Shown here one piece after another: positions 1-64,000 of a stretch of DNA of 64,000 nt. The position numbers and the translations under genes are program-made. This stretch comes from Cytophagaceae bacterium (GTDB lineage Bacteria; Bacteroidota; Bacteroidia; Cytophagales; Spirosomataceae): the NCBI GenBank assembly GCA_027491315.1, contig JAIXWL010000001.1, forward strand, positions 434,001 to 498,000, written 5' to 3'. How positions within the stretch are numbered: position 1 is the first letter of the stretch; each line of letters opens with the position of its first letter. The notes under the pieces are model-generated. The model made no database searches. It worked only from the letters and a program-made list of their open reading frames with translations, and was not told where the DNA came from.

Positions 1-76
1 ACCTTTCAGAAATTTGGTAATTGTAAATGGAAAAAATGACCCCATAAAAAGTTTATTTTCTGAAAGTTATGCTAGT

Positions 77-119
77 TTTTAATCCAAAAGAGGTCAAAAT
101 GACCTCTTTTGGATTAAAA
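77..119. terminator. Long perfect hairpin, bidirectional terminator
   Basis: Two 20-bp arms (77-96 and 100-119) are perfectly complementary around a three-base AAA loop. Each arm has a run of T or A at its outer end, so the hairpin could stop transcription from either side. It lies downstream of the minus-strand gene that ends at 195. A smaller 10-bp inverted repeat (3-12 with 57-66) lies just to its left. No gene is recognisable in bases 1-194. Confidence 0.8.
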
Positions 120-194
120 CTCTCTTACTAGTTGGAATGTGGCATCCTTTTGTTCTGGTGCACTTTAAAAAAGCTAAATAACCATTGTAAAAAA

Positions 195-638
195 TTAATC
201 TTTTGATTCAAATTTGGCCAATACGTGCAAAATAATACCTCCTAACAAGATATATGTTGCATAATGTAAGGCAGGAGTATTTGGGATATGAACAAGTTCC
301 ACCTCGAAGAAAAATGCATAGATTAATAATATATGAGATAGAATAATACAAAGAAATGCTAACCATTGAATCATTAAATATGTCCTAGTTAGACACTGTT
401 TGATATATACCCCGATTCCTATTTCTACCAAACTAATTAGAAGTATAAAAATATGTCTACTTCTCAACATAACCCTTAAACCCATCTCTAAACTAGGCTT
501 ATCTGGATAGGTAATTGATAAATATTTTCCAGTCCAGGTGAAAAAATACAGACTTAAAAATCCAATAAATAAGTATATAGTTGAAAAATAATTTTTCCTT
601 AGGCCACTCACTATTGAATTGACGTTGAATAATGGCAT
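195..638 (-). CDS. Small integral membrane protein, unknown function
   Basis: This is a 147-residue protein with about four hydrophobic segments (roughly residues 18-37, 62-80, 88-112 and 123-141) joined by short polar loops. It therefore probably sits in the inner membrane. The overall size and four-helix pattern recall small DoxX/MauE-like proteins, but I see no redox cysteine motif and do not assign the family. The ATG at 636-638 is the only sensible start. The gene stands alone, with a strong hairpin terminator about 75 bp downstream and a 425-bp gene-free stretch upstream. Confidence 0.6.
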   Translation of the reverse strand: MPLFNVNSIVSGLRKNYFSTIYLFIGFLSLYFFTWTGKYLSITYPDKPSLEMGLRVMLRSRHIFILLISLVEIGIGVYIKQCLTRTYLMIQWLAFLCIILSHILLIYAFFFEVELVHIPNTPALHYATYILLGGIILHVLAKFESKD

Positions 639-1063
639 AAATTTTTTCCAATTTTTGAATAAATCTACCCTAAAATACTATTTCCTGAAATTAAAAGGCT
701 CAAAAAATAAAACTCTTTACTGGCCAAGAACCACAAAATCCAATATTAAACCCTCAAAATGATTCGATAGGCAACATTTCTCTCCATTCCATTAATTTAG
801 GATTATAAATTCTCTAAAAATAAGGTGATGAAATTTAGAAAGTTGCAACTACAAAAAATGTCGCCATACAGCAATTTCCGTTGGTTTTAAAACAAAAAAA
901 TCACCATTTCTGATGACTTTTCTGTTTGCTCCCCTTTTCGACGAAAGATGCAGCTATAATGCGATGATTGAGCATGTGACGATTAAGAGATTGAAGAGTT
1001 GAACTTGGTATATTTTTGAAGGAAGTTCATTTCTTGATTTCCATTTAGCAAAAATCGCAATTG
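639..1063. other. Gene-free stretch with a relic of a repeat
   Basis: No credible coding sequence is seen on either strand of this AT-rich 425-bp stretch. The only structured part is 881-934, which resembles the segment next to the tRNA-Asn 3' end at the far side of the mobile element (listed separately). The rest shows nothing I can interpret. Confidence 0.5.
881..934. repeat. Diverged third copy of the element-end/terminator sequence
   Basis: About 48 bases here match 19262-19312 with only a few differences. The shared part is an A-rich stretch, a hairpin with TCACCATTTCTGATGA as its core, and then TTTGCTCCC, which are the first bases of the tRNA-Asn 3' end read on the plus strand. After TTTGCTCCCC the match stops. 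The copy at 19262-19312 lies inside the mobile element, next to its right att core. A copy outside the element on the chromosomal side suggests a decayed end of an earlier, related insertion in the same tRNA gene (inference). Confidence 0.6.
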
Positions 1064-1636
1064 TCAATTTTTAAAATCAAGACTACCGCAGGGAACCATT
1101 ACAACATCTGTACCGTCTGCGATCTGGTAAAATAGTTTTTTACCTTTTATGATATATTCTGCCCTAACCGGAAATTTTGTTTTATGGATGAAAATTGCAC
1201 TGTAAAATAAATAATTATTGGAAGGCGCAATTCTATTATTCAAATCCTTTAATTCATTATTTAAATGAGCTGGTATACCCGTAAGACCATAATCAAACTC
1301 TTGCAATTTGTCAATGGTCATATTTGACTTTGTAAAGGCTACTTTGGCGTACGAATCTTCAGATTTAAAAGAAATGATTGCTGGAAATTTAATTTTTAAA
1401 TCCAGAGGCGATGATGCCTCATTGCTTACATTAGTCCAAAAAATAAAATAATTGTACTCTTTTCCCTTATAAGAAACAATTCCCCCTCCCTTAGGTAAAC
1501 TATTGGTAATAATTATTTTATTCTTGATTGTAGAATTATAGACTACTTTAGAATACTCCCAATTCTTTTTTTGAACTGACTGTCCATACAAGTTCAACGA
1601 GAGAAATATCAAAAAGATAGTAGAATACTTTTTCAT
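1064..1636 (-). CDS. Secreted hypothetical protein
   Basis: The protein has 190 residues if translation starts at the ATG at 1634-1636. That start gives a clean signal peptide beginning MKKYSTIFLIFLSLN and ending near YGQS. An in-frame upstream ATG at 1663 would add nine residues and would overlap the hairpin terminator at 1644-1676, so I prefer the shorter form. The mature part is rich in beta-prone, aromatic and lysine residues and has no motif I recognise. Export to the periplasm or cell surface is inferred from the signal peptide. This is the last chromosomal gene before the att core of the mobile element. Confidence 0.6.
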   Translation of the reverse strand: MKKYSTIFLIFLSLNLYGQSVQKKNWEYSKVVYNSTIKNKIIITNSLPKGGGIVSYKGKEYNYFIFWTNVSNEASSPLDLKIKFPAIISFKSEDSYAKVAFTKSNMTIDKLQEFDYGLTGIPAHLNNELKDLNNRIAPSNNYLFYSAIFIHKTKFPVRAEYIIKGKKLFYQIADGTDVVMVPCGSLDFKN

Positions 1637-1643
1637 AAAATCA

Positions 1644-1676
1644 AAAAGGGTTATACTATACAAGTATAACCCTTTT
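1644..1676 (-). terminator. Hairpin terminator, probably the original tRNA-Asn terminator
   Basis: Fourteen-base arms (1644-1657 and 1663-1676) are perfectly complementary around a five-base loop. Read on the minus strand the stem ends in a run of T. It lies 12 bp beyond the displaced tRNA-Asn 3' fragment (1688-1731), exactly where the native terminator of the tRNA gene would have been before the element inserted. Confidence 0.75.
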
Positions 1677-1687
1677 ACTTTGATTTG

Positions 1688-1731
1688 TGCTCCCTCTCCT
1701 GGGCTCGAACCAGGGACCCCATGATTAACAG
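1688..1731 (-). repeat. attL: 44-bp direct repeat, displaced 3' part of tRNA-Asn
   Basis: These 44 bases are identical to 19306-19349. They correspond to the tRNA-Asn gene from the anticodon loop to the 3' end, read on the minus strand. The rest of the tRNA is missing here: beyond 1731 the sequence changes to unrelated element DNA. It is therefore not a functional tRNA gene but the attachment-site copy left on the far side of an integrated element. Confidence 0.92.
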
Positions 1732-1843
1732 ATTTTTAAGGGTCATAATGATATGTTACCATACAGGGTTTAAACACTGATTTCAAGTAAATTAGAATTA
1801 GTTTTATAATGGATGTCCGACTTTGTCCACCTTTGTATTGGAT

Positions 1844-1862
1844 TCTTGGCGTGATTCTTGGC
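1844..1862. promoter_or_regulatory. Paired TCTTGGC repeats, possible integrase arm sites (left end)
   Basis: TCTTGGC occurs at 1844-1850 and 1856-1862, about one helical turn apart, roughly 110 bp inside the left att core. A matching pair occurs at 19136-19142 and 19147-19153 near the right end, in the same orientation, and a decayed pair occurs at 10929-10946. Short repeated motifs near both ends are typical of arm-type sites bound by tyrosine integrases or excisionases. The role is inferred from position only. Confidence 0.45.
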
Positions 1863-1867
1863 AACAA

Positions 1868-3553
1868 TTACTCCAAGTAGGTTTTAATCTTGTTTAACAA
1901 ATTCGCCTTATTAAAATACTTGCTTCTATCATTAAAGTGTGAAGCAATAAAATTAGAAAATGACGTAAATGAATTTAACTTATTCTGATGCTTACGGTGG
2001 CGTGACATGGAATATATATATTTTTCTAATAACACTTTAAAATTTAAAGACGACTCGTAAAGTTCAGCACTGTAATAAATTAAAGTATCAATATCTATAA
2101 CTACTAAATCTTTAACTCTTGAAGTATTATATCCCAAGTTTTTTAGTTTCTCAACTTCAATTTTAAACCAAGTATTCAAGATAAAATTAAGTCCGGGAAC
2201 ATCGAAAACCTTATCATGTAAAACCAAAATAGGATATATCTCAATCCTTTCCGGGTTCATTTCAAAGTCAAATTTATATTTGTCATCAAAGAGGTCCTTT
2301 ACACAATTAATAAGCTGTATAATCCCTTTGTTATTTTCATTTGAGTTCATAAACTTTTCTCTGAGAAGTTTTTCATATTGATGATAGTCATAAGAAACCA
2401 ATACTTCCTTCTTAATTAAGACATCTTTACTTTCAAATAAAAAAACACTTTTGCCATTCCTAATGTAAAAATCCGGTTCTTTAACTTTAATACATTTTTT
2501 AATTTCATCGCCTGAAAAACTCAAATACTTGTTTTTAAAAACGCTCAATAATACCGATTGCATTAATATTTTTTCGGAAAATTCATCACAATAAATCGGC
2601 CTAAAATCTTTATAAAACGGTACTTCTCCATTAGTCTTTAGAGTATTATTTATATCATTTAATTTGAAGTACATTCCTTTAAAAATACATTCAAAAACAA
2701 ATGGCAGGTAAACTATCAAATAGTTGCCATTTTTTAACTTTACTATGGGGTTTGACCTTATAGTTTTGAAATCCTCTTCAAATCTTCCCTCTTCATTGTT
2801 CATAATCAATTCGTCTAAAAACAAATGATTATACTCCAAATTATCAGTAATTATAAATTCAATGGATTTATTAGTAAATCGATTATCTATAATATGGCCC
2901 AAAAATGACAATAAGGCTTTTACAAAATCACTCAATTTTGTAATCCCAAATCGATTTATGTACTTACTAAGTAATATGTTTCCGCATTCAGATTTTTTTA
3001 AATATTCAAACAAGAGATTCATCTTGAATACTTGCGTGATGAATATTTTCTGAACATCTGTATTGTTAAAATCGTAATTAGAGAATGATGTTGAAAAAAC
3101 AGCTTCTGCAAATTTCCCTTCATTTATTAAATTCGTTGATTTAGGAGGATTTAGATTTATTTTATCGTTAACAATTAAGATTGCATTAAAAAAACTTACC
3201 TCAGATTGTACAGAAAACTCATTCTCAACATCAGAATTTAAGTTGAACACAACTTCAAATAGAAACAATAATGCTTTCACATTTATTATTTTTACATTCT
3301 TTGATTGGCTCTGAATTCTTGAAATTTTGAATAAAAGTTCATCACGATACTTCTTATTTTTTGAGTTAAAAAAAGAAGTTATCAAATCTCTTTCAAGTAC
3401 AGCATTGTCAGATAAAAATGGCCCTAATAAATGACAAATTGCTTTTAATGCCATCTCTCGATTTATACCAGACATAATCTCTTCTACAGTTTTATCTGAT
3501 GGACCAAATAAATCTGAATAACCAATTAAGACACCATGAGATATTTTTCCCAT
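1868..3553 (-). CDS. PD-(D/E)xK nuclease-like protein, candidate defence gene
   Basis: This 561-residue soluble protein has no signal peptide or membrane segment. The C-terminal half contains KEPDFYIRNGKSVFLFESKD, a good match to the PD-(D/E)xK nuclease core: Asp361, then 12 residues, then Glu374 and Lys376 in an ESK motif between hydrophobic beta strands. The N-terminal 350 residues look helical and are not recognised. The gene lies between the integrase and the att core, the position where integrative elements often carry cargo. It ends 22 bp before the integrase region and is co-oriented with it. A role in restriction or phage defence is inferred from the nuclease core and the location. 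It could instead be a recombination helper. The high AT content resembles the rest of the element. Confidence 0.55.
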   Translation of the reverse strand: MGKISHGVLIGYSDLFGPSDKTVEEIMSGINREMALKAICHLLGPFLSDNAVLERDLITSFFNSKNKKYRDELLFKISRIQSQSKNVKIINVKALLFLFEVVFNLNSDVENEFSVQSEVSFFNAILIVNDKINLNPPKSTNLINEGKFAEAVFSTSFSNYDFNNTDVQKIFITQVFKMNLLFEYLKKSECGNILLSKYINRFGITKLSDFVKALLSFLGHIIDNRFTNKSIEFIITDNLEYNHLFLDELIMNNEEGRFEEDFKTIRSNPIVKLKNGNYLIVYLPFVFECIFKGMYFKLNDINNTLKTNGEVPFYKDFRPIYCDEFSEKILMQSVLLSVFKNKYLSFSGDEIKKCIKVKEPDFYIRNGKSVFLFESKDVLIKKEVLVSYDYHQYEKLLREKFMNSNENNKGIIQLINCVKDLFDDKYKFDFEMNPERIEIYPILVLHDKVFDVPGLNFILNTWFKIEVEKLKNLGYNTSRVKDLVVIDIDTLIYYSAELYESSLNFKVLLEKYIYSMSRHRKHQNKLNSFTSFSNFIASHFNDRSKYFNKANLLNKIKTYLE

Positions 3554-3575
3554 TTATAAATTTTTGTCAATGTAA

Positions 3576-4805
3576 TTAAAATAAACAACTGTTTATATCC
3601 TTTGACTGTTCCACCGTTAACTGACCGACATAGTGTTGTGTTACAACAGTGGTGGCGTGGCCTAAGTGTTCGGCAATATGATTTATTGAACGTCCATTCC
3701 GGTTCAAGGTCGTTGCGTAAGAATCACGAGCAATATCAAGTACAAGGTTGAGAGATAGGTCTAATTTCTGAGTTACATACCTCAGCTCCTTATTAATTTC
3801 ACCACACAGCTTATGTGATTTGTTTGATAAGGTAGTGTCAGTATATCCATCCTTCATCTTACCAATAATAAAAGGACTATCCTTGACTCCAATCTTATCT
3901 AACACCTCCTGAAGTTTGTCCGTTATTGGTGCTACAATAGGTTTGATATTACTTCGTCTGGTCGTCTTTGTTTTCGTCCTGTAGAACCTAAAACTTCCTC
4001 CTTTGATATGGTCCCATCTCATCGCCAACAGGTCCACAAAATTGATTCCATTACACCGGTACAGGAACAACCAAATATCTCTTGCCCACTCCTGTTCCTT
4101 CGTTTCAAAATCTGTTAATTCCGCAATTGATTGTATTTCCTCCGCCCTCAAGACCACTTTGGATGGAAAATATGTTCTGATACCAAAACCACCTGCTCCA
4201 AACGGGTACTCATAATCTTGGGGTATAAACTTGGTGATGTTTCTGTGATAATTGATAACCGTACGAATATCAGTCATGTAACCTGAAATGGTTGCTGGTG
4301 AACCGCCTCGTTTTGATACCTCATATTCAAAATCATGTAGAAAGTTAACGGTAATGTCCTTGTAGGTTAACCCCGGCTTGAACTTCTCCAACTGGTTTCT
4401 TGCGGTCTTCATTCTGTTTTTTGACGCAGGTTTTAACCTCTTATTCTCTCTGAAATATTCCGCCATTTCGAAATAAGTCATTTCAGTTGGTGTAATCTTA
4501 ACGACCGGTTCAACTACCTCCTCCTTAAAAAACTCCTCTCTAAACTGTTGTCTATCAAATGGTATTACTCTCTCGAATACCTTCTCCGCCCTCTCTAAAA
4601 ACTCATCACATCTTTGACGATATTCTTTACTCTTGTCATCCAACGACCGCTTAACAAAAATATGGTTATACTGTTGTTCCGTCAGCTTATCAACATTCAA
4701 GTACAAGACTTCTCCTTTGTGTTGAACGATGACTGATAGGTTAAATCTTCCATGCTTATCAGGTCTATTACCTCTCTTGTCTAATCTAATATTAATTGTT
4801 GCCAT
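3576..4805 (-). CDS. Tyrosine recombinase (integrase)
   Basis: The 409-residue protein has an N-terminal arm-binding domain (about 1-100), a core-binding SAM-like domain (about 105-205) and a C-terminal catalytic domain (about 225-405). Near the C-terminus are IARDSYATTLNRNG (box II region), EHLGHATTVVTQHYVG with the LGH histidine, and the nucleophilic tyrosine in HYVG. The box I arginine is replaced: the region reads YRCNGINFVDLL, with Asn where Arg is usual. The first His of HxxR is replaced by Asp (DIAR). Loss of the box I Arg is known in Bacteroidota recombinases related to IntDOT, so the enzyme can still be active. It most likely integrates and excises this element at tRNA-Asn. Its start overlaps the end of the excisionase-like gene by 14 bp. 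Confidence 0.9.
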   Translation of the reverse strand: MATINIRLDKRGNRPDKHGRFNLSVIVQHKGEVLYLNVDKLTEQQYNHIFVKRSLDDKSKEYRQRCDEFLERAEKVFERVIPFDRQQFREEFFKEEVVEPVVKITPTEMTYFEMAEYFRENKRLKPASKNRMKTARNQLEKFKPGLTYKDITVNFLHDFEYEVSKRGGSPATISGYMTDIRTVINYHRNITKFIPQDYEYPFGAGGFGIRTYFPSKVVLRAEEIQSIAELTDFETKEQEWARDIWLFLYRCNGINFVDLLAMRWDHIKGGSFRFYRTKTKTTRRSNIKPIVAPITDKLQEVLDKIGVKDSPFIIGKMKDGYTDTTLSNKSHKLCGEINKELRYVTQKLDLSLNLVLDIARDSYATTLNRNGRSINHIAEHLGHATTVVTQHYVGQLTVEQSKDINSCLF

Positions 4806-5040
4806 AGCGTACTTTTCTATTTAATGTTGGTAATGGGGGTAAGTCCATAGTTGTTCTTACTCCTGATTTAATCCATTGGTCAAGTTCATCTCTGTCGAAT
4901 CGAGGTGAACGACCAATCCTTGAAAATGGTATCTTCCCATCTTTCATCCATGCACCCAATGTGGAACGTGATATATTAAGATAATCACATGTCATCTTAA
5001 CGGTTAGGTACTTAGTGTAGTCGTAAATGAAGTTTCTCAT
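4792..5040 (-). CDS. Excisionase-like helix-turn-helix protein
   Basis: This 82-residue protein has a single MerR-like/HTH_17 domain. TVKMTCDYLNISRSTLGAWM forms the helix-turn-helix, followed by the wing GKIPFSRIGRSPRFDRDEL. That layout is typical of excisionases (recombination directionality factors) and related DNA-binding proteins of Bacteroidota elements. It lies directly upstream of the integrase and overlaps its start by 14 bp, so the two are co-transcribed and translationally coupled. Control of integration versus excision is inferred from family and position; I cannot exclude a purely regulatory role. Confidence 0.75.
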   Translation of the reverse strand: MRNFIYDYTKYLTVKMTCDYLNISRSTLGAWMKDGKIPFSRIGRSPRFDRDELDQWIKSGVRTTMDLPPLPTLNRKVRYGNN

Positions 5041-5099
5041 GATAGTTTGTTGAAAAACGGCGCCAAAGATATTGCTTCCAATTCAGTGGCGCCGCATGT

Positions 5100-6623
5100 T
5101 TATGCGGCAATCGATAATCCGATTTTTGCTTGTTCTTTTTCCTGTAGGCACTCATCAAATCTCTTCTGGCAAAACTCTACAGATATAGGGTCTATTTCGT
5201 AAGCCACAACCGGTCTACCCAAAGTAAGACCGATGGAAACGGTACCAGTTCCTGCGAAACCGTCAACAATCAAATCGTTAGGACGAGAGTATGCCTTAAT
5301 AAAATCCTTGTAAATAGATGTTGGACATGGAGCGTCATGTTGAAAATCCTTATCCACCGATTTCAATTCTTTGTTATTGAATACTGAAGTTGAAAATACA
5401 TTTGTTTTACATGTTTCAGACGACTTTACGTAGGCCGTCCCAAGTGATGTTCTTCCCAACTTAAATTCTGAAATTGATGATTCGACTTTTACTTGTTCTT
5501 CAAAATATGGTTCTCCACCAGGTTTTCTAACTACAATAATCGCTTCCCATGAATTAATAAATCTATGGGGATGTGCCGTATATTTTTGATTAGACTTAAC
5601 CCAAACATTTGAGTCGATTGATTCCCAACCATTATCTTCCAATCCAACTACGACTCTGTGGATGATATTTCTACACAACCCCTCAGAATAAGATTCCCCC
5701 AAAATTGTAACCATATATCCTCCAGGTTTTAATTTTCTCTTTTTCTCCTCACAGAACATGAGAAAGTTATCAACGTATTCTTTAGCAGTTTTTTCCTTCC
5801 CGTGTGGATTTTCCCCTTGATTACGATAATCTCTTTGGTCCATGTATGGATGAGAATCAATGAAAAGGGCAACTGAGTCATTTTCAATTTCGTCCATCAC
5901 TAAAGAGGATTTATTGTATAACTTGTACCACACATGTGCGTTCTGACCTTCAATAGTTGATAATTTTCTATCGTCAGCATATTTCTGTTTTTTCAATTTA
6001 TCTTGAAGTAATTTATAAGCCTTGTCTACCTTGAAATCTCCATTATCTAACCCCTCCATAAGTCCAAGTTTGTTATCAAGATTTTCTTCCTCGTACCATT
6101 TTACTGCCATCAATTTTCTTAAAGAAGACGCTTTAATGGATAGATTCATCAGATATGACACTAACTGAAATCTATCCATTCCCACAATTCCATAATTATT
6201 ATTGTTCTCAAAGTCTCCGAATCCAAGCATGTTTCGTTTCTTACCTTGTGACTTTCCAATCATTCCCAAATATTGCTCAGCACAATTCGCCATCTCAGAG
6301 TATGACATTTGAGTACGTTGATTACTTGTCATTCTAGCCGTAATCACATCTTCATTTTGAATGTTGATATGAAGACATTTTAGAGTCTTAAAACCTAATT
6401 TCTTTGCTAACTCATAGCGAACCACTCCATCAGTGATGTAGAAGGTACCATCAACCAAATTTCCTAACACCGGCAAGTGTTGACCGAATCTATTCATGGT
6501 ATACTCAATGTGGTCCATCTTCTTTGGTTTGATGACCATTAATACCTCGGAGTGAATTCGAATATCCTCCAACGGTAATACAAAAACTTGAGATGCGTGT
6601 TTCAATAAATTATTCTCTTTCAT
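5100..6623 (-). CDS. ParB-domain/DNA methyltransferase fusion
   Basis: This is a 507-residue, two-part protein. Residues about 10-95 form a ParB/sulfiredoxin-like domain (RFGQHLPVLGNLVDGTFYITDG followed by VRYELAKKLGF, split here for length). The C-terminal half is an N6-adenine or N4-cytosine methyltransferase. The catalytic motif IV is near residue 256 as DSHPYMD, and the SAM-binding motif I is near residue 452 as DGFAGTGTVSIG. With IV before I this is the beta-class order. The catalytic motif has Ser-His where DPPY or SPPY is usual, so activity needs testing. Such ParB-methylase fusions are common on phages and integrative elements and usually lack a cognate restriction enzyme. It may protect element DNA or regulate it (inference). 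Confidence 0.8.
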   Translation of the reverse strand: MKENNLLKHASQVFVLPLEDIRIHSEVLMVIKPKKMDHIEYTMNRFGQHLPVLGNLVDGTFYITDGVVRYELAKKLGFKTLKCLHINIQNEDVITARMTSNQRTQMSYSEMANCAEQYLGMIGKSQGKKRNMLGFGDFENNNNYGIVGMDRFQLVSYLMNLSIKASSLRKLMAVKWYEEENLDNKLGLMEGLDNGDFKVDKAYKLLQDKLKKQKYADDRKLSTIEGQNAHVWYKLYNKSSLVMDEIENDSVALFIDSHPYMDQRDYRNQGENPHGKEKTAKEYVDNFLMFCEEKKRKLKPGGYMVTILGESYSEGLCRNIIHRVVVGLEDNGWESIDSNVWVKSNQKYTAHPHRFINSWEAIIVVRKPGGEPYFEEQVKVESSISEFKLGRTSLGTAYVKSSETCKTNVFSTSVFNNKELKSVDKDFQHDAPCPTSIYKDFIKAYSRPNDLIVDGFAGTGTVSIGLTLGRPVVAYEIDPISVEFCQKRFDECLQEKEQAKIGLSIAA

Positions 6624-6638
6624 TTTCTGTTTGTTTGC

Positions 6639-6665
6639 TTGTAAGTCTTTATATTTTACTTACAA
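6639..6665. promoter_or_regulatory. Inverted repeat TTGTAAGT/ACTTACAA upstream of the methyltransferase
   Basis: TTGTAAGT (6639-6646) and ACTTACAA (6658-6665) are perfect 8-bp inverted arms separated by 11 bp, about 16 bp upstream of the methyltransferase ATG. The half-site ACTTACAAA recurs at 6817-6825 and 7556-7564, ahead of or between neighbouring genes. This looks like an operator shared by element genes, with the HTH protein at 7757-8488 or the excisionase as candidate ligands. A further short hairpin (ATCAATC with GATTGAT, around 6747-6777) lies in the same 218-bp intergenic region. Confidence 0.4.
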
Positions 6666-6841
6666 AATTGATAAAAAAATAGGGCGCTATACTAGACCTG
6701 AAGTTTCCTTCAAGTCATTTTGGACTTTCAAAGCACCGGCCATTATCAATCCACCCTCTCCCGAGTAGATTGATGTTTAAATTGAACTTTTCTTTACATG
6801 TTTAACTTTTAAAAAGACTTACAAAGTGATTAAAAAAACGC

Positions 6842-7498
6842 TTAACTATATAACTCATGATACTTAGAATACGCAAGGTTTTGGATTTGGATTGCTGCGT
6901 CCTTCAACATTTCGCTATCATTTTTACCATCTAAAAAACTATCTTCTCTTCCCAATGACTTAGTGAATACCTTTACCTTCTTGTCATTATCATCAAGCCA
7001 GAATCCTCTAACAGACAGATACGGTATTTTGCTCACAGGGTGAACGTTCTTTATAACATGAAACTCCGGTTGTATTACCAACCGCAATCTCTTCAATTGA
7101 AGACTCATTTGGTAAAACTTGGTATGGAATTCATGAAACTGACCACCTTGGTTCGACTCACAGACATTATGTGTGTAATAGTCTAACATGTTTTGCTTCA
7201 ATTGAGTCAACTTTGTCCACTTACTCATGTCGCTTGTATCGTTATATATCTCGTCTTTAAAATTATCTTCCAATATAAACTCAACTACTTTCTTAGCAGG
7301 GGGAATCGATTTTAAGGCCGGAAATTCGTCAAAGAATTTATCAGTCATCTCTTTGTTTAACTTATTGTTGGTTGCCTTGGGCATTAACAACAATAGTAAA
7401 AGTGCTTGCTGGTAATTACCCTCATACCCATTCATGGCATCCAGCGCGTGCTGAACAATTTCGTTACCGTAAGTAAGAACCTCCTGAATGAATGACAT
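6842..7498 (-). CDS. Element protein of unknown function
   Basis: The protein has 218 residues from the ATG at 7496-7498. The reading frame is open to a TTG at 7550-7552, but a consensus Bacteroidota promoter lies inside that extension, so the ATG is the likely start. The sequence is soluble and mixed helical. It begins with a short helical region (MSFIQEVLTYGNEIVQHALD) and ends with a basic segment near FTKSLGRED. I recognise no family. It sits in the middle of the element's core genes, all on the minus strand, so a role in element maintenance is possible but unsupported. Confidence 0.6.
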   Translation of the reverse strand: MSFIQEVLTYGNEIVQHALDAMNGYEGNYQQALLLLLLMPKATNNKLNKEMTDKFFDEFPALKSIPPAKKVVEFILEDNFKDEIYNDTSDMSKWTKLTQLKQNMLDYYTHNVCESNQGGQFHEFHTKFYQMSLQLKRLRLVIQPEFHVIKNVHPVSKIPYLSVRGFWLDDNDKKVKVFTKSLGREDSFLDGKNDSEMLKDAAIQIQNLAYSKYHELYS

Positions 7499-7522
7499 AT
7501 ATAATTTGCCTGTTTGGTTTGA

Positions 7523-7553
7523 CAAAGGTAAGAACAATGTTGTACTTTCCAAA
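7523..7553 (-). promoter_or_regulatory. Consensus Bacteroidota promoter
   Basis: Read on the minus strand, TTTG (7550-7553), a 19-bp spacer and TACCTTTG (7523-7530) match the TTTG-N19-TAnnTTTG primary sigma promoter of Bacteroidota exactly. Transcription would start about 18 bp before the ATG at 7498, giving a short leader. An ACTTACAAA motif at 7556-7564 abuts the -33 element and could be a repressor site. Confidence 0.75.
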
Positions 7554-7634
7554 AAACTTACAAATGTTTTTTGAAATATTTTTTAGCCCTACTCCTAACG
7601 GTATCAGAAAACCACTTTACTTCCTTTAATTTAC

Positions 7635-7661
7635 ATGAAGTTTACATATATGTAATTTCAT
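7635..7661. promoter_or_regulatory. 27-bp near-perfect palindrome, possible operator
   Basis: The centre TTACATATATGTAA (7642-7655) is a perfect 14-bp palindrome. It is flanked by ATGAA (7635-7639) and TTCAT (7657-7661), which extend the symmetry with a one-base offset. It lies about 80 bp upstream of the promoter at 7523-7553 and about 95 bp past the end of the winged-helix gene. A dimeric regulator site is the likeliest role. A short hairpin (AAGTCC with GGACTT, 7702-7716) lies nearby and may end the upstream transcript. Confidence 0.45.
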
Positions 7662-7756
7662 ATTTGGGGAGGGGGTGACCGCCATTGGGGGTGGGGCATG
7701 AAAGTCCGAAGGACTTATACTAAGCGGTCGTTACACTCCCGGTCACAGTTGAGGAG

Positions 7757-8488
7757 CTATATCCAATTCTGTTGCCGGAGAAATCTATCCATATTATCTC
7801 TAACAAACTGTAAGTCCTGGCGGACTTCATAGAAGTTTGATGAGCCATATATTTCATATAGTTCATTATTACTTTTAAAAATATGGCAATCATCAATGAA
7901 GTTATGGCCAAAGAATAGATAAAGACCAGCAAAAGAATCTTGAAATTGCTTTACAAAAGGATTAGTAATTTGTTCTGGGTCTGTAGTTAATAGTTCAATT
8001 AACTTTAAACAATCATCTTGGCGCTGATTTTCAATTCTATAAATAGGAATAGAATCATCTATAGCCCCAGTATAATGTAGTTCTTCCTGTATTAATATTT
8101 CTGTAGTAGTAGATGTATTAGTTGTGCCATTATGATGGCATGAGGTGTCTTCTGTGGTAACAGGTACCTGTGTTTCAGTATCACACCCCATATCTTCTAA
8201 TTTGGCAGGTCCATTTATTTTATTCCAAAAATCAGCAACAGGTTTTGTTCTTTTTCCTTTCCCTTTAACTTCTGTGATTTGAATATATCCCTCTGATTCA
8301 AGATTTTTCATTCTCTTATTAACGGCAGAACGCTTTAAGTTTACCAGTTGCCCAAACCTTGTGTCTGACTTAAAACAACCTTTCGGTAGTTTACTCAAAG
8401 AGAGAATCTCGGCCAATAGTATCTTATCTACCGCATCGAATTTATTACATTCTAATAAGGAATAAGAGATATTTAGATATGTATCCAT
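7757..8488 (-). CDS. Winged-helix DNA-binding protein (element regulator or replication protein)
   Basis: The 243-residue protein has an N-terminal winged helix-turn-helix (about residues 18-75). DAVDKILLAEILSLSKLPKG leads in, GQLVNLKRSAVNKRMKNLES forms the recognition part, and EGYIQITEV the wing. This is the HTH_36-like arrangement seen in replication-initiation and phage-type regulatory proteins. A Thr-rich linker (about 100-135) joins it to an uncharacterised acidic and aromatic C-terminal domain. The start at ATG 8486-8488 is well placed. It could regulate the operator-like repeats nearby or help the element replicate; the sequence does not decide. Confidence 0.6.
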   Translation of the reverse strand: MDTYLNISYSLLECNKFDAVDKILLAEILSLSKLPKGCFKSDTRFGQLVNLKRSAVNKRMKNLESEGYIQITEVKGKGKRTKPVADFWNKINGPAKLEDMGCDTETQVPVTTEDTSCHHNGTTNTSTTTEILIQEELHYTGAIDDSIPIYRIENQRQDDCLKLIELLTTDPEQITNPFVKQFQDSFAGLYLFFGHNFIDDCHIFKSNNELYEIYGSSNFYEVRQDLQFVRDNMDRFLRQQNWI

Positions 8489-8862
8489 ATTATAAAAAAT
8501 CCCCCATTAGTTCACCGGTAGTGGACGGTTACTTTAATGAGGGGGGTAATCAAATCTTTATGGTATCAATCAGCTCCACTACTAACTAATTCTTACCGTA
8601 TTAATAAATATATCGAAAATGGATTAAAAAGGGAAGGCTTCAATGCTAAGGAATTGCTAAGAAATCCAACCCCACTTCCTGTAATTTAAAGGAGGTTTTT
8701 GTCGTAAAGGATGTAGGTGTAACTTCCAACAGGTGAAAAAATTGAAATTTGGAATGTTGGTATCACCAGCCACAATTCAAGGTCTATTTTAGAACAGATT
8801 TCGCCGTAATTTGGTATGGTGGGAATTGACCCTTGTTCGAAACTCAAACCATTTTAGAAAAA
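8489..8862. other. Regulatory-looking intergenic region between divergent genes
   Basis: This 374-bp stretch separates the minus-strand winged-helix gene from plus-strand genes and contains no credible coding sequence. Next to the minus-strand start is an imperfect hairpin: CCCCCATTA (8501-8509) pairs with TAATGAGGGGG (8535-8545) across about 25 bp. It lies at the 5' end of the winged-helix transcript and could be an operator or leader structure. The rest shows no clear promoter. Confidence 0.4.
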
Positions 8863-9078
8863 ATGACAGAAAATGACATTTCCTCGGAGGAATATTTACC
8901 GGCAGAAGGTACTATCACTACCCTCTCTCAGCTAACCAAAGAACAATTTCATGACCTGATGTCAAGTGACCATCCATCGGCAAAGAGTTACCGGGATTAT
9001 TCAATGAAAGAGTTCAAGTTCAGAATGAAATCATATCATTCCTTGAATGAGTTCTTCAAACTTAACTCAAACACATAA
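8863..9078 (+). CDS. Small hypothetical protein
   Basis: A 71-residue acidic and helical protein starts at the ATG at 8863 (MTENDISSEEYLPAEG). The frame continues upstream to a TTG at 8833, but the ATG after an A-rich stretch is the better start. I do not recognise it. Its stop codon overlaps the left arm of a 12-bp inverted repeat that reaches to the start of the serine recombinase gene, so the two may be functionally linked. Confidence 0.45.
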   Translation: MTENDISSEEYLPAEGTITTLSQLTKEQFHDLMSSDHPSAKSYRDYSMKEFKFRMKSYHSLNEFFKLNSNT

Positions 9079-9196
9079 TATTAGAGTATACCTTGAAATG
9101 TGAAGCTCTCTCATGTAGAAATTGAACAAAAAATGCAGCATTCTAGCGTATTAAGGCATAATTTTAGGGTTATAACACCATAAGTCTAATATTATG
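9074..9196. repeat. 12-bp perfect inverted repeats upstream of the serine recombinase
   Basis: CATAATATTAGA (9074-9085) and its exact reverse complement TCTAATATTATG (9185-9196) enclose 99 bp. The right arm contains the recombinase ATG. Serine resolvases and invertases commonly act on sites next to their own genes, so this may be a res-like site or a small invertible segment that controls expression (inference). The left arm overlaps the stop codon of the upstream small gene. Confidence 0.5.
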
Positions 9197-9811
9197 AAAA
9201 AACTTAGTATTCTATATGTCCGTACCAGTTCGATAGACCAAAACTTAGATAGACAAAGAGTTCAAGGGGCTAACTACGACAAGGTTATAGAGGACAAAAT
9301 CTCAGGAGCGATTGCATTATTTGAAAGACCCGGTGGAAAGGAACTATTCAAACTAATATCAATGGATTTGGTAGGTTCTGTATCCTTTTGGCAAATCGAC
9401 CGATGCGGTCGTGACCTAAAAGGAATTGTAGATTTTCTACACTTTATGGTCGAGAGGAAAATACCAGTTCATTTTATTGAACAAGGGCTATCAACTTTAA
9501 ACCAAGATGGAACAGAGAATCCAATCTCTAAGATGTGTATTGCCATGATGTCTGTAATTGCGGAAATGAATCGTAACATGATTAAGTCGGCACAGAAAGA
9601 AGGAATTGAACTGGCAAAACTGAAAGGCAACGTATTCTTAGGAAGAAAACACGGTACAAGTGAAGACCCGCTAAAATTCTTGTCCAAGTCAAAAAATAGA
9701 CATGCAATGGAATTACTAAAGAAGAACTACAAATCTGTTGAAATTTCAAAGATTACAGGTCTTCATATCAATACGATTACCAAGGTCAAAAAATTGATGT
9801 TGATAATGTAA
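9194..9811 (+). CDS. Serine recombinase (resolvase/invertase family)
   Basis: This 205-residue protein has the small serine recombinase layout. The N-terminal catalytic domain opens with YVRTSSIDQNLDRQ, with Ser12 the probable nucleophile after Arg10. DRCGRDL carries the conserved arginines and IAEMNRNMI begins the long E helix. The C-terminal helix-turn-helix (about 165-205) contains EISKITGLHINTITKVKKL. Length and order match Tn3-type resolvases and Hin-type invertases. It starts at ATG 9194, inside an inverted repeat that may be its own recombination site. It may resolve multimers of the excised element or flip DNA. It is the second recombinase on this element, besides the tyrosine integrase. 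Confidence 0.85.
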   Translation: MKKLSILYVRTSSIDQNLDRQRVQGANYDKVIEDKISGAIALFERPGGKELFKLISMDLVGSVSFWQIDRCGRDLKGIVDFLHFMVERKIPVHFIEQGLSTLNQDGTENPISKMCIAMMSVIAEMNRNMIKSAQKEGIELAKLKGNVFLGRKHGTSEDPLKFLSKSKNRHAMELLKKNYKSVEISKITGLHINTITKVKKLMLIM

Positions 9812-10124
9812 ATGGTACAATCAAATTAAGTGGTTACCAAGACACAAAGGACATTTGTACATTTCCCGGTAAAATGAAAGATAAACAGGGTCCCCTTACG
9901 GAGCCCCTGCGGGAGGTCCTGGAGGAAGTCCCTAAACCGGCCCCCCCTTATATATGAAATACCTTCGTTTTTAAACTCGGTTCAATTCCTCGTTTAAAAT
10001 CCGGACCAAATTTTAGCCAAAATTGGAAATGTCTACCCCTAAAAACCTTACGAATACCTTTTAAGGTGAAATCCCATTTTAAAAATTTTGGCAATTTTTC
10101 CGGTATTTATGGTAAAGGACATTT
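9812..10124. other. Gene-free stretch with a GC-rich, hairpin-prone patch
   Basis: No gene is seen here. Positions about 9885-9945 are strikingly GC-rich for this element and rich in self-complementary pieces: CAGGG with CCCTG, and GGGA with TCCC. AAAGGACATTT occurs at 9845-9855 and again near 10113-10123. A structured non-coding patch next to a recombinase could be a replication or transfer origin, or a terminator for the recombinase gene, but nothing decides between these. Confidence 0.35.
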
Positions 10125-10244
10125 ATGAAAAATACCATGACGTCAAAGACTATTTCGAAGAAAATCATTCTCTCAGAATCCCAGTTTGAACGCCTATCTC
10201 AGAACATAATAAACGAATTGAAAGTAAAGAATACACTGAAATGA
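10125..10244 (+). CDS. Small basic protein, 39 residues
   Basis: An open frame from ATG 10125 to TGA 10242-10244 encodes MKNTMTSKTISKKIILSESQ followed by a helical, basic tail ending KNTLK. Its TGA overlaps the ATG of the next gene (ATGA, 10241-10244), the classical sign of translational coupling. The KKIILSESQFERL pattern resembles small conserved proteins seen on Bacteroidota phages and elements (from memory). Function is unknown. Confidence 0.5.
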   Translation: MKNTMTSKTISKKIILSESQFERLSQNIINELKVKNTLK

Positions 10245-10645
10245 GATTACAAGGATTTACTCAGATAGAAGACAATTTTGACAATGAGAATTTATCAAAA
10301 CTAAAGGTCTTAAACGTAACATTTACCAATCCTGATGCCTCGCAAACAATTGGAAACCTTGGTCTTCTAAAGGAGGTTAGATTCTATGAAGGGTTGTTCT
10401 ACAAAGTATTAGAAGAACTAAAACTGGAAGAAAGTGACATGGTTGCAATTACGAGTACCTCGTTGAAAGAACTTATTTTTAATCTGTCCATAATTTCAGC
10501 AATCCCACAACAATACATTGAATTTGTTAATGGAAACATGTTCTATACCGGTCCATTGAGAAGAAACATTCATCTGCGAGACGAAGACTTCGAATTCAAT
10601 CTCGAAGACTACGATTTAGAGGAACTGGATGATTTAGATAATTAG
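10241..10645 (+). CDS. Acidic hypothetical protein
   Basis: A 134-residue soluble protein with a very acidic C-terminus (EDYDLEELDDLDN). Its ATG overlaps the stop codon of the 39-residue gene before it, so the two form an operon. I recognise no domain. The acidic tail is a feature of some DNA-mimic and anti-restriction proteins, but that alone is weak evidence. It is the last gene of the element's left part: the metal-related cargo begins after the repeat at 10803-10965. Confidence 0.5.
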   Translation: MRLQGFTQIEDNFDNENLSKLKVLNVTFTNPDASQTIGNLGLLKEVRFYEGLFYKVLEELKLEESDMVAITSTSLKELIFNLSIISAIPQQYIEFVNGNMFYTGPLRRNIHLRDEDFEFNLEDYDLEELDDLDN

Positions 10646-10802
10646 ATTTACTTCTTTTAAGTTAGATGAAGTCAGCAATGCATGTCGTACTTCAATTTTC
10701 AACACCTAATTTTTCGTGAATTTACAACCCTACATCACAAGGATTAGTAGAAATTAGGTCTATCGAATCATATGGAGGTTTTAATATTGGATTTGTGGTT
10801 TG

Positions 10803-10965
10803 AGGTCAGTAGAGTTCTTTGCGGGATAAGTTGTTAATTTCCGTCATAGGAAGAGGTCTTAAACTTCCTCCAATTTAAAGGATGATTTCTCACTTTCAAA
10901 AGGTAAAATCACTTTGATTATAACCAACTCTTGGCACATTCTTAGGACAAAACGAAAAATATCAG
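10803..10965 (-). repeat. Truncated second copy of the element's right-end sequence
   Basis: This 163-bp segment matches 19011-19171 with only scattered differences. In the right copy the sequence holds the first 14 codons and upstream region of the gene at 17996-19054. Here the same start (ATG at 10845-10847) reads MTEINNLSRKELY and then a stop at 10806-10808, so only a gene remnant is left. The repeat ends at 10965, and the stop codon of the DUF2911 gene begins at 10966: the join to the cargo is sharp. The 157 bp before it (10646-10802) contain nothing I recognise. Confidence 0.85.
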
Positions 10966-11526
10966 TTACTTATTTTTAAACGGAAACTCAACACTCAAAT
11001 ACTCCCAGCTCAATTTTATCTTGCCCTCGTTAGTATTGATGGGTAATACTTGGTAAGTGAGTGCTTCAACTGATTTGTCGCCTTTGAAGGGTTTTACCTT
11101 GATTCGTATAATGTCATTTTCTTCTTTATAATCATCTGCTAAGTGCATATCCCATGTTTTACTCAAAATCAAAGTCCACGTTTCTTTACCTGGAATAGTA
11201 AAAAATCCATATTTACCTTTTGGAATAACTTTACCTTTAACTATTACATCCTGGCCAAAATCTATCCATGTAGCCTTGTGAGCTCCCGATGACCATACTT
11301 GATTATAGGCAACTAAACCATTCCAAATATTCCGTCCTCTTACACTCGGTGAACCGTAATCTACATGCACGTGATTTGTGCCTACCATTGTCATTGCGGT
11401 CATTTTGGGACTTTTGGGTTTGACCGCTGTTTTACTTGTATCGGCTGGGGGTTGATGGTTTTGGTGTTGGGCAAAAACACCAATAGGAAATGCCAACAAG
11501 AGGTTTAAAACAATGATTTTTTTCAT
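10966..11526 (-). CDS. Secreted DUF2911 protein
   Basis: The protein has 186 residues from ATG 11524-11526. That start gives a signal peptide (MKKIIVLNLLLAFPIGVFAQ); the frame upstream to 11559 adds only an unlikely tail. After a His/Pro-rich linker (HQNHQPPADTSK) comes a DUF2911 domain: VHVDYGSPSVRGRNIWNG, VWSSGAHKATWIDFG, KGKYGFFTIPGKETWTLI. DUF2911 proteins are periplasmic beta-sheet proteins of unknown function, common in Bacteroidota and often near metal genes. The gene ends the copper cluster, 44 bp after the multicopper oxidase, and is probably in its operon. Confidence 0.8.
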   Translation of the reverse strand: MKKIIVLNLLLAFPIGVFAQHQNHQPPADTSKTAVKPKSPKMTAMTMVGTNHVHVDYGSPSVRGRNIWNGLVAYNQVWSSGAHKATWIDFGQDVIVKGKVIPKGKYGFFTIPGKETWTLILSKTWDMHLADDYKEENDIIRIKVKPFKGDKSVEALTYQVLPINTNEGKIKLSWEYLSVEFPFKNK

Positions 11527-11570
11527 GATTTTGTTATTTTGAATTCTCTCAATATACAATTTAAAAGTTT

Positions 11571-13799
11571 TTAATACGAAAAAGTAATTCCAGCTCCCAA
11601 TCCCATATCACTATCATAATGCGATGTAATTCCCATGTTTTTGTTTACGATGTAACGAAAACCGGCCATGTATTCCTTATCGGTATTAAGCATAAAACTC
11701 ATTCTAAGTCGTTTGGTAATTGGCATATCTTCTCTCATAAGTTGAAAACGAATATTTCCATCTTGATAGATTTCAGCTTGTCCTACAATAAGTAACGGCA
11801 ACGTGTAATTTACACCGACCGTAACAAGACTTCTTAAGTCCTTGCTATTGGTTTGTCCAAATATATTTGTTTCCTGTTCATCTATTCCAAACTTTCTATA
11901 ACGCCAATCAAAGCCGATAAATGGCATTAACCACTGCATTTTACCGATGTATCTACCAATATGTGTTTCTACCTCATATCCATGAAAATCATGATACCCC
12001 AATCGCCATTCAGAGCCAATGCTCCACCTTGTATTTTGTAACATAGCCATTCCATCATTACCATTTGTTGCAAAATCATTCTCAGCCATAAAATGAAATT
12101 TACGGTCATCTGCAAACAGTTTCCGCTGCGCAAGTTTGGGATTGGGAATCAATGGATTGGGCATCTGATTTTCATAACTAAATACCCTCCCCATACCACT
12201 CATCATGTGGTATAAAATATGACAATGAAAAAACCAATCTCCCTCAACATTCGCATTAAATTCTAATGTGTCTGTTTCCATCGGCATTATATCAACTATG
12301 TTTTTTAAAGGAGCATTTTGTCCTTGACCATTCAGTAATCTAAAATCATGTCCATGCAGGTGCATTGGGTGGCGCATCATGGAACCATTGTATATTACAA
12401 TTCGCACATTCTCCCCTTTTTTGATGAGTATTTTATCCGACTCTGAAACGACTTTATTGTCTAAACTCCAAACGTACCGGTTCATATTACCCGACAGTTT
12501 AAAGTATAATTCTTTTACGGGAGCTGCCTTGGGCAATGCTGTTATAGTAGGGGACTTCAACATGGCATAATTCAGAGTTACAATATCTCCCAGTGCATTG
12601 GCATTATAACGATTGGGGTCATTGTCATCTTGTTTTGGTTTAGCATCGCCCGTTATTTCAGGATACATCACCACATTCATGTCCATTTGATTTAAACTCA
12701 TGGCCATACCCATATCATCCAGTTCACCATTCATCTTCATCATGTCATTCATCATCTTCATCCCTTCAAAATACTTTAATCGGGGTAAAGGTGATTTCAA
12801 CTGTTTTATTCCATTCCCAATATAAATGGATGCGGAATTTGTCCGGTCTTCCGTAGTTGCTAAAAATTCATATGAAGTCTTATCTGCTGGAATGGTAACA
12901 ATGACATCATAGGTTTCCGAAACTGCTATAATTAATCTATCAACTTCAACCGGCTCCACATCATTACCATCATTCGCAACCACAGTAATTTTTCCACCTG
13001 CATAGGTAAGCCAAAAATATGATGATGCACCACCATTTGAAATTCTTAATCTAACTTTATCACCACCTCTTAATTTGTATCCTGAGATACTTTTAAGCTG
13101 TGAACTCGGTTGACCATTAATGAATATTTTTTCATAATAGACATCACTCACATCCATAGCCAACATTCGCTTCCATTCATTTTTCAATTTAGTTTTAAAA
13201 TGACCTGCAGAAATTGCTTCACTATAACTTTGAACGGAGTTCTTTTTCAATGCAGGATAATCATTAGCATTATGGAGCATTCTATGGATGTTCTCAGGTT
13301 TTAGATTGGTCCACTCACTCAAAACGATGGGGAGTGTTGGTAAATCATCTATTCCCTTTCTAAAGGTGGGGTCATTGGGTCTTTTTAACATGACAAAATT
13401 CCCATACATTCCTATTTGCTCTTGTAATCCTGAATGCGAATGATACCAATGCGTACCATTTTGAATGATGGGAAAACGATAGATATGAGTTGTATTTGGC
13501 CGAATAGGCATTTGTGTCAGGTTGGGAACCCCATCTTCTTTATTGGGTAAAAATAGCCCGTGCCAATGTAACGATGTTTCCTCCTTAAGCTGGTTATGAA
13601 CATGTATTTCAGCCGTATCTCCTTCGGTAAAAGTCAAAGTTGGCATAGGTATTTGACCATTAACCGCAATCGCACGTTTTTCTTTGCCGGCAAAATGCAC
13701 TAAAGTATCTTTCACGTAAAGGTCGTAACGGACTACATTTTGTCCATATATATTTATCGAAAAAAGGAATAAAATGGCAATTATTAGTATCAATCTCAT
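11571..13799 (-). CDS. Multicopper oxidase fused to a CopB-like outer-membrane domain
   Basis: This 742-residue secreted protein starts with a signal peptide ending near YGQ. The first ~550 residues are a multicopper oxidase with all four copper clusters: HWH at 78-80, HWYHSH at 117-122, HPMHLHGHDF near 477 and HCHILYHMMSGM near 521 (the trinuclear and type 1 sites). A Met-rich stretch near 345-375 (MKMMNDMMKMNGELDDMGMA) is typical of Cu(I)-binding CopA/CueO-like oxidases. The last ~190 residues resemble the CopB beta-barrel family (GSEWRLGYHDFHGYEVE, HIGRYIGKMQWLMPFIG). The fusion would combine periplasmic Cu(I) oxidation with outer-membrane copper handling. It is the central gene of the cargo, 2 bp from the HMA-membrane gene. 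Confidence 0.9.
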   Translation of the reverse strand: MRLILIIAILFLFSINIYGQNVVRYDLYVKDTLVHFAGKEKRAIAVNGQIPMPTLTFTEGDTAEIHVHNQLKEETSLHWHGLFLPNKEDGVPNLTQMPIRPNTTHIYRFPIIQNGTHWYHSHSGLQEQIGMYGNFVMLKRPNDPTFRKGIDDLPTLPIVLSEWTNLKPENIHRMLHNANDYPALKKNSVQSYSEAISAGHFKTKLKNEWKRMLAMDVSDVYYEKIFINGQPSSQLKSISGYKLRGGDKVRLRISNGGASSYFWLTYAGGKITVVANDGNDVEPVEVDRLIIAVSETYDVIVTIPADKTSYEFLATTEDRTNSASIYIGNGIKQLKSPLPRLKYFEGMKMMNDMMKMNGELDDMGMAMSLNQMDMNVVMYPEITGDAKPKQDDNDPNRYNANALGDIVTLNYAMLKSPTITALPKAAPVKELYFKLSGNMNRYVWSLDNKVVSESDKILIKKGENVRIVIYNGSMMRHPMHLHGHDFRLLNGQGQNAPLKNIVDIMPMETDTLEFNANVEGDWFFHCHILYHMMSGMGRVFSYENQMPNPLIPNPKLAQRKLFADDRKFHFMAENDFATNGNDGMAMLQNTRWSIGSEWRLGYHDFHGYEVETHIGRYIGKMQWLMPFIGFDWRYRKFGIDEQETNIFGQTNSKDLRSLVTVGVNYTLPLLIVGQAEIYQDGNIRFQLMREDMPITKRLRMSFMLNTDKEYMAGFRYIVNKNMGITSHYDSDMGLGAGITFSY

Positions 13800-13801
13800 G
13801 T

Positions 13802-14515
13802 TTAAAATAAATTTAAAATCATATATCCACTCATTACAATCATCAATGCATCTTCGATTATTGTAACAGTACTCATTGGCAAATTAAAAACTGCCCCCAA
13901 ACAAGCACATTGTATTTTCTTATTATCAAATACCGACTGCAAAACCCCTAATATACTTACACTCATGACTACAAACGTACATGTATTTGTTATCAATGGA
14001 TTGTAATTTAAAAGATAAGAAATGCCCAAGCCAACTTCTACAAAAGCGTATAAATATGCCCAAATGGGTATTTTCTTTGCTACCACATCATACATTACAT
14101 AACTTTCAGCAAAACCTTTTAGATTTAATAATTTGAAAAACGAGAACACCAAGAAGAACCCAGCCATAAAATGCTGCATCGCCTCCATTAAAATAAATTG
14201 TTCGTTTTTTAGTTGAATTAATAATGTAATAGTAGTGATATAGAGAAATATTAACAGAATAGGAGTATAGGTTTGAAACCAAGATTTTGCTTGCTCCTCT
14301 AATTCAATGTGTTCTATTGCAGAAATGGTATATTTTGCATCTAACACTTTCTGAAAATCTGACAAGCTAATATGCCTATCCATTGAAATTGTCACCCTAC
14401 TGTCCTCCTTTGAAACTTCCACCTTAGTTACGTTTTCAACCCTCTCTAACGATGATTTTACTTTTGCTTCACAACTTGTACAGGTCATTCCAGTTAATTG
14501 ATATGTATGTATCAT
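13802..14515 (-). CDS. Heavy-metal-binding domain fused to a MauE/DoxX-like membrane protein
   Basis: The 237-residue protein begins with an HMA (heavy-metal-associated) domain of about 70 residues, with the metal-binding motif GMTCTSC (Cys12 and Cys15). Four hydrophobic segments follow (about 88-103, 113-131, 150-168 and 175-193), with a further one at the C-terminus. A second cysteine pair, IQCACLGAVFNLPMST, near residues 200-215 resembles the MauE/DoxX-type redox-associated membrane proteins. It could pass copper across or along the inner membrane for the oxidase encoded directly downstream. Its stop lies two bases before the oxidase ATG, which implies co-transcription. The transport direction is inference. 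Confidence 0.8.
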   Translation of the reverse strand: MIHTYQLTGMTCTSCEAKVKSSLERVENVTKVEVSKEDSRVTISMDRHISLSDFQKVLDAKYTISAIEHIELEEQAKSWFQTYTPILLIFLYITTITLLIQLKNEQFILMEAMQHFMAGFFLVFSFFKLLNLKGFAESYVMYDVVAKKIPIWAYLYAFVEVGLGISYLLNYNPLITNTCTFVVMSVSILGVLQSVFDNKKIQCACLGAVFNLPMSTVTIIEDALMIVMSGYMILNLF

Positions 14516-14615
14516 ATTCGTGTTTTTTAACAGATTTTTTAAAAACGGAAATTTCCTAAATTAAAACCATCGGGATGTTACGTTATTTTTTAAAAATTAT
14601 ATAAGATTTCCTGTC

Positions 14616-15176
14616 TTATAATCTGTCTATACCGGTTCTTTTACCTGATTTAAGTTGCTTAAAAAAGGACGTTGTAAAACCTGTTTCCCTTTTAAATTGA
14701 TTACTTAGATATGCAACACTACTGTAATTCAATAGGTAGGCAATTTGGCTCAATGTTAATTCATCATATATGAGCAATTCTTTTACTTTTTCAATTTTTT
14801 GCTTGATAAAGAATTGCTCAATGGTTTGATTCTCCACTGCTGAAAAAAGGGCACTTATAGATTTGTATTCTTGATTTAGGTGTTGTGATAAATAATTAGA
14901 AATATTAACTTTTAAGTCATTGTTTTTTTGATGAACCAATTCTATAATTAGATTTTTTACTTGTTCAATTACTCTTACTTTTTTGTCATCAATTAATTCA
15001 AAACCAATAGACTTAAAGATTTTTATTACCTCAAACTTTATGGAATCTATATTTTCTTCTTTTATTTCCACCTCACCTAACTCAATGTAAATTGGGTGAA
15101 GTCCAAGTTTTTCCAACTCAGACTTCACAACCATTTTACAACGATTACAAACCATATTTTTTATGTATAGCTTCAT
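14616..15176 (-). CDS. AraC-family regulator with an N-terminal metal-binding domain
   Basis: In this 186-residue protein, residues 1-65 have the HMA-like fold pattern, with the cysteine motif NMVCNRCKMVV (Cys10 and Cys13). Residues 85-180 form an AraC-type double helix-turn-helix: VKELLIYDELTLSQIAYLLN, then YLSNQFKRETGFTTSFFKQL. A metal-binding sensor joined to an AraC DNA-binding domain suggests a copper- or silver-responsive activator of this cluster. Similar short AraC proteins occur beside copper genes in Bacteroidota, many with imperfect cysteine pairs (from memory). Its ATG follows the stop codon of the DUF3347 gene with no gap. About 100 bp separate it from the HMA-membrane gene and could hold a regulated promoter. 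Confidence 0.85.
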   Translation of the reverse strand: MKLYIKNMVCNRCKMVVKSELEKLGLHPIYIELGEVEIKEENIDSIKFEVIKIFKSIGFELIDDKKVRVIEQVKNLIIELVHQKNNDLKVNISNYLSQHLNQEYKSISALFSAVENQTIEQFFIKQKIEKVKELLIYDELTLSQIAYLLNYSSVAYLSNQFKRETGFTTSFFKQLKSGKRTGIDRL

Positions 15177-16043
15177 TTAGTTCAAGGTTTCAACAGTTTT
15201 ACCACATCCCATCATTTTAGAGCCATAATATGGATTTTTAACGATGTTTTCCTTACTCAACCAATTTGCACCTTTCCCTTTGTTAGCCATCGGACAAAAT
15301 TGATAATATATCGGTACATCTTGTTTGGACACTTTCATTACCGCATACATATTTTTGGATAAAGATGTGAAGTGGTCTCTTTGATGACCCACATCTTTAG
15401 TTTCTGAAATATGTTCCGCATCAAAAACCAAATCTTTCATCACTTTCATCCATTCGGAATGTTCATCTTTCGTTAAATTTTCCATTTTAACTGCGTTTAT
15501 GGAATTTAAAAGTAAAATGGCTTTAGTTGCTGCCATATTGCCGTCTGTTTTAACTAAAGCATCTTTCACTGCAAAATAAGAATTGAAGACTTCTTTTAGT
15601 TGTAGTTGCTCCCCTTCTGTTTTTATCTCTAAATTTGGTGCGACAACTTTTTCTTCTGCGGCAAGTATTACCGTTTTTACGTCTTCAACTTTTGCAACAA
15701 CTTTTCCTGCCCGTTCATATTGGCAACAGGTTTCAAGTTTAGAATATACATTGTCAGGAGCGAGAAATTTGTCGCTGTCATACCCCGCCAAACCGATGCG
15801 CTTTAAGATTTCAACTTGATTTGTTTGTTTTTCATCATAGGTAAGGACTGCCATTTTTGTGTCCTTATTCCATTCTACCTGGACCACATTCTTTACATTG
15901 GCAGCCGTTTCAATAGTTCTTTTACAGATGGAACAATTGCCATAGATATGCACCGTTTCCACTTTGGCATTTTTAATTTCTGCGAAACATGTTGAGATGG
16001 ATAGCAATAATACCATTGCCATCAATAATTTTATTGATTTCAT
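15177..16043 (-). CDS. Secreted HMA-DUF3347 protein, copper chaperone-like
   Basis: The 288-residue protein has a signal peptide (MKSIKLLMAMVLLLSIS, cleaved near CFA), then an HMA-like domain with GNCSICKRT (Cys37 and Cys40), a linker with CCQYER, and a DUF3347 domain. The last contains a four-helix part with NAVKMENLTKDEHSEWMKVM and the C-terminal cluster YQFCPMANKGKGANWLS plus MMGCGKTVE. DUF3347 is also found at the C-terminus of CusB-type efflux adaptors and binds copper through Cys, Met and His residues. It probably buffers copper in the periplasm. It is translationally coupled to the AraC regulator gene. Confidence 0.85.
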   Translation of the reverse strand: MKSIKLLMAMVLLLSISTCFAEIKNAKVETVHIYGNCSICKRTIETAANVKNVVQVEWNKDTKMAVLTYDEKQTNQVEILKRIGLAGYDSDKFLAPDNVYSKLETCCQYERAGKVVAKVEDVKTVILAAEEKVVAPNLEIKTEGEQLQLKEVFNSYFAVKDALVKTDGNMAATKAILLLNSINAVKMENLTKDEHSEWMKVMKDLVFDAEHISETKDVGHQRDHFTSLSKNMYAVMKVSKQDVPIYYQFCPMANKGKGANWLSKENIVKNPYYGSKMMGCGKTVETLN

Positions 16044-16132
16044 TTTTTAAGAATTTTACTGTTAGAAATAATTGATTCTAAAGCAATATTTTGCTTCCGT
16101 TGAGACAGTCCTGTGGCTGTCATGGCAATAAA

Positions 16133-16552
16133 TTAGCCTATATTGGGAGGGGTCCAAATGTAACCAAAACCAAAAGAATGGTAGGTTTCGTTATAATAAG
16201 ATTTTACTTTTTCTCTTGCCGTAAAGGTATTAATGTCTACGGGGACTAAAAAATTGGACAAAACCAGCGAAGTTAAAGTTGAGGGACAACTACATTTAGA
16301 ATTATCACAATTCCCTCCACAACTATTGTCTTCCTTTTGTTGGGTGACTTTACGATTATTGCAACAATCCTTTTTGTTAGATTTCTCAGGCATGTCTTTT
16401 AAACAGCAAGATTTCTCCGCATTCTTTGATTTTGTTCCACACGCATAGGATTTCATGGGCGTCGTTAGACAGCCAAGAAATGTAATTATGAGCAGTATGT
16501 AGAATTTTTGTAACACAATGTTTAAAACGCTTAAATTACGAATTTGTTTCAT
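16133..16552 (-). CDS. Cys-rich secreted protein of the copper cluster
   Basis: This 139-residue protein has an N-terminal hydrophobic segment (about 18-37) and then a cysteine-rich middle: CCLKDM, DCCNN, SCGGNCDNSKCSC. That gives ten cysteines within about 45 residues, with much lysine and asparagine. The C-terminus (YHSFGFGYIWTPPNIG) is typical of small secreted proteins encoded next to copper genes in Bacteroidota (from memory). A metallothionein-like or metal-trapping role in the periplasm is inferred. It is the first gene of the minus-strand copper transcript; its upstream region (16553-16746) is shared with a divergent gene. Confidence 0.7.
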   Translation of the reverse strand: MKQIRNLSVLNIVLQKFYILLIITFLGCLTTPMKSYACGTKSKNAEKSCCLKDMPEKSNKKDCCNNRKVTQQKEDNSCGGNCDNSKCSCPSTLTSLVLSNFLVPVDINTFTAREKVKSYYNETYHSFGFGYIWTPPNIG

Positions 16553-16712
16553 TTTTTAATTAATTGGCTCAAAATTTTAATACTTCCTTTAAATTAAATA
16601 AAGTGCTCTTAGATTAATTTCACAAATAATGATAAAACGTGTAATTTCTTAAAATGAATGAAATGATGATGAATGTCATACGGCAAAATTAGTTCAGCGG
16701 TACTTAATTCGT

Positions 16713-16720
16713 TACGTTTG
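16713..16720 (+). promoter_or_regulatory. -7 promoter element for the secreted protein gene at 16747
   Basis: TACGTTTG matches the Bacteroidota TAnnTTTG -7 element. It lies 26 bp before the ATG, so the leader would be about 20 nt. The expected -33 TTG around 16690-16694 is weak (TTAG), which would suit a regulated promoter. The 194-bp divergent region could hold a site for the AraC regulator. Confidence 0.5.
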
Positions 16721-16746
16721 GTTTTAACAATGTAAACAAACAAATC

Positions 16747-17196
16747 ATGAAAAAGTCATCAATTATTTTGTCGATTGTATTCAGCATGTTTATTGCGCTT
16801 TCAGTGTCGGCACAGCAGGTAAGAGATAGCAAAGGCCATTTGATACTAAATTCCAAGGGGGATATATACTTCGATGGAGTAAAAACCGGTACTGTTTCGA
16901 AAGATAAAATTATTAGTGATTCGAAGGGTAAAAAACTTGGGTTTCTTGGTGCTAATGGAGTTCTAAAAGACGAAAATGGAAAGATAATGGGTAAAATGGG
17001 TAAAGACGGGAAAACGTATTTTGATGAAAAAGGTAATATTATTTTCACCATAGTTGATTTTGACAAGGAAACGTGTAATATCAAAGATGCCAAAGGAGTA
17101 GTTATTGGCAATGTTCATAAATCATTAAAAGGAGTGGCCTGTGCTTTACATTGTTTTCAAAACCAGATGGATATGAAAACACATTCCAAGCATTAA
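16747..17196 (+). CDS. Secreted beta-flower-like repeat protein
   Basis: The 149-residue protein has a signal peptide ending at SAQ (about residue 22) and then short glycine-containing repeats of the type DSKGHLILNSKGDIYFDG and LGANGVLKDENGKIMGKMG. Each repeat forms a beta hairpin in what is commonly called the 5-fold beta-flower family. The end is Cys/His-containing (VACALHCFQNQMDMKTHSKH), which could bind metal. It diverges from the copper operon and shares its intergenic region, so co-regulation is likely. Exact function is unknown. Confidence 0.7.
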   Translation: MKKSSIILSIVFSMFIALSVSAQQVRDSKGHLILNSKGDIYFDGVKTGTVSKDKIISDSKGKKLGFLGANGVLKDENGKIMGKMGKDGKTYFDEKGNIIFTIVDFDKETCNIKDAKGVVIGNVHKSLKGVACALHCFQNQMDMKTHSKH

Positions 17197-17272
17197 TGAA
17201 TGTAAAACCCAATCAGTGTACTCAGATGGCGGAGACATTTTTAACCTTTGGATACAACCAAAATATAACACC

Positions 17273-17656
17273 ATGAAAAAATTAGTATTCACTATCGCAT
17301 TACTTTCTGTTTCAATTTTAGGGTTTTCTCAATCACCTATACAATCTCCATGTAGTGATTCACTTTATGTTTCTTTAAAGACCAAAACAATTGCTCAAAT
17401 GACCGAGCGTGAATTCGCATACTTTAACCAAAAGGAAAAGGATTGTGCTGAATTTAGAAAGGCAGAAATGCAAGAGGAAGTTAAGGTCGAAACCTTAAAG
17501 ATTACAAAAAAGACAATGAACACCTATTGGACCATTGCGGCAATTGGTGTGGCACTATCCTTGATTCCGTTATTATTACTGTTGGGGGATTATCTCCCTA
17601 CTTATTTCTCAACTTCCTTCTATTCTTATTACGATTATAGTAACTTCAAGAGATAA
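17273..17656 (+). CDS. Small secreted/membrane protein, unknown
   Basis: Translation from ATG 17273 gives 127 residues with a signal peptide (MKKLVFTIALLSVSILGFSQ). The frame upstream to 17216 would spoil that signal, so I reject it. A charged helical region (EREFAYFNQKEKDCAEFRKA) is followed by one transmembrane segment (about residues 86-106) and a Tyr/Ser-rich end. It follows the beta-flower gene by 76 bp and is probably co-transcribed. No family recognised. Confidence 0.55.
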   Translation: MKKLVFTIALLSVSILGFSQSPIQSPCSDSLYVSLKTKTIAQMTEREFAYFNQKEKDCAEFRKAEMQEEVKVETLKITKKTMNTYWTIAAIGVALSLIPLLLLLGDYLPTYFSTSFYSYYDYSNFKR

Positions 17657-17846
17657 GCCAATAATTAAACACTCTACTGGAGAGACTAACTCCCCGCCAT
17701 GTGTGGTATTTGCTTAGGCGACCCGTCTGCGTTGAACCAGCTCGAACGTATGAGGATTTGCGGATACGTTTATTGTAATCTATCGGTTTGGTATCGCAGT
17801 CAATTAGAAAGATGGCCATTAGTGAGACGAAAAGAAGTTTTTCCAT
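17646..17846 (-). CDS. Possible small lipoprotein (doubtful)
   Basis: A 66-residue frame from ATG 17844-17846 starts with a plausible signal (MEKLLFVSLMAIFLIDC), with a cysteine that could be a lipid site, although Asp before Cys is unusual. The remainder (YVRAGSTQTGRLSKYHTWRG) is basic and unrecognised. It overlaps the end of the plus-strand gene by 11 bp. It may be a decayed gene or a chance frame. Confidence 0.3.
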   Translation of the reverse strand: MEKLLFVSLMAIFLIDCDTKPIDYNKRIRKSSYVRAGSTQTGRLSKYHTWRGVSLSSRVFNYWLIS

Positions 17847-17860
17847 TTTTTAAAATCAAC

Positions 17861-17895
17861 AAAAAAGGAGAGGATATAATCCAACTCCTTTTTTT
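17861..17895. terminator. Bidirectional hairpin terminator at the end of the cargo
   Basis: AAAAAAGGAG (17861-17870) pairs with CTCCTTTTTT (17885-17894), with an inner GGAT/ATCC stem. Poly-A and poly-T flanks make it work in both directions. It closes the plus-strand pair 16747-17656 and separates the cargo from the decayed gene at 17996-19054. Confidence 0.8.
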
Positions 17896-17995
17896 GACCA
17901 CCACTAATATTCTGAAAACTTTATAACTCTCAAATGTATCTTTAAAACTTGATGATTTAACACCTTGGGATTAGATTATCAAGATGTTGGTATCA

Positions 17996-19054
17996 TCACA
18001 AAACCCGCCTCATAAGTTCCAAGGACGACCTATCGGCATAATCAAGTTTTTCATGTGGTTTTAATATGATTGGGTCGTACCAATCAACCGCATCGCTTGC
18101 CCATTGAATCCAATTTTCATCACGGTATTTTGACGCGGCATTGATATAATCACGCATCATTTGACATTCATGGTACCGGCGAGCATTCATCTTTAATTTT
18201 TTAAACTCGTCAATATCATTTTGAATTACTTTCTGTCGAGCAAGTCTCTCTTTCTCAAGCCTTTCTCTCTCACGACTATTATGTTCAATTTGAATGAGAT
18301 ATAATTTCTCATTCATGAAGTAATCATCCAATTGAAGTACAATTATATCTATGCGCTCCTCCAACTTTATCTTACCATCTTTCCATTGCTTGGAACGGTA
18401 ACCCTCAATGTTAATAGAAAGTAATCCATTAGGTGTTAAAGAGGGTGAGTTCCAACCATGTTTGTCCTTGAAGAATTTACGATTATTGAGTTCTCGACAA
18501 TTGATAGTTTATTTAATATCATACTTTTCAATTCTTAATGAACCCCGTATAATTTCATACCTAAATCCACGCTTGGTAATTGATTTTAAAAAGAAACCCA
18601 TTATCCTCAATGCTCGATTCAACAACTTGAAATTCGACACCTTTATACTTAACACTTCTGATGAACGAGTCATTGGCCACCAACTTGTAAACTTATATTG
18701 CTTTAACTCGGCTTCCGCTTCCAATATTTCAGGTAACGGATTTGTCAACTTTAATGGCACCTCCGTTCTAATTGGTTTAAACTTTTTAACCAACTCCTTT
18801 GTAGATTTTATCTTTGGAACATACTGAATCATGTTAGAACCATCAAAGTCCTCGATGAAAGGAATGATTTTAACTGGCTTTGAATACTTTAGCTTAGACC
18901 AATGTCCATTCTTTGGTAGGGGTATTTGGTAATCAATACAGATTTTCCTCAATTCGAGGTCGCTTAAATCATGTTCCTTTGATAGGGTTGAAATTGGTTT
19001 TGACCATACTAGGTCATAGAGTTCTTTGCGGGATAAGCTGTTAATTTTCGTCAT
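17996..19054 (-). pseudogene. Mobile-element gene broken by one in-frame stop codon
   Basis: The two open frames 18509-19054 and 17996-18364 are in the same reading frame. Translating across the gap gives continuous protein-like sequence (after TAA at 18509-18511: NNRKFFKDKHGWNSPSLTPN, then INIEGYRSKQWKDGKIKLEE). A single TAA therefore interrupts one gene of about 352 codons. Its N-terminus (LSRKELYDLVWSKPISTLSK, then a helix-turn-helix-like stretch ending IPLPKNGHWSKL) matches a family I recall as widespread on integrative elements, with a DNA-binding-like start and unknown function. The first 14 codons and upstream region are duplicated at 10803-10965. Whether the first 181 residues still act alone is unknown. 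Confidence 0.75.
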
Positions 19055-19171
19055 AGGAAGAGGTATTAAACTTCCTCCAATTTACAGGATGATTTCTCAC
19101 TTTAAAAAGGTGAAATCACGTTGATTAAAAACAACTCTTGGCACATTCTTGGCACAAAACGAAAATATCAG
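19011..19171 (-). repeat. Right-end copy of the 160-bp internal direct repeat
   Basis: This is the intact partner of 10803-10965. It contains the first 14 codons of the broken gene (17996-19054), its upstream region, and a TCTTGGC pair (19136-19142, 19147-19153) like the one near the left end. It lies 135 bp inside the right att core. The remaining 19172-19305 is non-coding and includes the tRNA-side hairpin at about 19277-19299. Confidence 0.85.
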
Positions 19172-19305
19172 ATATAATCCTCTTAGAAAAAGGTCTAAAA
19201 ATCACCAAACCCTCTTCTGAGCTCGAACCACAAAAATCGATGAATGGATGTAATAGGGAAGGTTTTTAAACGAAAAAAGTCACCATTTCTGATGACTTTC
19301 TTGTT

Positions 19306-19349
19306 TGCTCCCTCTCCTGGGCTCGAACCAGGGACCCCATGATTAACAG
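19306..19349 (-). repeat. attR: 44-bp core within tRNA-Asn
   Basis: This is identical to 1688-1731. Here the core is part of a complete tRNA-Asn and covers it from the anticodon loop to the 3' end. The element thus rebuilt the tRNA gene when it inserted, which is the usual strategy of tRNA-targeting integrases. Confidence 0.92.
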
Positions 19350-19381
19350 TCATGTGCTCTAACCGACTGAGCTAAGAAGGA
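19308..19381 (-). tRNA. tRNA-Asn (GTT)
   Basis: The 74-nt minus-strand sequence folds as a standard tRNA. The acceptor stem is TCCTTCT with AGAGGGA (one G-U pair). The D arm begins AGCTCAGTCGG. The anticodon stem is CATGA/TCATG around loop CTGTTAA, giving anticodon GTT (plus strand AAC, 19345-19347). The T arm is CCTGG TTCGAGC CCAGG and the discriminator is G. CCA is not encoded (GCAA follows). Its 3' half is the integration site of the mobile element, and it is intact, so the cell keeps a working gene. Confidence 0.95.
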
Positions 19382-19402
19382 ATTTATATCCTTTTGGGAC
19401 TG

Positions 19403-19433
19403 CAAAAATAGGTGTCAGTATGCACATATGCAA
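19403..19433 (-). promoter_or_regulatory. tRNA-Asn promoter
   Basis: On the minus strand, TTG (19431-19433), a 20-bp spacer and TATTTTTG (19403-19410) fit the Bacteroidota TTG/TAnnTTTG promoter. The tRNA 5' end is 22 bp downstream. The -7 element is part of the right-hand arm of the upstream gene's terminator, so one sequence serves two roles. Confidence 0.65.
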
Positions 19434-19450
19434 TAAGAACACCTATTTTT
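19404..19450 (-). terminator. Terminator of the efflux operon overlapping the tRNA promoter
   Basis: The arms AAAAATAGGTGT (19404-19415) and ACACCTATTTTT (19439-19450) are perfect 12-bp complements around a 23-bp loop. The hairpin lies 17 bp beyond the stop of the MacA-like gene and ends in a T run on the minus strand. The distal arm contains the tRNA promoter -7 element. Confidence 0.65.
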
Positions 19451-19466
19451 TTCTTAAAATCTTACT

Positions 19467-20858
19467 TTATTTCTTCTCCTCTGCCTTGGCATCCTTCTTT
19501 TTCACTAATTCTCCCTCTTTTAAATTCTTTGCCACCGTAGCATATGGCCCTGAAATAATCTCCTGGCCTTCTTTCAATCCTGAGATAATCTCAATGTTAT
19601 CGAAGTCAGATATCCCCGTTTTCACTTCAACCATCTTCGCTTTACCTTTCTCACTTATAAATACCACTTCTTTTATCTTCTCCTTGCGTTTTTTGCTTTG
19701 CTGAGCCGTCTCCTCCTTCGCTGGCTCGGCAGCACCACCTGGCGCATCTTTGCCATCTTTCTGGGCTACTTCTGCACCAATTTCACGTGTAGTAACTGCT
19801 GCCAATGGTACCGTTAAAATATTGTCTTTGCGGTTCGTTAATATCTCCACAGATGCCGTCATACCTGGCTTCAAAGGATACGATAATTTACCCTTGATTA
19901 AATCACGGTAAGAATCTCTTAAAACACGAATCTTAACCTCAAACTCCGTCACGGCATCCGTCGTTACCGAAGTTGCTGTACCCGATTGATTTGCTGAACT
20001 AGCAATCTCATACACGACCCCTTGAAACTTGCGCTCTGAAGAAGTAAATGCATCTACATCTATGATCACCGTATCTCCCAAACTTACTCGCGTAATATCA
20101 TTTTCATTGACATTCACTCTCACTTCCATGTTATTCAAATTAGCAATGCGTAACATTTCCGTTCCTGCCATTTGTGAAGTACCAACCACACGCTCTCCTA
20201 ATTCCACGTTTAGTTTTGAAATAATACCACTTTGAGGAGCATAAATCGTGGTCTTTGTTAAATTCGTTGTGGCTTCTTTTAAGGCCGCCTCAGAGCTCTT
20301 CACATTAAAACTAGCCGCTTTTACATTGGCCTTAGCTGACTCCAGATCTTGTTTAGCCACCATGTAGGCCGATTGGAATTGATCAAAATCAGCATCAGAG
20401 ATTACTTTGTCGTTATGTAATTTTAAATTACGATCATAGTCAATTTTTGCCTTGCTCAATCGTGCTTCACTCTGAGCTAAAACGGCCTTACTTTGTTCCA
20501 TACTTGCTCTCATGGCGTTCAACTGTGCCTCCGCACGAGCTAATAAGGACACATAATTATCTGGACGAATTTTCAATAAAACTTGACCGGCAACCACAGA
20601 ATCACCTTCTGCAACATTCAAGGCAACAATCTCTCCAGACACATCAGGAGAAACTTTAACCTCAACTTCTGGTTGAATTTTCCCAGATGCCGATACTTTT
20701 TCGACAATGGATTCTCTTTTGGCTTTACCAAATTCCACTACTGTTGGATCTACCTTACCAATCCATCCTTGCTGTTTGGCTAAAAATAAACCTAAGAATA
20801 TCACAACTACTCCCCCTCCGATAAACAACCACGTCCGCTTGCTATTGTTCTTTGCCAT
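19467..20858 (-). CDS. Periplasmic adaptor of a tripartite efflux pump (MacA/HlyD family)
   Basis: The 463-residue protein has an N-terminal membrane anchor (about residues 10-27). A lipoyl/barrel-sandwich half-motif follows (VSPDVSGEIVALNVAEGDSV), then a long coiled-coil hairpin (about 100-200), the second lipoyl half (IYAPQSGIISKLNVELGERV) and a beta-barrel domain (LGDTVIIDVDAF). A Lys/Glu-rich insert lies near 375-400. The family links an inner-membrane ABC or RND transporter to a TolC channel. The TolC-like gene lies directly upstream in the same orientation, 20 bp away. No transporter gene is in the pair; it would lie elsewhere. It is the last gene of the operon. Confidence 0.9.
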   Translation of the reverse strand: MAKNNSKRTWLFIGGGVVVIFLGLFLAKQQGWIGKVDPTVVEFGKAKRESIVEKVSASGKIQPEVEVKVSPDVSGEIVALNVAEGDSVVAGQVLLKIRPDNYVSLLARAEAQLNAMRASMEQSKAVLAQSEARLSKAKIDYDRNLKLHNDKVISDADFDQFQSAYMVAKQDLESAKANVKAASFNVKSSEAALKEATTNLTKTTIYAPQSGIISKLNVELGERVVGTSQMAGTEMLRIANLNNMEVRVNVNENDITRVSLGDTVIIDVDAFTSSERKFQGVVYEIASSANQSGTATSVTTDAVTEFEVKIRVLRDSYRDLIKGKLSYPLKPGMTASVEILTNRKDNILTVPLAAVTTREIGAEVAQKDGKDAPGGAAEPAKEETAQQSKKRKEKIKEVVFISEKGKAKMVEVKTGISDFDNIEIISGLKEGQEIISGPYATVAKNLKEGELVKKKDAKAEEKK

Positions 20859-20878
20859 CTTTTTAAAATTATTGAAAA

Positions 20879-22345
20879 TTAAAATGTTAAATTTTTACCT
20901 TGATAGTAATCTAAAATCTTTGTTCTAAAAACATAATCGTATTTAGATTGTACCAAAGAAAGTTTCGCCTTGTCAAGGTTTGTCTTTTGTAAATTATAAC
21001 TAACGAAATCAATAGTACCTGCACTAAATTTACTTTCTGAGGCTCTAAATGATTCTTCTAATGCTGAAACCTGGGTAACTCCAGCCTCATATTTTTTTGC
21101 TGCATTGAGCATATTGACATAGGCTTGTTCAATATTTTGACGTAAAGTTAGGCGTGCTTTATTGGCTTCAATCTCAGCATTAACTTTTTGCAAATTAGCT
21201 TGAGAAACACGGGTTCTATTTTGATATTTGGTAAAAATAGGAATGCTTAAATTCAGTGAAACAACTTTGTTTTGCGTATTATTCAACTGATCAAAATAGC
21301 CTACTGTTGATCCCTCTCCAAATTTAGGTTGGGTGGTTGTCAGTGGATAATTTACTCCACCTACATTCACATTACCTAAAGTAACCTCCTGAGTTCCCAA
21401 AACCTGAACAGATTTCAAGGCGTTGGATTGGTTAGCAGACCAGCTTCCATTTAAGCTTAAGGTCGGTAAACGAAACGCTTTGGCTACATCTACACTTTTT
21501 GCAGCTCCCTGCACTCTAAAATCCGCTGCACGAACCAAAGGTTGTGCTTCCACAGCTTTGGCATAAATATCGGCAATACTTAATTCATAGGCTGAAGAAT
21601 TGGGCACGGGTACTTGAATACGCTCCAATTCAAACTGGCTTATAGCGGAATCATTTAATAATTGTAACAAGGTTAATTTATTAATATCCAAGGCACTTTG
21701 AAAACTTACTACATTGGATTCCTCATTGGCTAACTGGGCTTTTAAGTCTAATAAAGTAGAAATGGCAACAGAGCCAGCATTGACCAACTTTTGTGTTCTT
21801 TCAATTTGCAATTTGGTAATCTCAGTCTGGGTTTTGGCAATAGCCAATTGGTCTTCCGCATTTAGAATAGACAAATAAGATAAGACAACCTGCAAAGAGA
21901 TATTTTCCCGAATGGACTGTAAGTCTTCTTGCGTGGCCTTTAAGTTGAATTCTGTTTGTAGAATATTATTTTTCAGTTGACCTCCATTGAATAAAAGCAC
22001 ATTAGCATTGAACCCAAGGTTATTGTAATTAATATTCCTTGAATCATATCCATTGGTATATGGGTTAATACTTCGTCCAAAACTTGCCGCTTGATTGATA
22101 TTTCCAGTCAAAGATGGCAATTGATTATACTTTGCTTGCTGAAATTGAAGCTCCGCATTTTGCATACTAACTTGATACGATTTAACATTCAAATTATGTT
22201 GTAATGCAATCTCTACAGCTTGATTCAACTTAAGCTTTACTAGTGTACCATTTCCTTGAATAGCCGTTTGTGCCTGAGCTGTAAAAGCGAAGGTAAAAAG
22301 CAATGCAAAAAGGTAGACAATTGTTGGGAATGATTTCCGATACAT
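20879..22345 (-). CDS. TolC-family outer-membrane efflux protein
   Basis: The 488-residue protein has a signal peptide (cleavage near AQA) and two repeated OEP halves (about 40-225 and 260-480). Each has the long amphipathic helices of TolC, with typical starts such as KLKLNQAVEIALQHNLNVKS and many Ala, Gln and Asn residues. It forms the trimeric outer-membrane channel of a tripartite exporter. It precedes the MacA-like adaptor gene by 20 bp and shares its transcript. The substrate is unknown; fatty, macrolide-like or peptide cargo is typical of the family. Confidence 0.92.
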   Translation of the reverse strand: MYRKSFPTIVYLFALLFTFAFTAQAQTAIQGNGTLVKLKLNQAVEIALQHNLNVKSYQVSMQNAELQFQQAKYNQLPSLTGNINQAASFGRSINPYTNGYDSRNINYNNLGFNANVLLFNGGQLKNNILQTEFNLKATQEDLQSIRENISLQVVLSYLSILNAEDQLAIAKTQTEITKLQIERTQKLVNAGSVAISTLLDLKAQLANEESNVVSFQSALDINKLTLLQLLNDSAISQFELERIQVPVPNSSAYELSIADIYAKAVEAQPLVRAADFRVQGAAKSVDVAKAFRLPTLSLNGSWSANQSNALKSVQVLGTQEVTLGNVNVGGVNYPLTTTQPKFGEGSTVGYFDQLNNTQNKVVSLNLSIPIFTKYQNRTRVSQANLQKVNAEIEANKARLTLRQNIEQAYVNMLNAAKKYEAGVTQVSALEESFRASESKFSAGTIDFVSYNLQKTNLDKAKLSLVQSKYDYVFRTKILDYYQGKNLTF

Positions 22346-22439
22346 AGCTATTGAAAAGAATTTAGCACAATGTTACTATTTTTAGGTGGTGCGTAGGGTA
22401 CATTTTGGATAAACGGCAAGCCAAAAGGATAAATCCCAC

Positions 22440-23129
22440 TTATTGAACTACTTGAAATTTTTTCTTGGCCTCAGCCCGAGAAAAAGCATTGAAATGCCAC
22501 CATTCATATTCGATTGGCAAAAAACCAGCCTTTTGCATTACTTTTCTCAATAAAAGTCTGTTTTGAATAACCTCTTTACTAAGAATTCCTTTCTCTGCTA
22601 ATTCCTTCTCAGCCTTGGGATAAGCCTCCTTTCCAAAGTAATCGAAAGGGGTTCCCATATCAAGCGCTTTACCCTGTTCATCTGCGATGGTTAAATCCAC
22701 TGCACTACCGTAATTGTGAATGGAATGTTCTTGCGGAGAAGCCACATAATTTTTCCGAATATTGGGTGGATATTGGGGAAGAGCATTCCAAAGGTCCCAT
22801 TGTTTAGATAATGGTCTTGCAGCATCATATATTAATAGACGGTAACCCGGTTTTTCTTTTTCCAACAAGGATTGTGCATTAGCTAGTTTAGCGACGGTCT
22901 CTTTTTGTAAAAATGCTTTGGTTAAACAGCCATAGACATTTTGATGCATAAAATTATCGGTGGTAGCGTATTTCAATTGAACTAAAACCTGTTTAATTTC
23001 CGATTGCACTTCTACTAAACCCTGGCTTCTCATTTTTTCTTCATAATAACAGGGTTTTTGCTGAGCATTGAGCGAATGAAGGATCAAGCTAAAGGCAAAG
23101 GCAAGGGGAGTAGAAAAAGAATAGCGCAT
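22440..23129 (-). CDS. M15-family D-Ala-D-Ala dipeptidase, VanX-like, secreted
   Basis: The protein has 229 residues from ATG 23127-23129 with a signal peptide (MRYSFSTPLAFAFSLILHSL). The TTG nine bases upstream is less likely. The zinc-binding and catalytic motifs of the M15D dipeptidase family are present: SIHNYGSAVDLT (SxHxxGxAxD type) and EYEWWHF (ExxWH type). The family hydrolyses D-Ala-D-Ala or other peptidoglycan-derived dipeptides. In a periplasmic setting with no other van genes, recycling or catabolism of cell-wall peptides is more likely than vancomycin resistance (inference). It stands alone; the next gene upstream is divergent. Confidence 0.88.
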   Translation of the reverse strand: MRYSFSTPLAFAFSLILHSLNAQQKPCYYEEKMRSQGLVEVQSEIKQVLVQLKYATTDNFMHQNVYGCLTKAFLQKETVAKLANAQSLLEKEKPGYRLLIYDAARPLSKQWDLWNALPQYPPNIRKNYVASPQEHSIHNYGSAVDLTIADEQGKALDMGTPFDYFGKEAYPKAEKELAEKGILSKEVIQNRLLLRKVMQKAGFLPIEYEWWHFNAFSRAEAKKKFQVVQ

Positions 23130-23201
23130 AAAAATCAAGAAATTCCCTAAATTTAACCAAATTTTAATTAGGCAGGGCTCGCATTCTGCAAACCTTTCTG
23201 T

Positions 23202-24437
23202 ATGGCATTAAATTGGATTTGGTTTCTGTTTTTTGGTGTGGCCTTTGTGGTTGCTATTATTCAGTTCTTGTTTTTTGGAAACACCGATATATTTAAAATT
23301 CTAGTAGATGGAATGTTCGATTCCGCTGAAATGGCGGTCATGAAAATTGCCCTTCCCTTAGCAGGAGTTATGACTTTTTTCATGGGAATCTTACAAATTG
23401 GAGAAAAGGCAGGCGCCATACAATTTTTAGCAAAACGAATTCGTCCCTTTTTTACTCGACTTTTTCCTGAAATTCCTGCAGATCACCCCGTTCATGGTCA
23501 AATGATTATGAATTTTTCCGCCAATCTATTAGGCTTAGACAATGCCGCAACCCCGTTTGGTCTGAAAGCCATGCAAGGCTTACAAGATATTAATCCGAGC
23601 AAAGAAACAGCATCTAATGCACAAATCATGTTTCTGACCTTACATAGTGCGGGACCTGTATTAATTCCATTAAGTATCATGGCCCAGAGGGCCATCTATG
23701 GGGCTCAAGATGCCTCTGATGTCTTTATTCCTTGTTTAATGGCCACTTATGCCGCCACTCTAGTAGGCTTAATGTTTGTAGCTATCAAGCAAAAAATCAA
23801 TTTGTTGGAACCGGTATTATTAACTTGGCTCGTGGGTTTAACCCTATTCTTTGGGGGAATATTAGCTTATTTCAGCTCATTAAGTAAAGAACAAATTGAA
23901 ATACAATCCAAGATATTCAGCAATGGATTATTATTTACTCTCATACTTAGTTTTATCGTGGCAGCCTTTTGGAAGAAAATAGACATCTTTTCCACATTTG
24001 TGGAAGGCGCCAAAGGGGGATTTGAAACCTCAGTTAAAATCATTCCTTATTTGGTAGGTATGTTAGTTGCTATCAGTTGTCTACGTAATTCAGGAACATT
24101 GGATTTTATTGTTGCAGGAATGAAGTGGCTAGTAAATCAATCCGGTTTGGATACTCGATTTATTGATGCAATGCCTACGGCCTTATTGCATCCGGTAAGT
24201 GGAAGTGGTTCTCGGGCCATGATGATTGATACCATGAAAACCTTTGGAGCAGATTCATTTGTTGGTAGACTTGCCTGTGTTTTCCAGGGTTCGGCTGAAA
24301 CCATTTTGTATGTGATAGCCCTATATTTTGGATCTGTGCAGGTAAAAAATATACGTTACACGCTTTGGGCTGGTTTAACGGCAGATTTGGCGGGAATCAT
24401 AACTGCGATATTTGTTAGCTACTTATTCTTTGGCTAA
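23202..24437 (+). CDS. Nucleoside-recognition/SpmA-SpmB fused membrane protein
   Basis: This is a 411-residue polytopic membrane protein with about ten hydrophobic segments. The N-terminal half matches the SpmA type (AEMAVMKIALPLAGVMTFFM, MNFSANLLGLDNAATPFGLK). The C-terminal half matches the SpmB type (GAKGGFETSVKIIPYLVGML, HPVSGSGSRAMMID). In Bacillus, SpmA and SpmB are separate proteins needed for spore-core dehydration. This organism is not a spore former, and Bacteroidota commonly carry the fused version with an unknown transport-like role. The Gate (nucleoside recognition) domain is recognised; the substrate is not. Confidence 0.85.
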   Translation: MALNWIWFLFFGVAFVVAIIQFLFFGNTDIFKILVDGMFDSAEMAVMKIALPLAGVMTFFMGILQIGEKAGAIQFLAKRIRPFFTRLFPEIPADHPVHGQMIMNFSANLLGLDNAATPFGLKAMQGLQDINPSKETASNAQIMFLTLHSAGPVLIPLSIMAQRAIYGAQDASDVFIPCLMATYAATLVGLMFVAIKQKINLLEPVLLTWLVGLTLFFGGILAYFSSLSKEQIEIQSKIFSNGLLFTLILSFIVAAFWKKIDIFSTFVEGAKGGFETSVKIIPYLVGMLVAISCLRNSGTLDFIVAGMKWLVNQSGLDTRFIDAMPTALLHPVSGSGSRAMMIDTMKTFGADSFVGRLACVFQGSAETILYVIALYFGSVQVKNIRYTLWAGLTADLAGIITAIFVSYLFFG

Positions 24438-24440
24438 AGA

Positions 24441-25925
24441 CTAATTCAAAGGAAAACTGATCGCTAAATTTCCACCTATGGTTGGAGGTGTTAAATTTCC
24501 CTTTTCTACTCCAAGGTTTGCTTTTAACAGGGCTTCCGGAAAGCCTGAAATATTTATGGATCTGTGCCACAATAAACCTGCAGAATACTGTTTTTTTACC
24601 GGAATGTATTCATTCCCAAACCAACCAATAGCATTGGATAAACTAGCTCTTAGTTGAATCTTATTTTCTCCGAAAACAAACTCTCCCGCCGCATAAAAAG
24701 CCTCCACTCGGTTATTGTCAATGTATGTTCTATTTGTTGGATTCAAATCTGATTCAGCATCTAAAGTCAGTAATGGGGTACCTATCCCTTTGCCAAAATA
24801 AGTCCATCCGTTTTGATATACACCATTATTCAAATAATCATCAAATCCTCTTATCTTGCTTTGATCATTGAAAATGTTTCCTCCTTGAGATGTGGTATTC
24901 AAATATTCAAATACCACCTTAATCAAACCTTGATCGGCTTTTCTGGTGATGGCCAATCCATGTAAACCATCGGTGATATTATTGCCATAATACAGAGATC
25001 CGTCTTCATAAATACTTTGACGGTAGAAAAAAACTTTAGCTTGATTCAATTCGACTTCCATCCCCAAGTCAACTGTTCCTAAATGGTTCCCTGATCGATT
25101 AAAACCGTCATTATAGCCATAGGTGGCAGTATCTCCTTTAACGGCATTGGATTTACCAGTAACTACTGATACATAGGTGGATAAATCAGATGGAATTATT
25201 CCATTTTTTGCAGAGATATTATAAGGGTCCGCATATTTTAATTTCCCTCCCCACTGAACTTGGTGGTTAAAACCAGCATAAAATTTTACCCTCCAAGTAG
25301 GCTTTCCAAATCGGCCATAAAAGGATTTTTGATGTAGATAAAAATCTCTAACATCTTCCCGAGAATTTTCAAACCAGCCATGGGAATAGTTTCCTTTAAA
25401 CGCCAAAACACCCCTCAAAAACCCTGGAGACCAATATTCTTTAACTTGTAATTCTATTTTGGGTAATGGAAGTGCATTTCCCGACCAAATGTATGAACCC
25501 GAACTTAGGGTTGAATCTACCAAACCAAAAATCTGTTTTTGTCGGCCCGCTACTAGTTCAAAAATTCCAACTTTCCCCTTTACATACATTTCTGGAAAAA
25601 AGACATCTGCTTTATTTTCTCCTAAATTAACTTGAGAAGAAAATCCATAAGCCCAATCAACTTGTTTCTTAGGGCGATATTCCATTCGATGGGAAAATGC
25701 AGAAAAACCATATGAGCCCGATGCAGGGACAAGTCCATATTGATTAGCTCTTAACCAAAGTGGATTATAGACCCCTCCTAGGGTACCCCCCATTCCAATG
25801 GAGAAATCAGATGCTATTTTCCTTTGGGCATAAAGGGAATTTACACACATGAATACACAGATAAATACCGTTAAATTCCTAACAAGCATCTGTTTTAACT
25901 GATTCATATGGCTAATTTGATTCAT
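24441..25925 (-). CDS. Capsule-assembly Wzi-family outer-membrane protein
   Basis: This 494-residue protein has a signal peptide (MLVRNLTVFICVFMCVNSLYAQ within a longer start; ATG at 25923-25925 or at 25905-25907). The body is a beta-barrel with aromatic-rich strands, such as YKPKKQ-type and GRFGKPTWRVKFYAGFNHQV segments, typical of the Wzi family. Wzi anchors capsule or exopolysaccharide on the outer surface. The following genes on the minus strand, an UpxY-type antiterminator upstream and GDP-mannose dehydratase upstream of that, are both polysaccharide genes. This supports a surface-glycan role. Confidence 0.82.
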   Translation of the reverse strand: MNQISHMNQLKQMLVRNLTVFICVFMCVNSLYAQRKIASDFSIGMGGTLGGVYNPLWLRANQYGLVPASGSYGFSAFSHRMEYRPKKQVDWAYGFSSQVNLGENKADVFFPEMYVKGKVGIFELVAGRQKQIFGLVDSTLSSGSYIWSGNALPLPKIELQVKEYWSPGFLRGVLAFKGNYSHGWFENSREDVRDFYLHQKSFYGRFGKPTWRVKFYAGFNHQVQWGGKLKYADPYNISAKNGIIPSDLSTYVSVVTGKSNAVKGDTATYGYNDGFNRSGNHLGTVDLGMEVELNQAKVFFYRQSIYEDGSLYYGNNITDGLHGLAITRKADQGLIKVVFEYLNTTSQGGNIFNDQSKIRGFDDYLNNGVYQNGWTYFGKGIGTPLLTLDAESDLNPTNRTYIDNNRVEAFYAAGEFVFGENKIQLRASLSNAIGWFGNEYIPVKKQYSAGLLWHRSINISGFPEALLKANLGVEKGNLTPPTIGGNLAISFPLN

Positions 25926-25949
25926 TCAAAGATAGTTGAAAAATTGAAA

Positions 25950-26429
25950 TTACTGACTTTGATTTATATAAGCGACAAGTTCAAAGCCTAGGCTGTCTAT
26001 CCTAAGCCGCACTTCATGCTTATTTTTAAAACCTACAACTTCTGCTTTTTGGCCCGCCAATGCCCCTGTATCTAGAGTTACAAAATCACCAATATTTACC
26101 AGCTTGCCTATTGCCTCTACATCACTATGCTCTGATAAGAAATTTTGTATGGCTTTAATTTCTGAATCTTGAACAACAGCAGGTTTTTGTAACCAATAAA
26201 CAAAATTAACCACCCCGTTGATTTGTCGAACTACACTACTCTGTAAAGCCAAATCGATATCCACAAATACGTAAGATTTAAACAATGGCTCTTCAACCCA
26301 TTTTTTACGATCTGACCACTGCTTTCTCTTTTTGGTTAAAGGACAATAGCATGTTATACCTTTTTCTTGAAGTCGCAAGGCAACTTTTTTCTCCACTCTA
26401 GATTTTGTATACAAGGCATACCAGGCCAT
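25950..26429 (-). CDS. UpxY-type NusG-like transcription antiterminator
   Basis: The 159-residue protein has an NGN domain (MAWYALYTKSRVEKKVALRL, then CYCPLTKKRKQWSDRKK and EPLFKSYVFVDID) and a C-terminal KOW domain (GDFVTLDTGALAGQKAEVVG). It is the NusG paralogue that in Bacteroidota promotes transcription of polysaccharide loci by reading through terminators. It lies between the gmd gene and the Wzi gene on the same strand, 25 bp before the latter, so it probably controls this surface-glycan operon. Confidence 0.9.
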   Translation of the reverse strand: MAWYALYTKSRVEKKVALRLQEKGITCYCPLTKKRKQWSDRKKWVEEPLFKSYVFVDIDLALQSSVVRQINGVVNFVYWLQKPAVVQDSEIKAIQNFLSEHSDVEAIGKLVNIGDFVTLDTGALAGQKAEVVGFKNKHEVRLRIDSLGFELVAYINQSQ

Positions 26430-26480
26430 ATTATTATTTATATCAGGTTTATTTTATCCACTGATACGTTACTAGAATTT

Positions 26481-27569
26481 TTAAATAGTATCCTTTTTCG
26501 AAAACAATTGAATATCAGAACTCATCATATCCTTAACTAAAGCAGGTAAATCATATTTCAATGTCCAACCCAGTTTGGTTTGAGCTTTAGTAGGATCCCC
26601 AATTAATAACTCTACTTCAGTGGGCCTAAAATATCTTGGATCGACAGCTACCACTTCTTTACCAATTTCTACTTGATACAAAGGATTATGACACGCCTTA
26701 ACCAATGCCACTTCTTCTATTCCACTTCCTTTAAATTCCAATTCAATTCCTACTTCATTAAAGGACATAATGATAAAATCACGAACCGTAGTCGTTATTC
26801 CTGTAGCTATCACAAAATCTTCAGGTTGTTCCTGTTGCAAAATCAACCACATTGCTTCCACATAATCTTTAGCATGGCCCCAATCACGCTTGGCATCTAA
26901 ATTTCCTAAATAGATTTTATCTTGTTGGCCTAAAGCAATTTGAGAAACTCCACGGGTAATCTTACGCGTTACAAAAGTCTCTCCACGCAAGGGGGATTCG
27001 TGATTAAACAAGATTCCGTTTACCGCAAACATTTGATAAGCCTCTCGATAATTCACCGTTATCCAATAAGCATACATCTTCGCTACAGCATAAGGCGATC
27101 GAGGATAAAAAGGCGTTTTCTCAGATTGAGGAACTTCTTGAACCAAACCATAAAGCTCAGACGTAGAGGCCTGATATATCTTTGTTTTTTGAGTCAATCC
27201 CAATAGGCGTACCGCCTCCAAAATTCGTAAAGTTCCTATTCCGTCTACTTGTGCCGTATATTCAGGCTCGTCAAATGATACCTTTACATGTGACATAGCA
27301 CCAAGATTATATATCTCATCTGGCTGAACTTCCTGAATGATTCGAATGATGTTGGTTGAATCACTTAAATCTCCATAATGTAAATGAAAATTTGAGGAAT
27401 CTACATGAGGATCCTGGTAAAGGTGATCAATGCGTTGCGTGTTGATCAAGGAGCTTCTACGCTTTATTCCGTGAACACGATAACCCTTACCTAATAAAAG
27501 TTCAGCTAAATACGCGCCATCCTGTCCTGTGATGCCGGTAATTAAAGCCACTTTTTGTGCTTGAGACAT
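26481..27569 (-). CDS. gmd: GDP-mannose 4,6-dehydratase
   Basis: The protein has 362 residues from ATG 27567-27569; an upstream TTG at 27584 is unlikely. This short-chain dehydrogenase/reductase family enzyme converts GDP-D-mannose to GDP-4-keto-6-deoxy-D-mannose, the precursor of GDP-fucose and related 6-deoxy sugars. The NADP-binding motif [20 protein letters not shown] is at the N-terminus, the catalytic Ser/Tyr/Lys motif at [15 protein letters not shown], and [13 protein letters not shown] is a typical Gmd signature. It starts the polysaccharide gene run (gmd, upxY, wzi). A terminator hairpin lies just upstream and isolates it from the acyl-CoA ligase gene. Confidence 0.93.
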
Positions 27570-27590
27570 AAAATTTCGATTCAATAATTA

Positions 27591-27620
27591 AAAAAGAAAG
27601 GCAAAAATGCCTTTTCTTTT
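27591..27620 (-). terminator. Terminator downstream of the acyl-CoA ligase
   Basis: AAAGGCA (27597-27603) pairs with TGCCTTT (27608-27614), and the flanks AAGA and TTCTT extend the stem with a one-base bulge. Read on the minus strand the stem is followed by a T run. It ends the long-chain acyl-CoA ligase transcript about 80 bp after its stop. Confidence 0.75.
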
Positions 27621-27700
27621 AACGTTTAACACGTAAAATTACTAAAATTTCCGAGTGCAGCCGATAAATTATTCATTAGGATAGCTTGAAAGCTACATGC

Positions 27701-29473
27701 CTAATCATAGAGTCCGAGGATCTGTTTTTCATATCGGGAGACAATCACCTTGCGTTTTAATTTTAAGGTTGGTGTCAATTCCCCGTCTGAAATCGTAAAT
27801 AATCTAGGTAAAAGAACGAACTTTTTAACTTGCTCATAGCGTGCAACAGATGCCATAGTCATTAAAACCTCCTCGTTTATCTTTTCTATTACCTTAGGAT
27901 GGGCAATCATCTCTTCAGGGGTGCCCACTGCAATATCCTGCTGTTTACACCAAACTTGCAAAGCATTAAATTCAGGAATAATTAGCGCCGAAGGAAACTT
28001 TTGGCCTTCCCCAACTACCATACATTGTTCAATAAATGCGGACTCTTTTAGTTTATTTTCTACCAATTGAGGAGCCACGTATTTACCTCCCGATGTTTTA
28101 AATATTTCTTTTTTTCGATCTGTTATCTTTAAATATTTACCATCAACTAACTCTCCAATATCTCCCGTATGGAACCATCTATCTGGATCGATTGCCTCGG
28201 CCGTTGCAGTTGGGTTGTTATAATACCCAGGCATAACAGAGTCTCCTTTGACACATATTTCTCCATCTTCGGCAATCTTCAATTGAATACAATCCAAAAG
28301 TGTTCCTACACAGCCAACCTTAAAATCTGGTGGGCTAATTTTTGAAACAGAAATAACGGGTGAGGTTTCTGTCAAACCATAACCCTCCGCAATAGGAATG
28401 TTGGCTGCCCAAAAAATTCGAGACAATCTAGGTTGAAGGGCTGCAGAGCCAGAGGTGATGGCTCGTATATTTCCTCCCAATGCCTCTTGCCATTTACTGA
28501 ATATCAATTTTCTGAAAATAGCTAATTTGATGCTATCCAAAAATCCCAATTTCTCCATGGGATCGAATTTTAAACCAAAATCAATAGCTGCAAAAAATAG
28601 GCTTCTTTTAAATCCTGTTAGTTCATTTCCTTTAGCTAAAACCTTATCATATACTTTCTCTAGTAACCGGGGTACAGTAGCAAACATGGCTGGCTTTACC
28701 TCTTTTATGTTTTCTGCAACTGTATCTAAGTTTTCCGCGTAATAAATAGAAACTCCATAAAACATGTACAAATAGATGTTCGTCCGCTCATAAATATGAC
28801 ACATGGGTAAAAAACTCAATACTTTATCTAAGGAGTTGATTTGGAAAAACTCCCCACGATCCAATGATTTTACGTTGCTGATAATGTTATGATGGGTTAA
28901 CATAACACCTTTAGGCCTCCCTGTTGTACCTGAGGTATAAATTAAAGTAAGCAAATCATTCGGCTGAACCGACGCTTTGATGGGTTCTAAAACATTAGCA
29001 TCTTGCCATTGACCCAATTCTTTAAGCTCTGTCCACAAACTTGCTCCAGAAATCGGATCAAACGTATAAATGGTTTTAATTTTAGAATTGTCTTTGGCGG
29101 CTTCTTTGGCTTTTAAATATAATTCCTCATTTTCCGCAAAAACAAAGGTGACTCCTGAGTCCTCAAAAATATATGCATAATCTTCCACCGTAATGGTAGG
29201 ATATAATGGGACCGTTACAGCTCCAAGTACTTGCACAGCAAAATCAACGAAATTCCATTCAGGACGATTGGTTGAAATAATAGCTATTTTATCCCCGGGC
29301 TTAACACCTAAACTCCACAAACCTAGGGCTAATTGCTCTATCGTTTCTAATGTGTCTGTATTCGAATAATTTTTCCAATATCCATCCTCTTTCTTATTTA
29401 ATAGATCCGACTTATGGAAAGTCTTATATACATCTAATAAATCAAATACGCGTGTTAATGAAGCATGTTTCAT
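27701..29473 (-). CDS. Long-chain fatty-acid-CoA ligase
   Basis: This 590-residue AMP-forming ligase has the P-loop-like motif TLIYTSGTTGRPKGVMLTH, the adenylation motif GYGLTETSPVISV, and the C-terminal motif GDIGELVDGKYLKITDRKKE. It activates fatty acids to acyl-CoA for degradation or lipid synthesis. It has no membrane segment and is probably peripheral to the membrane. A -7 element (CAAAGTTA on the plus strand, 29504-29511, reading TAACTTTG on the minus strand) lies upstream. It stands alone in its transcript, with a hairpin downstream. Confidence 0.92.
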   Translation of the reverse strand: MKHASLTRVFDLLDVYKTFHKSDLLNKKEDGYWKNYSNTDTLETIEQLALGLWSLGVKPGDKIAIISTNRPEWNFVDFAVQVLGAVTVPLYPTITVEDYAYIFEDSGVTFVFAENEELYLKAKEAAKDNSKIKTIYTFDPISGASLWTELKELGQWQDANVLEPIKASVQPNDLLTLIYTSGTTGRPKGVMLTHHNIISNVKSLDRGEFFQINSLDKVLSFLPMCHIYERTNIYLYMFYGVSIYYAENLDTVAENIKEVKPAMFATVPRLLEKVYDKVLAKGNELTGFKRSLFFAAIDFGLKFDPMEKLGFLDSIKLAIFRKLIFSKWQEALGGNIRAITSGSAALQPRLSRIFWAANIPIAEGYGLTETSPVISVSKISPPDFKVGCVGTLLDCIQLKIAEDGEICVKGDSVMPGYYNNPTATAEAIDPDRWFHTGDIGELVDGKYLKITDRKKEIFKTSGGKYVAPQLVENKLKESAFIEQCMVVGEGQKFPSALIIPEFNALQVWCKQQDIAVGTPEEMIAHPKVIEKINEEVLMTMASVARYEQVKKFVLLPRLFTISDGELTPTLKLKRKVIVSRYEKQILGLYD

Positions 29474-29503
29474 ATGTATGGTAAAGTTCTAGTGTATTCA
29501 AAT

Positions 29504-29511
29504 CAAAGTTA
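29504..29511 (-). promoter_or_regulatory. -7 promoter element of the acyl-CoA ligase gene
   Basis: TAACTTTG on the minus strand matches TAnnTTTG and lies 31 bp upstream of the ATG. The -33 TTG is not clear at the expected 19-20 bp distance, so only the -7 half is supported. Confidence 0.45.
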
Positions 29512-29571
29512 GGTAAATCTGTCTGAGAAAATGTGATATTTAGTCTATTTTTTAGGACGGAATTTATACCA

Positions 29572-31086
29572 TTATGGTTTAGTTAAGTTCAATCTTATTT
29601 CTTGTAAATAAATACTACTCGGATACTTGTTAACGAATTGAAGGACTAATTCCTTGTCCTTATATCCCGTTAATTTTAAATATTGATATAATGCATCATC
29701 CCCATAAATGTCTTGGTCAAAGCGATCATATATATCTTTAAACAGGTTTATAGCTAGACTCATTTCTTTCTTCTCTAAGGCTCTTTGAGCCATTAAATAC
29801 AGAATATCATCTTCTAAACTTTGGCCTTTTTGGCTTTTAAATAACTGCTCCAATGCTAAATCGGCTTCCTTTATCTTCTTTTGTTCGTATAACCACTGAA
29901 CTGTTGAAAATGATTTTAATGCCGTTTCAAGGGTATCTATTCCTGAATTATCCTCTATAACCCAACTCAAATGCAAGGCGTCATTGGCTATTTCTTTCTG
30001 GGTACTTTGCTTTAGTACATCAAAATTGGCTTTCGCTAATTCAAAATCTCCTGTATAATAATAAAGCTTACCTGTTTTTAATTTTGCTTCATATGCAATA
30101 GGCGAATCCTTCACCAATTTTTCGACTTGCGCGTATTGAATTAAAGCGTCATACTTCCTTCCAGCATACAAGTATACATCACCTAACTCCAATTTCATTT
30201 GGGCTTGTAAATTGATATTGGATTCAGCTAATTCAATTCCTTTCTGATATACCTTTTCTGCCGAATCCAATTGATTCAGTTGATACAGAAAAATTCTGGC
30301 TTCTGATAAGTAAGTATCCGCCGTACCCGCATTATTTCCCCGATCCTTCCTCAGTTCTCGATAGGATTGAATCAAATTAGAAAATTCCGTTTTTTCAATC
30401 ACCATTTTATTTTGAATACTCTGCTCTCTAGAAGCCAATAATAACTGCTTCCAATTTAACAGCTGCGGAGAACGAGGATAGGTTTTAACTAAGTACTCAA
30501 ATATTTGATTAACCAAAGTCCATTGCTGACGCTGAAAACAAGCAATCCCAAAATCACTCACTTCTTTTCCACCCGACTTAAATCGAATATCCAAAGCTTT
30601 TCTTTGTAACCACACCTTTTCCCATTGTTGATTTAATGCATACCAATGTATGATCAATTCAACAGGATTAGCCTGATCAGGATTTGCTTGAATCAAAGCA
30701 ACCAACATTTGCTCTACTTCACGATTCGCTATTTCTTGGTCTTTCAAATTAGTCAACCAGTCTTTTGTTAGTTCCAAGCCCTGGGAACTTAAAGACTTAT
30801 CAACAATTTGTCCACAATACTTAATCCAAAGCGGTGCTAAATTTTCTTTAAGTATTTCATTAAATGAATAAAATGTTAAAAAAGAACCATTATTTAGATT
30901 TTTTAAGAATAAATCATCCAACTGCTTTATCCGTTTCTTCTCTTTCTTAATTTTAACAATTTGATGTAATCGATCAACAAATAAAGAATCAGGACTTTTA
31001 AGCAAAGTTGATGCATTGACAGAATCAACATTCCCCAATATGATTATGAAGAGAATAAAAAAAGATTTAGCAAATGTTTTCCACAT
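29572..31086 (-). CDS. Secreted tetratricopeptide-repeat protein
   Basis: The 504-residue protein has a signal peptide (cleavage near VNASTLLKS) and helical TPR-like repeats from about residue 130 to the end, such as AEKVYQKGIELAESNINLQA, DVYLYAGRKYDALIQYAQVE and LYYYTGDFELAKANFDVLKQ. TPR proteins serve as protein-interaction scaffolds. In the periplasm they often help assemble outer-membrane or secretion complexes. It is the gene adjoining the origin-like region, with its start 60 bp from the first DnaA box. No enzymatic motif is seen. Confidence 0.8.
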   Translation of the reverse strand: MWKTFAKSFFILFIIILGNVDSVNASTLLKSPDSLFVDRLHQIVKIKKEKKRIKQLDDLFLKNLNNGSFLTFYSFNEILKENLAPLWIKYCGQIVDKSLSSQGLELTKDWLTNLKDQEIANREVEQMLVALIQANPDQANPVELIIHWYALNQQWEKVWLQRKALDIRFKSGGKEVSDFGIACFQRQQWTLVNQIFEYLVKTYPRSPQLLNWKQLLLASREQSIQNKMVIEKTEFSNLIQSYRELRKDRGNNAGTADTYLSEARIFLYQLNQLDSAEKVYQKGIELAESNINLQAQMKLELGDVYLYAGRKYDALIQYAQVEKLVKDSPIAYEAKLKTGKLYYYTGDFELAKANFDVLKQSTQKEIANDALHLSWVIEDNSGIDTLETALKSFSTVQWLYEQKKIKEADLALEQLFKSQKGQSLEDDILYLMAQRALEKKEMSLAINLFKDIYDRFDQDIYGDDALYQYLKLTGYKDKELVLQFVNKYPSSIYLQEIRLNLTKP

Positions 31087-31090
31087 GACT

Positions 31091-31359
31091 TATTTAAAAA
31101 AAATAAAAAATTTATAAATCTTCTTTTTGTTTCTTATTGTTATTCGATGTGGATAAGTGGATAAGCTTTAATTTGATATTTAAATACTTGATAATTAGGC
31201 AAATATATTTTTTATGTATATGTTATCTATGTAGATAAGTTCAGATTTTTTTGTGGATTACTGGTAAAAATTGTCCACAACTTTTTACTAATATTTTCTT
31301 TCCACATTTTCCTCCTTAGATGTTCACTATTTTATCAGCTTATACACATCTTATCCACA
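31091..31359. other. Probable chromosomal replication origin (oriC)
   Basis: Perfect DnaA boxes are at 31148-31156 (TGTGGATAA) and 31351-31359 (TTATCCACA). Boxes with one mismatch are at 31156-31164 (AGTGGATAA), 31230-31238 (TGTAGATAA), 31252-31260 (TGTGGATTA), 31271-31279 (TTGTCCACA) and 31340-31348 (TTATACACA). An almost pure A/T stretch at 31091-31140 could be the unwinding element. Two perfect parS sites lie 4-6 kb away and mnmG (gidA) is close, as in many bacterial origins. The whole 270-bp interval has no gene. Assignment rests on box clustering and neighbours; no skew analysis was done. Confidence 0.8.
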
Positions 31360-33003
31360 CTATTTTTGTGTATTTATTAACAAATCAGAAATTTGAAAAT
31401 TTGCCTTTAGTTTAATTTTGCCATCAATGAAGTAGACTGGTTCTGATTTTTTTCTCAGCTTAAAATTGCCAATATCCCAAACTCCATTCTTATTAAGATC
31501 ACCAATTACGCGGATTTGGTAGATACCTGGTTCCACGTGAATAAACTCAAATCTCTTTTTAGTGCTTTGTGTCATATACGGCTCAAAAGTATCAGCTTTG
31601 AGTAATTCTACAATATAATTAGTATCTGCTTGTGGGTTGGAAATATTGCCGTCAATACTGCCATAATTCTCAATGTCCTGCCATTCCATTTTTTGTGAAT
31701 ATGCTTGACTAGAATCTGCCTCAACTCCAACAAATGCATTCTTTATGATATTTAATTCGAATCTAGTTCTGCTCGGTAAATAGGCATTTTTTATAATTAG
31801 ATTATTTTGGTATTGATTCCATTGAAATGCTTGGTCCGGTAAAGTATGTATTTCGCCTTCTTCTGTTTTAAATTGCAATGATGTAGAAACCCACTGTTGT
31901 ATGGGTTTTGGAAATTTTATCTGAATGGAATCTACTGGAGATAGTAATTTGCCTGCTGCAGGTTTTACTTCAAAATTCAAATCCATTTTTTGTACTCGTT
32001 CTCTTTTTGTTGGTTCTCTGAATTTAATTTTTAAGGGTATTTGGTAGGTTCTATTGAGTGAGTCCGTAATACTTGTTTGAATAAAAATGGTATCAGCATT
32101 AGTTTGATTTAAAGCGTAGAAGCGGATATTTTTATTTTCTTCTTGCTGATAATATAGGGTTGCCTTAGGAGGATTTTTTATTTGTATGGTTTTAATACCT
32201 CTATTAAATTCGTACAAAACGGTTTTAGCTGATGCAGTAGTTTTGCTAAGTTTTAGTGAATCTTGATTTTGTAAGCTGATTGCGAAATTTTGTTCCACGT
32301 TTGATATTAAATCTAGGAACTTTTCAGAGATAAAATCTACAGATTCTTTATTTGAATTATAGAGCAAATTATTATTTACATCATGAAATGCGGCCATGTA
32401 GTATTTACCTTTTGCCAGGTTTTCAAGTAAGTAGTTTCCTGATGTATCTGTTTTTACAAAGTAATATGGCTTACTCGTATGAATGGAAAGGGAGTCATTC
32501 CATGGATAAAGTGCCACTAATATATTCTCGGGGTGCTTCTGGTTTAGTAGTTGATAGACCTTCCCTTTAATTTGTAATGAATCGATATCCTTCGACGTGC
32601 TAAAAACCAATTTTATATTTTTTCCTACATTTCTTTCGGAAGCATCTTCTATTGCATTTCTAAAATTGAAGGTATAGGTTGTATTGTCTTTCAATGTGCT
32701 ATCTAATAAAATACTTAAGCCTTGGGGCCTAATTTTTGTTTGATAGGTTCCAACCGATGGAGTAATCAATAATTCTTGACTTAGGTTTCTGATGCTTACA
32801 TATTCATTGAAAGTCAAGTCTATTCTTTTGCCTTTGAAATTTCTACTTTTATTGAGAGGGATAGATTCACTGATTTTGGGTGCTAATGTATCTTTTTTTC
32901 CCCCTGGAGGGTTGGCCATTTGCGCACAACCCTGAAGGATTAGCGTAATGAACAATCCTGAGATTAGCGAGAATAAAACCAAGTTTTTAAGCCTACTTAG
33001 CAT
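31360..33003 (-). CDS. Lipoprotein with Ig-like (SbsA-type) domains
   Basis: The protein has 547 residues from ATG 33001-33003. That start gives a signal with lipobox LILQGCAQ; the frame upstream to 33042 lies inside the neighbouring gene and breaks the signal. The mature N-terminus (PPGGKKDTLAPKISESIPLN) begins an SbsA-type Ig-like domain, followed by beta-rich repeats and a carboxypeptidase-regulatory-like fold near the middle (VKTDTSGNYLLENLAKGKYY). A last segment (GDLNKNGVWDIGNFKLRKKS) is EF/thrombospondin-like. These are typical cell-surface lipoproteins of Bacteroidota. Its start overlaps the end of the methyltransferase gene by 11 bp. A perfect DnaA box abuts its stop codon. Confidence 0.78.
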   Translation of the reverse strand: MLSRLKNLVLFSLISGLFITLILQGCAQMANPPGGKKDTLAPKISESIPLNKSRNFKGKRIDLTFNEYVSIRNLSQELLITPSVGTYQTKIRPQGLSILLDSTLKDNTTYTFNFRNAIEDASERNVGKNIKLVFSTSKDIDSLQIKGKVYQLLNQKHPENILVALYPWNDSLSIHTSKPYYFVKTDTSGNYLLENLAKGKYYMAAFHDVNNNLLYNSNKESVDFISEKFLDLISNVEQNFAISLQNQDSLKLSKTTASAKTVLYEFNRGIKTIQIKNPPKATLYYQQEENKNIRFYALNQTNADTIFIQTSITDSLNRTYQIPLKIKFREPTKRERVQKMDLNFEVKPAAGKLLSPVDSIQIKFPKPIQQWVSTSLQFKTEEGEIHTLPDQAFQWNQYQNNLIIKNAYLPSRTRFELNIIKNAFVGVEADSSQAYSQKMEWQDIENYGSIDGNISNPQADTNYIVELLKADTFEPYMTQSTKKRFEFIHVEPGIYQIRVIGDLNKNGVWDIGNFKLRKKSEPVYFIDGKIKLKANFQISDLLINTQK

Positions 33004-33880
33004 GTTCAAAAATGTATAAATTGCTTGAATAATTTCCCCCACCTAAACTTGCCTTTAAATTGGAAATTATACCAATGATAAAGGACATGATGATTTTTTT
33101 GGAACCACTTTGGTATTGATGACTCATGAGGGAAATATAAAAACTATCAAAGATTAATCCTCTTTTTTCTTTTAGTGAAAAGCCATACTGGTTTGCAATG
33201 GATTGTATGGTTTCTGGAGTAAAATGGTAGATATGCCGGGGCACATCATAAGCTGCCCAGTGCTCTTTAAAGTATTGGGCATCGTAGCTTTGGCAATTAG
33301 GTAAAGCCATAAATAATTTTCCATTTTGTGCCAAATGCTTCTTAAAGAATTTAAAGTAGTCATGTATTTCGTAGACGTGTTCTAGTACATGCCAAAGGCT
33401 GATTACTTGGAAACTTTCTGATTCTGGGATGTTGTTCAATTGTGGATAGATCGTTTTTCCTGTCATCTTAGCTGCTTTGCTAGCTGTTGCAGGATCTAGT
33501 TCCATGCCGTGAATATTCCAACCTCGCTTCTGGCAAGCTTGTAAAAAATGGCCGGTCCCGCAACCAACATCGAGTAAATTTTTGCCTTCTTTTTTTTCGG
33601 GTTCTATCCAATTTGTTTTTAACCGAAGTGTGATATTTCTTACTTTTTGATAAAGTTGATTAATGAATCCTTTTTCCGTATTACTATGAGATATATAGTT
33701 TTCAGATTGATAGTAGGGCCCAGCTTCACTTGATTTCGGTCTGGGATTTGTAAACTGTAGGTTACAGCTATTACATGCTACAATTTGAAATGTTTGATTT
33801 GAAACGGTATAATCTTTTGCACTCAGAATGAATGTAAATTCTTTATTTAAACAAGCTGGACATTCTTGTAATTCTTCCAT
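32993..33880 (-). CDS. SAM-dependent methyltransferase with zinc-ribbon N-terminus
   Basis: In this 295-residue protein the N-terminal CPAC and CNSC pairs form a small zinc-binding knuckle (CPACLNKEFTF, VACNSCNLQF). A class I methyltransferase domain follows: the SAM-binding motif LLDVGCGTGHFLQACQKRGW, then motif II GMELDPATASKA and SLWHVLEHVYE. This arrangement occurs in methyltransferases acting on sugars or small metabolites; the substrate is unknown. It ends within the lipoprotein gene and begins 2 bp after mnmG, so all three are probably one operon. Confidence 0.85.
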   Translation of the reverse strand: MEELQECPACLNKEFTFILSAKDYTVSNQTFQIVACNSCNLQFTNPRPKSSEAGPYYQSENYISHSNTEKGFINQLYQKVRNITLRLKTNWIEPEKKEGKNLLDVGCGTGHFLQACQKRGWNIHGMELDPATASKAAKMTGKTIYPQLNNIPESESFQVISLWHVLEHVYEIHDYFKFFKKHLAQNGKLFMALPNCQSYDAQYFKEHWAAYDVPRHIYHFTPETIQSIANQYGFSLKEKRGLIFDSFYISLMSHQYQSGSKKIIMSFIIGIISNLKASLGGGNYSSNLYIFEHAK

Positions 33881-33882
33881 AA

Positions 33883-35745
33883 TTAGCGACCCATGAATAA
33901 AAGTAGAATAGAAACGTCAGAAGCGGAAACACCAGAAATTCTACTAGCCTGACCAATTGTTTGTGGTTTAATGGATTTTAATTTTATCCTAGATTCAGTG
34001 GAAAGGGTTTTAATTCTATCGTAGTCAAATGTTTCGGGTATTTTTAAGTCTTCCATGGTTTTCATTTTATCAACCATGAGCCTTTCTTTTTCAATATAGC
34101 TTTCGTATTTAACGATAATTTCTGCCTGTTCGATTACCTCTTGTGAATAATTTTCTTTCACATTTTGTATTAAGGGGTGTTCTAATAAGGTAGAGAAACT
34201 TAGGTCAGAACGTTTAAGTAAATTAATAATGGGTGTCCCTTCCCTTAAACTAGAGCTTCCTTGACTTTCTAGCCAGGAATTGATTTCGTCGGGTTTTATT
34301 TTATGGGTTTTAATATGTTCTAATAGGCGAGTTACATCGTTTTGTTTTTGTTGGAATTTATCCATTCGTTTTTTGGTGGCAAGCCCCAATTCAAAACCTT
34401 TTGTGGTTAATCGTTCATCCGCATTATCTTGGCGTAATAGCGTACGAAACTCTGCCCTTGAGGTGAACATTCGATATGGTTCATCTGTCCCCTTATTGAT
34501 GAGATCATCGATTAAAACACCGATATAGGCATCTGATCTAGAAAGCGTAAATGGATCCAACGATTGTGCTTTTTGATGGGCATTGATACCTGCCATGAGA
34601 CCTTGGCAAGCAGCTTCTTCATAACCCGTAGTCCCGTTTATTTGTCCGGCGAAATATAGGCCTTGAATAAGCTTGGTTTCTAGTGTTGCTAGTAATTGGG
34701 TTGGAGGGAAATAATCGTATTCTATGGCGTAGCCAGGTCTAAATAATTTTGCTTTTTCAAACCCAGGTATCAATCGAATGGCTTCATATTGTATTTCCTC
34801 TGGCAGGGAAGTTGAGAAACCATTGACATATATTTCTACTGTATTCCACCCTTCTGGTTCTACAAATATTTGGTGACTGTCCTTGTCTGCGAATCGGTTA
34901 ATTTTATCTTCCACGGAAGGACAATACCTCGGTCCTAGACCCTTTATTCTCCCAGCAAACATGGGTGATTTATCAAAACCTTTTCTTAATACTTCGTGTA
35001 CTTTTGTGTTGGTATGAGTAATCCAGCAGGAGCGTTGTTCTTGTATAGGTGTTTCGGTTAAATAAGAAAAACTGCTTGGATTTTCATCTCCTTTTTGTTC
35101 TTCCATGGCAGCATAATCTAGGCTTCTTCCATCTACTCGAGGTGGTGTCCCCGTTTTCATTCGCCCTGATTCAAAACCTAAATGAACTAACTGTTCGGTT
35201 AATCCCTGCGCCATAGGTTCTGCCATTCTACCTCCACCAAAATGCTTCTCTCCTATGTGTATTAATCCGTTTAAAAATGTACCATTTGTGAGTACTACGG
35301 TTTTGGATTTAAATTCTATTCCCATCCGGGTGATTACCCCTGTTACTTTGTTTTCTTTAATGAGGAGTTGTTGAACCGAATCTTGCCAAAAATCTACCAA
35401 AGGATTTTGCTCCAGAGCCAGCCTCCATTCCTCTGCGAATCTCATTCTGTCCGACTGACACCTTGGTGACCACATAGCTGGACCTTTGGAACGATTCAGC
35501 ATTCTAAATTGAATCATGGTTTTGTCTGATATGATTCCAGACATACCACCAAGGGCATCTATTTCTCGCACGATTTGCCCTTTGGCAACACCTCCCATGG
35601 CGGGGTTGCAGGACATCTGTGCAATGGTTTGCATATTCATAGTGATTAGCAATACGCTAGATCCCATTTGAGCTGCAGCATGTGCTGCTTCACAACCGGC
35701 ATGTCCCGCTCCTACTACTATTACATCGTATGCTTGTTGTTGCAT
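33883..35745 (-). CDS. mnmG: tRNA uridine-34 modification enzyme MnmG (GidA)
   Basis: The 620-residue flavoprotein has the FAD-binding N-terminus VIVVGAGHAGCEAAHAAAQMG, the conserved CNPAMGGVAKGQIVREIDALGG, the MnmG signature FQLRMLNRSKGPAMWSPRCQ-type stretch (here starting MIQFRMLNRS), and the C-terminal TIGQASRISGVSASDVSILL. With MnmE it makes the 5-carboxymethylaminomethyl modification at U34 of tRNAs. The length is normal for the family. A parS site lies 10 bp upstream of its ATG and an origin-like region about 2.5 kb beyond its downstream neighbour, matching the classical gidA-origin association. Confidence 0.95.
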   Translation of the reverse strand: MQQQAYDVIVVGAGHAGCEAAHAAAQMGSSVLLITMNMQTIAQMSCNPAMGGVAKGQIVREIDALGGMSGIISDKTMIQFRMLNRSKGPAMWSPRCQSDRMRFAEEWRLALEQNPLVDFWQDSVQQLLIKENKVTGVITRMGIEFKSKTVVLTNGTFLNGLIHIGEKHFGGGRMAEPMAQGLTEQLVHLGFESGRMKTGTPPRVDGRSLDYAAMEEQKGDENPSSFSYLTETPIQEQRSCWITHTNTKVHEVLRKGFDKSPMFAGRIKGLGPRYCPSVEDKINRFADKDSHQIFVEPEGWNTVEIYVNGFSTSLPEEIQYEAIRLIPGFEKAKLFRPGYAIEYDYFPPTQLLATLETKLIQGLYFAGQINGTTGYEEAACQGLMAGINAHQKAQSLDPFTLSRSDAYIGVLIDDLINKGTDEPYRMFTSRAEFRTLLRQDNADERLTTKGFELGLATKKRMDKFQQKQNDVTRLLEHIKTHKIKPDEINSWLESQGSSSLREGTPIINLLKRSDLSFSTLLEHPLIQNVKENYSQEVIEQAEIIVKYESYIEKERLMVDKMKTMEDLKIPETFDYDRIKTLSTESRIKLKSIKPQTIGQASRISGVSASDVSILLLFMGR

Positions 35746-35754
35746 GTTCTATTT

Positions 35755-35770
35755 TGTTTCACGTGAAACA
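35755..35770. promoter_or_regulatory. parS site 1
   Basis: TGTTTCACGTGAAACA is a perfect 16-bp palindrome identical to the canonical bacterial parS bound by ParB in chromosome segregation. It lies between ybeY and mnmG. A second identical site is 1.6 kb away. A diverged partial match (13 of 16) occurs at 31529-31544 inside the lipoprotein gene. Confidence 0.93.
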
Positions 35771-35771
35771 T

Positions 35772-36194
35772 TTATTGTTCTTCAAAATACTGCGCCAAAT
35801 AGTAATCTTCTTTGGCTGTCATGATGGCTTTGTCTTCCTTTTTTTTGTCTTTGTATCCAGCTAAATGGAGTAAACCATGAACCATCACGCGCTGTAATTC
35901 GCTGCTTTCTGTTCCAAGTTTTAGGCCATTTTCTTGAATTCTATCAACCGAAATAAAGATATCTCCCTCTAATTTTTTGGGGTTTTCTGAATTATCAAAT
36001 GTCACGATATCTGTCAATGTATCATGATTCAAGTATATTTTATTGATTTCTAAGAGGTAGTCATCAGAACAAAAGATATAACTAATGTCTCCAATAGTCT
36101 TTTGTTCTTGCTGTGCTACAGCTTTAAGCCAAGCTTTGTGCCTGTTTTTTTGCGGCAGGTTAAAGTCGATCTCTTCTGAGCAAAATTGTATCAT
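35772..36194 (-). CDS. ybeY: Endoribonuclease YbeY (rRNA maturation)
   Basis: The 140-residue protein has the YbeY zinc motif HGLLHLAGYKDKKKED, with the first two His of HGxLHLxGYxH kept and Asp in place of the third His. The Bacteroidota versions I recall share the GYKD form. It also has the conserved SYIFCSDDYLLEINKIYLNH stretch. The enzyme acts on 16S rRNA 3' ends and in ribosome quality control. It lies immediately upstream of the parS site and of mnmG. Confidence 0.9.
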   Translation of the reverse strand: MIQFCSEEIDFNLPQKNRHKAWLKAVAQQEQKTIGDISYIFCSDDYLLEINKIYLNHDTLTDIVTFDNSENPKKLEGDIFISVDRIQENGLKLGTESSELQRVMVHGLLHLAGYKDKKKEDKAIMTAKEDYYLAQYFEEQ

Positions 36195-36217
36195 GGTTTC
36201 TTTTTCAAAGAGCTAAT

Positions 36218-36571
36218 TTACAAAAAAGCATCCTCGAAATGTTCTAATTTGGTAGCTTGTGGCAAAAAAGTAATGGATATGCTATCGAAGCGGATCTCTT
36301 TTTCCCACTTTCGATCGATTTGATATTGGTTGGCGGCTTCTGATAGCATGTTGATTTTATGCTGGTTGATATGTTCTTCAGGATAACCAAAGCGTGTTCT
36401 TCGCAGCGATTTCACCTCAATAAATACAAGGGTTTGTTGGAATTGAGCGATGATATCTATTTCAGCTTTTCCTGTTCTGTAATTTTTATCAAGTATTTGG
36501 TAGTGATTTCTTCGTAAATAGTCTTCCGCTACCCTTTCAGCCTTTTGGCCGAGCTTTAAATGTTTTGCCAT
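36218..36571 (-). CDS. YraN/UPF0102 nuclease-like protein
   Basis: The protein has 117 residues from ATG 36569-36571; the longer frame to 36592 adds an unlikely tail. The sequence shows the UPF0102 core, an endonuclease-like fold with AEDYLRRNHYQILDKNYRTG, KAEIDIIAQFQQTLVFIEVK and a conserved Glu-Val-Lys. The family is distantly related to Holliday-junction resolvases; its substrate is not established. It is divergent from lipB. Confidence 0.9.
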   Translation of the reverse strand: MAKHLKLGQKAERVAEDYLRRNHYQILDKNYRTGKAEIDIIAQFQQTLVFIEVKSLRRTRFGYPEEHINQHKINMLSEAANQYQIDRKWEKEIRFDSISITFLPQATKLEHFEDAFL

Positions 36572-36576
36572 TCTTG

Positions 36577-36584
36577 TATCTTTG
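36577..36584 (+). promoter_or_regulatory. -7 promoter element of lipB
   Basis: TATCTTTG matches TAnnTTTG. It lies about 58 bp upstream of the lipB ATG and overlaps the divergent yraN start region. No clear -33 TTG is at the expected distance, so the call is tentative. Confidence 0.4.
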
Positions 36585-36641
36585 TGAAGCAAGGTATAAA
36601 GTGGATAATATCTATTTTCAATAATTACTTGATAATATAAG

Positions 36642-37376
36642 ATGCTGAATAAAGAAATTCAATTTGTTGATATGGGCTTGTCTGAATACCAAGAAACCTG
36701 GGATTTGCAGGAAAGGCTTTTGGATCATATTGCTCAAATAAAATTGACTAACCGAAGGGAATCACGGGTGGACAAGACGCCTAATTATTTGCTTTTTTGT
36801 GAACATCCACATGTATATACGCTGGGTAAGAGTGGAGATGAGTCTCATTTGTTGATGCAAGAACCTTTTTTGGACAGCATTGGTGCACGATTTTATCGGA
36901 TTAACCGTGGAGGAGACATAACCTACCATGGGCCAGGTCAAGTGGTAGGTTATCCCATTTTGGACTTAGAGAACTTTTACACAGACATACATTTATACTT
37001 GCGTATGCTGGAAGAAGCAATTATCCTTACCTGTCAAGATTATGGATTAGTGGTTGGAAGAATTGATGGATTAACGGGAGTCTGGATTGATCATGAATCT
37101 GAAAATGCCCGCAAAATTTGTGCTTTAGGCGTTAAAGCCTCGCGCTGGATTAGCATGCATGGCTTCGCATTTAATGTAAACACAGATTTAAGTTATTTTG
37201 GGCATATTGTTCCTTGCGGTATTGCTACCCGTGGTGTGACCTCTTTACAACAAGAACTAGGACGAGAAGTGGCTATTGATGAAGTAAAATCTAAGGTTTT
37301 AACGCACTTTAGTCAATTATTTGAATGCAAGCTGATACATGTTTCACGTGAAACATTAAACCTAACCAAATCTTAA
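36642..37376 (+). CDS. lipB: Octanoyl-ACP:protein N-octanoyltransferase
   Basis: This 244-residue enzyme transfers octanoyl groups to lipoyl domains, the first step of lipoate synthesis. Family motifs are RINRGGDITYHGPGQVVGYP, GRIDGLTGVWID, KICALGVKASRWISMHGFAF and the lysine-containing GVKASRW region with the acyl-pocket IVPCGI. The C-terminus reaches into a perfect parS site (37340-37355), which is translated as part of lipB. The exonuclease gene follows 6 bp later on the same strand. Confidence 0.95.
   Translation: MLNKEIQFVDMGLSEYQETWDLQERLLDHIAQIKLTNRRESRVDKTPNYLLFCEHPHVYTLGKSGDESHLLMQEPFLDSIGARFYRINRGGDITYHGPGQVVGYPILDLENFYTDIHLYLRMLEEAIILTCQDYGLVVGRIDGLTGVWIDHESENARKICALGVKASRWISMHGFAFNVNTDLSYFGHIVPCGIATRGVTSLQQELGREVAIDEVKSKVLTHFSQLFECKLIHVSRETLNLTKS
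37340..37355. promoter_or_regulatory. parS site 2 (inside lipB)
   Basis: A perfect TGTTTCACGTGAAACA palindrome lies inside the last codons of lipB. It is 1,570 bp from the first parS (35755-35770). Two identical sites close together next to an origin-like DnaA-box cluster make chance very unlikely. Confidence 0.93.
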
Positions 37377-37382
37377 AGCAAT

Positions 37383-38117
37383 ATGGAGCCTAAAAAGAAT
37401 TTTAAAAACACGTTATTTATTGATATTGAGACGGTCTCTGGAGAATCTAATTTTTCCCTACTTTCAGACCAAATGAAACACTTTTGGCTAAAAAAAGCGA
37501 AGAATGTATCAAATCCCCAAAATCTAGCTCTAGAAGAATTGTATGTAGACCGTGCTGCTTTATTTGCTGAATTTGGCAAAATTATAGTGATAGGAATGGG
37601 ATTTTTGTACCAAAATAAAGAGAAAGAACTTTGCTTGAAGGTGAAAACTATTGCCAATAAAGATGAAAAATCTTTGCTGTTGGAGTTTATACAATTCATC
37701 AATGATACGTACAAATCAAGGGAATTAACCTTGGTGGCTCATAATGGAAAGGAGTTTGACTTTCCCTATTTATGCAGGAGGATGCTGGTGAATGGCTTGG
37801 AAATTCCTAGGCCTTTGCAATTACAAGGGAAAAAGCCTTGGGAAGTTTTACATCAAGATACCATGGAGTTATGGAAATTTGGCGATAGGAAGGTCTATAT
37901 TTCTCTGGATTTATTGGCAGAATTATTAGGGATTCCTGGCTCAAAAACGAATTTGACTGGAGATAAAGTACATGGCGTTTATTACCTGGAAAAAGATTTA
38001 AGTAAAATAGCAGCCTATTGCGTGGAGGATGTAGTTACGCTTGCCCAATTATATCTACGCTACCATTTTTTACAAATGGTAGAAGAAAAAAATATCGATC
38101 GAATTACATCAATTTAG
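37383..38117 (+). CDS. DnaQ-like 3'-5' exonuclease
   Basis: The 244-residue protein of the RNase H/DEDD exonuclease fold has FIDIETVSG (Exo I, Asp and Glu), VAHNGKEFDFPYLCRR (Exo II) and YCVEDVVTLAQLYLR (Exo III, YxxxD type). It resembles the PolB-type proofreading-like exonucleases encoded as free proteins in Bacteroidota. The substrate is unknown; DNA or RNA trimming is possible. It begins 6 bp after lipB and ends 14 bp inside the convergent NeuD-like gene. Confidence 0.85.
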   Translation: MEPKKNFKNTLFIDIETVSGESNFSLLSDQMKHFWLKKAKNVSNPQNLALEELYVDRAALFAEFGKIIVIGMGFLYQNKEKELCLKVKTIANKDEKSLLLEFIQFINDTYKSRELTLVAHNGKEFDFPYLCRRMLVNGLEIPRPLQLQGKKPWEVLHQDTMELWKFGDRKVYISLDLLAELLGIPGSKTNLTGDKVHGVYYLEKDLSKIAAYCVEDVVTLAQLYLRYHFLQMVEEKNIDRITSI

Positions 38118-38739
38118 CAGGATTTCCGAAGACTCTTTTTGAGGCCGCAACGGGTTCTATTACTACACTTCCCGCTCCTACTGTAGCCCCTTTGCCGATT
38201 TTAATACTTCCTACGATGGTACTTTGGATGCCGATAAAGCAATTGGTGTCCAATTTGCATTCTTTACCAATGACTGATCCTGCGCCAACTTGCACGTATT
38301 CTTCAATAAGTGCTCCGGTTTCCACAATGACCCCTGCCCCAATGATGCAATGATCCGCCAATTTTGCCTCAGGCTGAATGATCGCTCCAGCACCTACATA
38401 TACGCCATAAGCTAGGTTTTTAACATCAGCAATAATGGCTGAAGGATGAATGGCATTGACAGGTTTTACTTGACGATCTTCCATAATGGTTTCAATCATC
38501 TTTTTTCTTTCGGTTGGGTTTTCTAATGCGACAAATACCCCACAATTTTTACCAATTAAGCCCCAATAGGATTCATCTTCTGTACTTCCTAATACAGGGA
38601 TTTCTCCAATTTGAGTATCTTTTTTCTTCGGATCATCATCCAAAAAACCATAGATAACGACTTCGTTTTTTTGAAAAATGGAAGCTACTTCTAAAGCAAA
38701 CGGATTAACGCCAATGATGATAACTGGTAAAGATGTCAT
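38104..38739 (-). CDS. NeuD/PglD-like hexapeptide acetyltransferase
   Basis: The 211-residue protein has a Rossmann-like N-terminal domain (PVIIIGVNPFALEVASIFQK) and a left-handed beta-helix of hexapeptide repeats (GVYVGAGAIIQPEAKLADHC onward). The family acetylates sugar nucleotides such as sialic-acid or N-acetyl sugar precursors. The Rossmann domain is typical of PglD/NeuD. It is followed, 1 bp away in the same transcript, by the M14 peptidase gene upstream. The substrate is unknown. Confidence 0.82.
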   Translation of the reverse strand: MTSLPVIIIGVNPFALEVASIFQKNEVVIYGFLDDDPKKKDTQIGEIPVLGSTEDESYWGLIGKNCGVFVALENPTERKKMIETIMEDRQVKPVNAIHPSAIIADVKNLAYGVYVGAGAIIQPEAKLADHCIIGAGVIVETGALIEEYVQVGAGSVIGKECKLDTNCFIGIQSTIVGSIKIGKGATVGAGSVVIEPVAASKRVFGNPAKLM

Positions 38740-38740
38740 A

Positions 38741-39940
38741 TTATGATTGAATTTTTTGAGTATAATTACTGAGATCGAATGCTACTTCATTGTTTTTAGT
38801 TAAAACAAGATGGTGGTATACTCCTTCTTTCTTGAGCATTTTTTCAGTTTGCAAATGTAACGCTTCCCCGTCGATTTCTGTTAATCCATACCAAGGACTT
38901 AAATCTCCTACGTCTTCAATAATCCACGCATATTCGATAGAACCATCTTCTTTCGCTGTTTCTTGGATATTTAATCCAATATCTGCCCTGTAAATAGGTT
39001 CATGTTGGTTTAAAGGAGCTTTTTTAATGAGTATATCAAAAATCTGTCTTTCATTGGTAGGTAAACCTTGATACAAATGGGTTTCTTCTTTTCTCCAAGA
39101 TTCAGTAGCAATGGAGTAAAAAGCATCCAATAATAAACAGGCATTGTATTTTCTCAAGGACTGTTTTTCTAAATCCCACCCTGCTCCTCCCGATTCTAAC
39201 AGGACTAATCCATAGCCTTTTCCCTGAGCAAAATCTCCAAATGCTCTTGCCTCATATTCATCAGACCACTTCGCTATGTTGTTTGGCAAGTAAGCTTGTA
39301 AATGTCGAGCCATTCGGTTCGCTATTTTAGCCGCACGCAAGCGAGAAGCAGTCCAAGTTCCATGTTCATCACCTGCTGTAGCAAGTAACGCGATATGTGT
39401 TTGATGGGGAGTTTTACCAGCTGAATACAAGCGGTTTTGATCGTGTAGGTTGAATGAAAAAATTGGTTTAATTTCATCTAACCAGCGGGCAAGAATTTTT
39501 GCTTCTGGACTGTTTTGGGTTCTCGCATCTCGGTTCATATCGATGCCCAAGGCGGTCTCCCTTGTCCACCTATTTGCTCCATCCGCATTTAGTCTAGGAA
39601 TAAAGAATATAGATACTTTCTGATGCAATTCTGCCTTGAATTCAAACCATTTATTCAAATTATAGGATAAAAAAAGAAAAATATCAGCTAAAGCCATCGT
39701 AGCCGTTGCTTCATCTCCATGCATTTGAGACCAAGCAGCTATGTGGATTGGACCTTGGCCAAAGCGTATTTCTTGAATATCTTTTCCTTCAAAAGTTTCC
39801 CCTAATTTTCGGCTGCTAAAAAGTGGAGATTGAGACCATTCTTGGAATAAATCATCCCATATTTTTTCAGGAAATCTACGATTTGAAATGCGCTTTTCTT
39901 GAAAGCTTTCGTATTGTTCAAATAGTGAATTAAACATCAT
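38741..39940 (-). CDS. M14-family zinc carboxypeptidase
   Basis: This 399-residue peptidase has the zinc and substrate motifs HGDEATATMALAD (HxxE), a conserved NADGANRWTRETALGIDMNRD (Arg and Asn/Arg pocket), FNLHDQNRLY (His ligand) and LLLESGGAGW (catalytic Glu). There is no signal peptide, so it may be cytoplasmic and act on peptides or peptidoglycan fragments (inference). It overlaps the end of the ClC gene by 4 bp (ATGA) and is probably co-transcribed with it. Confidence 0.88.
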   Translation of the reverse strand: MMFNSLFEQYESFQEKRISNRRFPEKIWDDLFQEWSQSPLFSSRKLGETFEGKDIQEIRFGQGPIHIAAWSQMHGDEATATMALADIFLFLSYNLNKWFEFKAELHQKVSIFFIPRLNADGANRWTRETALGIDMNRDARTQNSPEAKILARWLDEIKPIFSFNLHDQNRLYSAGKTPHQTHIALLATAGDEHGTWTASRLRAAKIANRMARHLQAYLPNNIAKWSDEYEARAFGDFAQGKGYGLVLLESGGAGWDLEKQSLRKYNACLLLDAFYSIATESWRKEETHLYQGLPTNERQIFDILIKKAPLNQHEPIYRADIGLNIQETAKEDGSIEYAWIIEDVGDLSPWYGLTEIDGEALHLQTEKMLKKEGVYHHLVLTKNNEVAFDLSNYTQKIQS

Positions 39941-41154
39941 TCGTATAATGGTTTAGGGACCCAATCTGCCCAAGCCTGTTTTTTGAAAATACCTTTTTTG
40001 CCAGAAATATACATGACGATTAGGGTACAAAGGAAGAAACAGAACCAAGCATCCGAGCCAAATAATTCTATTCCCATGGCAATGGCAGTGAGTGGTGTTT
40101 TGGCTAGGCCGGTATATAAACAAGTAAAACCAAGTGCAGCCAACAATGGAATAGGTAAAGTTATGATTTCATGTAGTGCACTGCTAGCATGAGCCCCTAT
40201 CAAAAATAATGGAGTGGCTTCCCCTCCTTTAAATCCTAAACCTAAACTTAGGCTTGTGGCTAAGGTTTTACTCCAGGCAAAGTTGGCGGTATCACCCGAC
40301 TCAAAAGGGCGAAGTAAATACGAAGCACCCAAGCCTATGCTTTCATGAAAAATAGGAAATTGGAAAATGAATAGTAAAATCAAGCCCGCGAGAATGCCCT
40401 TGAGAATGTTATGCATGGGTAATTGGGCGAACGTTTTTGAAATAATTGATTCTAAACGCGAATACACCCAGCCCAAAACGCCTAAAAATAGGCCTATACT
40501 TGCTAATTTGGCCCAAAAAGCCAAAGAAATTTCAGGTAAAAAAACAGTAGGATAAATCGTGTGATTTGTGCCCCACACGTGGAGACTCACCCAATTGGCA
40601 CCAAAAGCGGAAAAAAGACAAGGCAAAATAGCTCGAAAGGAAATTTGACCGACTTTGGAAATTTCTAATCCAAAAAGGCAACCTGCCCAGGGTGTTCCGA
40701 AGACCGAGGCAAATCCTGCCGACATCCCAGCTCGTAACCAATCAACTTTGTCCGACTCTTCCAAACTAAGCCAGTTGGAAATTTGGTAGGAGGCAACACC
40801 TCCCATTTGAACAGCTGTTCCTTCACGCCCAACCGAAGCACCCGAAATTTGGCTTAACCAGGTACCTAGTAAAATGAATGGTCCCAATCCCCATGGGATA
40901 TCACTCCTTTGTTGGTTCACTCGATCAATGAGATCATTTGTCCCCAATTGAAAAGAGGAATTGGGGAGCTTAGCCAAATACTGAAAGCAAGCTCCCAAAA
41001 TTGGTAAAGTAAATAAAAGGCCTAGATGCTCAGAGCGATAATCGGAAATTTTTTCTAATCCCCATAAAAATAAGGAAGAAGCAGATCCCACGAGAAAGGA
41101 AGTGGACAATCCCATGCATATTCTAGAAAGCCAATGTCGGGTCGAAGTAGTCAA
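39937..41154 (-). CDS. ClC-family chloride channel/transporter
   Basis: The protein has 405 residues from the TTG at 41152-41154, or about 392 from ATG 41113-41115, which may be the true start. The ClC selectivity motifs are present: ISGASVGREGTAVQMGGVAS (GREGP-type, with Thr) and LGLGFKGGEATPLFLIGAH (GxFxP-type, here GGEATP). There are about ten hydrophobic helices. The family exchanges or conducts chloride or fluoride. GREGT and GGEATP both deviate from the consensus GREGP and GxFxP, which could mark a different ion or coupling. It overlaps the M14 peptidase gene by 4 bp. Confidence 0.88.
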   Translation of the reverse strand: MTTSTRHWLSRICMGLSTSFLVGSASSLFLWGLEKISDYRSEHLGLLFTLPILGACFQYLAKLPNSSFQLGTNDLIDRVNQQRSDIPWGLGPFILLGTWLSQISGASVGREGTAVQMGGVASYQISNWLSLEESDKVDWLRAGMSAGFASVFGTPWAGCLFGLEISKVGQISFRAILPCLFSAFGANWVSLHVWGTNHTIYPTVFLPEISLAFWAKLASIGLFLGVLGWVYSRLESIISKTFAQLPMHNILKGILAGLILLFIFQFPIFHESIGLGASYLLRPFESGDTANFAWSKTLATSLSLGLGFKGGEATPLFLIGAHASSALHEIITLPIPLLAALGFTCLYTGLAKTPLTAIAMGIELFGSDAWFCFFLCTLIVMYISGKKGIFKKQAWADWVPKPLYE

Positions 41155-41263
41155 GCTATTGGAATAATTCGCCCAAAGTTAGGGAAATAATGGAAGGATT
41201 GAACTAGGAAAGTAGCCAATAGACTCCTATTCAGGCATTTCCATTAAATCGAATGAATTTAGC

Positions 41264-41271
41264 TACCTTTG
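41264..41271 (+). promoter_or_regulatory. -7 promoter element of the DEAD-box gene
   Basis: TACCTTTG matches TAnnTTTG and lies 21 bp before the ATG at 41292. It falls inside the longer reading frame (to 41253), which argues for the later ATG as the true start. The -33 half is weak (TTTC about 22 bp upstream). Confidence 0.5.
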
Positions 41272-41291
41272 TAGGCATAATTTTCTACGAA

Positions 41292-42665
41292 ATGGTTGAT
41301 TTTTTAAGCTTGGGATTGAACCCACAATTACAAAGAGCATGTGATGCCTTGGGTTATCAAGAACCAACACCCATTCAAGAAAAGGCCATTCCTTTACTTT
41401 TAGGGGGACATGATGTTTTGGGTATTGCGCAAACGGGTACAGGAAAAACGGCAGCCTATGTTTTGCCTCTTTTGATGCAATGTAAATATGCACAAGGCCA
41501 AAATCCACGAGGCTTGATTTTAGCGCCTACTAGGGAGTTGGTGATGCAGATTTATGAGGTTATGGTGACTTTGGCCCAATTTACGGATTTGCGCTTATTG
41601 GCATTATATGGTGGTTTAGGCCCTAAAACCCAGATTCAAGCTATTGAAAATGGTGTTGATATCATTGTTTCTACGCCAGGTCGCTTCTTAGAATTATATC
41701 GAAAGGAAGTAATCATCGTCAAGGAATTGAAACATTTGGTTTTGGACGAGGCGGATAAAATGATGGATATGGGTTTTATGCCTCAGATTCGTCAAATTTT
41801 GGAAGTGATTCCTTATAAGAAAAGGCAAAATGGTTTGTTTTCTGCCACCTTTCCCGAGCGAGTGGAAAACTTATCACATGAGTTTTTGGAGTTTCCTCAT
41901 AAAATTGAAATAACCCCACAAGCTACTCCAGCTAGCCAGGTGAAACAGCACGTCTATGAGGCACCCAATTTAAAAACGAAGATTAATGCCTTGGAATATT
42001 TTTTACAAAATCCTGATTTCGAGAGGGTTATGATTTTTTGTAGAAGTAAGGAAGTGGCAAACCAGGTGGAAAAGTTTTTAATTAGAAAGGTTTTGTCGGA
42101 GGCTCAAGTTCGGGTTATTCACTCAAACAAGGGACAAAATACTCGAATTAATGCCATGCAACAATTTAGGGAAGGCTTGGTTCGTGTTTTGGTAACAACA
42201 GATGTGGCTTCTAGAGGAATAGATATACCTAAAGTTTCACATGTCATCAATTTTGATGTGCCTTTAATCTATGAGGATTATGTGCATCGTATAGGTAGGA
42301 CGGGTAGAGCAGCAGAAATTGGGGAATCAATCACATTTGTGACTTTAGCAGAGCGTTACCATTGGGCTAAAATAGAGACGATCATTCAACAAAAAATTGA
42401 GATAGAGCATTTGCCATCAGGGATTTATGAAGAAGATACGCCATTTTTAGAGCAGCAAGATATGTTGCGTGCGGTAGATGATCAGCGGAAAAGAGAAGAT
42501 CCCGAATTTAAAGGGGCTTTTCATGAAAAGAAACATAAACCCAGGGCTAAATTAGGCGCTAAAAGTTCTTCTAAGGGGACTTCCAAAGGTAATACTTCAA
42601 AGAGTAAACCTAAAAATGCATCAAAATTTCGTTCAAATACATCCTCCATTAAAAAGAAAAGGTAG
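41292..42665 (+). CDS. DEAD-box RNA helicase
   Basis: The protein has 457 residues from ATG 41292; the longer frame from 41253 contains the promoter. Motifs I (GIAQTGTGKTAAYVLPL), Ib/II (DEADKM), III (SATF), V and VI (VHRIGRTGRAAEIGES) of the DEAD-box family are all present, with a Lys/Ser-rich C-terminal extension (KKHKPRAKLGAKSSSKGTSK) typical of RhlE/CsdA-like RNA helicases. It unwinds structured RNA, probably in ribosome assembly or cold growth. A secreted TPR gene follows 9 bp later. Confidence 0.92.
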   Translation: MVDFLSLGLNPQLQRACDALGYQEPTPIQEKAIPLLLGGHDVLGIAQTGTGKTAAYVLPLLMQCKYAQGQNPRGLILAPTRELVMQIYEVMVTLAQFTDLRLLALYGGLGPKTQIQAIENGVDIIVSTPGRFLELYRKEVIIVKELKHLVLDEADKMMDMGFMPQIRQILEVIPYKKRQNGLFSATFPERVENLSHEFLEFPHKIEITPQATPASQVKQHVYEAPNLKTKINALEYFLQNPDFERVMIFCRSKEVANQVEKFLIRKVLSEAQVRVIHSNKGQNTRINAMQQFREGLVRVLVTTDVASRGIDIPKVSHVINFDVPLIYEDYVHRIGRTGRAAEIGESITFVTLAERYHWAKIETIIQQKIEIEHLPSGIYEEDTPFLEQQDMLRAVDDQRKREDPEFKGAFHEKKHKPRAKLGAKSSSKGTSKGNTSKSKPKNASKFRSNTSSIKKKR

Positions 42666-42674
42666 ATTTGTGAT

Positions 42675-43376
42675 ATGATGCTAAGAAGGAAAGCCTATTT
42701 ATTAGGAATATTATTATGTTTGTCGGTGCCTGTAATGGCAGCTATGACAGCAGATTCATTGATTCGAATACCTCGATATCAGGCATTATTTGGTAAAAAG
42801 CCACTAAATAAGAAAGATCAAGAAGAGGTTACTCAAATTATTAATAGTGTCGATCAAAGTTTTCCGAATCGGGCAGAAGGGGTCAAATTTTTATCTGAAA
42901 GAGCCTGGGAATATGTGTCTGAGGGAAAATTAGACACGGCGACCTATCGTTTTAATTTAGTTCATGCCTTAGACTCTACTAGTGTTGAGGCCTATTGGGG
43001 TTTAGGTGTCATCGCTTTTCAACGCCTAGATTTTCCTGCTGCCATAGAGCTTTTGGGAAAGGGTTTACAAATCAACCCTAAGTTGAGTATCATGCGGGTG
43101 GATTATGCGATTGTAAAGTTGAGTTGCTATTTGAAAAATATGGAATGCGGTAATTTGGAGGAGGTTGATGCGCTGTTAAGCCAATCATTACAAGAAGACC
43201 CAACGAATGCCAATGCTTGGATGAAAAAGAGTCAAGTGGCATTTTTACAAGAAAAATATGAGTTAGCATGGAGTTATTTTCATGAATGTCGATCATTGGA
43301 TTTGACGCAATTGGATTTAAATTTTTCTCAACAACTCGTGGAAAAAATGCCAGATCCCAAGGGTATTTTTAAATGA
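42675..43376 (+). CDS. Secreted TPR-like protein
   Basis: The 233-residue protein has a signal peptide (cleavage near MAAMTADS), short TPR repeats from about 75-220 (VEAYWGLGVIAFQRLDFPAA) and no catalytic motif. It lies between the helicase and the GH3-like gene on one strand, so all three may be co-transcribed. Function is unknown. Confidence 0.7.
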   Translation: MMLRRKAYLLGILLCLSVPVMAAMTADSLIRIPRYQALFGKKPLNKKDQEEVTQIINSVDQSFPNRAEGVKFLSERAWEYVSEGKLDTATYRFNLVHALDSTSVEAYWGLGVIAFQRLDFPAAIELLGKGLQINPKLSIMRVDYAIVKLSCYLKNMECGNLEEVDALLSQSLQEDPTNANAWMKKSQVAFLQEKYELAWSYFHECRSLDLTQLDLNFSQQLVEKMPDPKGIFK

Positions 43377-43392
43377 TAATTTGGTCAGAGCT

Positions 43393-44898
43393 ATGGGAAT
43401 TCGTTCTTTTTTTGCCAAGCCTTTTGCCCATTGGGTAGTTAAGAAGTATCGGATGACTCCATCCGAGGCCATAGATAAGCAGTATTTTTGGTTGAATGCT
43501 AATTTGAATAAAGCGAAATCTACGCTTTTTGGTCAGGCCTTTGGCTTTGATAAAATCCAAAATTACCTGGAATATAAGTCGAGAGTTCCCATTTTTGAGT
43601 ATGAGGATATCAAACCCTACATAGAGGAAGCGGTAGCTGGGAAAAAGGATATTCTTTGGCCAGGAAAACCAGCATATTTTGCCAAAACATCAGGAACGAC
43701 ATCAGGGGCCAAATACATTCCTATCAGCTCCGAGTCTATGCCCTTTCATATTTTAGGCGCAAGAGATGCTTTGCTGCATTATGTGCATCAAAGTGGGAAT
43801 GCTTCGTTTTTGGATCAAAAATTGATTTTTTTATCGGGGTCTCCAGAACTAGAAACAAAGAATGGAGTTCCAACGGGCCGACTATCGGGTATTGTAAATC
43901 ATCATGTCCCCTCCTATTTACGGACCAATCAATTGCCTTCCTATGCTACAAATTGTATCGAGGATTGGGAAGAAAAATTAAGTGCTATCGTGGAAGAAAC
44001 CATCCATCAGCGTATGGGTTTGATATCCGGGATTCCGCCTTGGGTTCAAATGTATTTCGATCGATTGGAGGCCCAATCAGGTAAAAAAATAGGAGATTTA
44101 TTCCCTGATTTTCAAGTATTTGTTACCGGGGGTGTCAACTTCGAGCCTTATCGAGATAAGTTAATGCAATCCATAGGTAGAAGTGTAGATGTCGTAGAAA
44201 CCTATCCTGCATCAGAAGGGTTTATTGCCTTTCAAGATTCAAGCGGCGAAGAAGGCTTATTGTTATTGGTAGATGCTGGAATATTTTATGAGTTTGTGCC
44301 AACGGATACTTATTTTTCTGAAAGTCCTACTCGTTTGTGTTTATCCGAAGTAGAGTTATGGGTCAATTATGCTTTGCTGATGACCACCAATGCGGGTTTA
44401 TGGTCATATTCCATTGGAGATACGGTGAAATTTGTTTCATTGGATCCATATCGGATTATTGTAACGGGAAGAATCAAGCATTTTATTTCAGCATTTGGTG
44501 AGCATGTCATTGCCGAGGAGGTAGAATTAGCCATGAAAGAGGCTATGGAGGCTTGCCCAGAAACAAAAATGGTGGAATTTACAGTGGCTCCGCAAGTTAA
44601 TCCATTAAATGGCCAATTACCTCACCATGAATGGTTGATGGAATTTGATGAAGCACCTAAGGATATGGAATTATTTCAAAAGACCTTAGATACATCCATG
44701 CAGCGCCAAAACATATATTATCGCGATCTTATTGAAGGAAATATCCTACAGCCTTTAGTGATTCAATCTTTGGAAAAAGATTCATTTATTCGATATATGA
44801 AGTCGAAAGGTAAACTAGGGGGACAGAATAAGGTTCCACGATTATCCAATGATCGAATATTAGCTGAGGGATTACTTGGCCAGAGTAAGGGCTACTAA
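43393..44898 (+). CDS. GH3 auxin-responsive-promoter-like protein
   Basis: The protein has 501 residues from ATG 43393; a TTG at 43381 would add four residues. It belongs to the ANL adenylating superfamily and matches the GH3 family known from plants. ATP-binding motif GTTSGAKYIPISSES, then TYPASEGFIAF and a C-terminal ITGRIKHFISAFGEHV-type motif (VTGRIKHFISAFGE here). Bacterial GH3 proteins are common in Bacteroidota and their substrates are unknown; the plant ones conjugate hormones to amino acids. It is the last gene of the helicase run. Confidence 0.85.
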   Translation: MGIRSFFAKPFAHWVVKKYRMTPSEAIDKQYFWLNANLNKAKSTLFGQAFGFDKIQNYLEYKSRVPIFEYEDIKPYIEEAVAGKKDILWPGKPAYFAKTSGTTSGAKYIPISSESMPFHILGARDALLHYVHQSGNASFLDQKLIFLSGSPELETKNGVPTGRLSGIVNHHVPSYLRTNQLPSYATNCIEDWEEKLSAIVEETIHQRMGLISGIPPWVQMYFDRLEAQSGKKIGDLFPDFQVFVTGGVNFEPYRDKLMQSIGRSVDVVETYPASEGFIAFQDSSGEEGLLLLVDAGIFYEFVPTDTYFSESPTRLCLSEVELWVNYALLMTTNAGLWSYSIGDTVKFVSLDPYRIIVTGRIKHFISAFGEHVIAEEVELAMKEAMEACPETKMVEFTVAPQVNPLNGQLPHHEWLMEFDEAPKDMELFQKTLDTSMQRQNIYYRDLIEGNILQPLVIQSLEKDSFIRYMKSKGKLGGQNKVPRLSNDRILAEGLLGQSKGY

Positions 44899-44914
44899 TT
44901 TCGGGCTAAATAGT

Positions 44915-45424
44915 TTATTCAAACCAACTGGCATATTTAACATAATTCATGGCTGTACGCATGAATACTTCAGCGGCCTCTTTGCTGACAGGTTTTAAAA
45001 ATTTGGCAGGATTACCCGCGTAAATACTTCCAGAAGGAATGCGCATACCTTGTGTGACTACAGCTCCTGCTGCAATGATACATCCTGATTCCACATAGGC
45101 TCCATCCATGATGATGGCACCCATTCCTACCAAAACGCGGTCTTCTATGGTGCAGCCATGAACGATGGCATTATGTGCAATGGAGACATAATTTCCGATG
45201 ATTGTCTCGGTTTTTTGATAGGTACAATGGATCACTGCACCATCTTGGACATTGCTATAATCCCCAATTTGAATTCGATTGACATCCCCACGAATGACTG
45301 CATTAAACCAAACGGTTCCATGTTTTCCTATGGAAACATTTCCTACTACCGTAGCATTAGGGGCTAACCACACATGTTCTCCGAATTGAGGTAAATGACC
45401 TTCTACTGCTAAGATTGTTGCCAT
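44915..45424 (-). CDS. Gamma-carbonic anhydrase-like hexapeptide protein
   Basis: This 169-residue left-handed beta-helix protein of the gamma-CA/PaaY family has hexapeptide repeats such as GNVSIGKHGTVWFNAVIRGD and the metal-binding histidines of the type seen in VNRIQIGDYSNVQDGAVIHC and GNYVSIAHNAIVHGC. Members bind zinc at His residues between subunits. Some are carbonic anhydrases, others acyltransferases. It is followed by kdsC 8 bp upstream in the same orientation. Confidence 0.85.
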   Translation of the reverse strand: MATILAVEGHLPQFGEHVWLAPNATVVGNVSIGKHGTVWFNAVIRGDVNRIQIGDYSNVQDGAVIHCTYQKTETIIGNYVSIAHNAIVHGCTIEDRVLVGMGAIIMDGAYVESGCIIAAGAVVTQGMRIPSGSIYAGNPAKFLKPVSKEAAEVFMRTAMNYVKYASWFE

Positions 45425-45431
45425 AATGGTA

Positions 45432-45944
45432 TTAATTAGGCCATTTTCCTTGAAGTTTCATCACCTTTTCTATGACGTCCCTTACGGCTCCATGGCCACC
45501 TTTAAAAGGAGAAACATATTTAACAACTTGATGAATTTCTGGTATGGCGTCAGATGGACAGGTACTAAGAATATTTGGTCTAGAGAGAATTTCTAAATCT
45601 GGGACATCATCTCCCATGTATAAAACTTCATCTTCTTGCAGCCCAACTTCTTGTAACCATTTTTCAAAAGTGGCTGTTTTATTGGAGGCGCCTAAACTGC
45701 TATAAATATGCTGAAATTTAAGGTTTTCTAATCTTTTTTGAACTCCGGGGTGACTTCCCCCTGTGATCACGCACATTTGATATTCCGCTTGTCTAGCCTT
45801 TTCAATGGCATATCCGTCTCGGATATAAAAACTTCTGAAGTGTTCGCCCGTTTCTAGTACGTGTACTTGGCCATCTGTCATGACTCCATCCACATCAAAA
45901 ACAAAGGCTTTTATACGATTAAATAGAGAAAGGACGTTTTGCAT
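45432..45944 (-). CDS. kdsC: KDO-8-phosphate phosphatase KdsC
   Basis: The 170-residue HAD-family phosphatase has the motif DVDGVMTDG at the N-terminus, a conserved GDDVPDLEILSRP loop and the C-terminal ALPEIHQV-like SDAIPEIHQVVKYV. The length and lack of a large cap domain match KdsC, which makes KDO for lipid A core synthesis. It is the first gene of a two-gene minus-strand run with the gamma-CA-like gene, divergent from the giant protein at 46018. Confidence 0.9.
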   Translation of the reverse strand: MQNVLSLFNRIKAFVFDVDGVMTDGQVHVLETGEHFRSFYIRDGYAIEKARQAEYQMCVITGGSHPGVQKRLENLKFQHIYSSLGASNKTATFEKWLQEVGLQEDEVLYMGDDVPDLEILSRPNILSTCPSDAIPEIHQVVKYVSPFKGGHGAVRDVIEKVMKLQGKWPN

Positions 45945-46017
45945 AATGGGTTTATTTACCGCAAATATCCTAAATTTTTGTTTATTTTTACTTGCTTATC
46001 CCTAGGTTTAGTTGAAT

Positions 46018-49000
46018 ATGTTTCGATCCCAAATTTTCTTTCTTTTTGTCTGCTTGGGGATAAGTTTATCCACCCAGGCGCAAAAATTTTCTAATTCGAA
46101 AGGAGATTTTTCTACAGAGGTTAAAAACTGGATGCTTCTAAGTAGAAATAAGGAAGCCCCGGCTATTGGGGATTTATGGATGGCCAAATGGCCATACGCC
46201 AATCTGAATGCGGCAGAACAAGACCAGTTTGAAAAATTGGTAAAAAAGATGCCCTCCATGGGTTTCAAATCCCCTCAATTAGCTTATTTATTTATTCGAT
46301 GTACGGTACAATTATCTGATGATGCGGATGGCCTAAAAAGTCTTATTCAGGTATGGGAAAAGTTGGTCGAAAAGAAAGACTTTCGGACGGCCATGTCCCT
46401 GGTCGAAACTCTTGAAAACTGGCAATTTAATCAACAAATTCCCGGACTAGCAGCTATGTCCATCAAGGTAAAGGGAAGGATATTGGTGACCTGGCCAAGT
46501 GATGTTTTGCTGGCAGATTCCTTAGGACAAAAAGCTAAAGAAGATGATGGATGGGATACTCCTGGTTCATCAGAACTGGTCGCCCCCAATGCCTCCGATA
46601 AAAATTGGTTGATGGAAACGAAGATTGGAGGCCCGGTTTTACTTTGGAGATTTCCAGAACTAAGCTATAAAACGGGCCGAGATAGTATTCAATTTATCCC
46701 AAAGACTTTTCAATGGTCGGTTGTAAATAAAATAGGAAAAGGGACCGATGCTGAGATTCCGGGAGGAATACTGGGGTATTTAGATGCTACATGGAAGATT
46801 AGGTCTTTTGAGATACTTCCTAAAAAAGGGCAGCTAGTGGGCTTGGAGGGAGATTGGGTTCAACTAGATAAAAACCTTGCAGGAAAAGGCAAACTTAGTC
46901 TTAAAAGAAAAGCAAATACAACTATTTTCCCCTTTGAATTTCGATCCCTAGATGTGATGTCATCCCCTATTCAAGAGAAGTCGTGGCGGGCCAATGGCCG
47001 ACTTTGGATTTTAGGAGATAAACGGGGCTTGATTTCTTCGAGTACTCAATTGGCCTACTTTCAGGTACTGTCAGATAAACAGCTGCTTGCCCAAATAAAA
47101 ACAAAATTGATGTGGTTAAGCGCCGAAGGAAATGTAAGCATTCCAGAAGGGCAATTTGCGGCCTATATGGGAAGCCGAGACACCTTGCAGCATCCTAGCA
47201 TTCGGGCTAACTGGTATCCACTTCAAGACCTTTTGCATATTCGAAAAATAGACGGAGGCCCGATGGAGCGCTTACTATTTGAGGATTCTTATCATCAAGT
47301 TAGGATTTCAGCGGATTTGGCGGTTTTAAATCCCCAAGCGAAAAAAGTAGATTTTTTTAGGTTGTCGGGTAAAAATCAAGTTCCTGCCTGGGTGGAGTCA
47401 TTTGATTATTTTGAAGAAAGTCGAGTTACAGCCTTACAGGGAATATTGAATTACAATCCTTTGCGGATTTTGTACAATCAAATAATTGAAACAAAAAGCC
47501 CTCAAGTGTACCTAAGTGAGATAGCACTGAAATACAAAAAAGATTATGCCTCTTTGAAATCAGGATTCATGATGTATCGAGATGCGGGGTATATTCAATA
47601 CCGTGCGGATACAGACCAGGTATCTTTTACCAAAATGGGTCGTCATTACGCTTTGGTACAATTTGAAAAAAAGGACTTTGACCGTTTTTATGTGGCCTCT
47701 TTTGCCGACATGATTGAAAAGGATTCTGCCAATATTAGTTTAGATTTAGGTCGACAGAGGCTGATTGTTCGGGGTATTGATGAAATTCGAGTATCCGATT
47801 CTTTGAAAGCTAATTTTGTGCCTCAGAATAAGCAAATCGTCTTTACTAAAGGTAGAGATTTTGATTTTCATGGAGAAATTAAGGTTGGTAACTATCGTTT
47901 TCGAGGGCCCAATTTTCAATTTAATTTTGCCGAGTTTACGGTCAACTTTCCCAAAATTGACTCCATTACTTTTTTACCAAGATTAAAAGATGGTTCCCTG
48001 GGCACGAGAGAGCTAGGTGGGCATTTTAAGTATGAATCAGGGATGTTACAATTAAGCCCACCGAATAATAAATCTGGACGATTGGGTGTAGCGGCGTATC
48101 CAAAATTAATCATACCCAAAGGGGTTACCACTTATTTTGATGAACCATGGAGGGCACAAGGCTTATACGGCAAAAAATATTATTTCAAAGTTCCAAAGAT
48201 TGAATTGGATAGTCTATTGTTGAAAGACATCACATTTGATGGAAGTTTCTATTCAGATGGCTTGTTTCCGGTTTTAAAAACCAAATTGGAATTAATGCCA
48301 GATCAATCTTTCGGATTTAAATATATGGCTAAAAGTCCTATCGATATTTACAAAAACCAAGCAAAATTTAGCTTAAATGAAGTATTATTGATGGATCGAG
48401 AGGGTTTACATGCTTCAGGAAATTTGTCGATATGGGGTTTAAGTTCCAATTCCAAGACCTCCACTTTTTATCCAGATTCATTGGTGTCTAAAGGTCTTGA
48501 TGGAAAATTAGTGACTTCCTATCAAGGGAAAAATACCTTTCCTTCGGCAAGTTTTGGGCTTCACTCCTTACATTGGTATCCTGCGGTGGATAGTTTATGG
48601 ATTTATCCTCAGAAAAACCGTATCAGTTTATTTAATAATCAAATACAGTTGGCAGGAAATTTAGGTTTTCATCAAAAGAAGGTGTTTGGAAAAGGGCAGG
48701 TTTATTATGGCGATGGAGTGTTTAATTCGCAGCATTTTACCTTTGGAGCGAATGCCTGGCAAAGTGATTTAAGCGATGTAAAGATTGGTCGACAGATGAA
48801 TTTATTTAAGCCATCTGTGTTTGCGCAAGCTATTTCGGTAGAAGCGGTTATGGGTACTCAAAAAGTAAACATGCGGGCAAAAAAATCAAAGGAATTATCA
48901 GATGAAAATAGCATATTATTATTTCCTTTTATTGGTTATCAAAGTACCATTTCGGAAGCGACTTGGGATTTGGCAGCTCAGCGGTTTAGGCTTTCTGGCA

Positions 49001-50679
49001 AGTCTGGATTTGAGTTAAATCAATGGTCAGCGGACTCCACCATGTTTAGCCAAGATTCTACGACTTTACAAAAGAAAATAGCTTTTTCGGATAAAGGGCT
49101 TATTCGGGCCAGTACGGCAGACTATGATTTAAAGGCACAGTTGTTACAGTTGGGAGGAGTTAAGCAAGTGGGTATAGGCCCCGCCGTGGTTTACCCAGCA
49201 AAGGGAATTTTTGCGATACAAAAAGATGGACAGTTTAAGCCATTTATGGGAGCAAGGGCCATTTTAGATCCTGAAAATTCGCGGCATATCATTAGTGAAT
49301 TACAAGTTACCGAAGCGAATGCTGATAGCTGGAAAGGGGAAGCCATCTATCTTTTACCTCGTGCTTCAGGAGATAGTACAAAGATCAAAATGCGCAATTT
49401 CGCTTTTATGGAGGAGGCCGCTACGGCTAAAAAAGCAGAAGAAAAATACATTCAAGCGGAGGCCGTTTTAAGCGAAAAAGTACCTTTGGCATTATCTGCT
49501 CATCAACAATTTAAGGGGGAAATTTTTTTTAAGTCCAATCAAGAGTTTTTAAATTTCAAAGGATTTATTCGTCCAGTCATCGGTTTGTCAAATTTTAAAG
49601 CCGCCTGGATTCCATTTGAAAATCAAGGTGGAGAATCGCCTAATTTAAAGTTAAGTCCTAGTCTTCGCGATGAGGCTGGAAGGCCTGTCACAGCGGGTAT
49701 ATTCATCAATGCAGACAATAAATTATATCCAACCTTTTTAGGTCCACAGTCAGATGACCTAGACCCCGTTTTGTATTCTGCAGAGGGGGAAGTTTTTGAG
49801 GAGAAAGATTATTATCAAGTGAAGGGTAAACAGAGTGACATGAAGTTATATGTCAAACAAAAGAGGTTAGAAGCAGAAGGGGCTGTTCAGTTGTTTACGG
49901 GTAATAAGTTACTGACTTCTTTTGGTAAAATTTCTATGTCGACGGATACCTTGATTCCTAGATTAGAAACTTGGACTAGTCTACAGTTTCCATTTGCTCC
50001 TACTATTTTAAAAATTATGGGAGATCGCATTGTGAAATATAATTTGGAGGAAGGCTTAAGTACTGCCTCGGCAGATGAACCAGAAATGCGGGATGATTAT
50101 TTGAAGCGAGCTGAGCAGGTACTAGGTAAAGCCATACCCGAAGCTATTAAATCTAAGATGGACCAAAACCATTTAGCGCTCGACAAGGTTTCCTTAGAGT
50201 TTACCAAATCTATCAATTTCTCTGCGGTGAAATGGGCTTGGTCACCCAATTTAAGTGCCTTTTACTCCATTGGGGGAATTCCTTTGGTGAATGTGGGTCC
50301 GGTGGATGTAAATAGTACTTTAAAAGGTTACATGGAAGTAATCAAGAAACCAAGCAAAGAAGAGTTTTATGGATATTGGGAATTATCCGAAGATCTTTGG
50401 TATTATTTTGCGTATTTTAACGGAGAGTTAGGGGTTTATTCTTCTGATAATCAATTTTTAGCAGCGGTAAGAGAAGCTGTCAAAAATGAAAAGAAAGATA
50501 AAAAAGAAGGAGAAGTTCGTGTGGTAGAAGCTGCAAGCGACGAGAAGGCTGTTTTTGTTAAGAAGTTTTTAACCTTGTATAGGCAAGAGCCTCCTGTGAA
50601 AAAGCAGGCTCCGAAATCAAAAGCAGCGCCCAAAGCAGCCCCTACAACTAAACCGAAAACAAAGTCTGGAGGATTTTAA
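46018..50679 (+). CDS. Very large secreted protein of unknown function
   Basis: The protein has 1,553 residues from ATG 46018; a TTG two codons earlier is unlikely. The signal peptide is MFRSQIFFLFVCLGISLSTQ. The rest is mostly beta-rich with many short strand-like segments, no obvious catalytic motif and no repeat I can align. A Lys/Ala/Pro-rich tail (KKQAPKSKAAPKAAPTTKPK) closes it. Large beta-rich secreted proteins of this type are common in the Cytophagales and are probably surface-associated. It is followed 1 bp later by the acyltransferase gene, so the two form an operon. Confidence 0.7.
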   Translation: MFRSQIFFLFVCLGISLSTQAQKFSNSKGDFSTEVKNWMLLSRNKEAPAIGDLWMAKWPYANLNAAEQDQFEKLVKKMPSMGFKSPQLAYLFIRCTVQLSDDADGLKSLIQVWEKLVEKKDFRTAMSLVETLENWQFNQQIPGLAAMSIKVKGRILVTWPSDVLLADSLGQKAKEDDGWDTPGSSELVAPNASDKNWLMETKIGGPVLLWRFPELSYKTGRDSIQFIPKTFQWSVVNKIGKGTDAEIPGGILGYLDATWKIRSFEILPKKGQLVGLEGDWVQLDKNLAGKGKLSLKRKANTTIFPFEFRSLDVMSSPIQEKSWRANGRLWILGDKRGLISSSTQLAYFQVLSDKQLLAQIKTKLMWLSAEGNVSIPEGQFAAYMGSRDTLQHPSIRANWYPLQDLLHIRKIDGGPMERLLFEDSYHQVRISADLAVLNPQAKKVDFFRLSGKNQVPAWVESFDYFEESRVTALQGILNYNPLRILYNQIIETKSPQVYLSEIALKYKKDYASLKSGFMMYRDAGYIQYRADTDQVSFTKMGRHYALVQFEKKDFDRFYVASFADMIEKDSANISLDLGRQRLIVRGIDEIRVSDSLKANFVPQNKQIVFTKGRDFDFHGEIKVGNYRFRGPNFQFNFAEFTVNFPKIDSITFLPRLKDGSLGTRELGGHFKYESGMLQLSPPNNKSGRLGVAAYPKLIIPKGVTTYFDEPWRAQGLYGKKYYFKVPKIELDSLLLKDITFDGSFYSDGLFPVLKTKLELMPDQSFGFKYMAKSPIDIYKNQAKFSLNEVLLMDREGLHASGNLSIWGLSSNSKTSTFYPDSLVSKGLDGKLVTSYQGKNTFPSASFGLHSLHWYPAVDSLWIYPQKNRISLFNNQIQLAGNLGFHQKKVFGKGQVYYGDGVFNSQHFTFGANAWQSDLSDVKIGRQMNLFKPSVFAQAISVEAVMGTQKVNMRAKKSKELSDENSILLFPFIGYQSTISEATWDLAAQRFRLSGKSGFELNQWSADSTMFSQDSTTLQKKIAFSDKGLIRASTADYDLKAQLLQLGGVKQVGIGPAVVYPAKGIFAIQKDGQFKPFMGARAILDPENSRHIISELQVTEANADSWKGEAIYLLPRASGDSTKIKMRNFAFMEEAATAKKAEEKYIQAEAVLSEKVPLALSAHQQFKGEIFFKSNQEFLNFKGFIRPVIGLSNFKAAWIPFENQGGESPNLKLSPSLRDEAGRPVTAGIFINADNKLYPTFLGPQSDDLDPVLYSAEGEVFEEKDYYQVKGKQSDMKLYVKQKRLEAEGAVQLFTGNKLLTSFGKISMSTDTLIPRLETWTSLQFPFAPTILKIMGDRIVKYNLEEGLSTASADEPEMRDDYLKRAEQVLGKAIPEAIKSKMDQNHLALDKVSLEFTKSINFSAVKWAWSPNLSAFYSIGGIPLVNVGPVDVNSTLKGYMEVIKKPSKEEFYGYWELSEDLWYYFAYFNGELGVYSSDNQFLAAVREAVKNEKKDKKEGEVRVVEAASDEKAVFVKKFLTLYRQEPPVKKQAPKSKAAPKAAPTTKPKTKSGGF

Positions 50680-50680
50680 T

Positions 50681-51472
50681 ATGGCATCAAAATTAACGCG
50701 CTTATTTCAATTTATGGACACCTTGGGTCTTGGTGAAAGAGATCCATTTGGTAATCCAATTGTATTCAAGCGTATAATTATGGTTGTTTTGGGCTTTTTG
50801 ACATACAGCCGACTGGTGATGTACAATAAGACTAAGATTAAAGGAACGGAGTATTTGGATGAATTGCCGGAGCGAGGCGTTTTGTTTTTATCCAATCATC
50901 AGACCTATTTTATGGATGTGATTTGTTTGTATCATATCTTTTTTTCGGTCAAATGGGGCTTTAGAAATTCGGTAAATTACCCCATTTATTTGTTAGCTCC
51001 TCGATCCAATTTATTCTATGTGGCGGCGGCTGAAACGATGAAGGATGATGGTATTTTGCCTAAAGTATTTGCTCAGGCGGGAGCTATTTTAGTGAATAGA
51101 TCTTGGAGAGCGAAAGGAGAGAATGTCAAAAGAGAGGTGGATTTAGAGGCAGTTGAAAAAATCAAAAAAGGCTTGGGTTTTGGTTGGGTAATAAGTTTCC
51201 CGCAGGGAACTACACGGGCATTTGCCCCTTTGCGCAAGGGAACAGCCCATTTAATTAAAAGTACAAACCCGATTGTCGTCCCCGTTAGGATAAATGGATT
51301 TAGACGAGCCTTTGATAAAAAAGGATTATTATTAAAAATGCGAAATACCCAATTGGAGGTTGAGTTTCGTCAACCGATTCAATTTAAGGAAGAGGATTCA
51401 ATCGAGTCTATTTTAAATAAAATTGCCTTGGAAGTAGGCTTAAGCTTAGAGGAAGAAAATAAGATAAATTAG
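50681..51472 (+). CDS. PlsC-like 1-acylglycerol-3-phosphate acyltransferase
   Basis: The 263-residue acyltransferase has SNHQTYFMDV in the position of the PlsC motif I. A consensus NHxxxxD has His then four residues then Asp; here there are five residues (HQTYFMD). Motif III reads FPQGTTRA, with Gln in place of the usual Glu of FPEGT. Both changes sit in key motifs, so the substrate or activity may differ from a standard PlsC. It should acylate lysophosphatidate-like lipids at the membrane. It lies 1 bp after the giant secreted protein and 3 bp before recO. Confidence 0.8.
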   Translation: MASKLTRLFQFMDTLGLGERDPFGNPIVFKRIIMVVLGFLTYSRLVMYNKTKIKGTEYLDELPERGVLFLSNHQTYFMDVICLYHIFFSVKWGFRNSVNYPIYLLAPRSNLFYVAAAETMKDDGILPKVFAQAGAILVNRSWRAKGENVKREVDLEAVEKIKKGLGFGWVISFPQGTTRAFAPLRKGTAHLIKSTNPIVVPVRINGFRRAFDKKGLLLKMRNTQLEVEFRQPIQFKEEDSIESILNKIALEVGLSLEEENKIN

Positions 51473-51475
51473 TTC

Positions 51476-52165
51476 ATGCAGCGGAAAACGAGGGGATTGG
51501 TGATCAATAATATGCGTTATCGTGAGACGTCCCTCTTGATTACGATTTATACAGCAGAATTTGGTATAGCTTCTTACATCGAAAATGGAGTTAGATCAGC
51601 CAAAGCGAAACATAAAATGGCCCTTTTCCAGCCAATGACTTTGCTGGATTTGGAGGTTTATCATAAACCTGGTAAAGGACTTCATCGTATTTCGGAGGCC
51701 AAATGTTATTATCCTTATCAGCAAATTCCATTTGATATCATTAAGTCGAGTATTGCGCTATTTTTAAGTGAAGTGCTTGGAAAGGTTTTAAAAGAAGAAG
51801 AAGAGAATATTCCATTATTTAATTTTTTAGAAGAGTCCTTCCAATTTTTAGATATAGCAGAAGCGCATGTACAAAATTTTCATATTCAATTTTTATGGGA
51901 ATTGACAGCTTATTTAGGCTTTGGATCAAGTAGCTCCACTGAATTTTTTAGTCAAATGAATCCATGGATTGGAGAGGAAAAAATAAGGAGCCTGTCTCCT
52001 ATTTTGGATGAATTAATTGGCTCTGGTTATGGGAAAGCCGTTTCTATGACTAAATTACAGCGAAAGGAATTGGTCGCAGCCATGTTGCATTATTATCAAA
52101 TTCACATGGAATCCATTGGTGAGATTCGGTCGTGGCAAGTTTTACAAGAAGTGATGGCATCATGA
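51476..52165 (+). CDS. recO: DNA repair protein RecO
   Basis: The 229-residue protein has an N-terminal OB-fold with the RecO start KTRGLVINNMRYRETSLLIT and a helical C-terminal domain (QFLWELTAYLGFGSSSS). No zinc-binding cysteine cluster is seen; several RecO subgroups lack it. RecO loads RecA on single-stranded DNA with RecR. It overlaps the following gene at ATGA (52162-52165). Confidence 0.85.
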   Translation: MQRKTRGLVINNMRYRETSLLITIYTAEFGIASYIENGVRSAKAKHKMALFQPMTLLDLEVYHKPGKGLHRISEAKCYYPYQQIPFDIIKSSIALFLSEVLGKVLKEEEENIPLFNFLEESFQFLDIAEAHVQNFHIQFLWELTAYLGFGSSSSTEFFSQMNPWIGEEKIRSLSPILDELIGSGYGKAVSMTKLQRKELVAAMLHYYQIHMESIGEIRSWQVLQEVMAS

Positions 52166-53613
52166 AGAATATATCATTTTATCGAGTAACACCTTGTGAA
52201 AGAGAGGAGTATTTTTTGAACATTATTTTCCGATTTCAAGTAGCAAGCTCAGGACTTTGCCTGCTTCAATTGCCTATTTGGCGACCAGGAAGATACCAGG
52301 CGCAGCATTTTTCTAAGAACATTCCTCAAGTTAGAGCTTTTAATCAAGCAGGAGAAGGAATTCCATTACATAAAAAAGGAACGTCTGCTTGGGTATTTCT
52401 AGGGAAGCAGGATCAGGTTGTGGAGGTCAGATATGCGTATTATGCTAATCAGGCTGATGCCGGAGGAAGTATTTCTACCTCAAAGATGCTATATCTGAAT
52501 TTCATTAACTGCTTAATGTACGTGCCAGGCGAAGAGGATAATGCTTGCGAGGTTCAGGTAGATATTCCGCAGGATTGGGAGGTGTGCACGTCTTTGATAA
52601 GTCGTCAACAAGGAGTTTGGAGCGCATCGAGTTACCGTGAATTAGTGGATTCGCCTTGGATAGGCAGTTTGGAATTAAACAAATACTCTTGGAAACAGGG
52701 AGATTGTCAATTTTGGGCTGAAGGGATAGGATCTCCCAATGTTTTTCAAGGGAAATTGTTGGAGGCTTATCGGAAAATTTCTGCTTATCAATTAGCCTGG
52801 ATGGGACATTTTCCTGTAAAGGAATACCGTTTTTTACATTGGATTAAAGAGGAAGCATTTTACCATGGAGTGGAGCATCGCAACTCCACTATGATGGTTT
52901 TAGGTCCTCCGGACCGCGATTTATACGATGATTTAATCGGTTTGGCTTCGCATGAATTATTTCATGTTTGGAACATTGCTACCATTCGTCCTAAGGAGTT
53001 ATTCCCCTATAATTATGCGGAGGAAGTATATTTCCCGACGGCCTGGTTTGTGGAGGGAGTGACTACTTATCTGGGAGATTGGTTTTTAGTGGCCTCAGGG
53101 GTATATCAAACAGAAGAATATTTAGCATCCCTTTTGGGCAATTTGAAATTACATTTTGAACGCGATGGGGCATCTCAACAATCCTTGATTGAGAGTTCCA
53201 TTGATTTGTGGTTGGATGGATATGGAAAGGCTATTCCTGGAAAAAGGGTTTCCATTTATTATAAGGGAGCTATCGTGGCCCTAGGCTTAGATTTGCTGAT
53301 TCGTAAGAAATTTGCCCATCGCAAATCGATTCGTGAGGTGATGATTCAAATGAATGAAAACTTTGGAAGAAAGGAATTAGGCTATACCTTATCTGATGTT
53401 TATCGAATTGTGGAAGAGGTTTATGAAGGAAGTTTGACTGATTTTTGGAGGATTTGGGTAGAAGGGAATGAACCACTGGAAGAACCTTTGAATGAGTTAT
53501 TTGAATTTGTGGGATTGAAGATGGAGAAATCGGAAAGGGGTTTATTGTTGAATCAGCTAAATGGAGAATTAAATTTAGACTGTCAGAATTGGCTTCAAGG
53601 GATTATCAAGTAA
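52162..53613 (+). CDS. M61 glycyl-aminopeptidase-like protein
   Basis: The protein has 483 residues from ATG 52162, which overlaps the recO stop as ATGA. The M61 zinc motif is ASHELFHVWN (HExxH), with the catalytic and second metal region FVEGVTTYLGDWFL downstream. The N-terminal beta-sandwich (FYRVTPCEREEYFL) is typical of M61. No PDZ domain follows, unlike the longer M61 members. No signal peptide is seen, so it is probably cytoplasmic or released by other means. It is the last gene of the recO transcript. Confidence 0.85.
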   Translation: MKNISFYRVTPCEREEYFLNIIFRFQVASSGLCLLQLPIWRPGRYQAQHFSKNIPQVRAFNQAGEGIPLHKKGTSAWVFLGKQDQVVEVRYAYYANQADAGGSISTSKMLYLNFINCLMYVPGEEDNACEVQVDIPQDWEVCTSLISRQQGVWSASSYRELVDSPWIGSLELNKYSWKQGDCQFWAEGIGSPNVFQGKLLEAYRKISAYQLAWMGHFPVKEYRFLHWIKEEAFYHGVEHRNSTMMVLGPPDRDLYDDLIGLASHELFHVWNIATIRPKELFPYNYAEEVYFPTAWFVEGVTTYLGDWFLVASGVYQTEEYLASLLGNLKLHFERDGASQQSLIESSIDLWLDGYGKAIPGKRVSIYYKGAIVALGLDLLIRKKFAHRKSIREVMIQMNENFGRKELGYTLSDVYRIVEEVYEGSLTDFWRIWVEGNEPLEEPLNELFEFVGLKMEKSERGLLLNQLNGELNLDCQNWLQGIIK

Positions 53614-53631
53614 TTGATAAAAGATAATATT

Positions 53632-53680
53632 TGTCGCCATATGATTGTAAATGTCGTATAAGTTTATTTTATGTCATATA
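53632..53680. promoter_or_regulatory. Three TGTC..TATA repeats at 20-bp steps, possible operator of the XRE gene
   Basis: TGTCGCCATA starts at 53632, TGTCGTATA at 53652 and TGTCATATA at 53672, exactly 20 bp apart. They lie in the 109-bp gap before the XRE-type regulator (53723). Three repeats phased at about two helical turns fit binding sites for a repressor, most simply the XRE protein itself. Basis is the observed spacing; the binding protein is inferred. Confidence 0.5.
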
Positions 53681-53722
53681 GCGCACACAGCAATCCTCTA
53701 ATTCTTTTGGAATTTTACTGCG

Positions 53723-54073
53723 ATGAAAGACTTCGCAAAAAGCATTCGAAAAATTAGATCAGATAAGGGATATAGCCAAGATTATGTGGCGATGAAATTG
53801 AATATATCTACTTCCTCATATTCTAAAATTGAGCGGGGTCAGACAGATCCGAATTTATCAAGGATGAAGCAAATTGCGGAGGTCTTGGAGTTTGATTTAG
53901 GAGAAATCTTAATGGAAAAGCCTGCATTGACCATTGGCAATACGAATGATGTAAATCCCGGTGAGGCTTACAGTTTTGTTATGCGGAAGGAATTTGATGA
54001 ATCATTGCGACTAATTCTGGAATTACAAAAGAAGATTAGCGAGTTGAGTGCAAAATTGGAGCAACGGGGTTAA
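53723..54073 (+). CDS. XRE-family transcriptional regulator
   Basis: The 116-residue protein has a Cro/cI-type helix-turn-helix near the N-terminus (AKSIRKIRSDKGYSQDYVAM and KLNISTSSYSKIERGQTDPN) and a short coiled-coil C-terminus (LILELQKKISELSAKLEQRG) that probably dimerises it. It may regulate itself through the repeats at 53632-53680. It precedes hemB by 38 bp on the same strand, but a separate -7 element suggests hemB has its own promoter. Confidence 0.85.
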   Translation: MKDFAKSIRKIRSDKGYSQDYVAMKLNISTSSYSKIERGQTDPNLSRMKQIAEVLEFDLGEILMEKPALTIGNTNDVNPGEAYSFVMRKEFDESLRLILELQKKISELSAKLEQRG

Positions 54074-54084
54074 TATTTATTCTG

Positions 54085-54092
54085 TAACTTTG
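54085..54092 (+). promoter_or_regulatory. -7 promoter element of hemB
   Basis: TAACTTTG matches TAnnTTTG and ends 19 bp before the hemB ATG. A -33 TTG is not at the standard distance: the nearest TTG is about 26 bp away. Tentative. Confidence 0.45.
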
Positions 54093-54111
54093 CAGCTTAA
54101 TTGGATCAATC

Positions 54112-55083
54112 ATGTTGCAAAGACCTCGTAGAAATCGTCAAAGTGCCGTAATCCGTTCCATGGTAGAGGAAAATCGATTATCTGTTAAAGATATGATGTT
54201 TCCGCTATTTGTCATGGAAGGTCAGAAAACTCAAACAGAGATCTCTTCCATGCCGGGAATATACCGGTTTACTTTAGACTTGTTGTTAGCGGAAATTGAA
54301 TCCTGTGTTAAACTGGGTATTCAGTCCTTTGCTTTATTTCCTCAAATCCCTGAATCCAAAAAGGATTCTATGGCAAGTGAGAGTTACAAAAAGGGGAATA
54401 TTTACATCGAATCCATTTATCAAATCAGTCAACGGTTTCCTGAAATCAGCTTATTGACTGACGTGGCGATGGATCCATATAGTTCTGATGGGCATGATGG
54501 AATTGTTCAAGACGGTCAAATTCTGAATGATGAGACTTTGCCCGTTTTAGCTAAGATGGCCATAGCCCAAGCGCAGGCGGGCAGTAAACTAATCGGTCCA
54601 TCGGATATGATGGATGGACGAGTTGGGTTTTTGCGTCAGGCTTTGGATGAAGCGGGTTTTTCACAAGTGGGCATTATGGCTTATACGGCAAAATACGCTT
54701 CGGCATTTTATGGGCCATTTAGGGATGCTTTGGAGTCTGCGCCAAAATTTGGGGATAAAAAGACGTATCAAATGAACCCTGCGAACCGTAGGGAGGCATT
54801 GATTGAAGCGGAATTAGATGAAATGGAAGGGGCGGATTTTTTAATGGTAAAGCCCGCTTTAGCTTATTTAGATATTATTTCCTTATTGAAGGAAAACAGT
54901 CATTTACCCATCGCAGCCTACAATGTATCAGGTGAATATGCCATGGTTAAAGCGGCGGCCCAAAATGGTTGGATTGATGGTGAAAAAGCGATGTTGGAGA
55001 GTTTGTTGTCCATCAAACGAGCGGGAGCTCAAGTCATATTAACCTATTTTGCCAAAGAGTTTGCACAATTAAAATTAGCGTAA
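54112..55083 (+). CDS. hemB: Porphobilinogen synthase (delta-aminolevulinate dehydratase)
   Basis: This 323-residue enzyme joins two aminolevulinates to form porphobilinogen in haem synthesis. The catalytic lysines lie in MAYTAKYASAFYGPFRDA and MVKPALAYLDIIS. The metal site reads DVAMDPYSSDGHDG, with Asp and no Cys cluster, so this is the magnesium-type rather than the zinc-Cys type. The length is normal. The purM gene follows 3 bp later, probably co-transcribed. Confidence 0.95.
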   Translation: MLQRPRRNRQSAVIRSMVEENRLSVKDMMFPLFVMEGQKTQTEISSMPGIYRFTLDLLLAEIESCVKLGIQSFALFPQIPESKKDSMASESYKKGNIYIESIYQISQRFPEISLLTDVAMDPYSSDGHDGIVQDGQILNDETLPVLAKMAIAQAQAGSKLIGPSDMMDGRVGFLRQALDEAGFSQVGIMAYTAKYASAFYGPFRDALESAPKFGDKKTYQMNPANRREALIEAELDEMEGADFLMVKPALAYLDIISLLKENSHLPIAAYNVSGEYAMVKAAAQNGWIDGEKAMLESLLSIKRAGAQVILTYFAKEFAQLKLA

Positions 55084-55086
55084 CCT

Positions 55087-56253
55087 ATGTCCTCAGAACG
55101 TTATTTACAAAGAGGGGTTTCTGCATCAAAGGATGATGTACACAAGGCAATATCTACCTTGGATAAAGGATTGTTTCCTCAAGCATTTTGCAAAATTTCT
55201 CCTGATATGTTGGGTGGAGATGAGGCATATTGCAATATCATGCATGCTGATGGAGCGGGTACCAAATCTTCATTAGCCTATTTATATTGGAAAGAAACGG
55301 GTGATTTATCGGTTTGGAGAGGGATTGCACAGGACGCCGTGGTGATGAATACAGATGACCTTATTTGTGTGGGTGCAACGGATCATATGTTGTTGTCAAG
55401 TACGATTGGTCGAAATAAAAATCTAATTCCGGGGGAGGTTATTTCTGAGGTTATTCAAGGAACAGAAGAGGTCCTTCAGATGTTGCGAGATAATGGAATT
55501 GGTATTTACAGTACGGGTGGAGAAACAGCTGATGTCGGTGATTTGGTGAGAACAATCATTGTAGATAGTACCGTAGTGGCCAGATTAAAACGTTCGGATG
55601 TGGTTTCAAATGAGCATATTCAAGCGGGAGATGTCATTATTGGTTTGGCATCAGATGGCCAAGCAAGCTATGAAAAAATGTATAATGGAGGGATGGGAAG
55701 CAATGGATTGACTTCTGCCCGCCATGATGTTTTGGGACATTATTTAGCGGGTCAATACCCAGAAAGCTTTGATCCCCAGGTTCCTCGCGATTTAGTTTAT
55801 TCTGGTTCGAGAAGATTAGAAGAAGCGGTGGAAGGAACGCCACTGAATGTTGGTCAGTTAATCCTGTCTCCAACAAGAACCTATGCGCCCGTGGTAAAGG
55901 CAATTTTAGAGGAATTACGTCCGCATTTACATGGTATGGTGCATTGTTCAGGTGGAGCACAAACTAAAGTGATGCATTTTGTGGATAAGGTTCATATCAT
56001 TAAGGATCAATTGTTTCCTGTGCCGCCTTTGTTTGAGATGATTCAAAAAGAAAGCGGTACTAGTTACCAAGAAATGTACCAAGTGTTCAACATGGGCCAT
56101 CGTTTAGAAATTTATGTGAATCCGATATATGCTGACCAGATAATACGGATTTCTCAAAGCTTTGGAATTCCGGCTCAAATTATTGGTCGAGTGGAATCCT
56201 CAGAAAAAAAGAAACTAAGTATTCGGAGTGAATTCGGTGAGTTTGTGTATTAA
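55087..56253 (+). CDS. purM: Phosphoribosylformylglycinamidine cyclo-ligase-like (PurM/AIR synthase)
   Basis: The 388-residue protein has the AIR synthase fold. ADGAGTKSSLAYLYWKETGD near the N-terminus is the ATP/substrate loop, followed by DAVVMNTDDLICVGATDHML and TGGETADVGDLVRTIIVDST. The family makes aminoimidazole ribotide in purine synthesis. It is a little longer than the E. coli enzyme and carries the Bacteroidota-type N-terminus; PurM is the best fit, but a paralogue of unknown substrate is not excluded. It is in one run with hemB. Confidence 0.82.
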   Translation: MSSERYLQRGVSASKDDVHKAISTLDKGLFPQAFCKISPDMLGGDEAYCNIMHADGAGTKSSLAYLYWKETGDLSVWRGIAQDAVVMNTDDLICVGATDHMLLSSTIGRNKNLIPGEVISEVIQGTEEVLQMLRDNGIGIYSTGGETADVGDLVRTIIVDSTVVARLKRSDVVSNEHIQAGDVIIGLASDGQASYEKMYNGGMGSNGLTSARHDVLGHYLAGQYPESFDPQVPRDLVYSGSRRLEEAVEGTPLNVGQLILSPTRTYAPVVKAILEELRPHLHGMVHCSGGAQTKVMHFVDKVHIIKDQLFPVPPLFEMIQKESGTSYQEMYQVFNMGHRLEIYVNPIYADQIIRISQSFGIPAQIIGRVESSEKKKLSIRSEFGEFVY

Positions 56254-56276
56254 TCACAATTAAATCAAGGGCTTAC

Positions 56277-56307
56277 TTGCAAGTTTGCCAATAACTTTTT
56301 ATATTTG
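56277..56307 (+). promoter_or_regulatory. Promoter of rplU-rpmA
   Basis: TTG (56277-56279), a 20-bp spacer and TATATTTG (56300-56307) match the Bacteroidota consensus. The leader would be about 66 nt before the rplU ATG at 56380, long enough for an L21-type autoregulatory structure, though I could not fold one convincingly. Confidence 0.7.
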
Positions 56308-56379
56308 CACCCCCATTTAAAAGGCTTTTGAAAGGTATTCCTAGCCTCGTGGGATTGTTTCACTTAAATACATAAAAGA

Positions 56380-56694
56380 ATGTACGCAATCGTAGAAATT
56401 GCCGGGCAGCAGTTTAAAGTAGAAAAAGACCGTTCCGTTTATACCCACCGTTTGGCGGGCGAGGAAGGCGCTGCACTGGTTTTCGACAAGGTATTACTTG
56501 TTGACAAAGACGGAGATGTGACCGTTGGAGCCCCTACAGTAGAGGGAGCTAAAATCACAGGAAAAATTGTAGCTCACGTTCGTGGCGAGAAAGTCTTGGT
56601 TTTCAAGAAGAAGCGTAGAAAGAGTTACCAAAAAATGAATGGTCACCGTCAAGATTTGACGAAGGTTTTGATCGAGTCAATTTCTTTAAAATAA
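56380..56694 (+). CDS. rplU: 50S ribosomal protein L21
   Basis: The 104-residue protein begins [20 protein letters not shown] and ends with the typical L21 C-terminus [13 protein letters not shown]. It binds 23S rRNA next to L20. It is followed by rpmA 39 bp later in the conserved L21-L27 order. Confidence 0.97.
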
Positions 56695-56733
56695 TTGTTT
56701 AATCAACGTTTTATACGTTTAACATAATACAAC

Positions 56734-57147
56734 ATGGCACATAAAAAAGGGGCCGGATCATCCAAAAACGGTCGCGAATCGCATAGTAAACGACTTGGCG
56801 TTAAGTTATTTGGTGGCCAAGCAGTTATCGCAGGTAACATTATTGTTCGTCAAAGAGGAACAGCTCACAATGCAGGATTAAATGTAGGTGTAGGAAAGGA
56901 TCATACTTTATTTGCTTTGTCTGATGGTGTTGTAACCTTCAAAAAAGGATTTAAAGGTCGTTCTTTTGTTCACGTTTTGCCAATAGCTGCTAGCGCAGTG
57001 GCGGCAGATAAGCCAGCGGTTGCGAAAGCTCCAGCCAAGAAAGCGGCTCCAGCTCCTAAAGCTGAAGTTGCTGCGGAAGCCGTAGTAGAAGCTGCTCCAA
57101 AAGCAAAGAAAGCACCAGCAAAGAAAGCAGCTCCAGCAGCTGAATAA
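56734..57147 (+). CDS. rpmA: 50S ribosomal protein L27 with a long basic tail
   Basis: The first ~85 residues are a normal L27 ([40 protein letters not shown]). After that comes a tail of about 50 residues rich in Ala, Lys and Pro ([16 protein letters not shown] and [15 protein letters not shown]), as in histone-H1-like proteins. The L27 N-terminus normally reaches the peptidyl-transferase centre; the C-terminal tail would lie on the ribosome surface. Total length is 137 against the usual 85-90. A terminator follows. Confidence 0.95.
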
Positions 57148-57163
57148 TTTGTCTGATTGATAA

Positions 57164-57200
57164 AAAAAAGAACCTGGTGTTTTCACATCAGGTTTTTTTT
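57164..57200 (+). terminator. Terminator of rplU-rpmA
   Basis: AACCTG (57172-57177) pairs with CAGGTT (57188-57193) around a loop containing GTGTTTTCAC-like bases, followed by eight T on the plus strand. It lies about 25 bp after the rpmA stop and ends the ribosomal-protein transcript. Confidence 0.8.
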
Positions 57201-57224
57201 ATGCGTTTGAAACCAAAAAGGACC

Positions 57225-57232
57225 TACCTTTG
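57225..57232 (+). promoter_or_regulatory. -7 promoter element of the Nfu gene
   Basis: TACCTTTG matches TAnnTTTG and ends 20 bp before the ATG at 57253. A TTTG (57206-57209) is only 15 bp upstream, so the -33 half is off-spaced. Position right after a terminator supports the call. Confidence 0.5.
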
Positions 57233-57252
57233 TTGAGTTAAATAAAAATTCT

Positions 57253-57843
57253 ATGCTGAATTCACAAATACATATATACACGGAGTCAACACCCAATCCA
57301 CAATCCATGAAATTTGTTTTCAATGTGGAATTATTGCCTGATGGGATGTCTTTTGATTATACTCAACCAGCCGATGGCTTAACAAAGGAGAAAAATTCGC
57401 CTTTAGCAGTTGCCCTATTTGGTTTTGATTTTGTAAAGCGTGTATTTATCACCAGTAATTTCGTGACCTTAACAAAGGCGGAGCATGTATTGTGGGAAGA
57501 TGAGCTTTTCGGCATCAAGCAATTTTTGAAAAAGTATTTTGAAGAGAAAAGACCCGTATTCAGTTTGCCTGAAAGTGCCATTTCAGAATCTGATGCCGAT
57601 GAATCAGAGGTCATTGCCAAAATTAAGGAAGTCCTAGAGCAATATGTAAAGCCAGCTGTAGAGTCCGACGGAGGAGCTATTTCATTCTATTCCTTTAATG
57701 AGGAGTCGGGTCAAGTGAAGGTATTATTGCAAGGGTCTTGCTCGGGTTGTCCCTCTTCTACCATGACCTTAAAGGCTGGAATTGAGGCGTTGATGACACG
57801 AATGGTGCCTCAAGTGAAGGAAGTAGTTGCTGAAGGAGTTTAA
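57253..57843 (+). CDS. Nfu-type iron-sulfur scaffold protein
   Basis: The 196-residue protein has an Nfu N-terminal domain (TESTPNPQSMKFVFNVELLP) and a NifU C-terminal domain with the cluster-binding GSCSGCPSSTMTLKAGIEAL (CxxC). It carries and delivers [Fe-S] clusters to apoproteins. Its stop codon (57841-57843) lies directly at the start of a repeat copy (57842-57923). Confidence 0.93.
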   Translation: MLNSQIHIYTESTPNPQSMKFVFNVELLPDGMSFDYTQPADGLTKEKNSPLAVALFGFDFVKRVFITSNFVTLTKAEHVLWEDELFGIKQFLKKYFEEKRPVFSLPESAISESDADESEVIAKIKEVLEQYVKPAVESDGGAISFYSFNEESGQVKVLLQGSCSGCPSSTMTLKAGIEALMTRMVPQVKEVVAEGV

Positions 57844-57923
57844 TCAGTTTCTTGGACAAGAAAATAAGAGGATATTCGTTAACCTTGCCAGCGTTTAAAA
57901 CGCTGGCAAGGTTTAGAAAAAAT
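57842..57923. repeat. Intergenic repeat, copy 1
   Basis: About 80 bp that recur at 58592-58673 with a few differences. Each copy has a short palindrome (TTTCTTGGACAAGAAA) followed by a 16-bp perfect-arm hairpin (57881-57896 with 57898-57913 here). The hairpin can end transcripts from both sides. The last bases form the stop codon (TTA on the plus strand, 57913-57915) of the HAD gene. Confidence 0.85.
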
Positions 57924-58590
57924 CTAAAATTTGAAGCATTTCATTCACTTCTCGGAAATTTTCATGAACGATTTGATGTGAAACTTGCTCGTGTGCCCAA
58001 GTAGTATGAAAAGGAACATGAATACCGTGCCCACCAATTTCAAGAACAGGCAAAATATCGGATTTTAATGAATTGCCTATCATTAAGAATTCATGTGTTT
58101 GAATATCTAAATGATTAATAAGTTTTAAATAATCATGCTCTCTTTTGTTGGACATGATTTCAATGTGATGGAAGTATTTCTCTAATCCAGATTTGGCCAA
58201 TTTTCTTTCTTGATCTAGCAAATCCCCTTTTGTTGCAACCACCAACCGGTATTTATGTGATAATTGCGCTAAAACTTCTTCTACTCCAGGTAAAATTTCA
58301 ATAGGCTTATGAATTAGTTCCTTTCCAATGGATAGTATACGTTCTATTCCATCCAATCCTATTGTTCCTTTAGAAATTCGAGTGGCTGTTTCAATCATTG
58401 ACAACATAAACCCCTTGACGCCATAGCCATAGGTATCCAAATTGTCCATTTCCGTTTTAAAAAGCTCTTGAGAAGTACTATGAATTGGCAGAAAATTTTC
58501 CATCATTTCACAGAAGCGTTGTTCAGCCTCACTGAAATAGGGTTCATTAACCCATAATGTATCATCCGCATCAAAAGCGATAACTTTCAT
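57913..58590 (-). CDS. HAD-family hydrolase, cassette between two repeat copies
   Basis: The 225-residue phosphatase-like protein has AFDADDTLWVNEPYF as HAD motif I (DxDx(T/V)), the lysine in VATKGDLLD and motif IV MIGNSLKSDILP. It has a small cap domain and no recognised specific substrate; phosphoglycolate- or pyrimidine-nucleotide-type activities are common in this subfamily. The gene fills the space between two copies of an 80-bp repeat so exactly that its stop codon is made of repeat sequence and its ATG abuts the other copy, suggesting it arrived as a cassette (inference). Confidence 0.8.
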   Translation of the reverse strand: MKVIAFDADDTLWVNEPYFSEAEQRFCEMMENFLPIHSTSQELFKTEMDNLDTYGYGVKGFMLSMIETATRISKGTIGLDGIERILSIGKELIHKPIEILPGVEEVLAQLSHKYRLVVATKGDLLDQERKLAKSGLEKYFHHIEIMSNKREHDYLKLINHLDIQTHEFLMIGNSLKSDILPVLEIGGHGIHVPFHTTWAHEQVSHQIVHENFREVNEMLQILDFF

Positions 58591-58591
58591 A

Positions 58592-58673
58592 AATCAGTTT
58601 CTTGGACAAGAAAATCGAGAGATAATCGTTAACCTTGACAGCGTTTAAAACGCTGGCAAGGTTTAGAAAAAAA
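58592..58673. repeat. Intergenic repeat, copy 2
   Basis: This partner of 57842-57923 has the same orientation and the same palindrome and hairpin (58631-58646 with 58648-58663, one mismatch). It lies between the HAD gene start and the tpiA stop. Confidence 0.85.
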
Positions 58674-58682
58674 ATCAAATTT

Positions 58683-59444
58683 TTAGAATGATTTCGCAAT
58701 GGTGATAAAATCGCCTGCTTTTAACGAAGCACCACCGATCAATCCACCATCCACATCTTCACATGCGAATAATTCAGCCGCGTTTTGTGCGTTGCAACTT
58801 CCGCCGTAAAGAATAGAACAAGCATCCGCTACAGCTTGGCCGTATTTTCCAGCAATATGCTGACGTAAATAAGCATGCATTTCTTGAGCCTGAGCTGAAG
58901 ATGCCGTCAAACCCGTTCCAATAGCCCAGATTGGCTCATAAGCAATAACTACTTGACCAAAGGCCTCTGCATTTAAATGGAACAAGCTTTCCGTTAATTG
59001 TTGTGCCACAAAGGCTAAAAAATCGCCTCCTTCGCGTAATTCAAGGCTTTCTCCACAACAAAAAATAGGAGTTAATTTATTCTCTAAAGCAGCATCTACT
59101 TTTGCCGCTAATTGAGCATTACTTTCTTGGAAATATTGTCTACGTTCTGAGTGACCTAAAATAACATAAGGTACACCGGCAGAAGCTAACATAGAAGCAG
59201 AAATTTCTCCCGTGTAAGCACCCGATGCTTTTTCATGGCAATTTTGTGCCGATACAGACAAATTGGCAATGCCTTCTGTCGCTTTATTTACTTCTGATAT
59301 AAATAATGCCGGAGGCGCCATAATCACCTGTACGCTAGCAGGTACTTCTGATTTTACTAATTCCGCTACTTCTGCAGCTAGTGCAACAGCTTCTGATGCT
59401 GTTTTATTCATTTTCCAGTTTCCTGCAACAATCTTTTTTCTCAT
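58683..59444 (-). CDS. tpiA: Triosephosphate isomerase
   Basis: This 253-residue TIM barrel has KIVAGNWKMNKTASEA at the N-terminus, the catalytic His in VILGHSERRQYF, the catalytic Glu in VIAYEPIWAIGTG and the phosphate loop near LYGGSCN and GLIGGASL. It interconverts dihydroxyacetone phosphate and glyceraldehyde-3-phosphate in glycolysis. A divergent large gene begins 141 bp away. Confidence 0.96.
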   Translation of the reverse strand: MRKKIVAGNWKMNKTASEAVALAAEVAELVKSEVPASVQVIMAPPALFISEVNKATEGIANLSVSAQNCHEKASGAYTGEISASMLASAGVPYVILGHSERRQYFQESNAQLAAKVDAALENKLTPIFCCGESLELREGGDFLAFVAQQLTESLFHLNAEAFGQVVIAYEPIWAIGTGLTASSAQAQEMHAYLRQHIAGKYGQAVADACSILYGGSCNAQNAAELFACEDVDGGLIGGASLKAGDFITIAKSF

Positions 59445-59584
59445 ACGTTCATCTTTTTTGGTGTGCGAAATTACAATTCCTTTCTGGCTTAAGAAAAATT
59501 ACTACGAAAAATCAATCCCAAAGCCCCAAAGATTCAGGCTTTTGCCGTATTTTCACAAATGGTATTTACAAATTCGACCTTTCC

Positions 59585-62500
59585 ATGAAACTTCAAAACA
59601 AAGCGACAAGTACAAGTCTTCTGTTCATATTTTTCCTTTTCATTGTTTCCTCTACTTGGGCACAGTCCAGTTTATTTCCTCATTCTAAACAGAAATGGGT
59701 GGACTCCGTCTTTGCCTCCTTAAGTTTAGATCAAAAAATAGGCCAAGTATTAATGCCTCGGGGAAATGCTGGACCCATCTATGATACAGCCCGATTAAAT
59801 TCCATCGTTAGAGATTATCACGTGGGCGGCTTTGTGTTTTTTGCTGGTTACCCTACCCATCAAGCTAGATTGGTTAATAAGCTACAAGCCATGTCCAAAG
59901 TGCCGCTTTTCATCGGTATGGATTTAGAATGGGGTTTAAATATGCGCTTGGACTCAACTGTCCGCTATCCTTACCAAATGACGCTTGGAGCCATGCAAGG
60001 AAATGACGCATTGATTGAAAAAATGGGATTTCAAATAGCGCAGCAATGTAAAAGAATGGGAGTTCACATTAATTATGCTCCCGTGGTGGATGTGAATAAT
60101 AACCCCAATAATCCGGTCATCAATTTCCGTTCTTTTGGGGAAGATAGAGACCTGGTCACGCAAAAGGCCTTAGCTTATATGCGAGGTCTTCAAAAAGGGG
60201 GAATTATAACCTCGGCCAAACATTTCCCAGGACATGGTGATACCGGGACAGATTCGCATTACGATTTGCCTTTATTGGGTCATAGCCGTAGTCGATTGGA
60301 TAGTTTGGAACTATTTCCTTACCGTGAATTGATCCAAAAAGGCTTGCAGGGGGTCATGGTCGGACATTTGAGCATTCCTTCCTTAGACACTACCGCTAGC
60401 TTGGCTTCTACGCTTTCAAAACCCATCGTGAAAGGTTTATTACGAGATGAATTGAAATTTGAAGGATTAGTATTTACCGATGCCATGGATATGAAAGGAG
60501 CTACCAAAATGTTTCCTGAAGGAACGGCCAACGTAAAAGCTATTTTAGCAGGGAATGATATTTTAGAAACCTTTGTGGATGTTCCTTCAGCATTTAATGC
60601 CATCAAAAAAGCTATTAGCACAGGAGAATTAACCGAAGAAGATTTGAATTTCCGTGTCAAGAAAATTTTGAATGCCAAAGCTTGGGCGGGTTTAGATCAA
60701 TATCAACCCATTGTCATTGAGAATTTAGTGGAAGATTTGAATCCCATTCATTCGGAAGTATTGAATAAACAGTTGGCTGAAAAGACAGCTACAGTATTGA
60801 AAAATACTGACAACCTCATTCCTCTGCGAAATTTACATCAATTAAAGGTGGCAACCTTAGCCATTGGCAAGGCAAATTATGGAAGTGCATTCCCTACGGA
60901 GTTCCAAAAAATGGCCCAAAACTATATGGAAATGGATCATTTTTATTTGGATGAAACCAGTGCCGATACTACGATAAGCAATACGCAAGGAAAATTGAAT
61001 GCTTATGACCTAGTACTTTTAGGTATTCATGGTACATCCATTCGTCCTGCCAATAACTATAGCCTTAAAGCTCCTATAAAAAGCCTAGTTGATCGTTTTA
61101 TTACCAATAAAACAGTTGTCGTTCATTTAGGAAATGCTTTTACTTTGACTAAGTTTGATTCTTTGCAAAAAGCTGCGGCTTTGATTACCATGTACCAAGA
61201 TGGGATTGCTCAACAAGAAGTTGCGGCTGAAATCATATTTGGTGGTTTGCCAGCCTCTGGGAAGTTTCCGGTGACACTCAATGCCAAATATGTTCGTGGT
61301 ATGGGTATTTCTACTCCTACCTTAGCTCGTTTGCAATATAATGTATTACCTGAGGCAGTAGGCTTGTCAGGAAAATACCTACAAAAGAATGTGGATTCAT
61401 TGGCCAAATTGGCTATTCAAGTTAAAGGGGCCCCTGGGGTTGTTGTTTTAATTGCCAAAGAGGGAAAAGTGATTTACCACAAAGCCTTTGGAAATCAAAC
61501 CTATGAATCTTCCACCCCATTACGTAAATCGGATATTTTTGATTTAGCATCCATAACTAAAATATCTACATCTATTCCCGCCTTAATGAAATGGGAAGAT
61601 GAAGGCAAGTTTTCGCTTCAAGAAGGTATGGCTGCTTTGATTCCCGATTTAAAAGCATCGAATAAAGCAAATTTGAAATACATCGATGTCTTAACTCATC
61701 AAGCTAGATTAAGAGCATGGATTCCTTTTTGGCAGGAATATGTAGACAGTACTGACATGATTTTTCATAGCAAAAAGTTTAATGAGCGGTTTGCCAAAAA
61801 AGAGATGAAAACGACCGTGGTGGAGAAGTTTATAACTAAGACTCAAGGGGAAGACCGGGTGAAGGCCTTGATTAAATCGCAGCTTAAAATGCTATGGGAT
61901 AGTTGTGTTGATATTAAATCTGAGGCAACACGCTGGAAACCTAAAACGATTTCCTATCAATATTCGGAAGAATATCCTGTAAAGATTACAGATAATTTAT
62001 GGGCACATGCCAGTTTATCTACTCAGCTATTTAATGCCATTAAAAATTCCCCTTTGAGAGACAAGAAAGAATATGTGTATTCAGATCTTTCTTATTACTA
62101 TTTACCAAAGGTTTCTCCGCGTATGTCGGGCAAAGAATGGACTGAATTCTTATCCGATACCTTTTATAAACCATTGGGTGCTAGCACCTTGGTTTACCAA
62201 GCCGATAAGCATTTCCCTTTGGACAGAATAGTTCCTACGGAATATGACTCCTTGTTTAGAAAAACCCTCATTCATGGAAAGGTGCACGACGAAGGTGCGG
62301 CTCTTTTAGATGGAATTAGTGGGCATGCAGGCTTATTTGGTAATGCAAATGACCTAGCGAAATTGATGCAAATGTATTTGCAAAAGGGATATTATGGTGG
62401 CCAACAGTTCATCAAGGATGAAACCATGAGAACCTGGACATCATATCCTTTTTCTATAGATGAAAATTCGAGAAGAGGAATAGGTTTTGATAAACCAGAT

Positions 62501-62725
62501 CGCAGAAAACCAGGTATTTCAGCCGCTGCATCAGCTAGTGCGGAAAGCTTCGGCCACTCCGGATTTACCGGAACCTATACCTGGATAGATCCGGCCCATG
62601 ATTTAGTTTATGTCTTTTTATCGAATCGTGTTTATCCAACCCGAAATAATAGTAAGATTAGCGACTTGAATATTCGTACGGGCATCAATGAGGTAATTTA
62701 TCAAGCTATTAAGAAAGGAAATTAA
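59585..62725 (+). CDS. NagZ-like GH3 glycosidase fused to a serine beta-lactamase-like domain
   Basis: The protein has 1,046 residues from ATG 59585, which gives the signal peptide MKLQNKATSTSLLFIFFLFI. The frame is open to 59381 but that start lacks a signal. The N-terminal GH3 domain has the NagZ-type motif KHFPGHGDTGTDSHYDLP and the nucleophile in VFTDAMDMKGA. The C-terminal half is a serine hydrolase/beta-lactamase (class C-like) with SITK (SxxK) in DLASITKISTS, YSD in YSDLSYYYL and GHSGFTGT. The combination, seen in other Bacteroidota, suggests peptidoglycan recycling and modification in the periplasm (inference). Confidence 0.9.
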   Translation: MKLQNKATSTSLLFIFFLFIVSSTWAQSSLFPHSKQKWVDSVFASLSLDQKIGQVLMPRGNAGPIYDTARLNSIVRDYHVGGFVFFAGYPTHQARLVNKLQAMSKVPLFIGMDLEWGLNMRLDSTVRYPYQMTLGAMQGNDALIEKMGFQIAQQCKRMGVHINYAPVVDVNNNPNNPVINFRSFGEDRDLVTQKALAYMRGLQKGGIITSAKHFPGHGDTGTDSHYDLPLLGHSRSRLDSLELFPYRELIQKGLQGVMVGHLSIPSLDTTASLASTLSKPIVKGLLRDELKFEGLVFTDAMDMKGATKMFPEGTANVKAILAGNDILETFVDVPSAFNAIKKAISTGELTEEDLNFRVKKILNAKAWAGLDQYQPIVIENLVEDLNPIHSEVLNKQLAEKTATVLKNTDNLIPLRNLHQLKVATLAIGKANYGSAFPTEFQKMAQNYMEMDHFYLDETSADTTISNTQGKLNAYDLVLLGIHGTSIRPANNYSLKAPIKSLVDRFITNKTVVVHLGNAFTLTKFDSLQKAAALITMYQDGIAQQEVAAEIIFGGLPASGKFPVTLNAKYVRGMGISTPTLARLQYNVLPEAVGLSGKYLQKNVDSLAKLAIQVKGAPGVVVLIAKEGKVIYHKAFGNQTYESSTPLRKSDIFDLASITKISTSIPALMKWEDEGKFSLQEGMAALIPDLKASNKANLKYIDVLTHQARLRAWIPFWQEYVDSTDMIFHSKKFNERFAKKEMKTTVVEKFITKTQGEDRVKALIKSQLKMLWDSCVDIKSEATRWKPKTISYQYSEEYPVKITDNLWAHASLSTQLFNAIKNSPLRDKKEYVYSDLSYYYLPKVSPRMSGKEWTEFLSDTFYKPLGASTLVYQADKHFPLDRIVPTEYDSLFRKTLIHGKVHDEGAALLDGISGHAGLFGNANDLAKLMQMYLQKGYYGGQQFIKDETMRTWTSYPFSIDENSRRGIGFDKPDRRKPGISAAASASAESFGHSGFTGTYTWIDPAHDLVYVFLSNRVYPTRNNSKISDLNIRTGINEVIYQAIKKGN

Positions 62726-62729
62726 TTCG

Positions 62730-63617
62730 ATGAAAATACTGATCACAGGAGGTACCGGTTTTATTGGGCAAGCATTGCAAAAGCAGTTGCGGGAAAGTGG
62801 TCATCAGGTAGTCATTTTATCTCGCCGAGGCGGAGATTTTCATTGGAATCCTGCCAAGGGAGAAATGGAGAGTAGCGCTTTGGACGGAGTGGACGCTATT
62901 ATTCATTTGGCTGGAGCCGGAATTGCGGAAAAGCGCTGGACAGATGCAAGAAAAGAAGAGTTAATTCAATCTCGGGTACAGAGCTCTCGATTATTATATC
63001 AAATGCTTAAAAAGCATCCAAATCAAGTTCAAACGCTTATTTCTGCCTCTGGTATAGGCTATTATGGAGCGGATACAGGTGAGAAATTATGTGAGGAAAA
63101 TTCCGAACCGGGCCATGATTTTATTTCACAATGCACGCAAGCATGGGAAGGAAGTTTGGAAGGAATAGAGGCCTTAGGTATTCGAGTGGTTAAATTCCGA
63201 ATAGGCCTAGTGATGGGTAATGGTGGAGGAATTTTGCCAGTTTTGCAAAAACCAATTCGTTGGTTTGTTGGAGCTGATATTGGAACAGGAAAGCAGTGGC
63301 AATCTTGGATTCACTTACAAGATTTGATAGGCATGTTTATGTGGGCCTTACAAAAAAAATCGATGCAAGGAGTGTATAATGCCGTAGCCCCTGAACCTCT
63401 TCGTCAGTCTGAATTGAATAAATTATTGGCTCATGCCATGCATAGGCCCTTATTTTTACCGGCTGTTCCTGCTTTTGCTTTACGATTGCTTTTAGGGGAA
63501 ATGGCCGTTTTAGTTACAGGAGGAAATTTAGTTTCTTCGAATCGGATACAGAAAGAAGCGGGTTTTTCGTTTAGATTTGTACGATTTTCAGAAGCCCTAA
63601 AGGATTTAATCCCTTAA
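62730..63617 (+). CDS. TIGR01777-family epimerase-like protein
   Basis: The 295-residue Rossmann-fold protein has the NAD-binding start KILITGGTGFIGQALQKQLR and the family features IHLAGAGIAEKRWTDARKEE and SASGIGYYGADTG. Homologues (YfcH-type) are thought to be sugar-nucleotide epimerases but lack a firm substrate. It lies 4 bp after the GH3/beta-lactamase gene and 2 bp before the LOG gene, so the three may be one operon. Confidence 0.88.
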   Translation: MKILITGGTGFIGQALQKQLRESGHQVVILSRRGGDFHWNPAKGEMESSALDGVDAIIHLAGAGIAEKRWTDARKEELIQSRVQSSRLLYQMLKKHPNQVQTLISASGIGYYGADTGEKLCEENSEPGHDFISQCTQAWEGSLEGIEALGIRVVKFRIGLVMGNGGGILPVLQKPIRWFVGADIGTGKQWQSWIHLQDLIGMFMWALQKKSMQGVYNAVAPEPLRQSELNKLLAHAMHRPLFLPAVPAFALRLLLGEMAVLVTGGNLVSSNRIQKEAGFSFRFVRFSEALKDLIP

Positions 63618-63618
63618 T

Positions 63619-64000
63619 ATGTCAAAAAAAATATTGATTTACTGTGGTTCTTCGAAGGGTAATAATCCCGTGTATGAAGAAGAAGTTAAACGTTTAGCCC
63701 AAGAACTTAAAAAGCACGATTGCACCATTATTTTTGGTGCAGGTAGCGTAGGTTTAATGGGGGTGATGGCGGATGAATACCTTCGATTAGGTGGTGAGGT
63801 AATAGGAGTTATTCCTTCTTTTATGGAACCTTGGGAAGTCAAGCATTTAGGCATTCAGACCTGCCATGTGACGGAATCCATGCATGAAAGAAAGCAATTG
63901 ATGGCTGAATTGGCCGATGGGGTTATCGCCATGCCAGGCGGATTTGGTACTTTTGATGAATTATTTGAAATGTTAACTTGGAAGCAGTTGGACTTACACC
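63619..64000 (+). CDS. LOG-family (Lonely Guy) protein, truncated by the window end
   Basis: From ATG 63619 the frame is open to the last base, so at least 127 residues are coded here and the gene continues beyond. It begins MSKKILIYCGSSKGNNPVYE and contains MPGGFGTFDELFEML, the PGGxGTxxE signature of LOG proteins. These are cytokinin-type phosphoribohydrolases or 5'-nucleotide-sugar hydrolases that release the base from a nucleoside monophosphate. It follows the TIGR01777 gene directly. Confidence 0.88.
   Translation, partial: MSKKILIYCGSSKGNNPVYEEEVKRLAQELKKHDCTIIFGAGSVGLMGVMADEYLRLGGEVIGVIPSFMEPWEVKHLGIQTCHVTESMHERKQLMAELADGVIAMPGGFGTFDELFEMLTWKQLDLH

Follow-up and report, generated by a model that had tools for sequence, protein, structure and literature searches.

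In the 64,000-nt stretch of DNA analyzed here (the window), a row of genes on the minus strand ends at a partial copy of a tRNA-Asn gene (Table 1). Read in the coding direction, an HTH_17 gene is followed by a tyrosine integrase gene, then by an ORF of 561 codons with an ATG start, whose product we call P0001, and finally by the att copy. The HTH_17 and integrase genes overlap by 14 bp, and the integrase stop codon lies 22 bp from the start of the P0001 gene. Given this close spacing on a single strand, the three genes probably form one operon (xis-int-nuclease), in which the HTH_17 protein may serve as the excisionase. A promoter scan yielded 20 sites, about equal to the 17.1 obtained in shuffled DNA; one of them (3570-3543) spans the P0001 start codon. 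The GC content of the P0001 gene (27.3%) is the lowest among the 38 window ORFs of at least 200 aa, the window mean being 37.2%.

Table 1. Features of the element in the window. Active-site codon positions were computed from the start at 3553.
Feature	Positions	Strand	Basis
att core, left end: copy of the tRNA-Asn 3′ end	1689..1731	.	exact 43-nt match
PD-(D/E)xK nuclease candidate, likely GAPS1-related (P0001), 561 aa	1868..3553	-	ORF, alignment, AF2 model, profile comparison
Codons of the predicted active site	2315..2575	-	invariant in 60/60 A3 rows; model secondary structure
Q413 codon	2315..2317	-	
K376 codon	2426..2428	-	
E374 codon	2432..2434	-	
D361 codon	2471..2473	-	
E327 codon	2573..2575	-	
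Tyrosine integrase of the element	3576..4805	-	PF00589 5.8e-8, PF13102 2.8e-9
HTH_17 protein, excisionase-like	4792..5040	-	PF12728 2e-14
N6/N4 DNA methyltransferase with ParB-like N-terminal part, on the element	5100..6623	-	PF01555 2.1e-24; phrog_67 3.1e-21; phrog_8071 ParB-like 2e-5
Element protein resembling replication-initiation proteins or helicase loaders	7757..8488	-	phrog_186 4.1e-8; phrog_428 7.5e-8
Intact tRNA-Asn, other end of the element	19307..19381	-	19307-19349 is the second att core

The left att copy lies 136 bp past the P0001 stop codon, so that the gene is flanked by the integrase and an att core, just as the original prediction had it. The exact 43-nt repeat of the tRNA-Asn 3′ end gives the element a length of 17.6 kb; more broadly viewed, the att pair is a 55-nt repeat (93% identity) whose partner lies at 19295-19349. 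In five of 37 further genomes searched in the genus (G007, G030, G032, G033, and G035), DNA matching the window from 674-728 up to 900 stops 29 to 30 nt from the same tRNA-Asn gene, an arrangement that would be expected where this element is absent. The window also holds, at 885-933, an extra short repeat of the DNA just outside the tRNA-Asn gene together with a few bases of the tRNA 3′ end; the repeats at 885-933 and 1689 suggest that 934-1688 is what remains of a second insertion and that this tRNA-Asn site is a hotspot. Repeated copies are likewise seen at this site in G030 and G033.

Besides the proteins in Table 1, the element has a DNA-invertase-like serine recombinase and further genes that, from their translations alone, read as a copper/heavy-metal set. 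This putative cargo is flanked by a 149-nt direct repeat (93% identical; 10810-10958 and 19017-19165), which suggests nested insertion or, alternatively, a site of recombination. On Hymenobacter plasmids, three homologues of P0001 (L034, L036, and L037) adjoin heavy-metal P-type ATPase, cupredoxin, and AraC genes; the metal genes near these homologues and seemingly on the window element may be either common cargo or coincidence.

Predicted active site and fold

The original prediction had described a large ORF with Asp361, Glu374, and Lys376 (ESK) as the core of a PD-(D/E)xK nuclease. When P0001 was aligned with the homologues of 59 of 78 loci (alignment A3, from which near-identical homologues, the split L102, and the short L113 and L108 were dropped), all three of these residues proved invariant in 60 of 60 rows, as did two further residues that had not been named earlier, E327 and Q413. 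The acidic pair and the (D/E)xK motif, the latter set in P0001 in the context FLFESKD, are therefore at conserved places throughout the aligned family, whose other members are 21 to 33% identical to P0001; the motif goes beyond a chance occurrence. D261, P269, and P441 are likewise invariant across the 60 aligned proteins.

The AlphaFold2 model of P0001 (pLDDT 86.6, pTM 0.90) has an almost entirely helical N-terminal domain (residues 1 to about 230), with the nuclease part C-terminal to it. In the model, helix 317-339 contains E327, strand 362-366 begins right after D361, strand 369-376 carries E374 and K376 at its end, and helix 410-422, which contains Q413, is followed by strand 438-445. The resulting succession (helix with E327, strand, strand with D361 ahead of it, strand with E374 and K376, helix with Q413, strand) is the order of the PD-(D/E)xK core, and the model, together with its Foldseek matches, supports the α-β-β-β-α-β core of that superfamily, which the original prediction had put in the C-terminal half of the protein. 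A Foldseek search of the PDB returned Upx (9wuf) at the top, with the sole E value below 0.001 (1.5e-4), followed by Nt.BspD6I and R.BspD6I2 (E 0.005 to 0.05); McrC, the Holliday junction resolvases (Hjc), Can2, and LmuA were weak matches (E > 0.1). We take Upx, the BspD6I enzymes, McrC, and Hjc to be members of the PD-(D/E)xK superfamily. No BFVD viral model matched the P0001 model below 0.001, and no PDB chain sequence matched profiles A1 and A3 at an E value of 10 or less. Because the catalytic residues are invariant and the fold agrees, the assignment of P0001 as a PD-(D/E)xK nuclease with an intact predicted active site is well supported.

Comparison with GAPS1 and other nucleases

Searched as a single sequence, P0001 found no match in Pfam, PADLOC 2023, NCBIfam 2026, PHROGs 4, or the phage collection, and a related-locus search with P0001 alone also returned nothing; the gene is thus without a family in Pfam, PADLOC, NCBIfam, and PHROGs, which bears out its description as undescribed. 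NERD (4e-4), L_protein_N (2.7e-4), and GapS1 (0.014) each gave a weak match in 1 of 19 family members and were set aside. In the literature on GAPS1, Upx, and Bacteroidota integrase-linked nucleases, the titles and abstract openings among the matches listed do not describe the P0001 family, subscription papers and outside preprints lying beyond the scope of that search.

The NCBIfam model of antiphage_GapS1 (NF047931) does not match P0001, its curated cut-off of 320 bits not being reached. Against the same model, the best family member seen (the L033 homologue) scored 26 bits (E 3.9e-6). The homologues of G444 (3.5e-6) and G225 (0.0475) were weakly matched, three other weak matches in the 17 genomes searched fell outside the homologue, and the GapS1 model was absent from the hmmscan results for the G225 homologue (L022). 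A passage in one paper, which refers to Mahata et al. (2024) for GAPS1, describes Klebsiella phage ST437-OXA245phi4.1 as carrying a GAPS1-like protein (PMC12774648). The gene after the integrase of this phage (3 of its 53 CDSs were scanned) encodes GapS1 by NCBIfam, at 393 bits. Elsewhere in the same phage (L116, 26579-27658), a weak match to GapS4b was seen (6.8e-6; 25 bits versus a cut-off of 300).

We aligned the Klebsiella phage protein with ten relatives (alignment A4), leaving out L121 (GapS1 2.8e-5). Of the nine relatives scanned (all but L128), seven exceeded 320 bits, and L119 (212 bits) and L120 (53 bits) lay below. Comparison of the family profile with A4 by hhalign gave a probability of 95.9, an E value of 5.7e-9, and a score of 79.6 over 244 columns, with D361/D316, K376/K331, and Q413/Q362 (P0001/GapS1) paired in register. 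Control scores were 17.7 for reversed GapS1 and at most 21.3 for 60 permuted GapS1 alignments; L134 yielded no ORF for this set of comparisons. Shedu (SduA, PF14082) and Mrr (PF04471) are likewise PD-(D/E)xK proteins; both were rejected as relatives, their profile scores (15.6 with 4 control sequences and 17.8 with 8, respectively) being at background, and P0001 has no Pfam match to SduA_C (PF14082).

When each of the 11 rows of A4 was left out in turn, the score stayed between 65.6 and 83.0, with up to 380 columns aligned, so that no dependence on a single bridging sequence was seen. Without L119 and L120, A4 scored 71.1, and a set of 20 GapS1 sequences, also without these two, scored 64.2, its 40 permutations reaching at most 22.0. 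Diversity in the GapS1 alignment is nevertheless something the match depends on: with 13 viral GapS1 sequences alone it was weak (probability 8.1, score 33.2, E 0.0042), the register being unchanged. The claim that the N-terminal 350 residues match nothing holds, then, for single-sequence searches and not for profiles, which point to distant kinship with GAPS1 over 377 to 380 columns in some runs.

The predicted structures point the same way. In the AlphaFold2 model of a viral GapS1 (pLDDT 85.9, pTM 0.87), the helices and strands of the C-terminal half follow one another, judged by eye, as they do in P0001. Both proteins would comprise a helical N-terminal domain followed by PD-(D/E)xK, and the invariant P239, E284, D316, K331, and Q362 of GapS1 correspond, with similar spacing, to P269, E327, D361, K376, and Q413 of P0001. 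The two differ in the motif, which is ExK in the P0001 family but DxK in 8 of 11 GapS1-type sequences, in length (about 480 to 530 aa for GapS1; about 540 to 620 aa for the P0001 family), and in host, the P0001 family being found only in placeable Bacteroidota contigs or unassigned viral contigs. From these profile and model comparisons, common ancestry of the P0001 family and GAPS1 appears likely. Since its members score far below the NCBI GapS1 cut-off, we keep the P0001 family apart from GAPS1; it is, judged by its sequences, a distant relative of that named antiphage family with no name in the libraries searched.

The genomic setting offers a further likeness. The P0001 gene stands directly 3′ of an integrase, an arrangement shared by the GapS1 gene at 16 of the 28 viral loci, or 6 of 13 groups when these are clustered at 90% identity; in 7 of the remaining loci no integrase is seen, and in 5 the integrase is over 1 kb distant. 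The integrases adjoining viral GapS1 are 77 to 99.7% identical to one query, and being so closely related, these loci are not independent.

Upx is the best solved structure for both the P0001 family and viral GapS1, for which its E value was 8.9e-3 and no PDB match fell below 0.001. The fold match is partial, Upx having 1,212 residues versus the 561 aa of P0001, and the TM-score by query length is low (0.26); this low score and the lack of a match below 0.001 for GapS1 indicate a likeness that is only local or flexible. The restriction and nicking enzymes R.BspD6I and Nt.BspD6I are second best for both families, again with a low whole-chain TM-score. They differ from the P0001 family also in that the latter lacks a constant methyltransferase partner.

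Distribution and genomic company of the homologues

Elsewhere in the genus, P0001 has no homologue (0 of 37 genomes searched); homologues were found in 2 of 98 further relatives and 14 of 394 further genomes of the phylum (the raw tallies, 3 of 99 and 15 of 395, include the genome of the window). They occur on 8 of 72,556 plasmids, all from Hymenobacter, and in none of 50,697 phage records. Of the 78 loci, 76 lie in GTDB genome contigs, where every placeable organism belongs to the Bacteroidota, and 2 (L115 among them) lie in viral contigs; this spread is biased toward the Bacteroidota, since the search patterns were derived from Bacteroidota sequences. An identical 579-aa homologue occurs in Aquimarina, Zeaxanthinibacter, and Maribacter contigs, and the surrounding DNA is 94.7 to 97.3% alike across 5 to 15 kb, so that, if the assemblies are clean, the gene has moved recently between genera. 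Locus L097 has two family members on opposite strands, roughly 1 kb apart; the additional one (12742-14415, E 1.2e-25) is divergent.

For the neighborhood analysis we used 93 homologues (those of 77 of the 78 loci, that of the window, and 15 more) in 59 groups at 75% identity, excluding L020, L021, L022, and L026, which seem to duplicate later loci, and also the split L036 homologue. By phmmer with six integrases, a tyrosine integrase was detected in the available flanking DNA of 14 groups, the other 45 being without one. The nearest listed PF00589 integrase lies less than 2 kb from the homologue in at least 4 of 17 genomes, versus 0.25 expected (P = 8e-5), and in at least 3 of 16 when the window is excluded (P = 0.0014); distances were read by hand among the places listed, and proximity may be undercounted. 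With integrases nearby above chance and homologues so patchy, the family is accessory, a view the data support, and not the housekeeping gene that the original prediction had weighed against itself. That the P0001 gene is horizontally mobile accessory cargo is well supported.

One might suppose that such a gene serves the element itself, acting on excision or replication intermediates, aiding stability, or excluding rivals at the tRNA-Asn hotspot, with no antiphage role. We regard this as unlikely. A tyrosine integrase in the available flanking DNA of only 14 of 59 groups and the eight homologues on plasmids make the gene independent of this integrase or element type, and the same place next to an integrase is taken, in the 16 viral loci described above, by GapS1, a family that NCBI names as antiphage. 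What speaks for a service role is the 22-bp, same-strand spacing from the integrase, the possession by the element of its own replication-initiation-like and ParB/methyltransferase proteins, and the signs of repeated insertion at the tRNA-Asn site.

The immediate neighbors of the homologues were collected as a set (A5) of 111 of 112 listed proteins, the L102 homologue fragment being dropped and genes of 1,300 aa or more lying outside the list. The PADLOC and Pfam matches listed for them include type I methyltransferases, pAgo, SIR2, AAA_13, type ISP, SMEK, and PIN_8, each defense-type family among these matches being represented by one to four proteins. A pAgo gene adjoins L070, and a type III methyltransferase gene adjoins L113. 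Most of the listed family names stand for one protein each, and many are ordinary metabolic ones. Ten of the 111 neighbors were scanned singly, 3 of them with a PADLOC match. In the comparison set, genes eight places off, the matches listed include ArdC, TraL, and GmrSD and also the PADLOC candidates PDC-S05, PDC-S23, and HEC-05; the PADLOC families for the two sets are the best 25 of 118 and the best 25 of 48, respectively. The protein adjoining the L031 homologue reads, from its sequence, as RloC-like, and L092 looks in the same way like a prophage.

Methyltransferases in this company, and the N6/N4 methyltransferase on the element, raise the reading that P0001 is a restriction endonuclease, cutting unmodified DNA and paired with the element's methyltransferase or with neighboring restriction-modification genes. 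Structural likeness to R.BspD6I and Nt.BspD6I would agree with it, as would the 4 of 59 groups (L049, L087, L095, and L031) in which the homologue is followed immediately by an HsdM-type gene, and the other methyltransferase families next door. However, no methyltransferase is a constant neighbor (among the matches listed, N6_Mtase occurs in 4 of 111 and N6_N4_Mtase in 1 of 111), and in the window the integrase and HTH genes separate the P0001 gene from the methyltransferase. The type I loci of L049 and L095 seem, moreover, to have their own HsdR (1,064 and 1,017 aa, by eye from the sequence). In these four groups the homologue sits just before HsdM in a seeming type I restriction-modification operon, which is perhaps a preferred insertion point. 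We have demoted the restriction reading because a methyltransferase is not a constant neighbor, and for want of a constant cognate one we reject type II restriction-modification as the main reading; restriction in any form strikes us as improbable.

A stand-alone nuclease carried by a mobile element can act as an addiction factor, and on that basis P0001 could be a toxin-like addiction or cell-killing effector that stabilizes the element without phage protection. In the unsupervised clustering of the neighbors, genes read as conjugation genes recurred in up to 7 groups, a resolvase was shared by 4 groups, and 3 groups had an AbiEii-like protein. No constant small partner appeared among the neighbor families recurring in three or more groups (ORFs of at least 70 aa), which argues against addiction, and we give that reading very little credence.

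A proposed antiphage role and its implications

The reading that we prefer, and hold to be reasonably probable, is that P0001 is a single-gene, stand-alone nuclease directed against phages (or other mobile elements), belonging to a sister family of GAPS1 so far seen in the Bacteroidota. GAPS1 is reported to protect bacteria from phages. Two passages of another paper name Upx among antiphage systems (PMC12629846). The relation to GAPS1, the likeness to Upx, and the genomic company of the homologues suggest that P0001 would defend its host against phages, the role originally proposed for it. In such a mechanism, the helical N-terminal domain would sense a cue of infection, and sensing would release the metal-dependent nuclease to cut nucleic acid (DNA or RNA). 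Cleavage might then stop phage growth, either because phage DNA is destroyed or because the infected cell is halted.

A wider and more speculative possibility, to which we lean less than to its alternatives, is that a single superfamily of stand-alone immune nucleases has branched into the P0001 family, GAPS1, and Upx, each of the three pairing an all-helical sensor with an E-D-(D/E)xK-Q nuclease. In phages as well as integrative elements, and across unrelated phyla, the integrase operon would then be a favored home for them, the immune nuclease being carried in step with the integrase.

To our knowledge, few defense genes in Bacteroidota elements have been tested in the laboratory. If the antiphage reading is true, a family without a library name would become a testable antiphage gene, and GAPS1 would gain a sister group in the Bacteroidota. 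The slot between integrase and att would likewise be supported as a place for immune genes in Bacteroidota elements.
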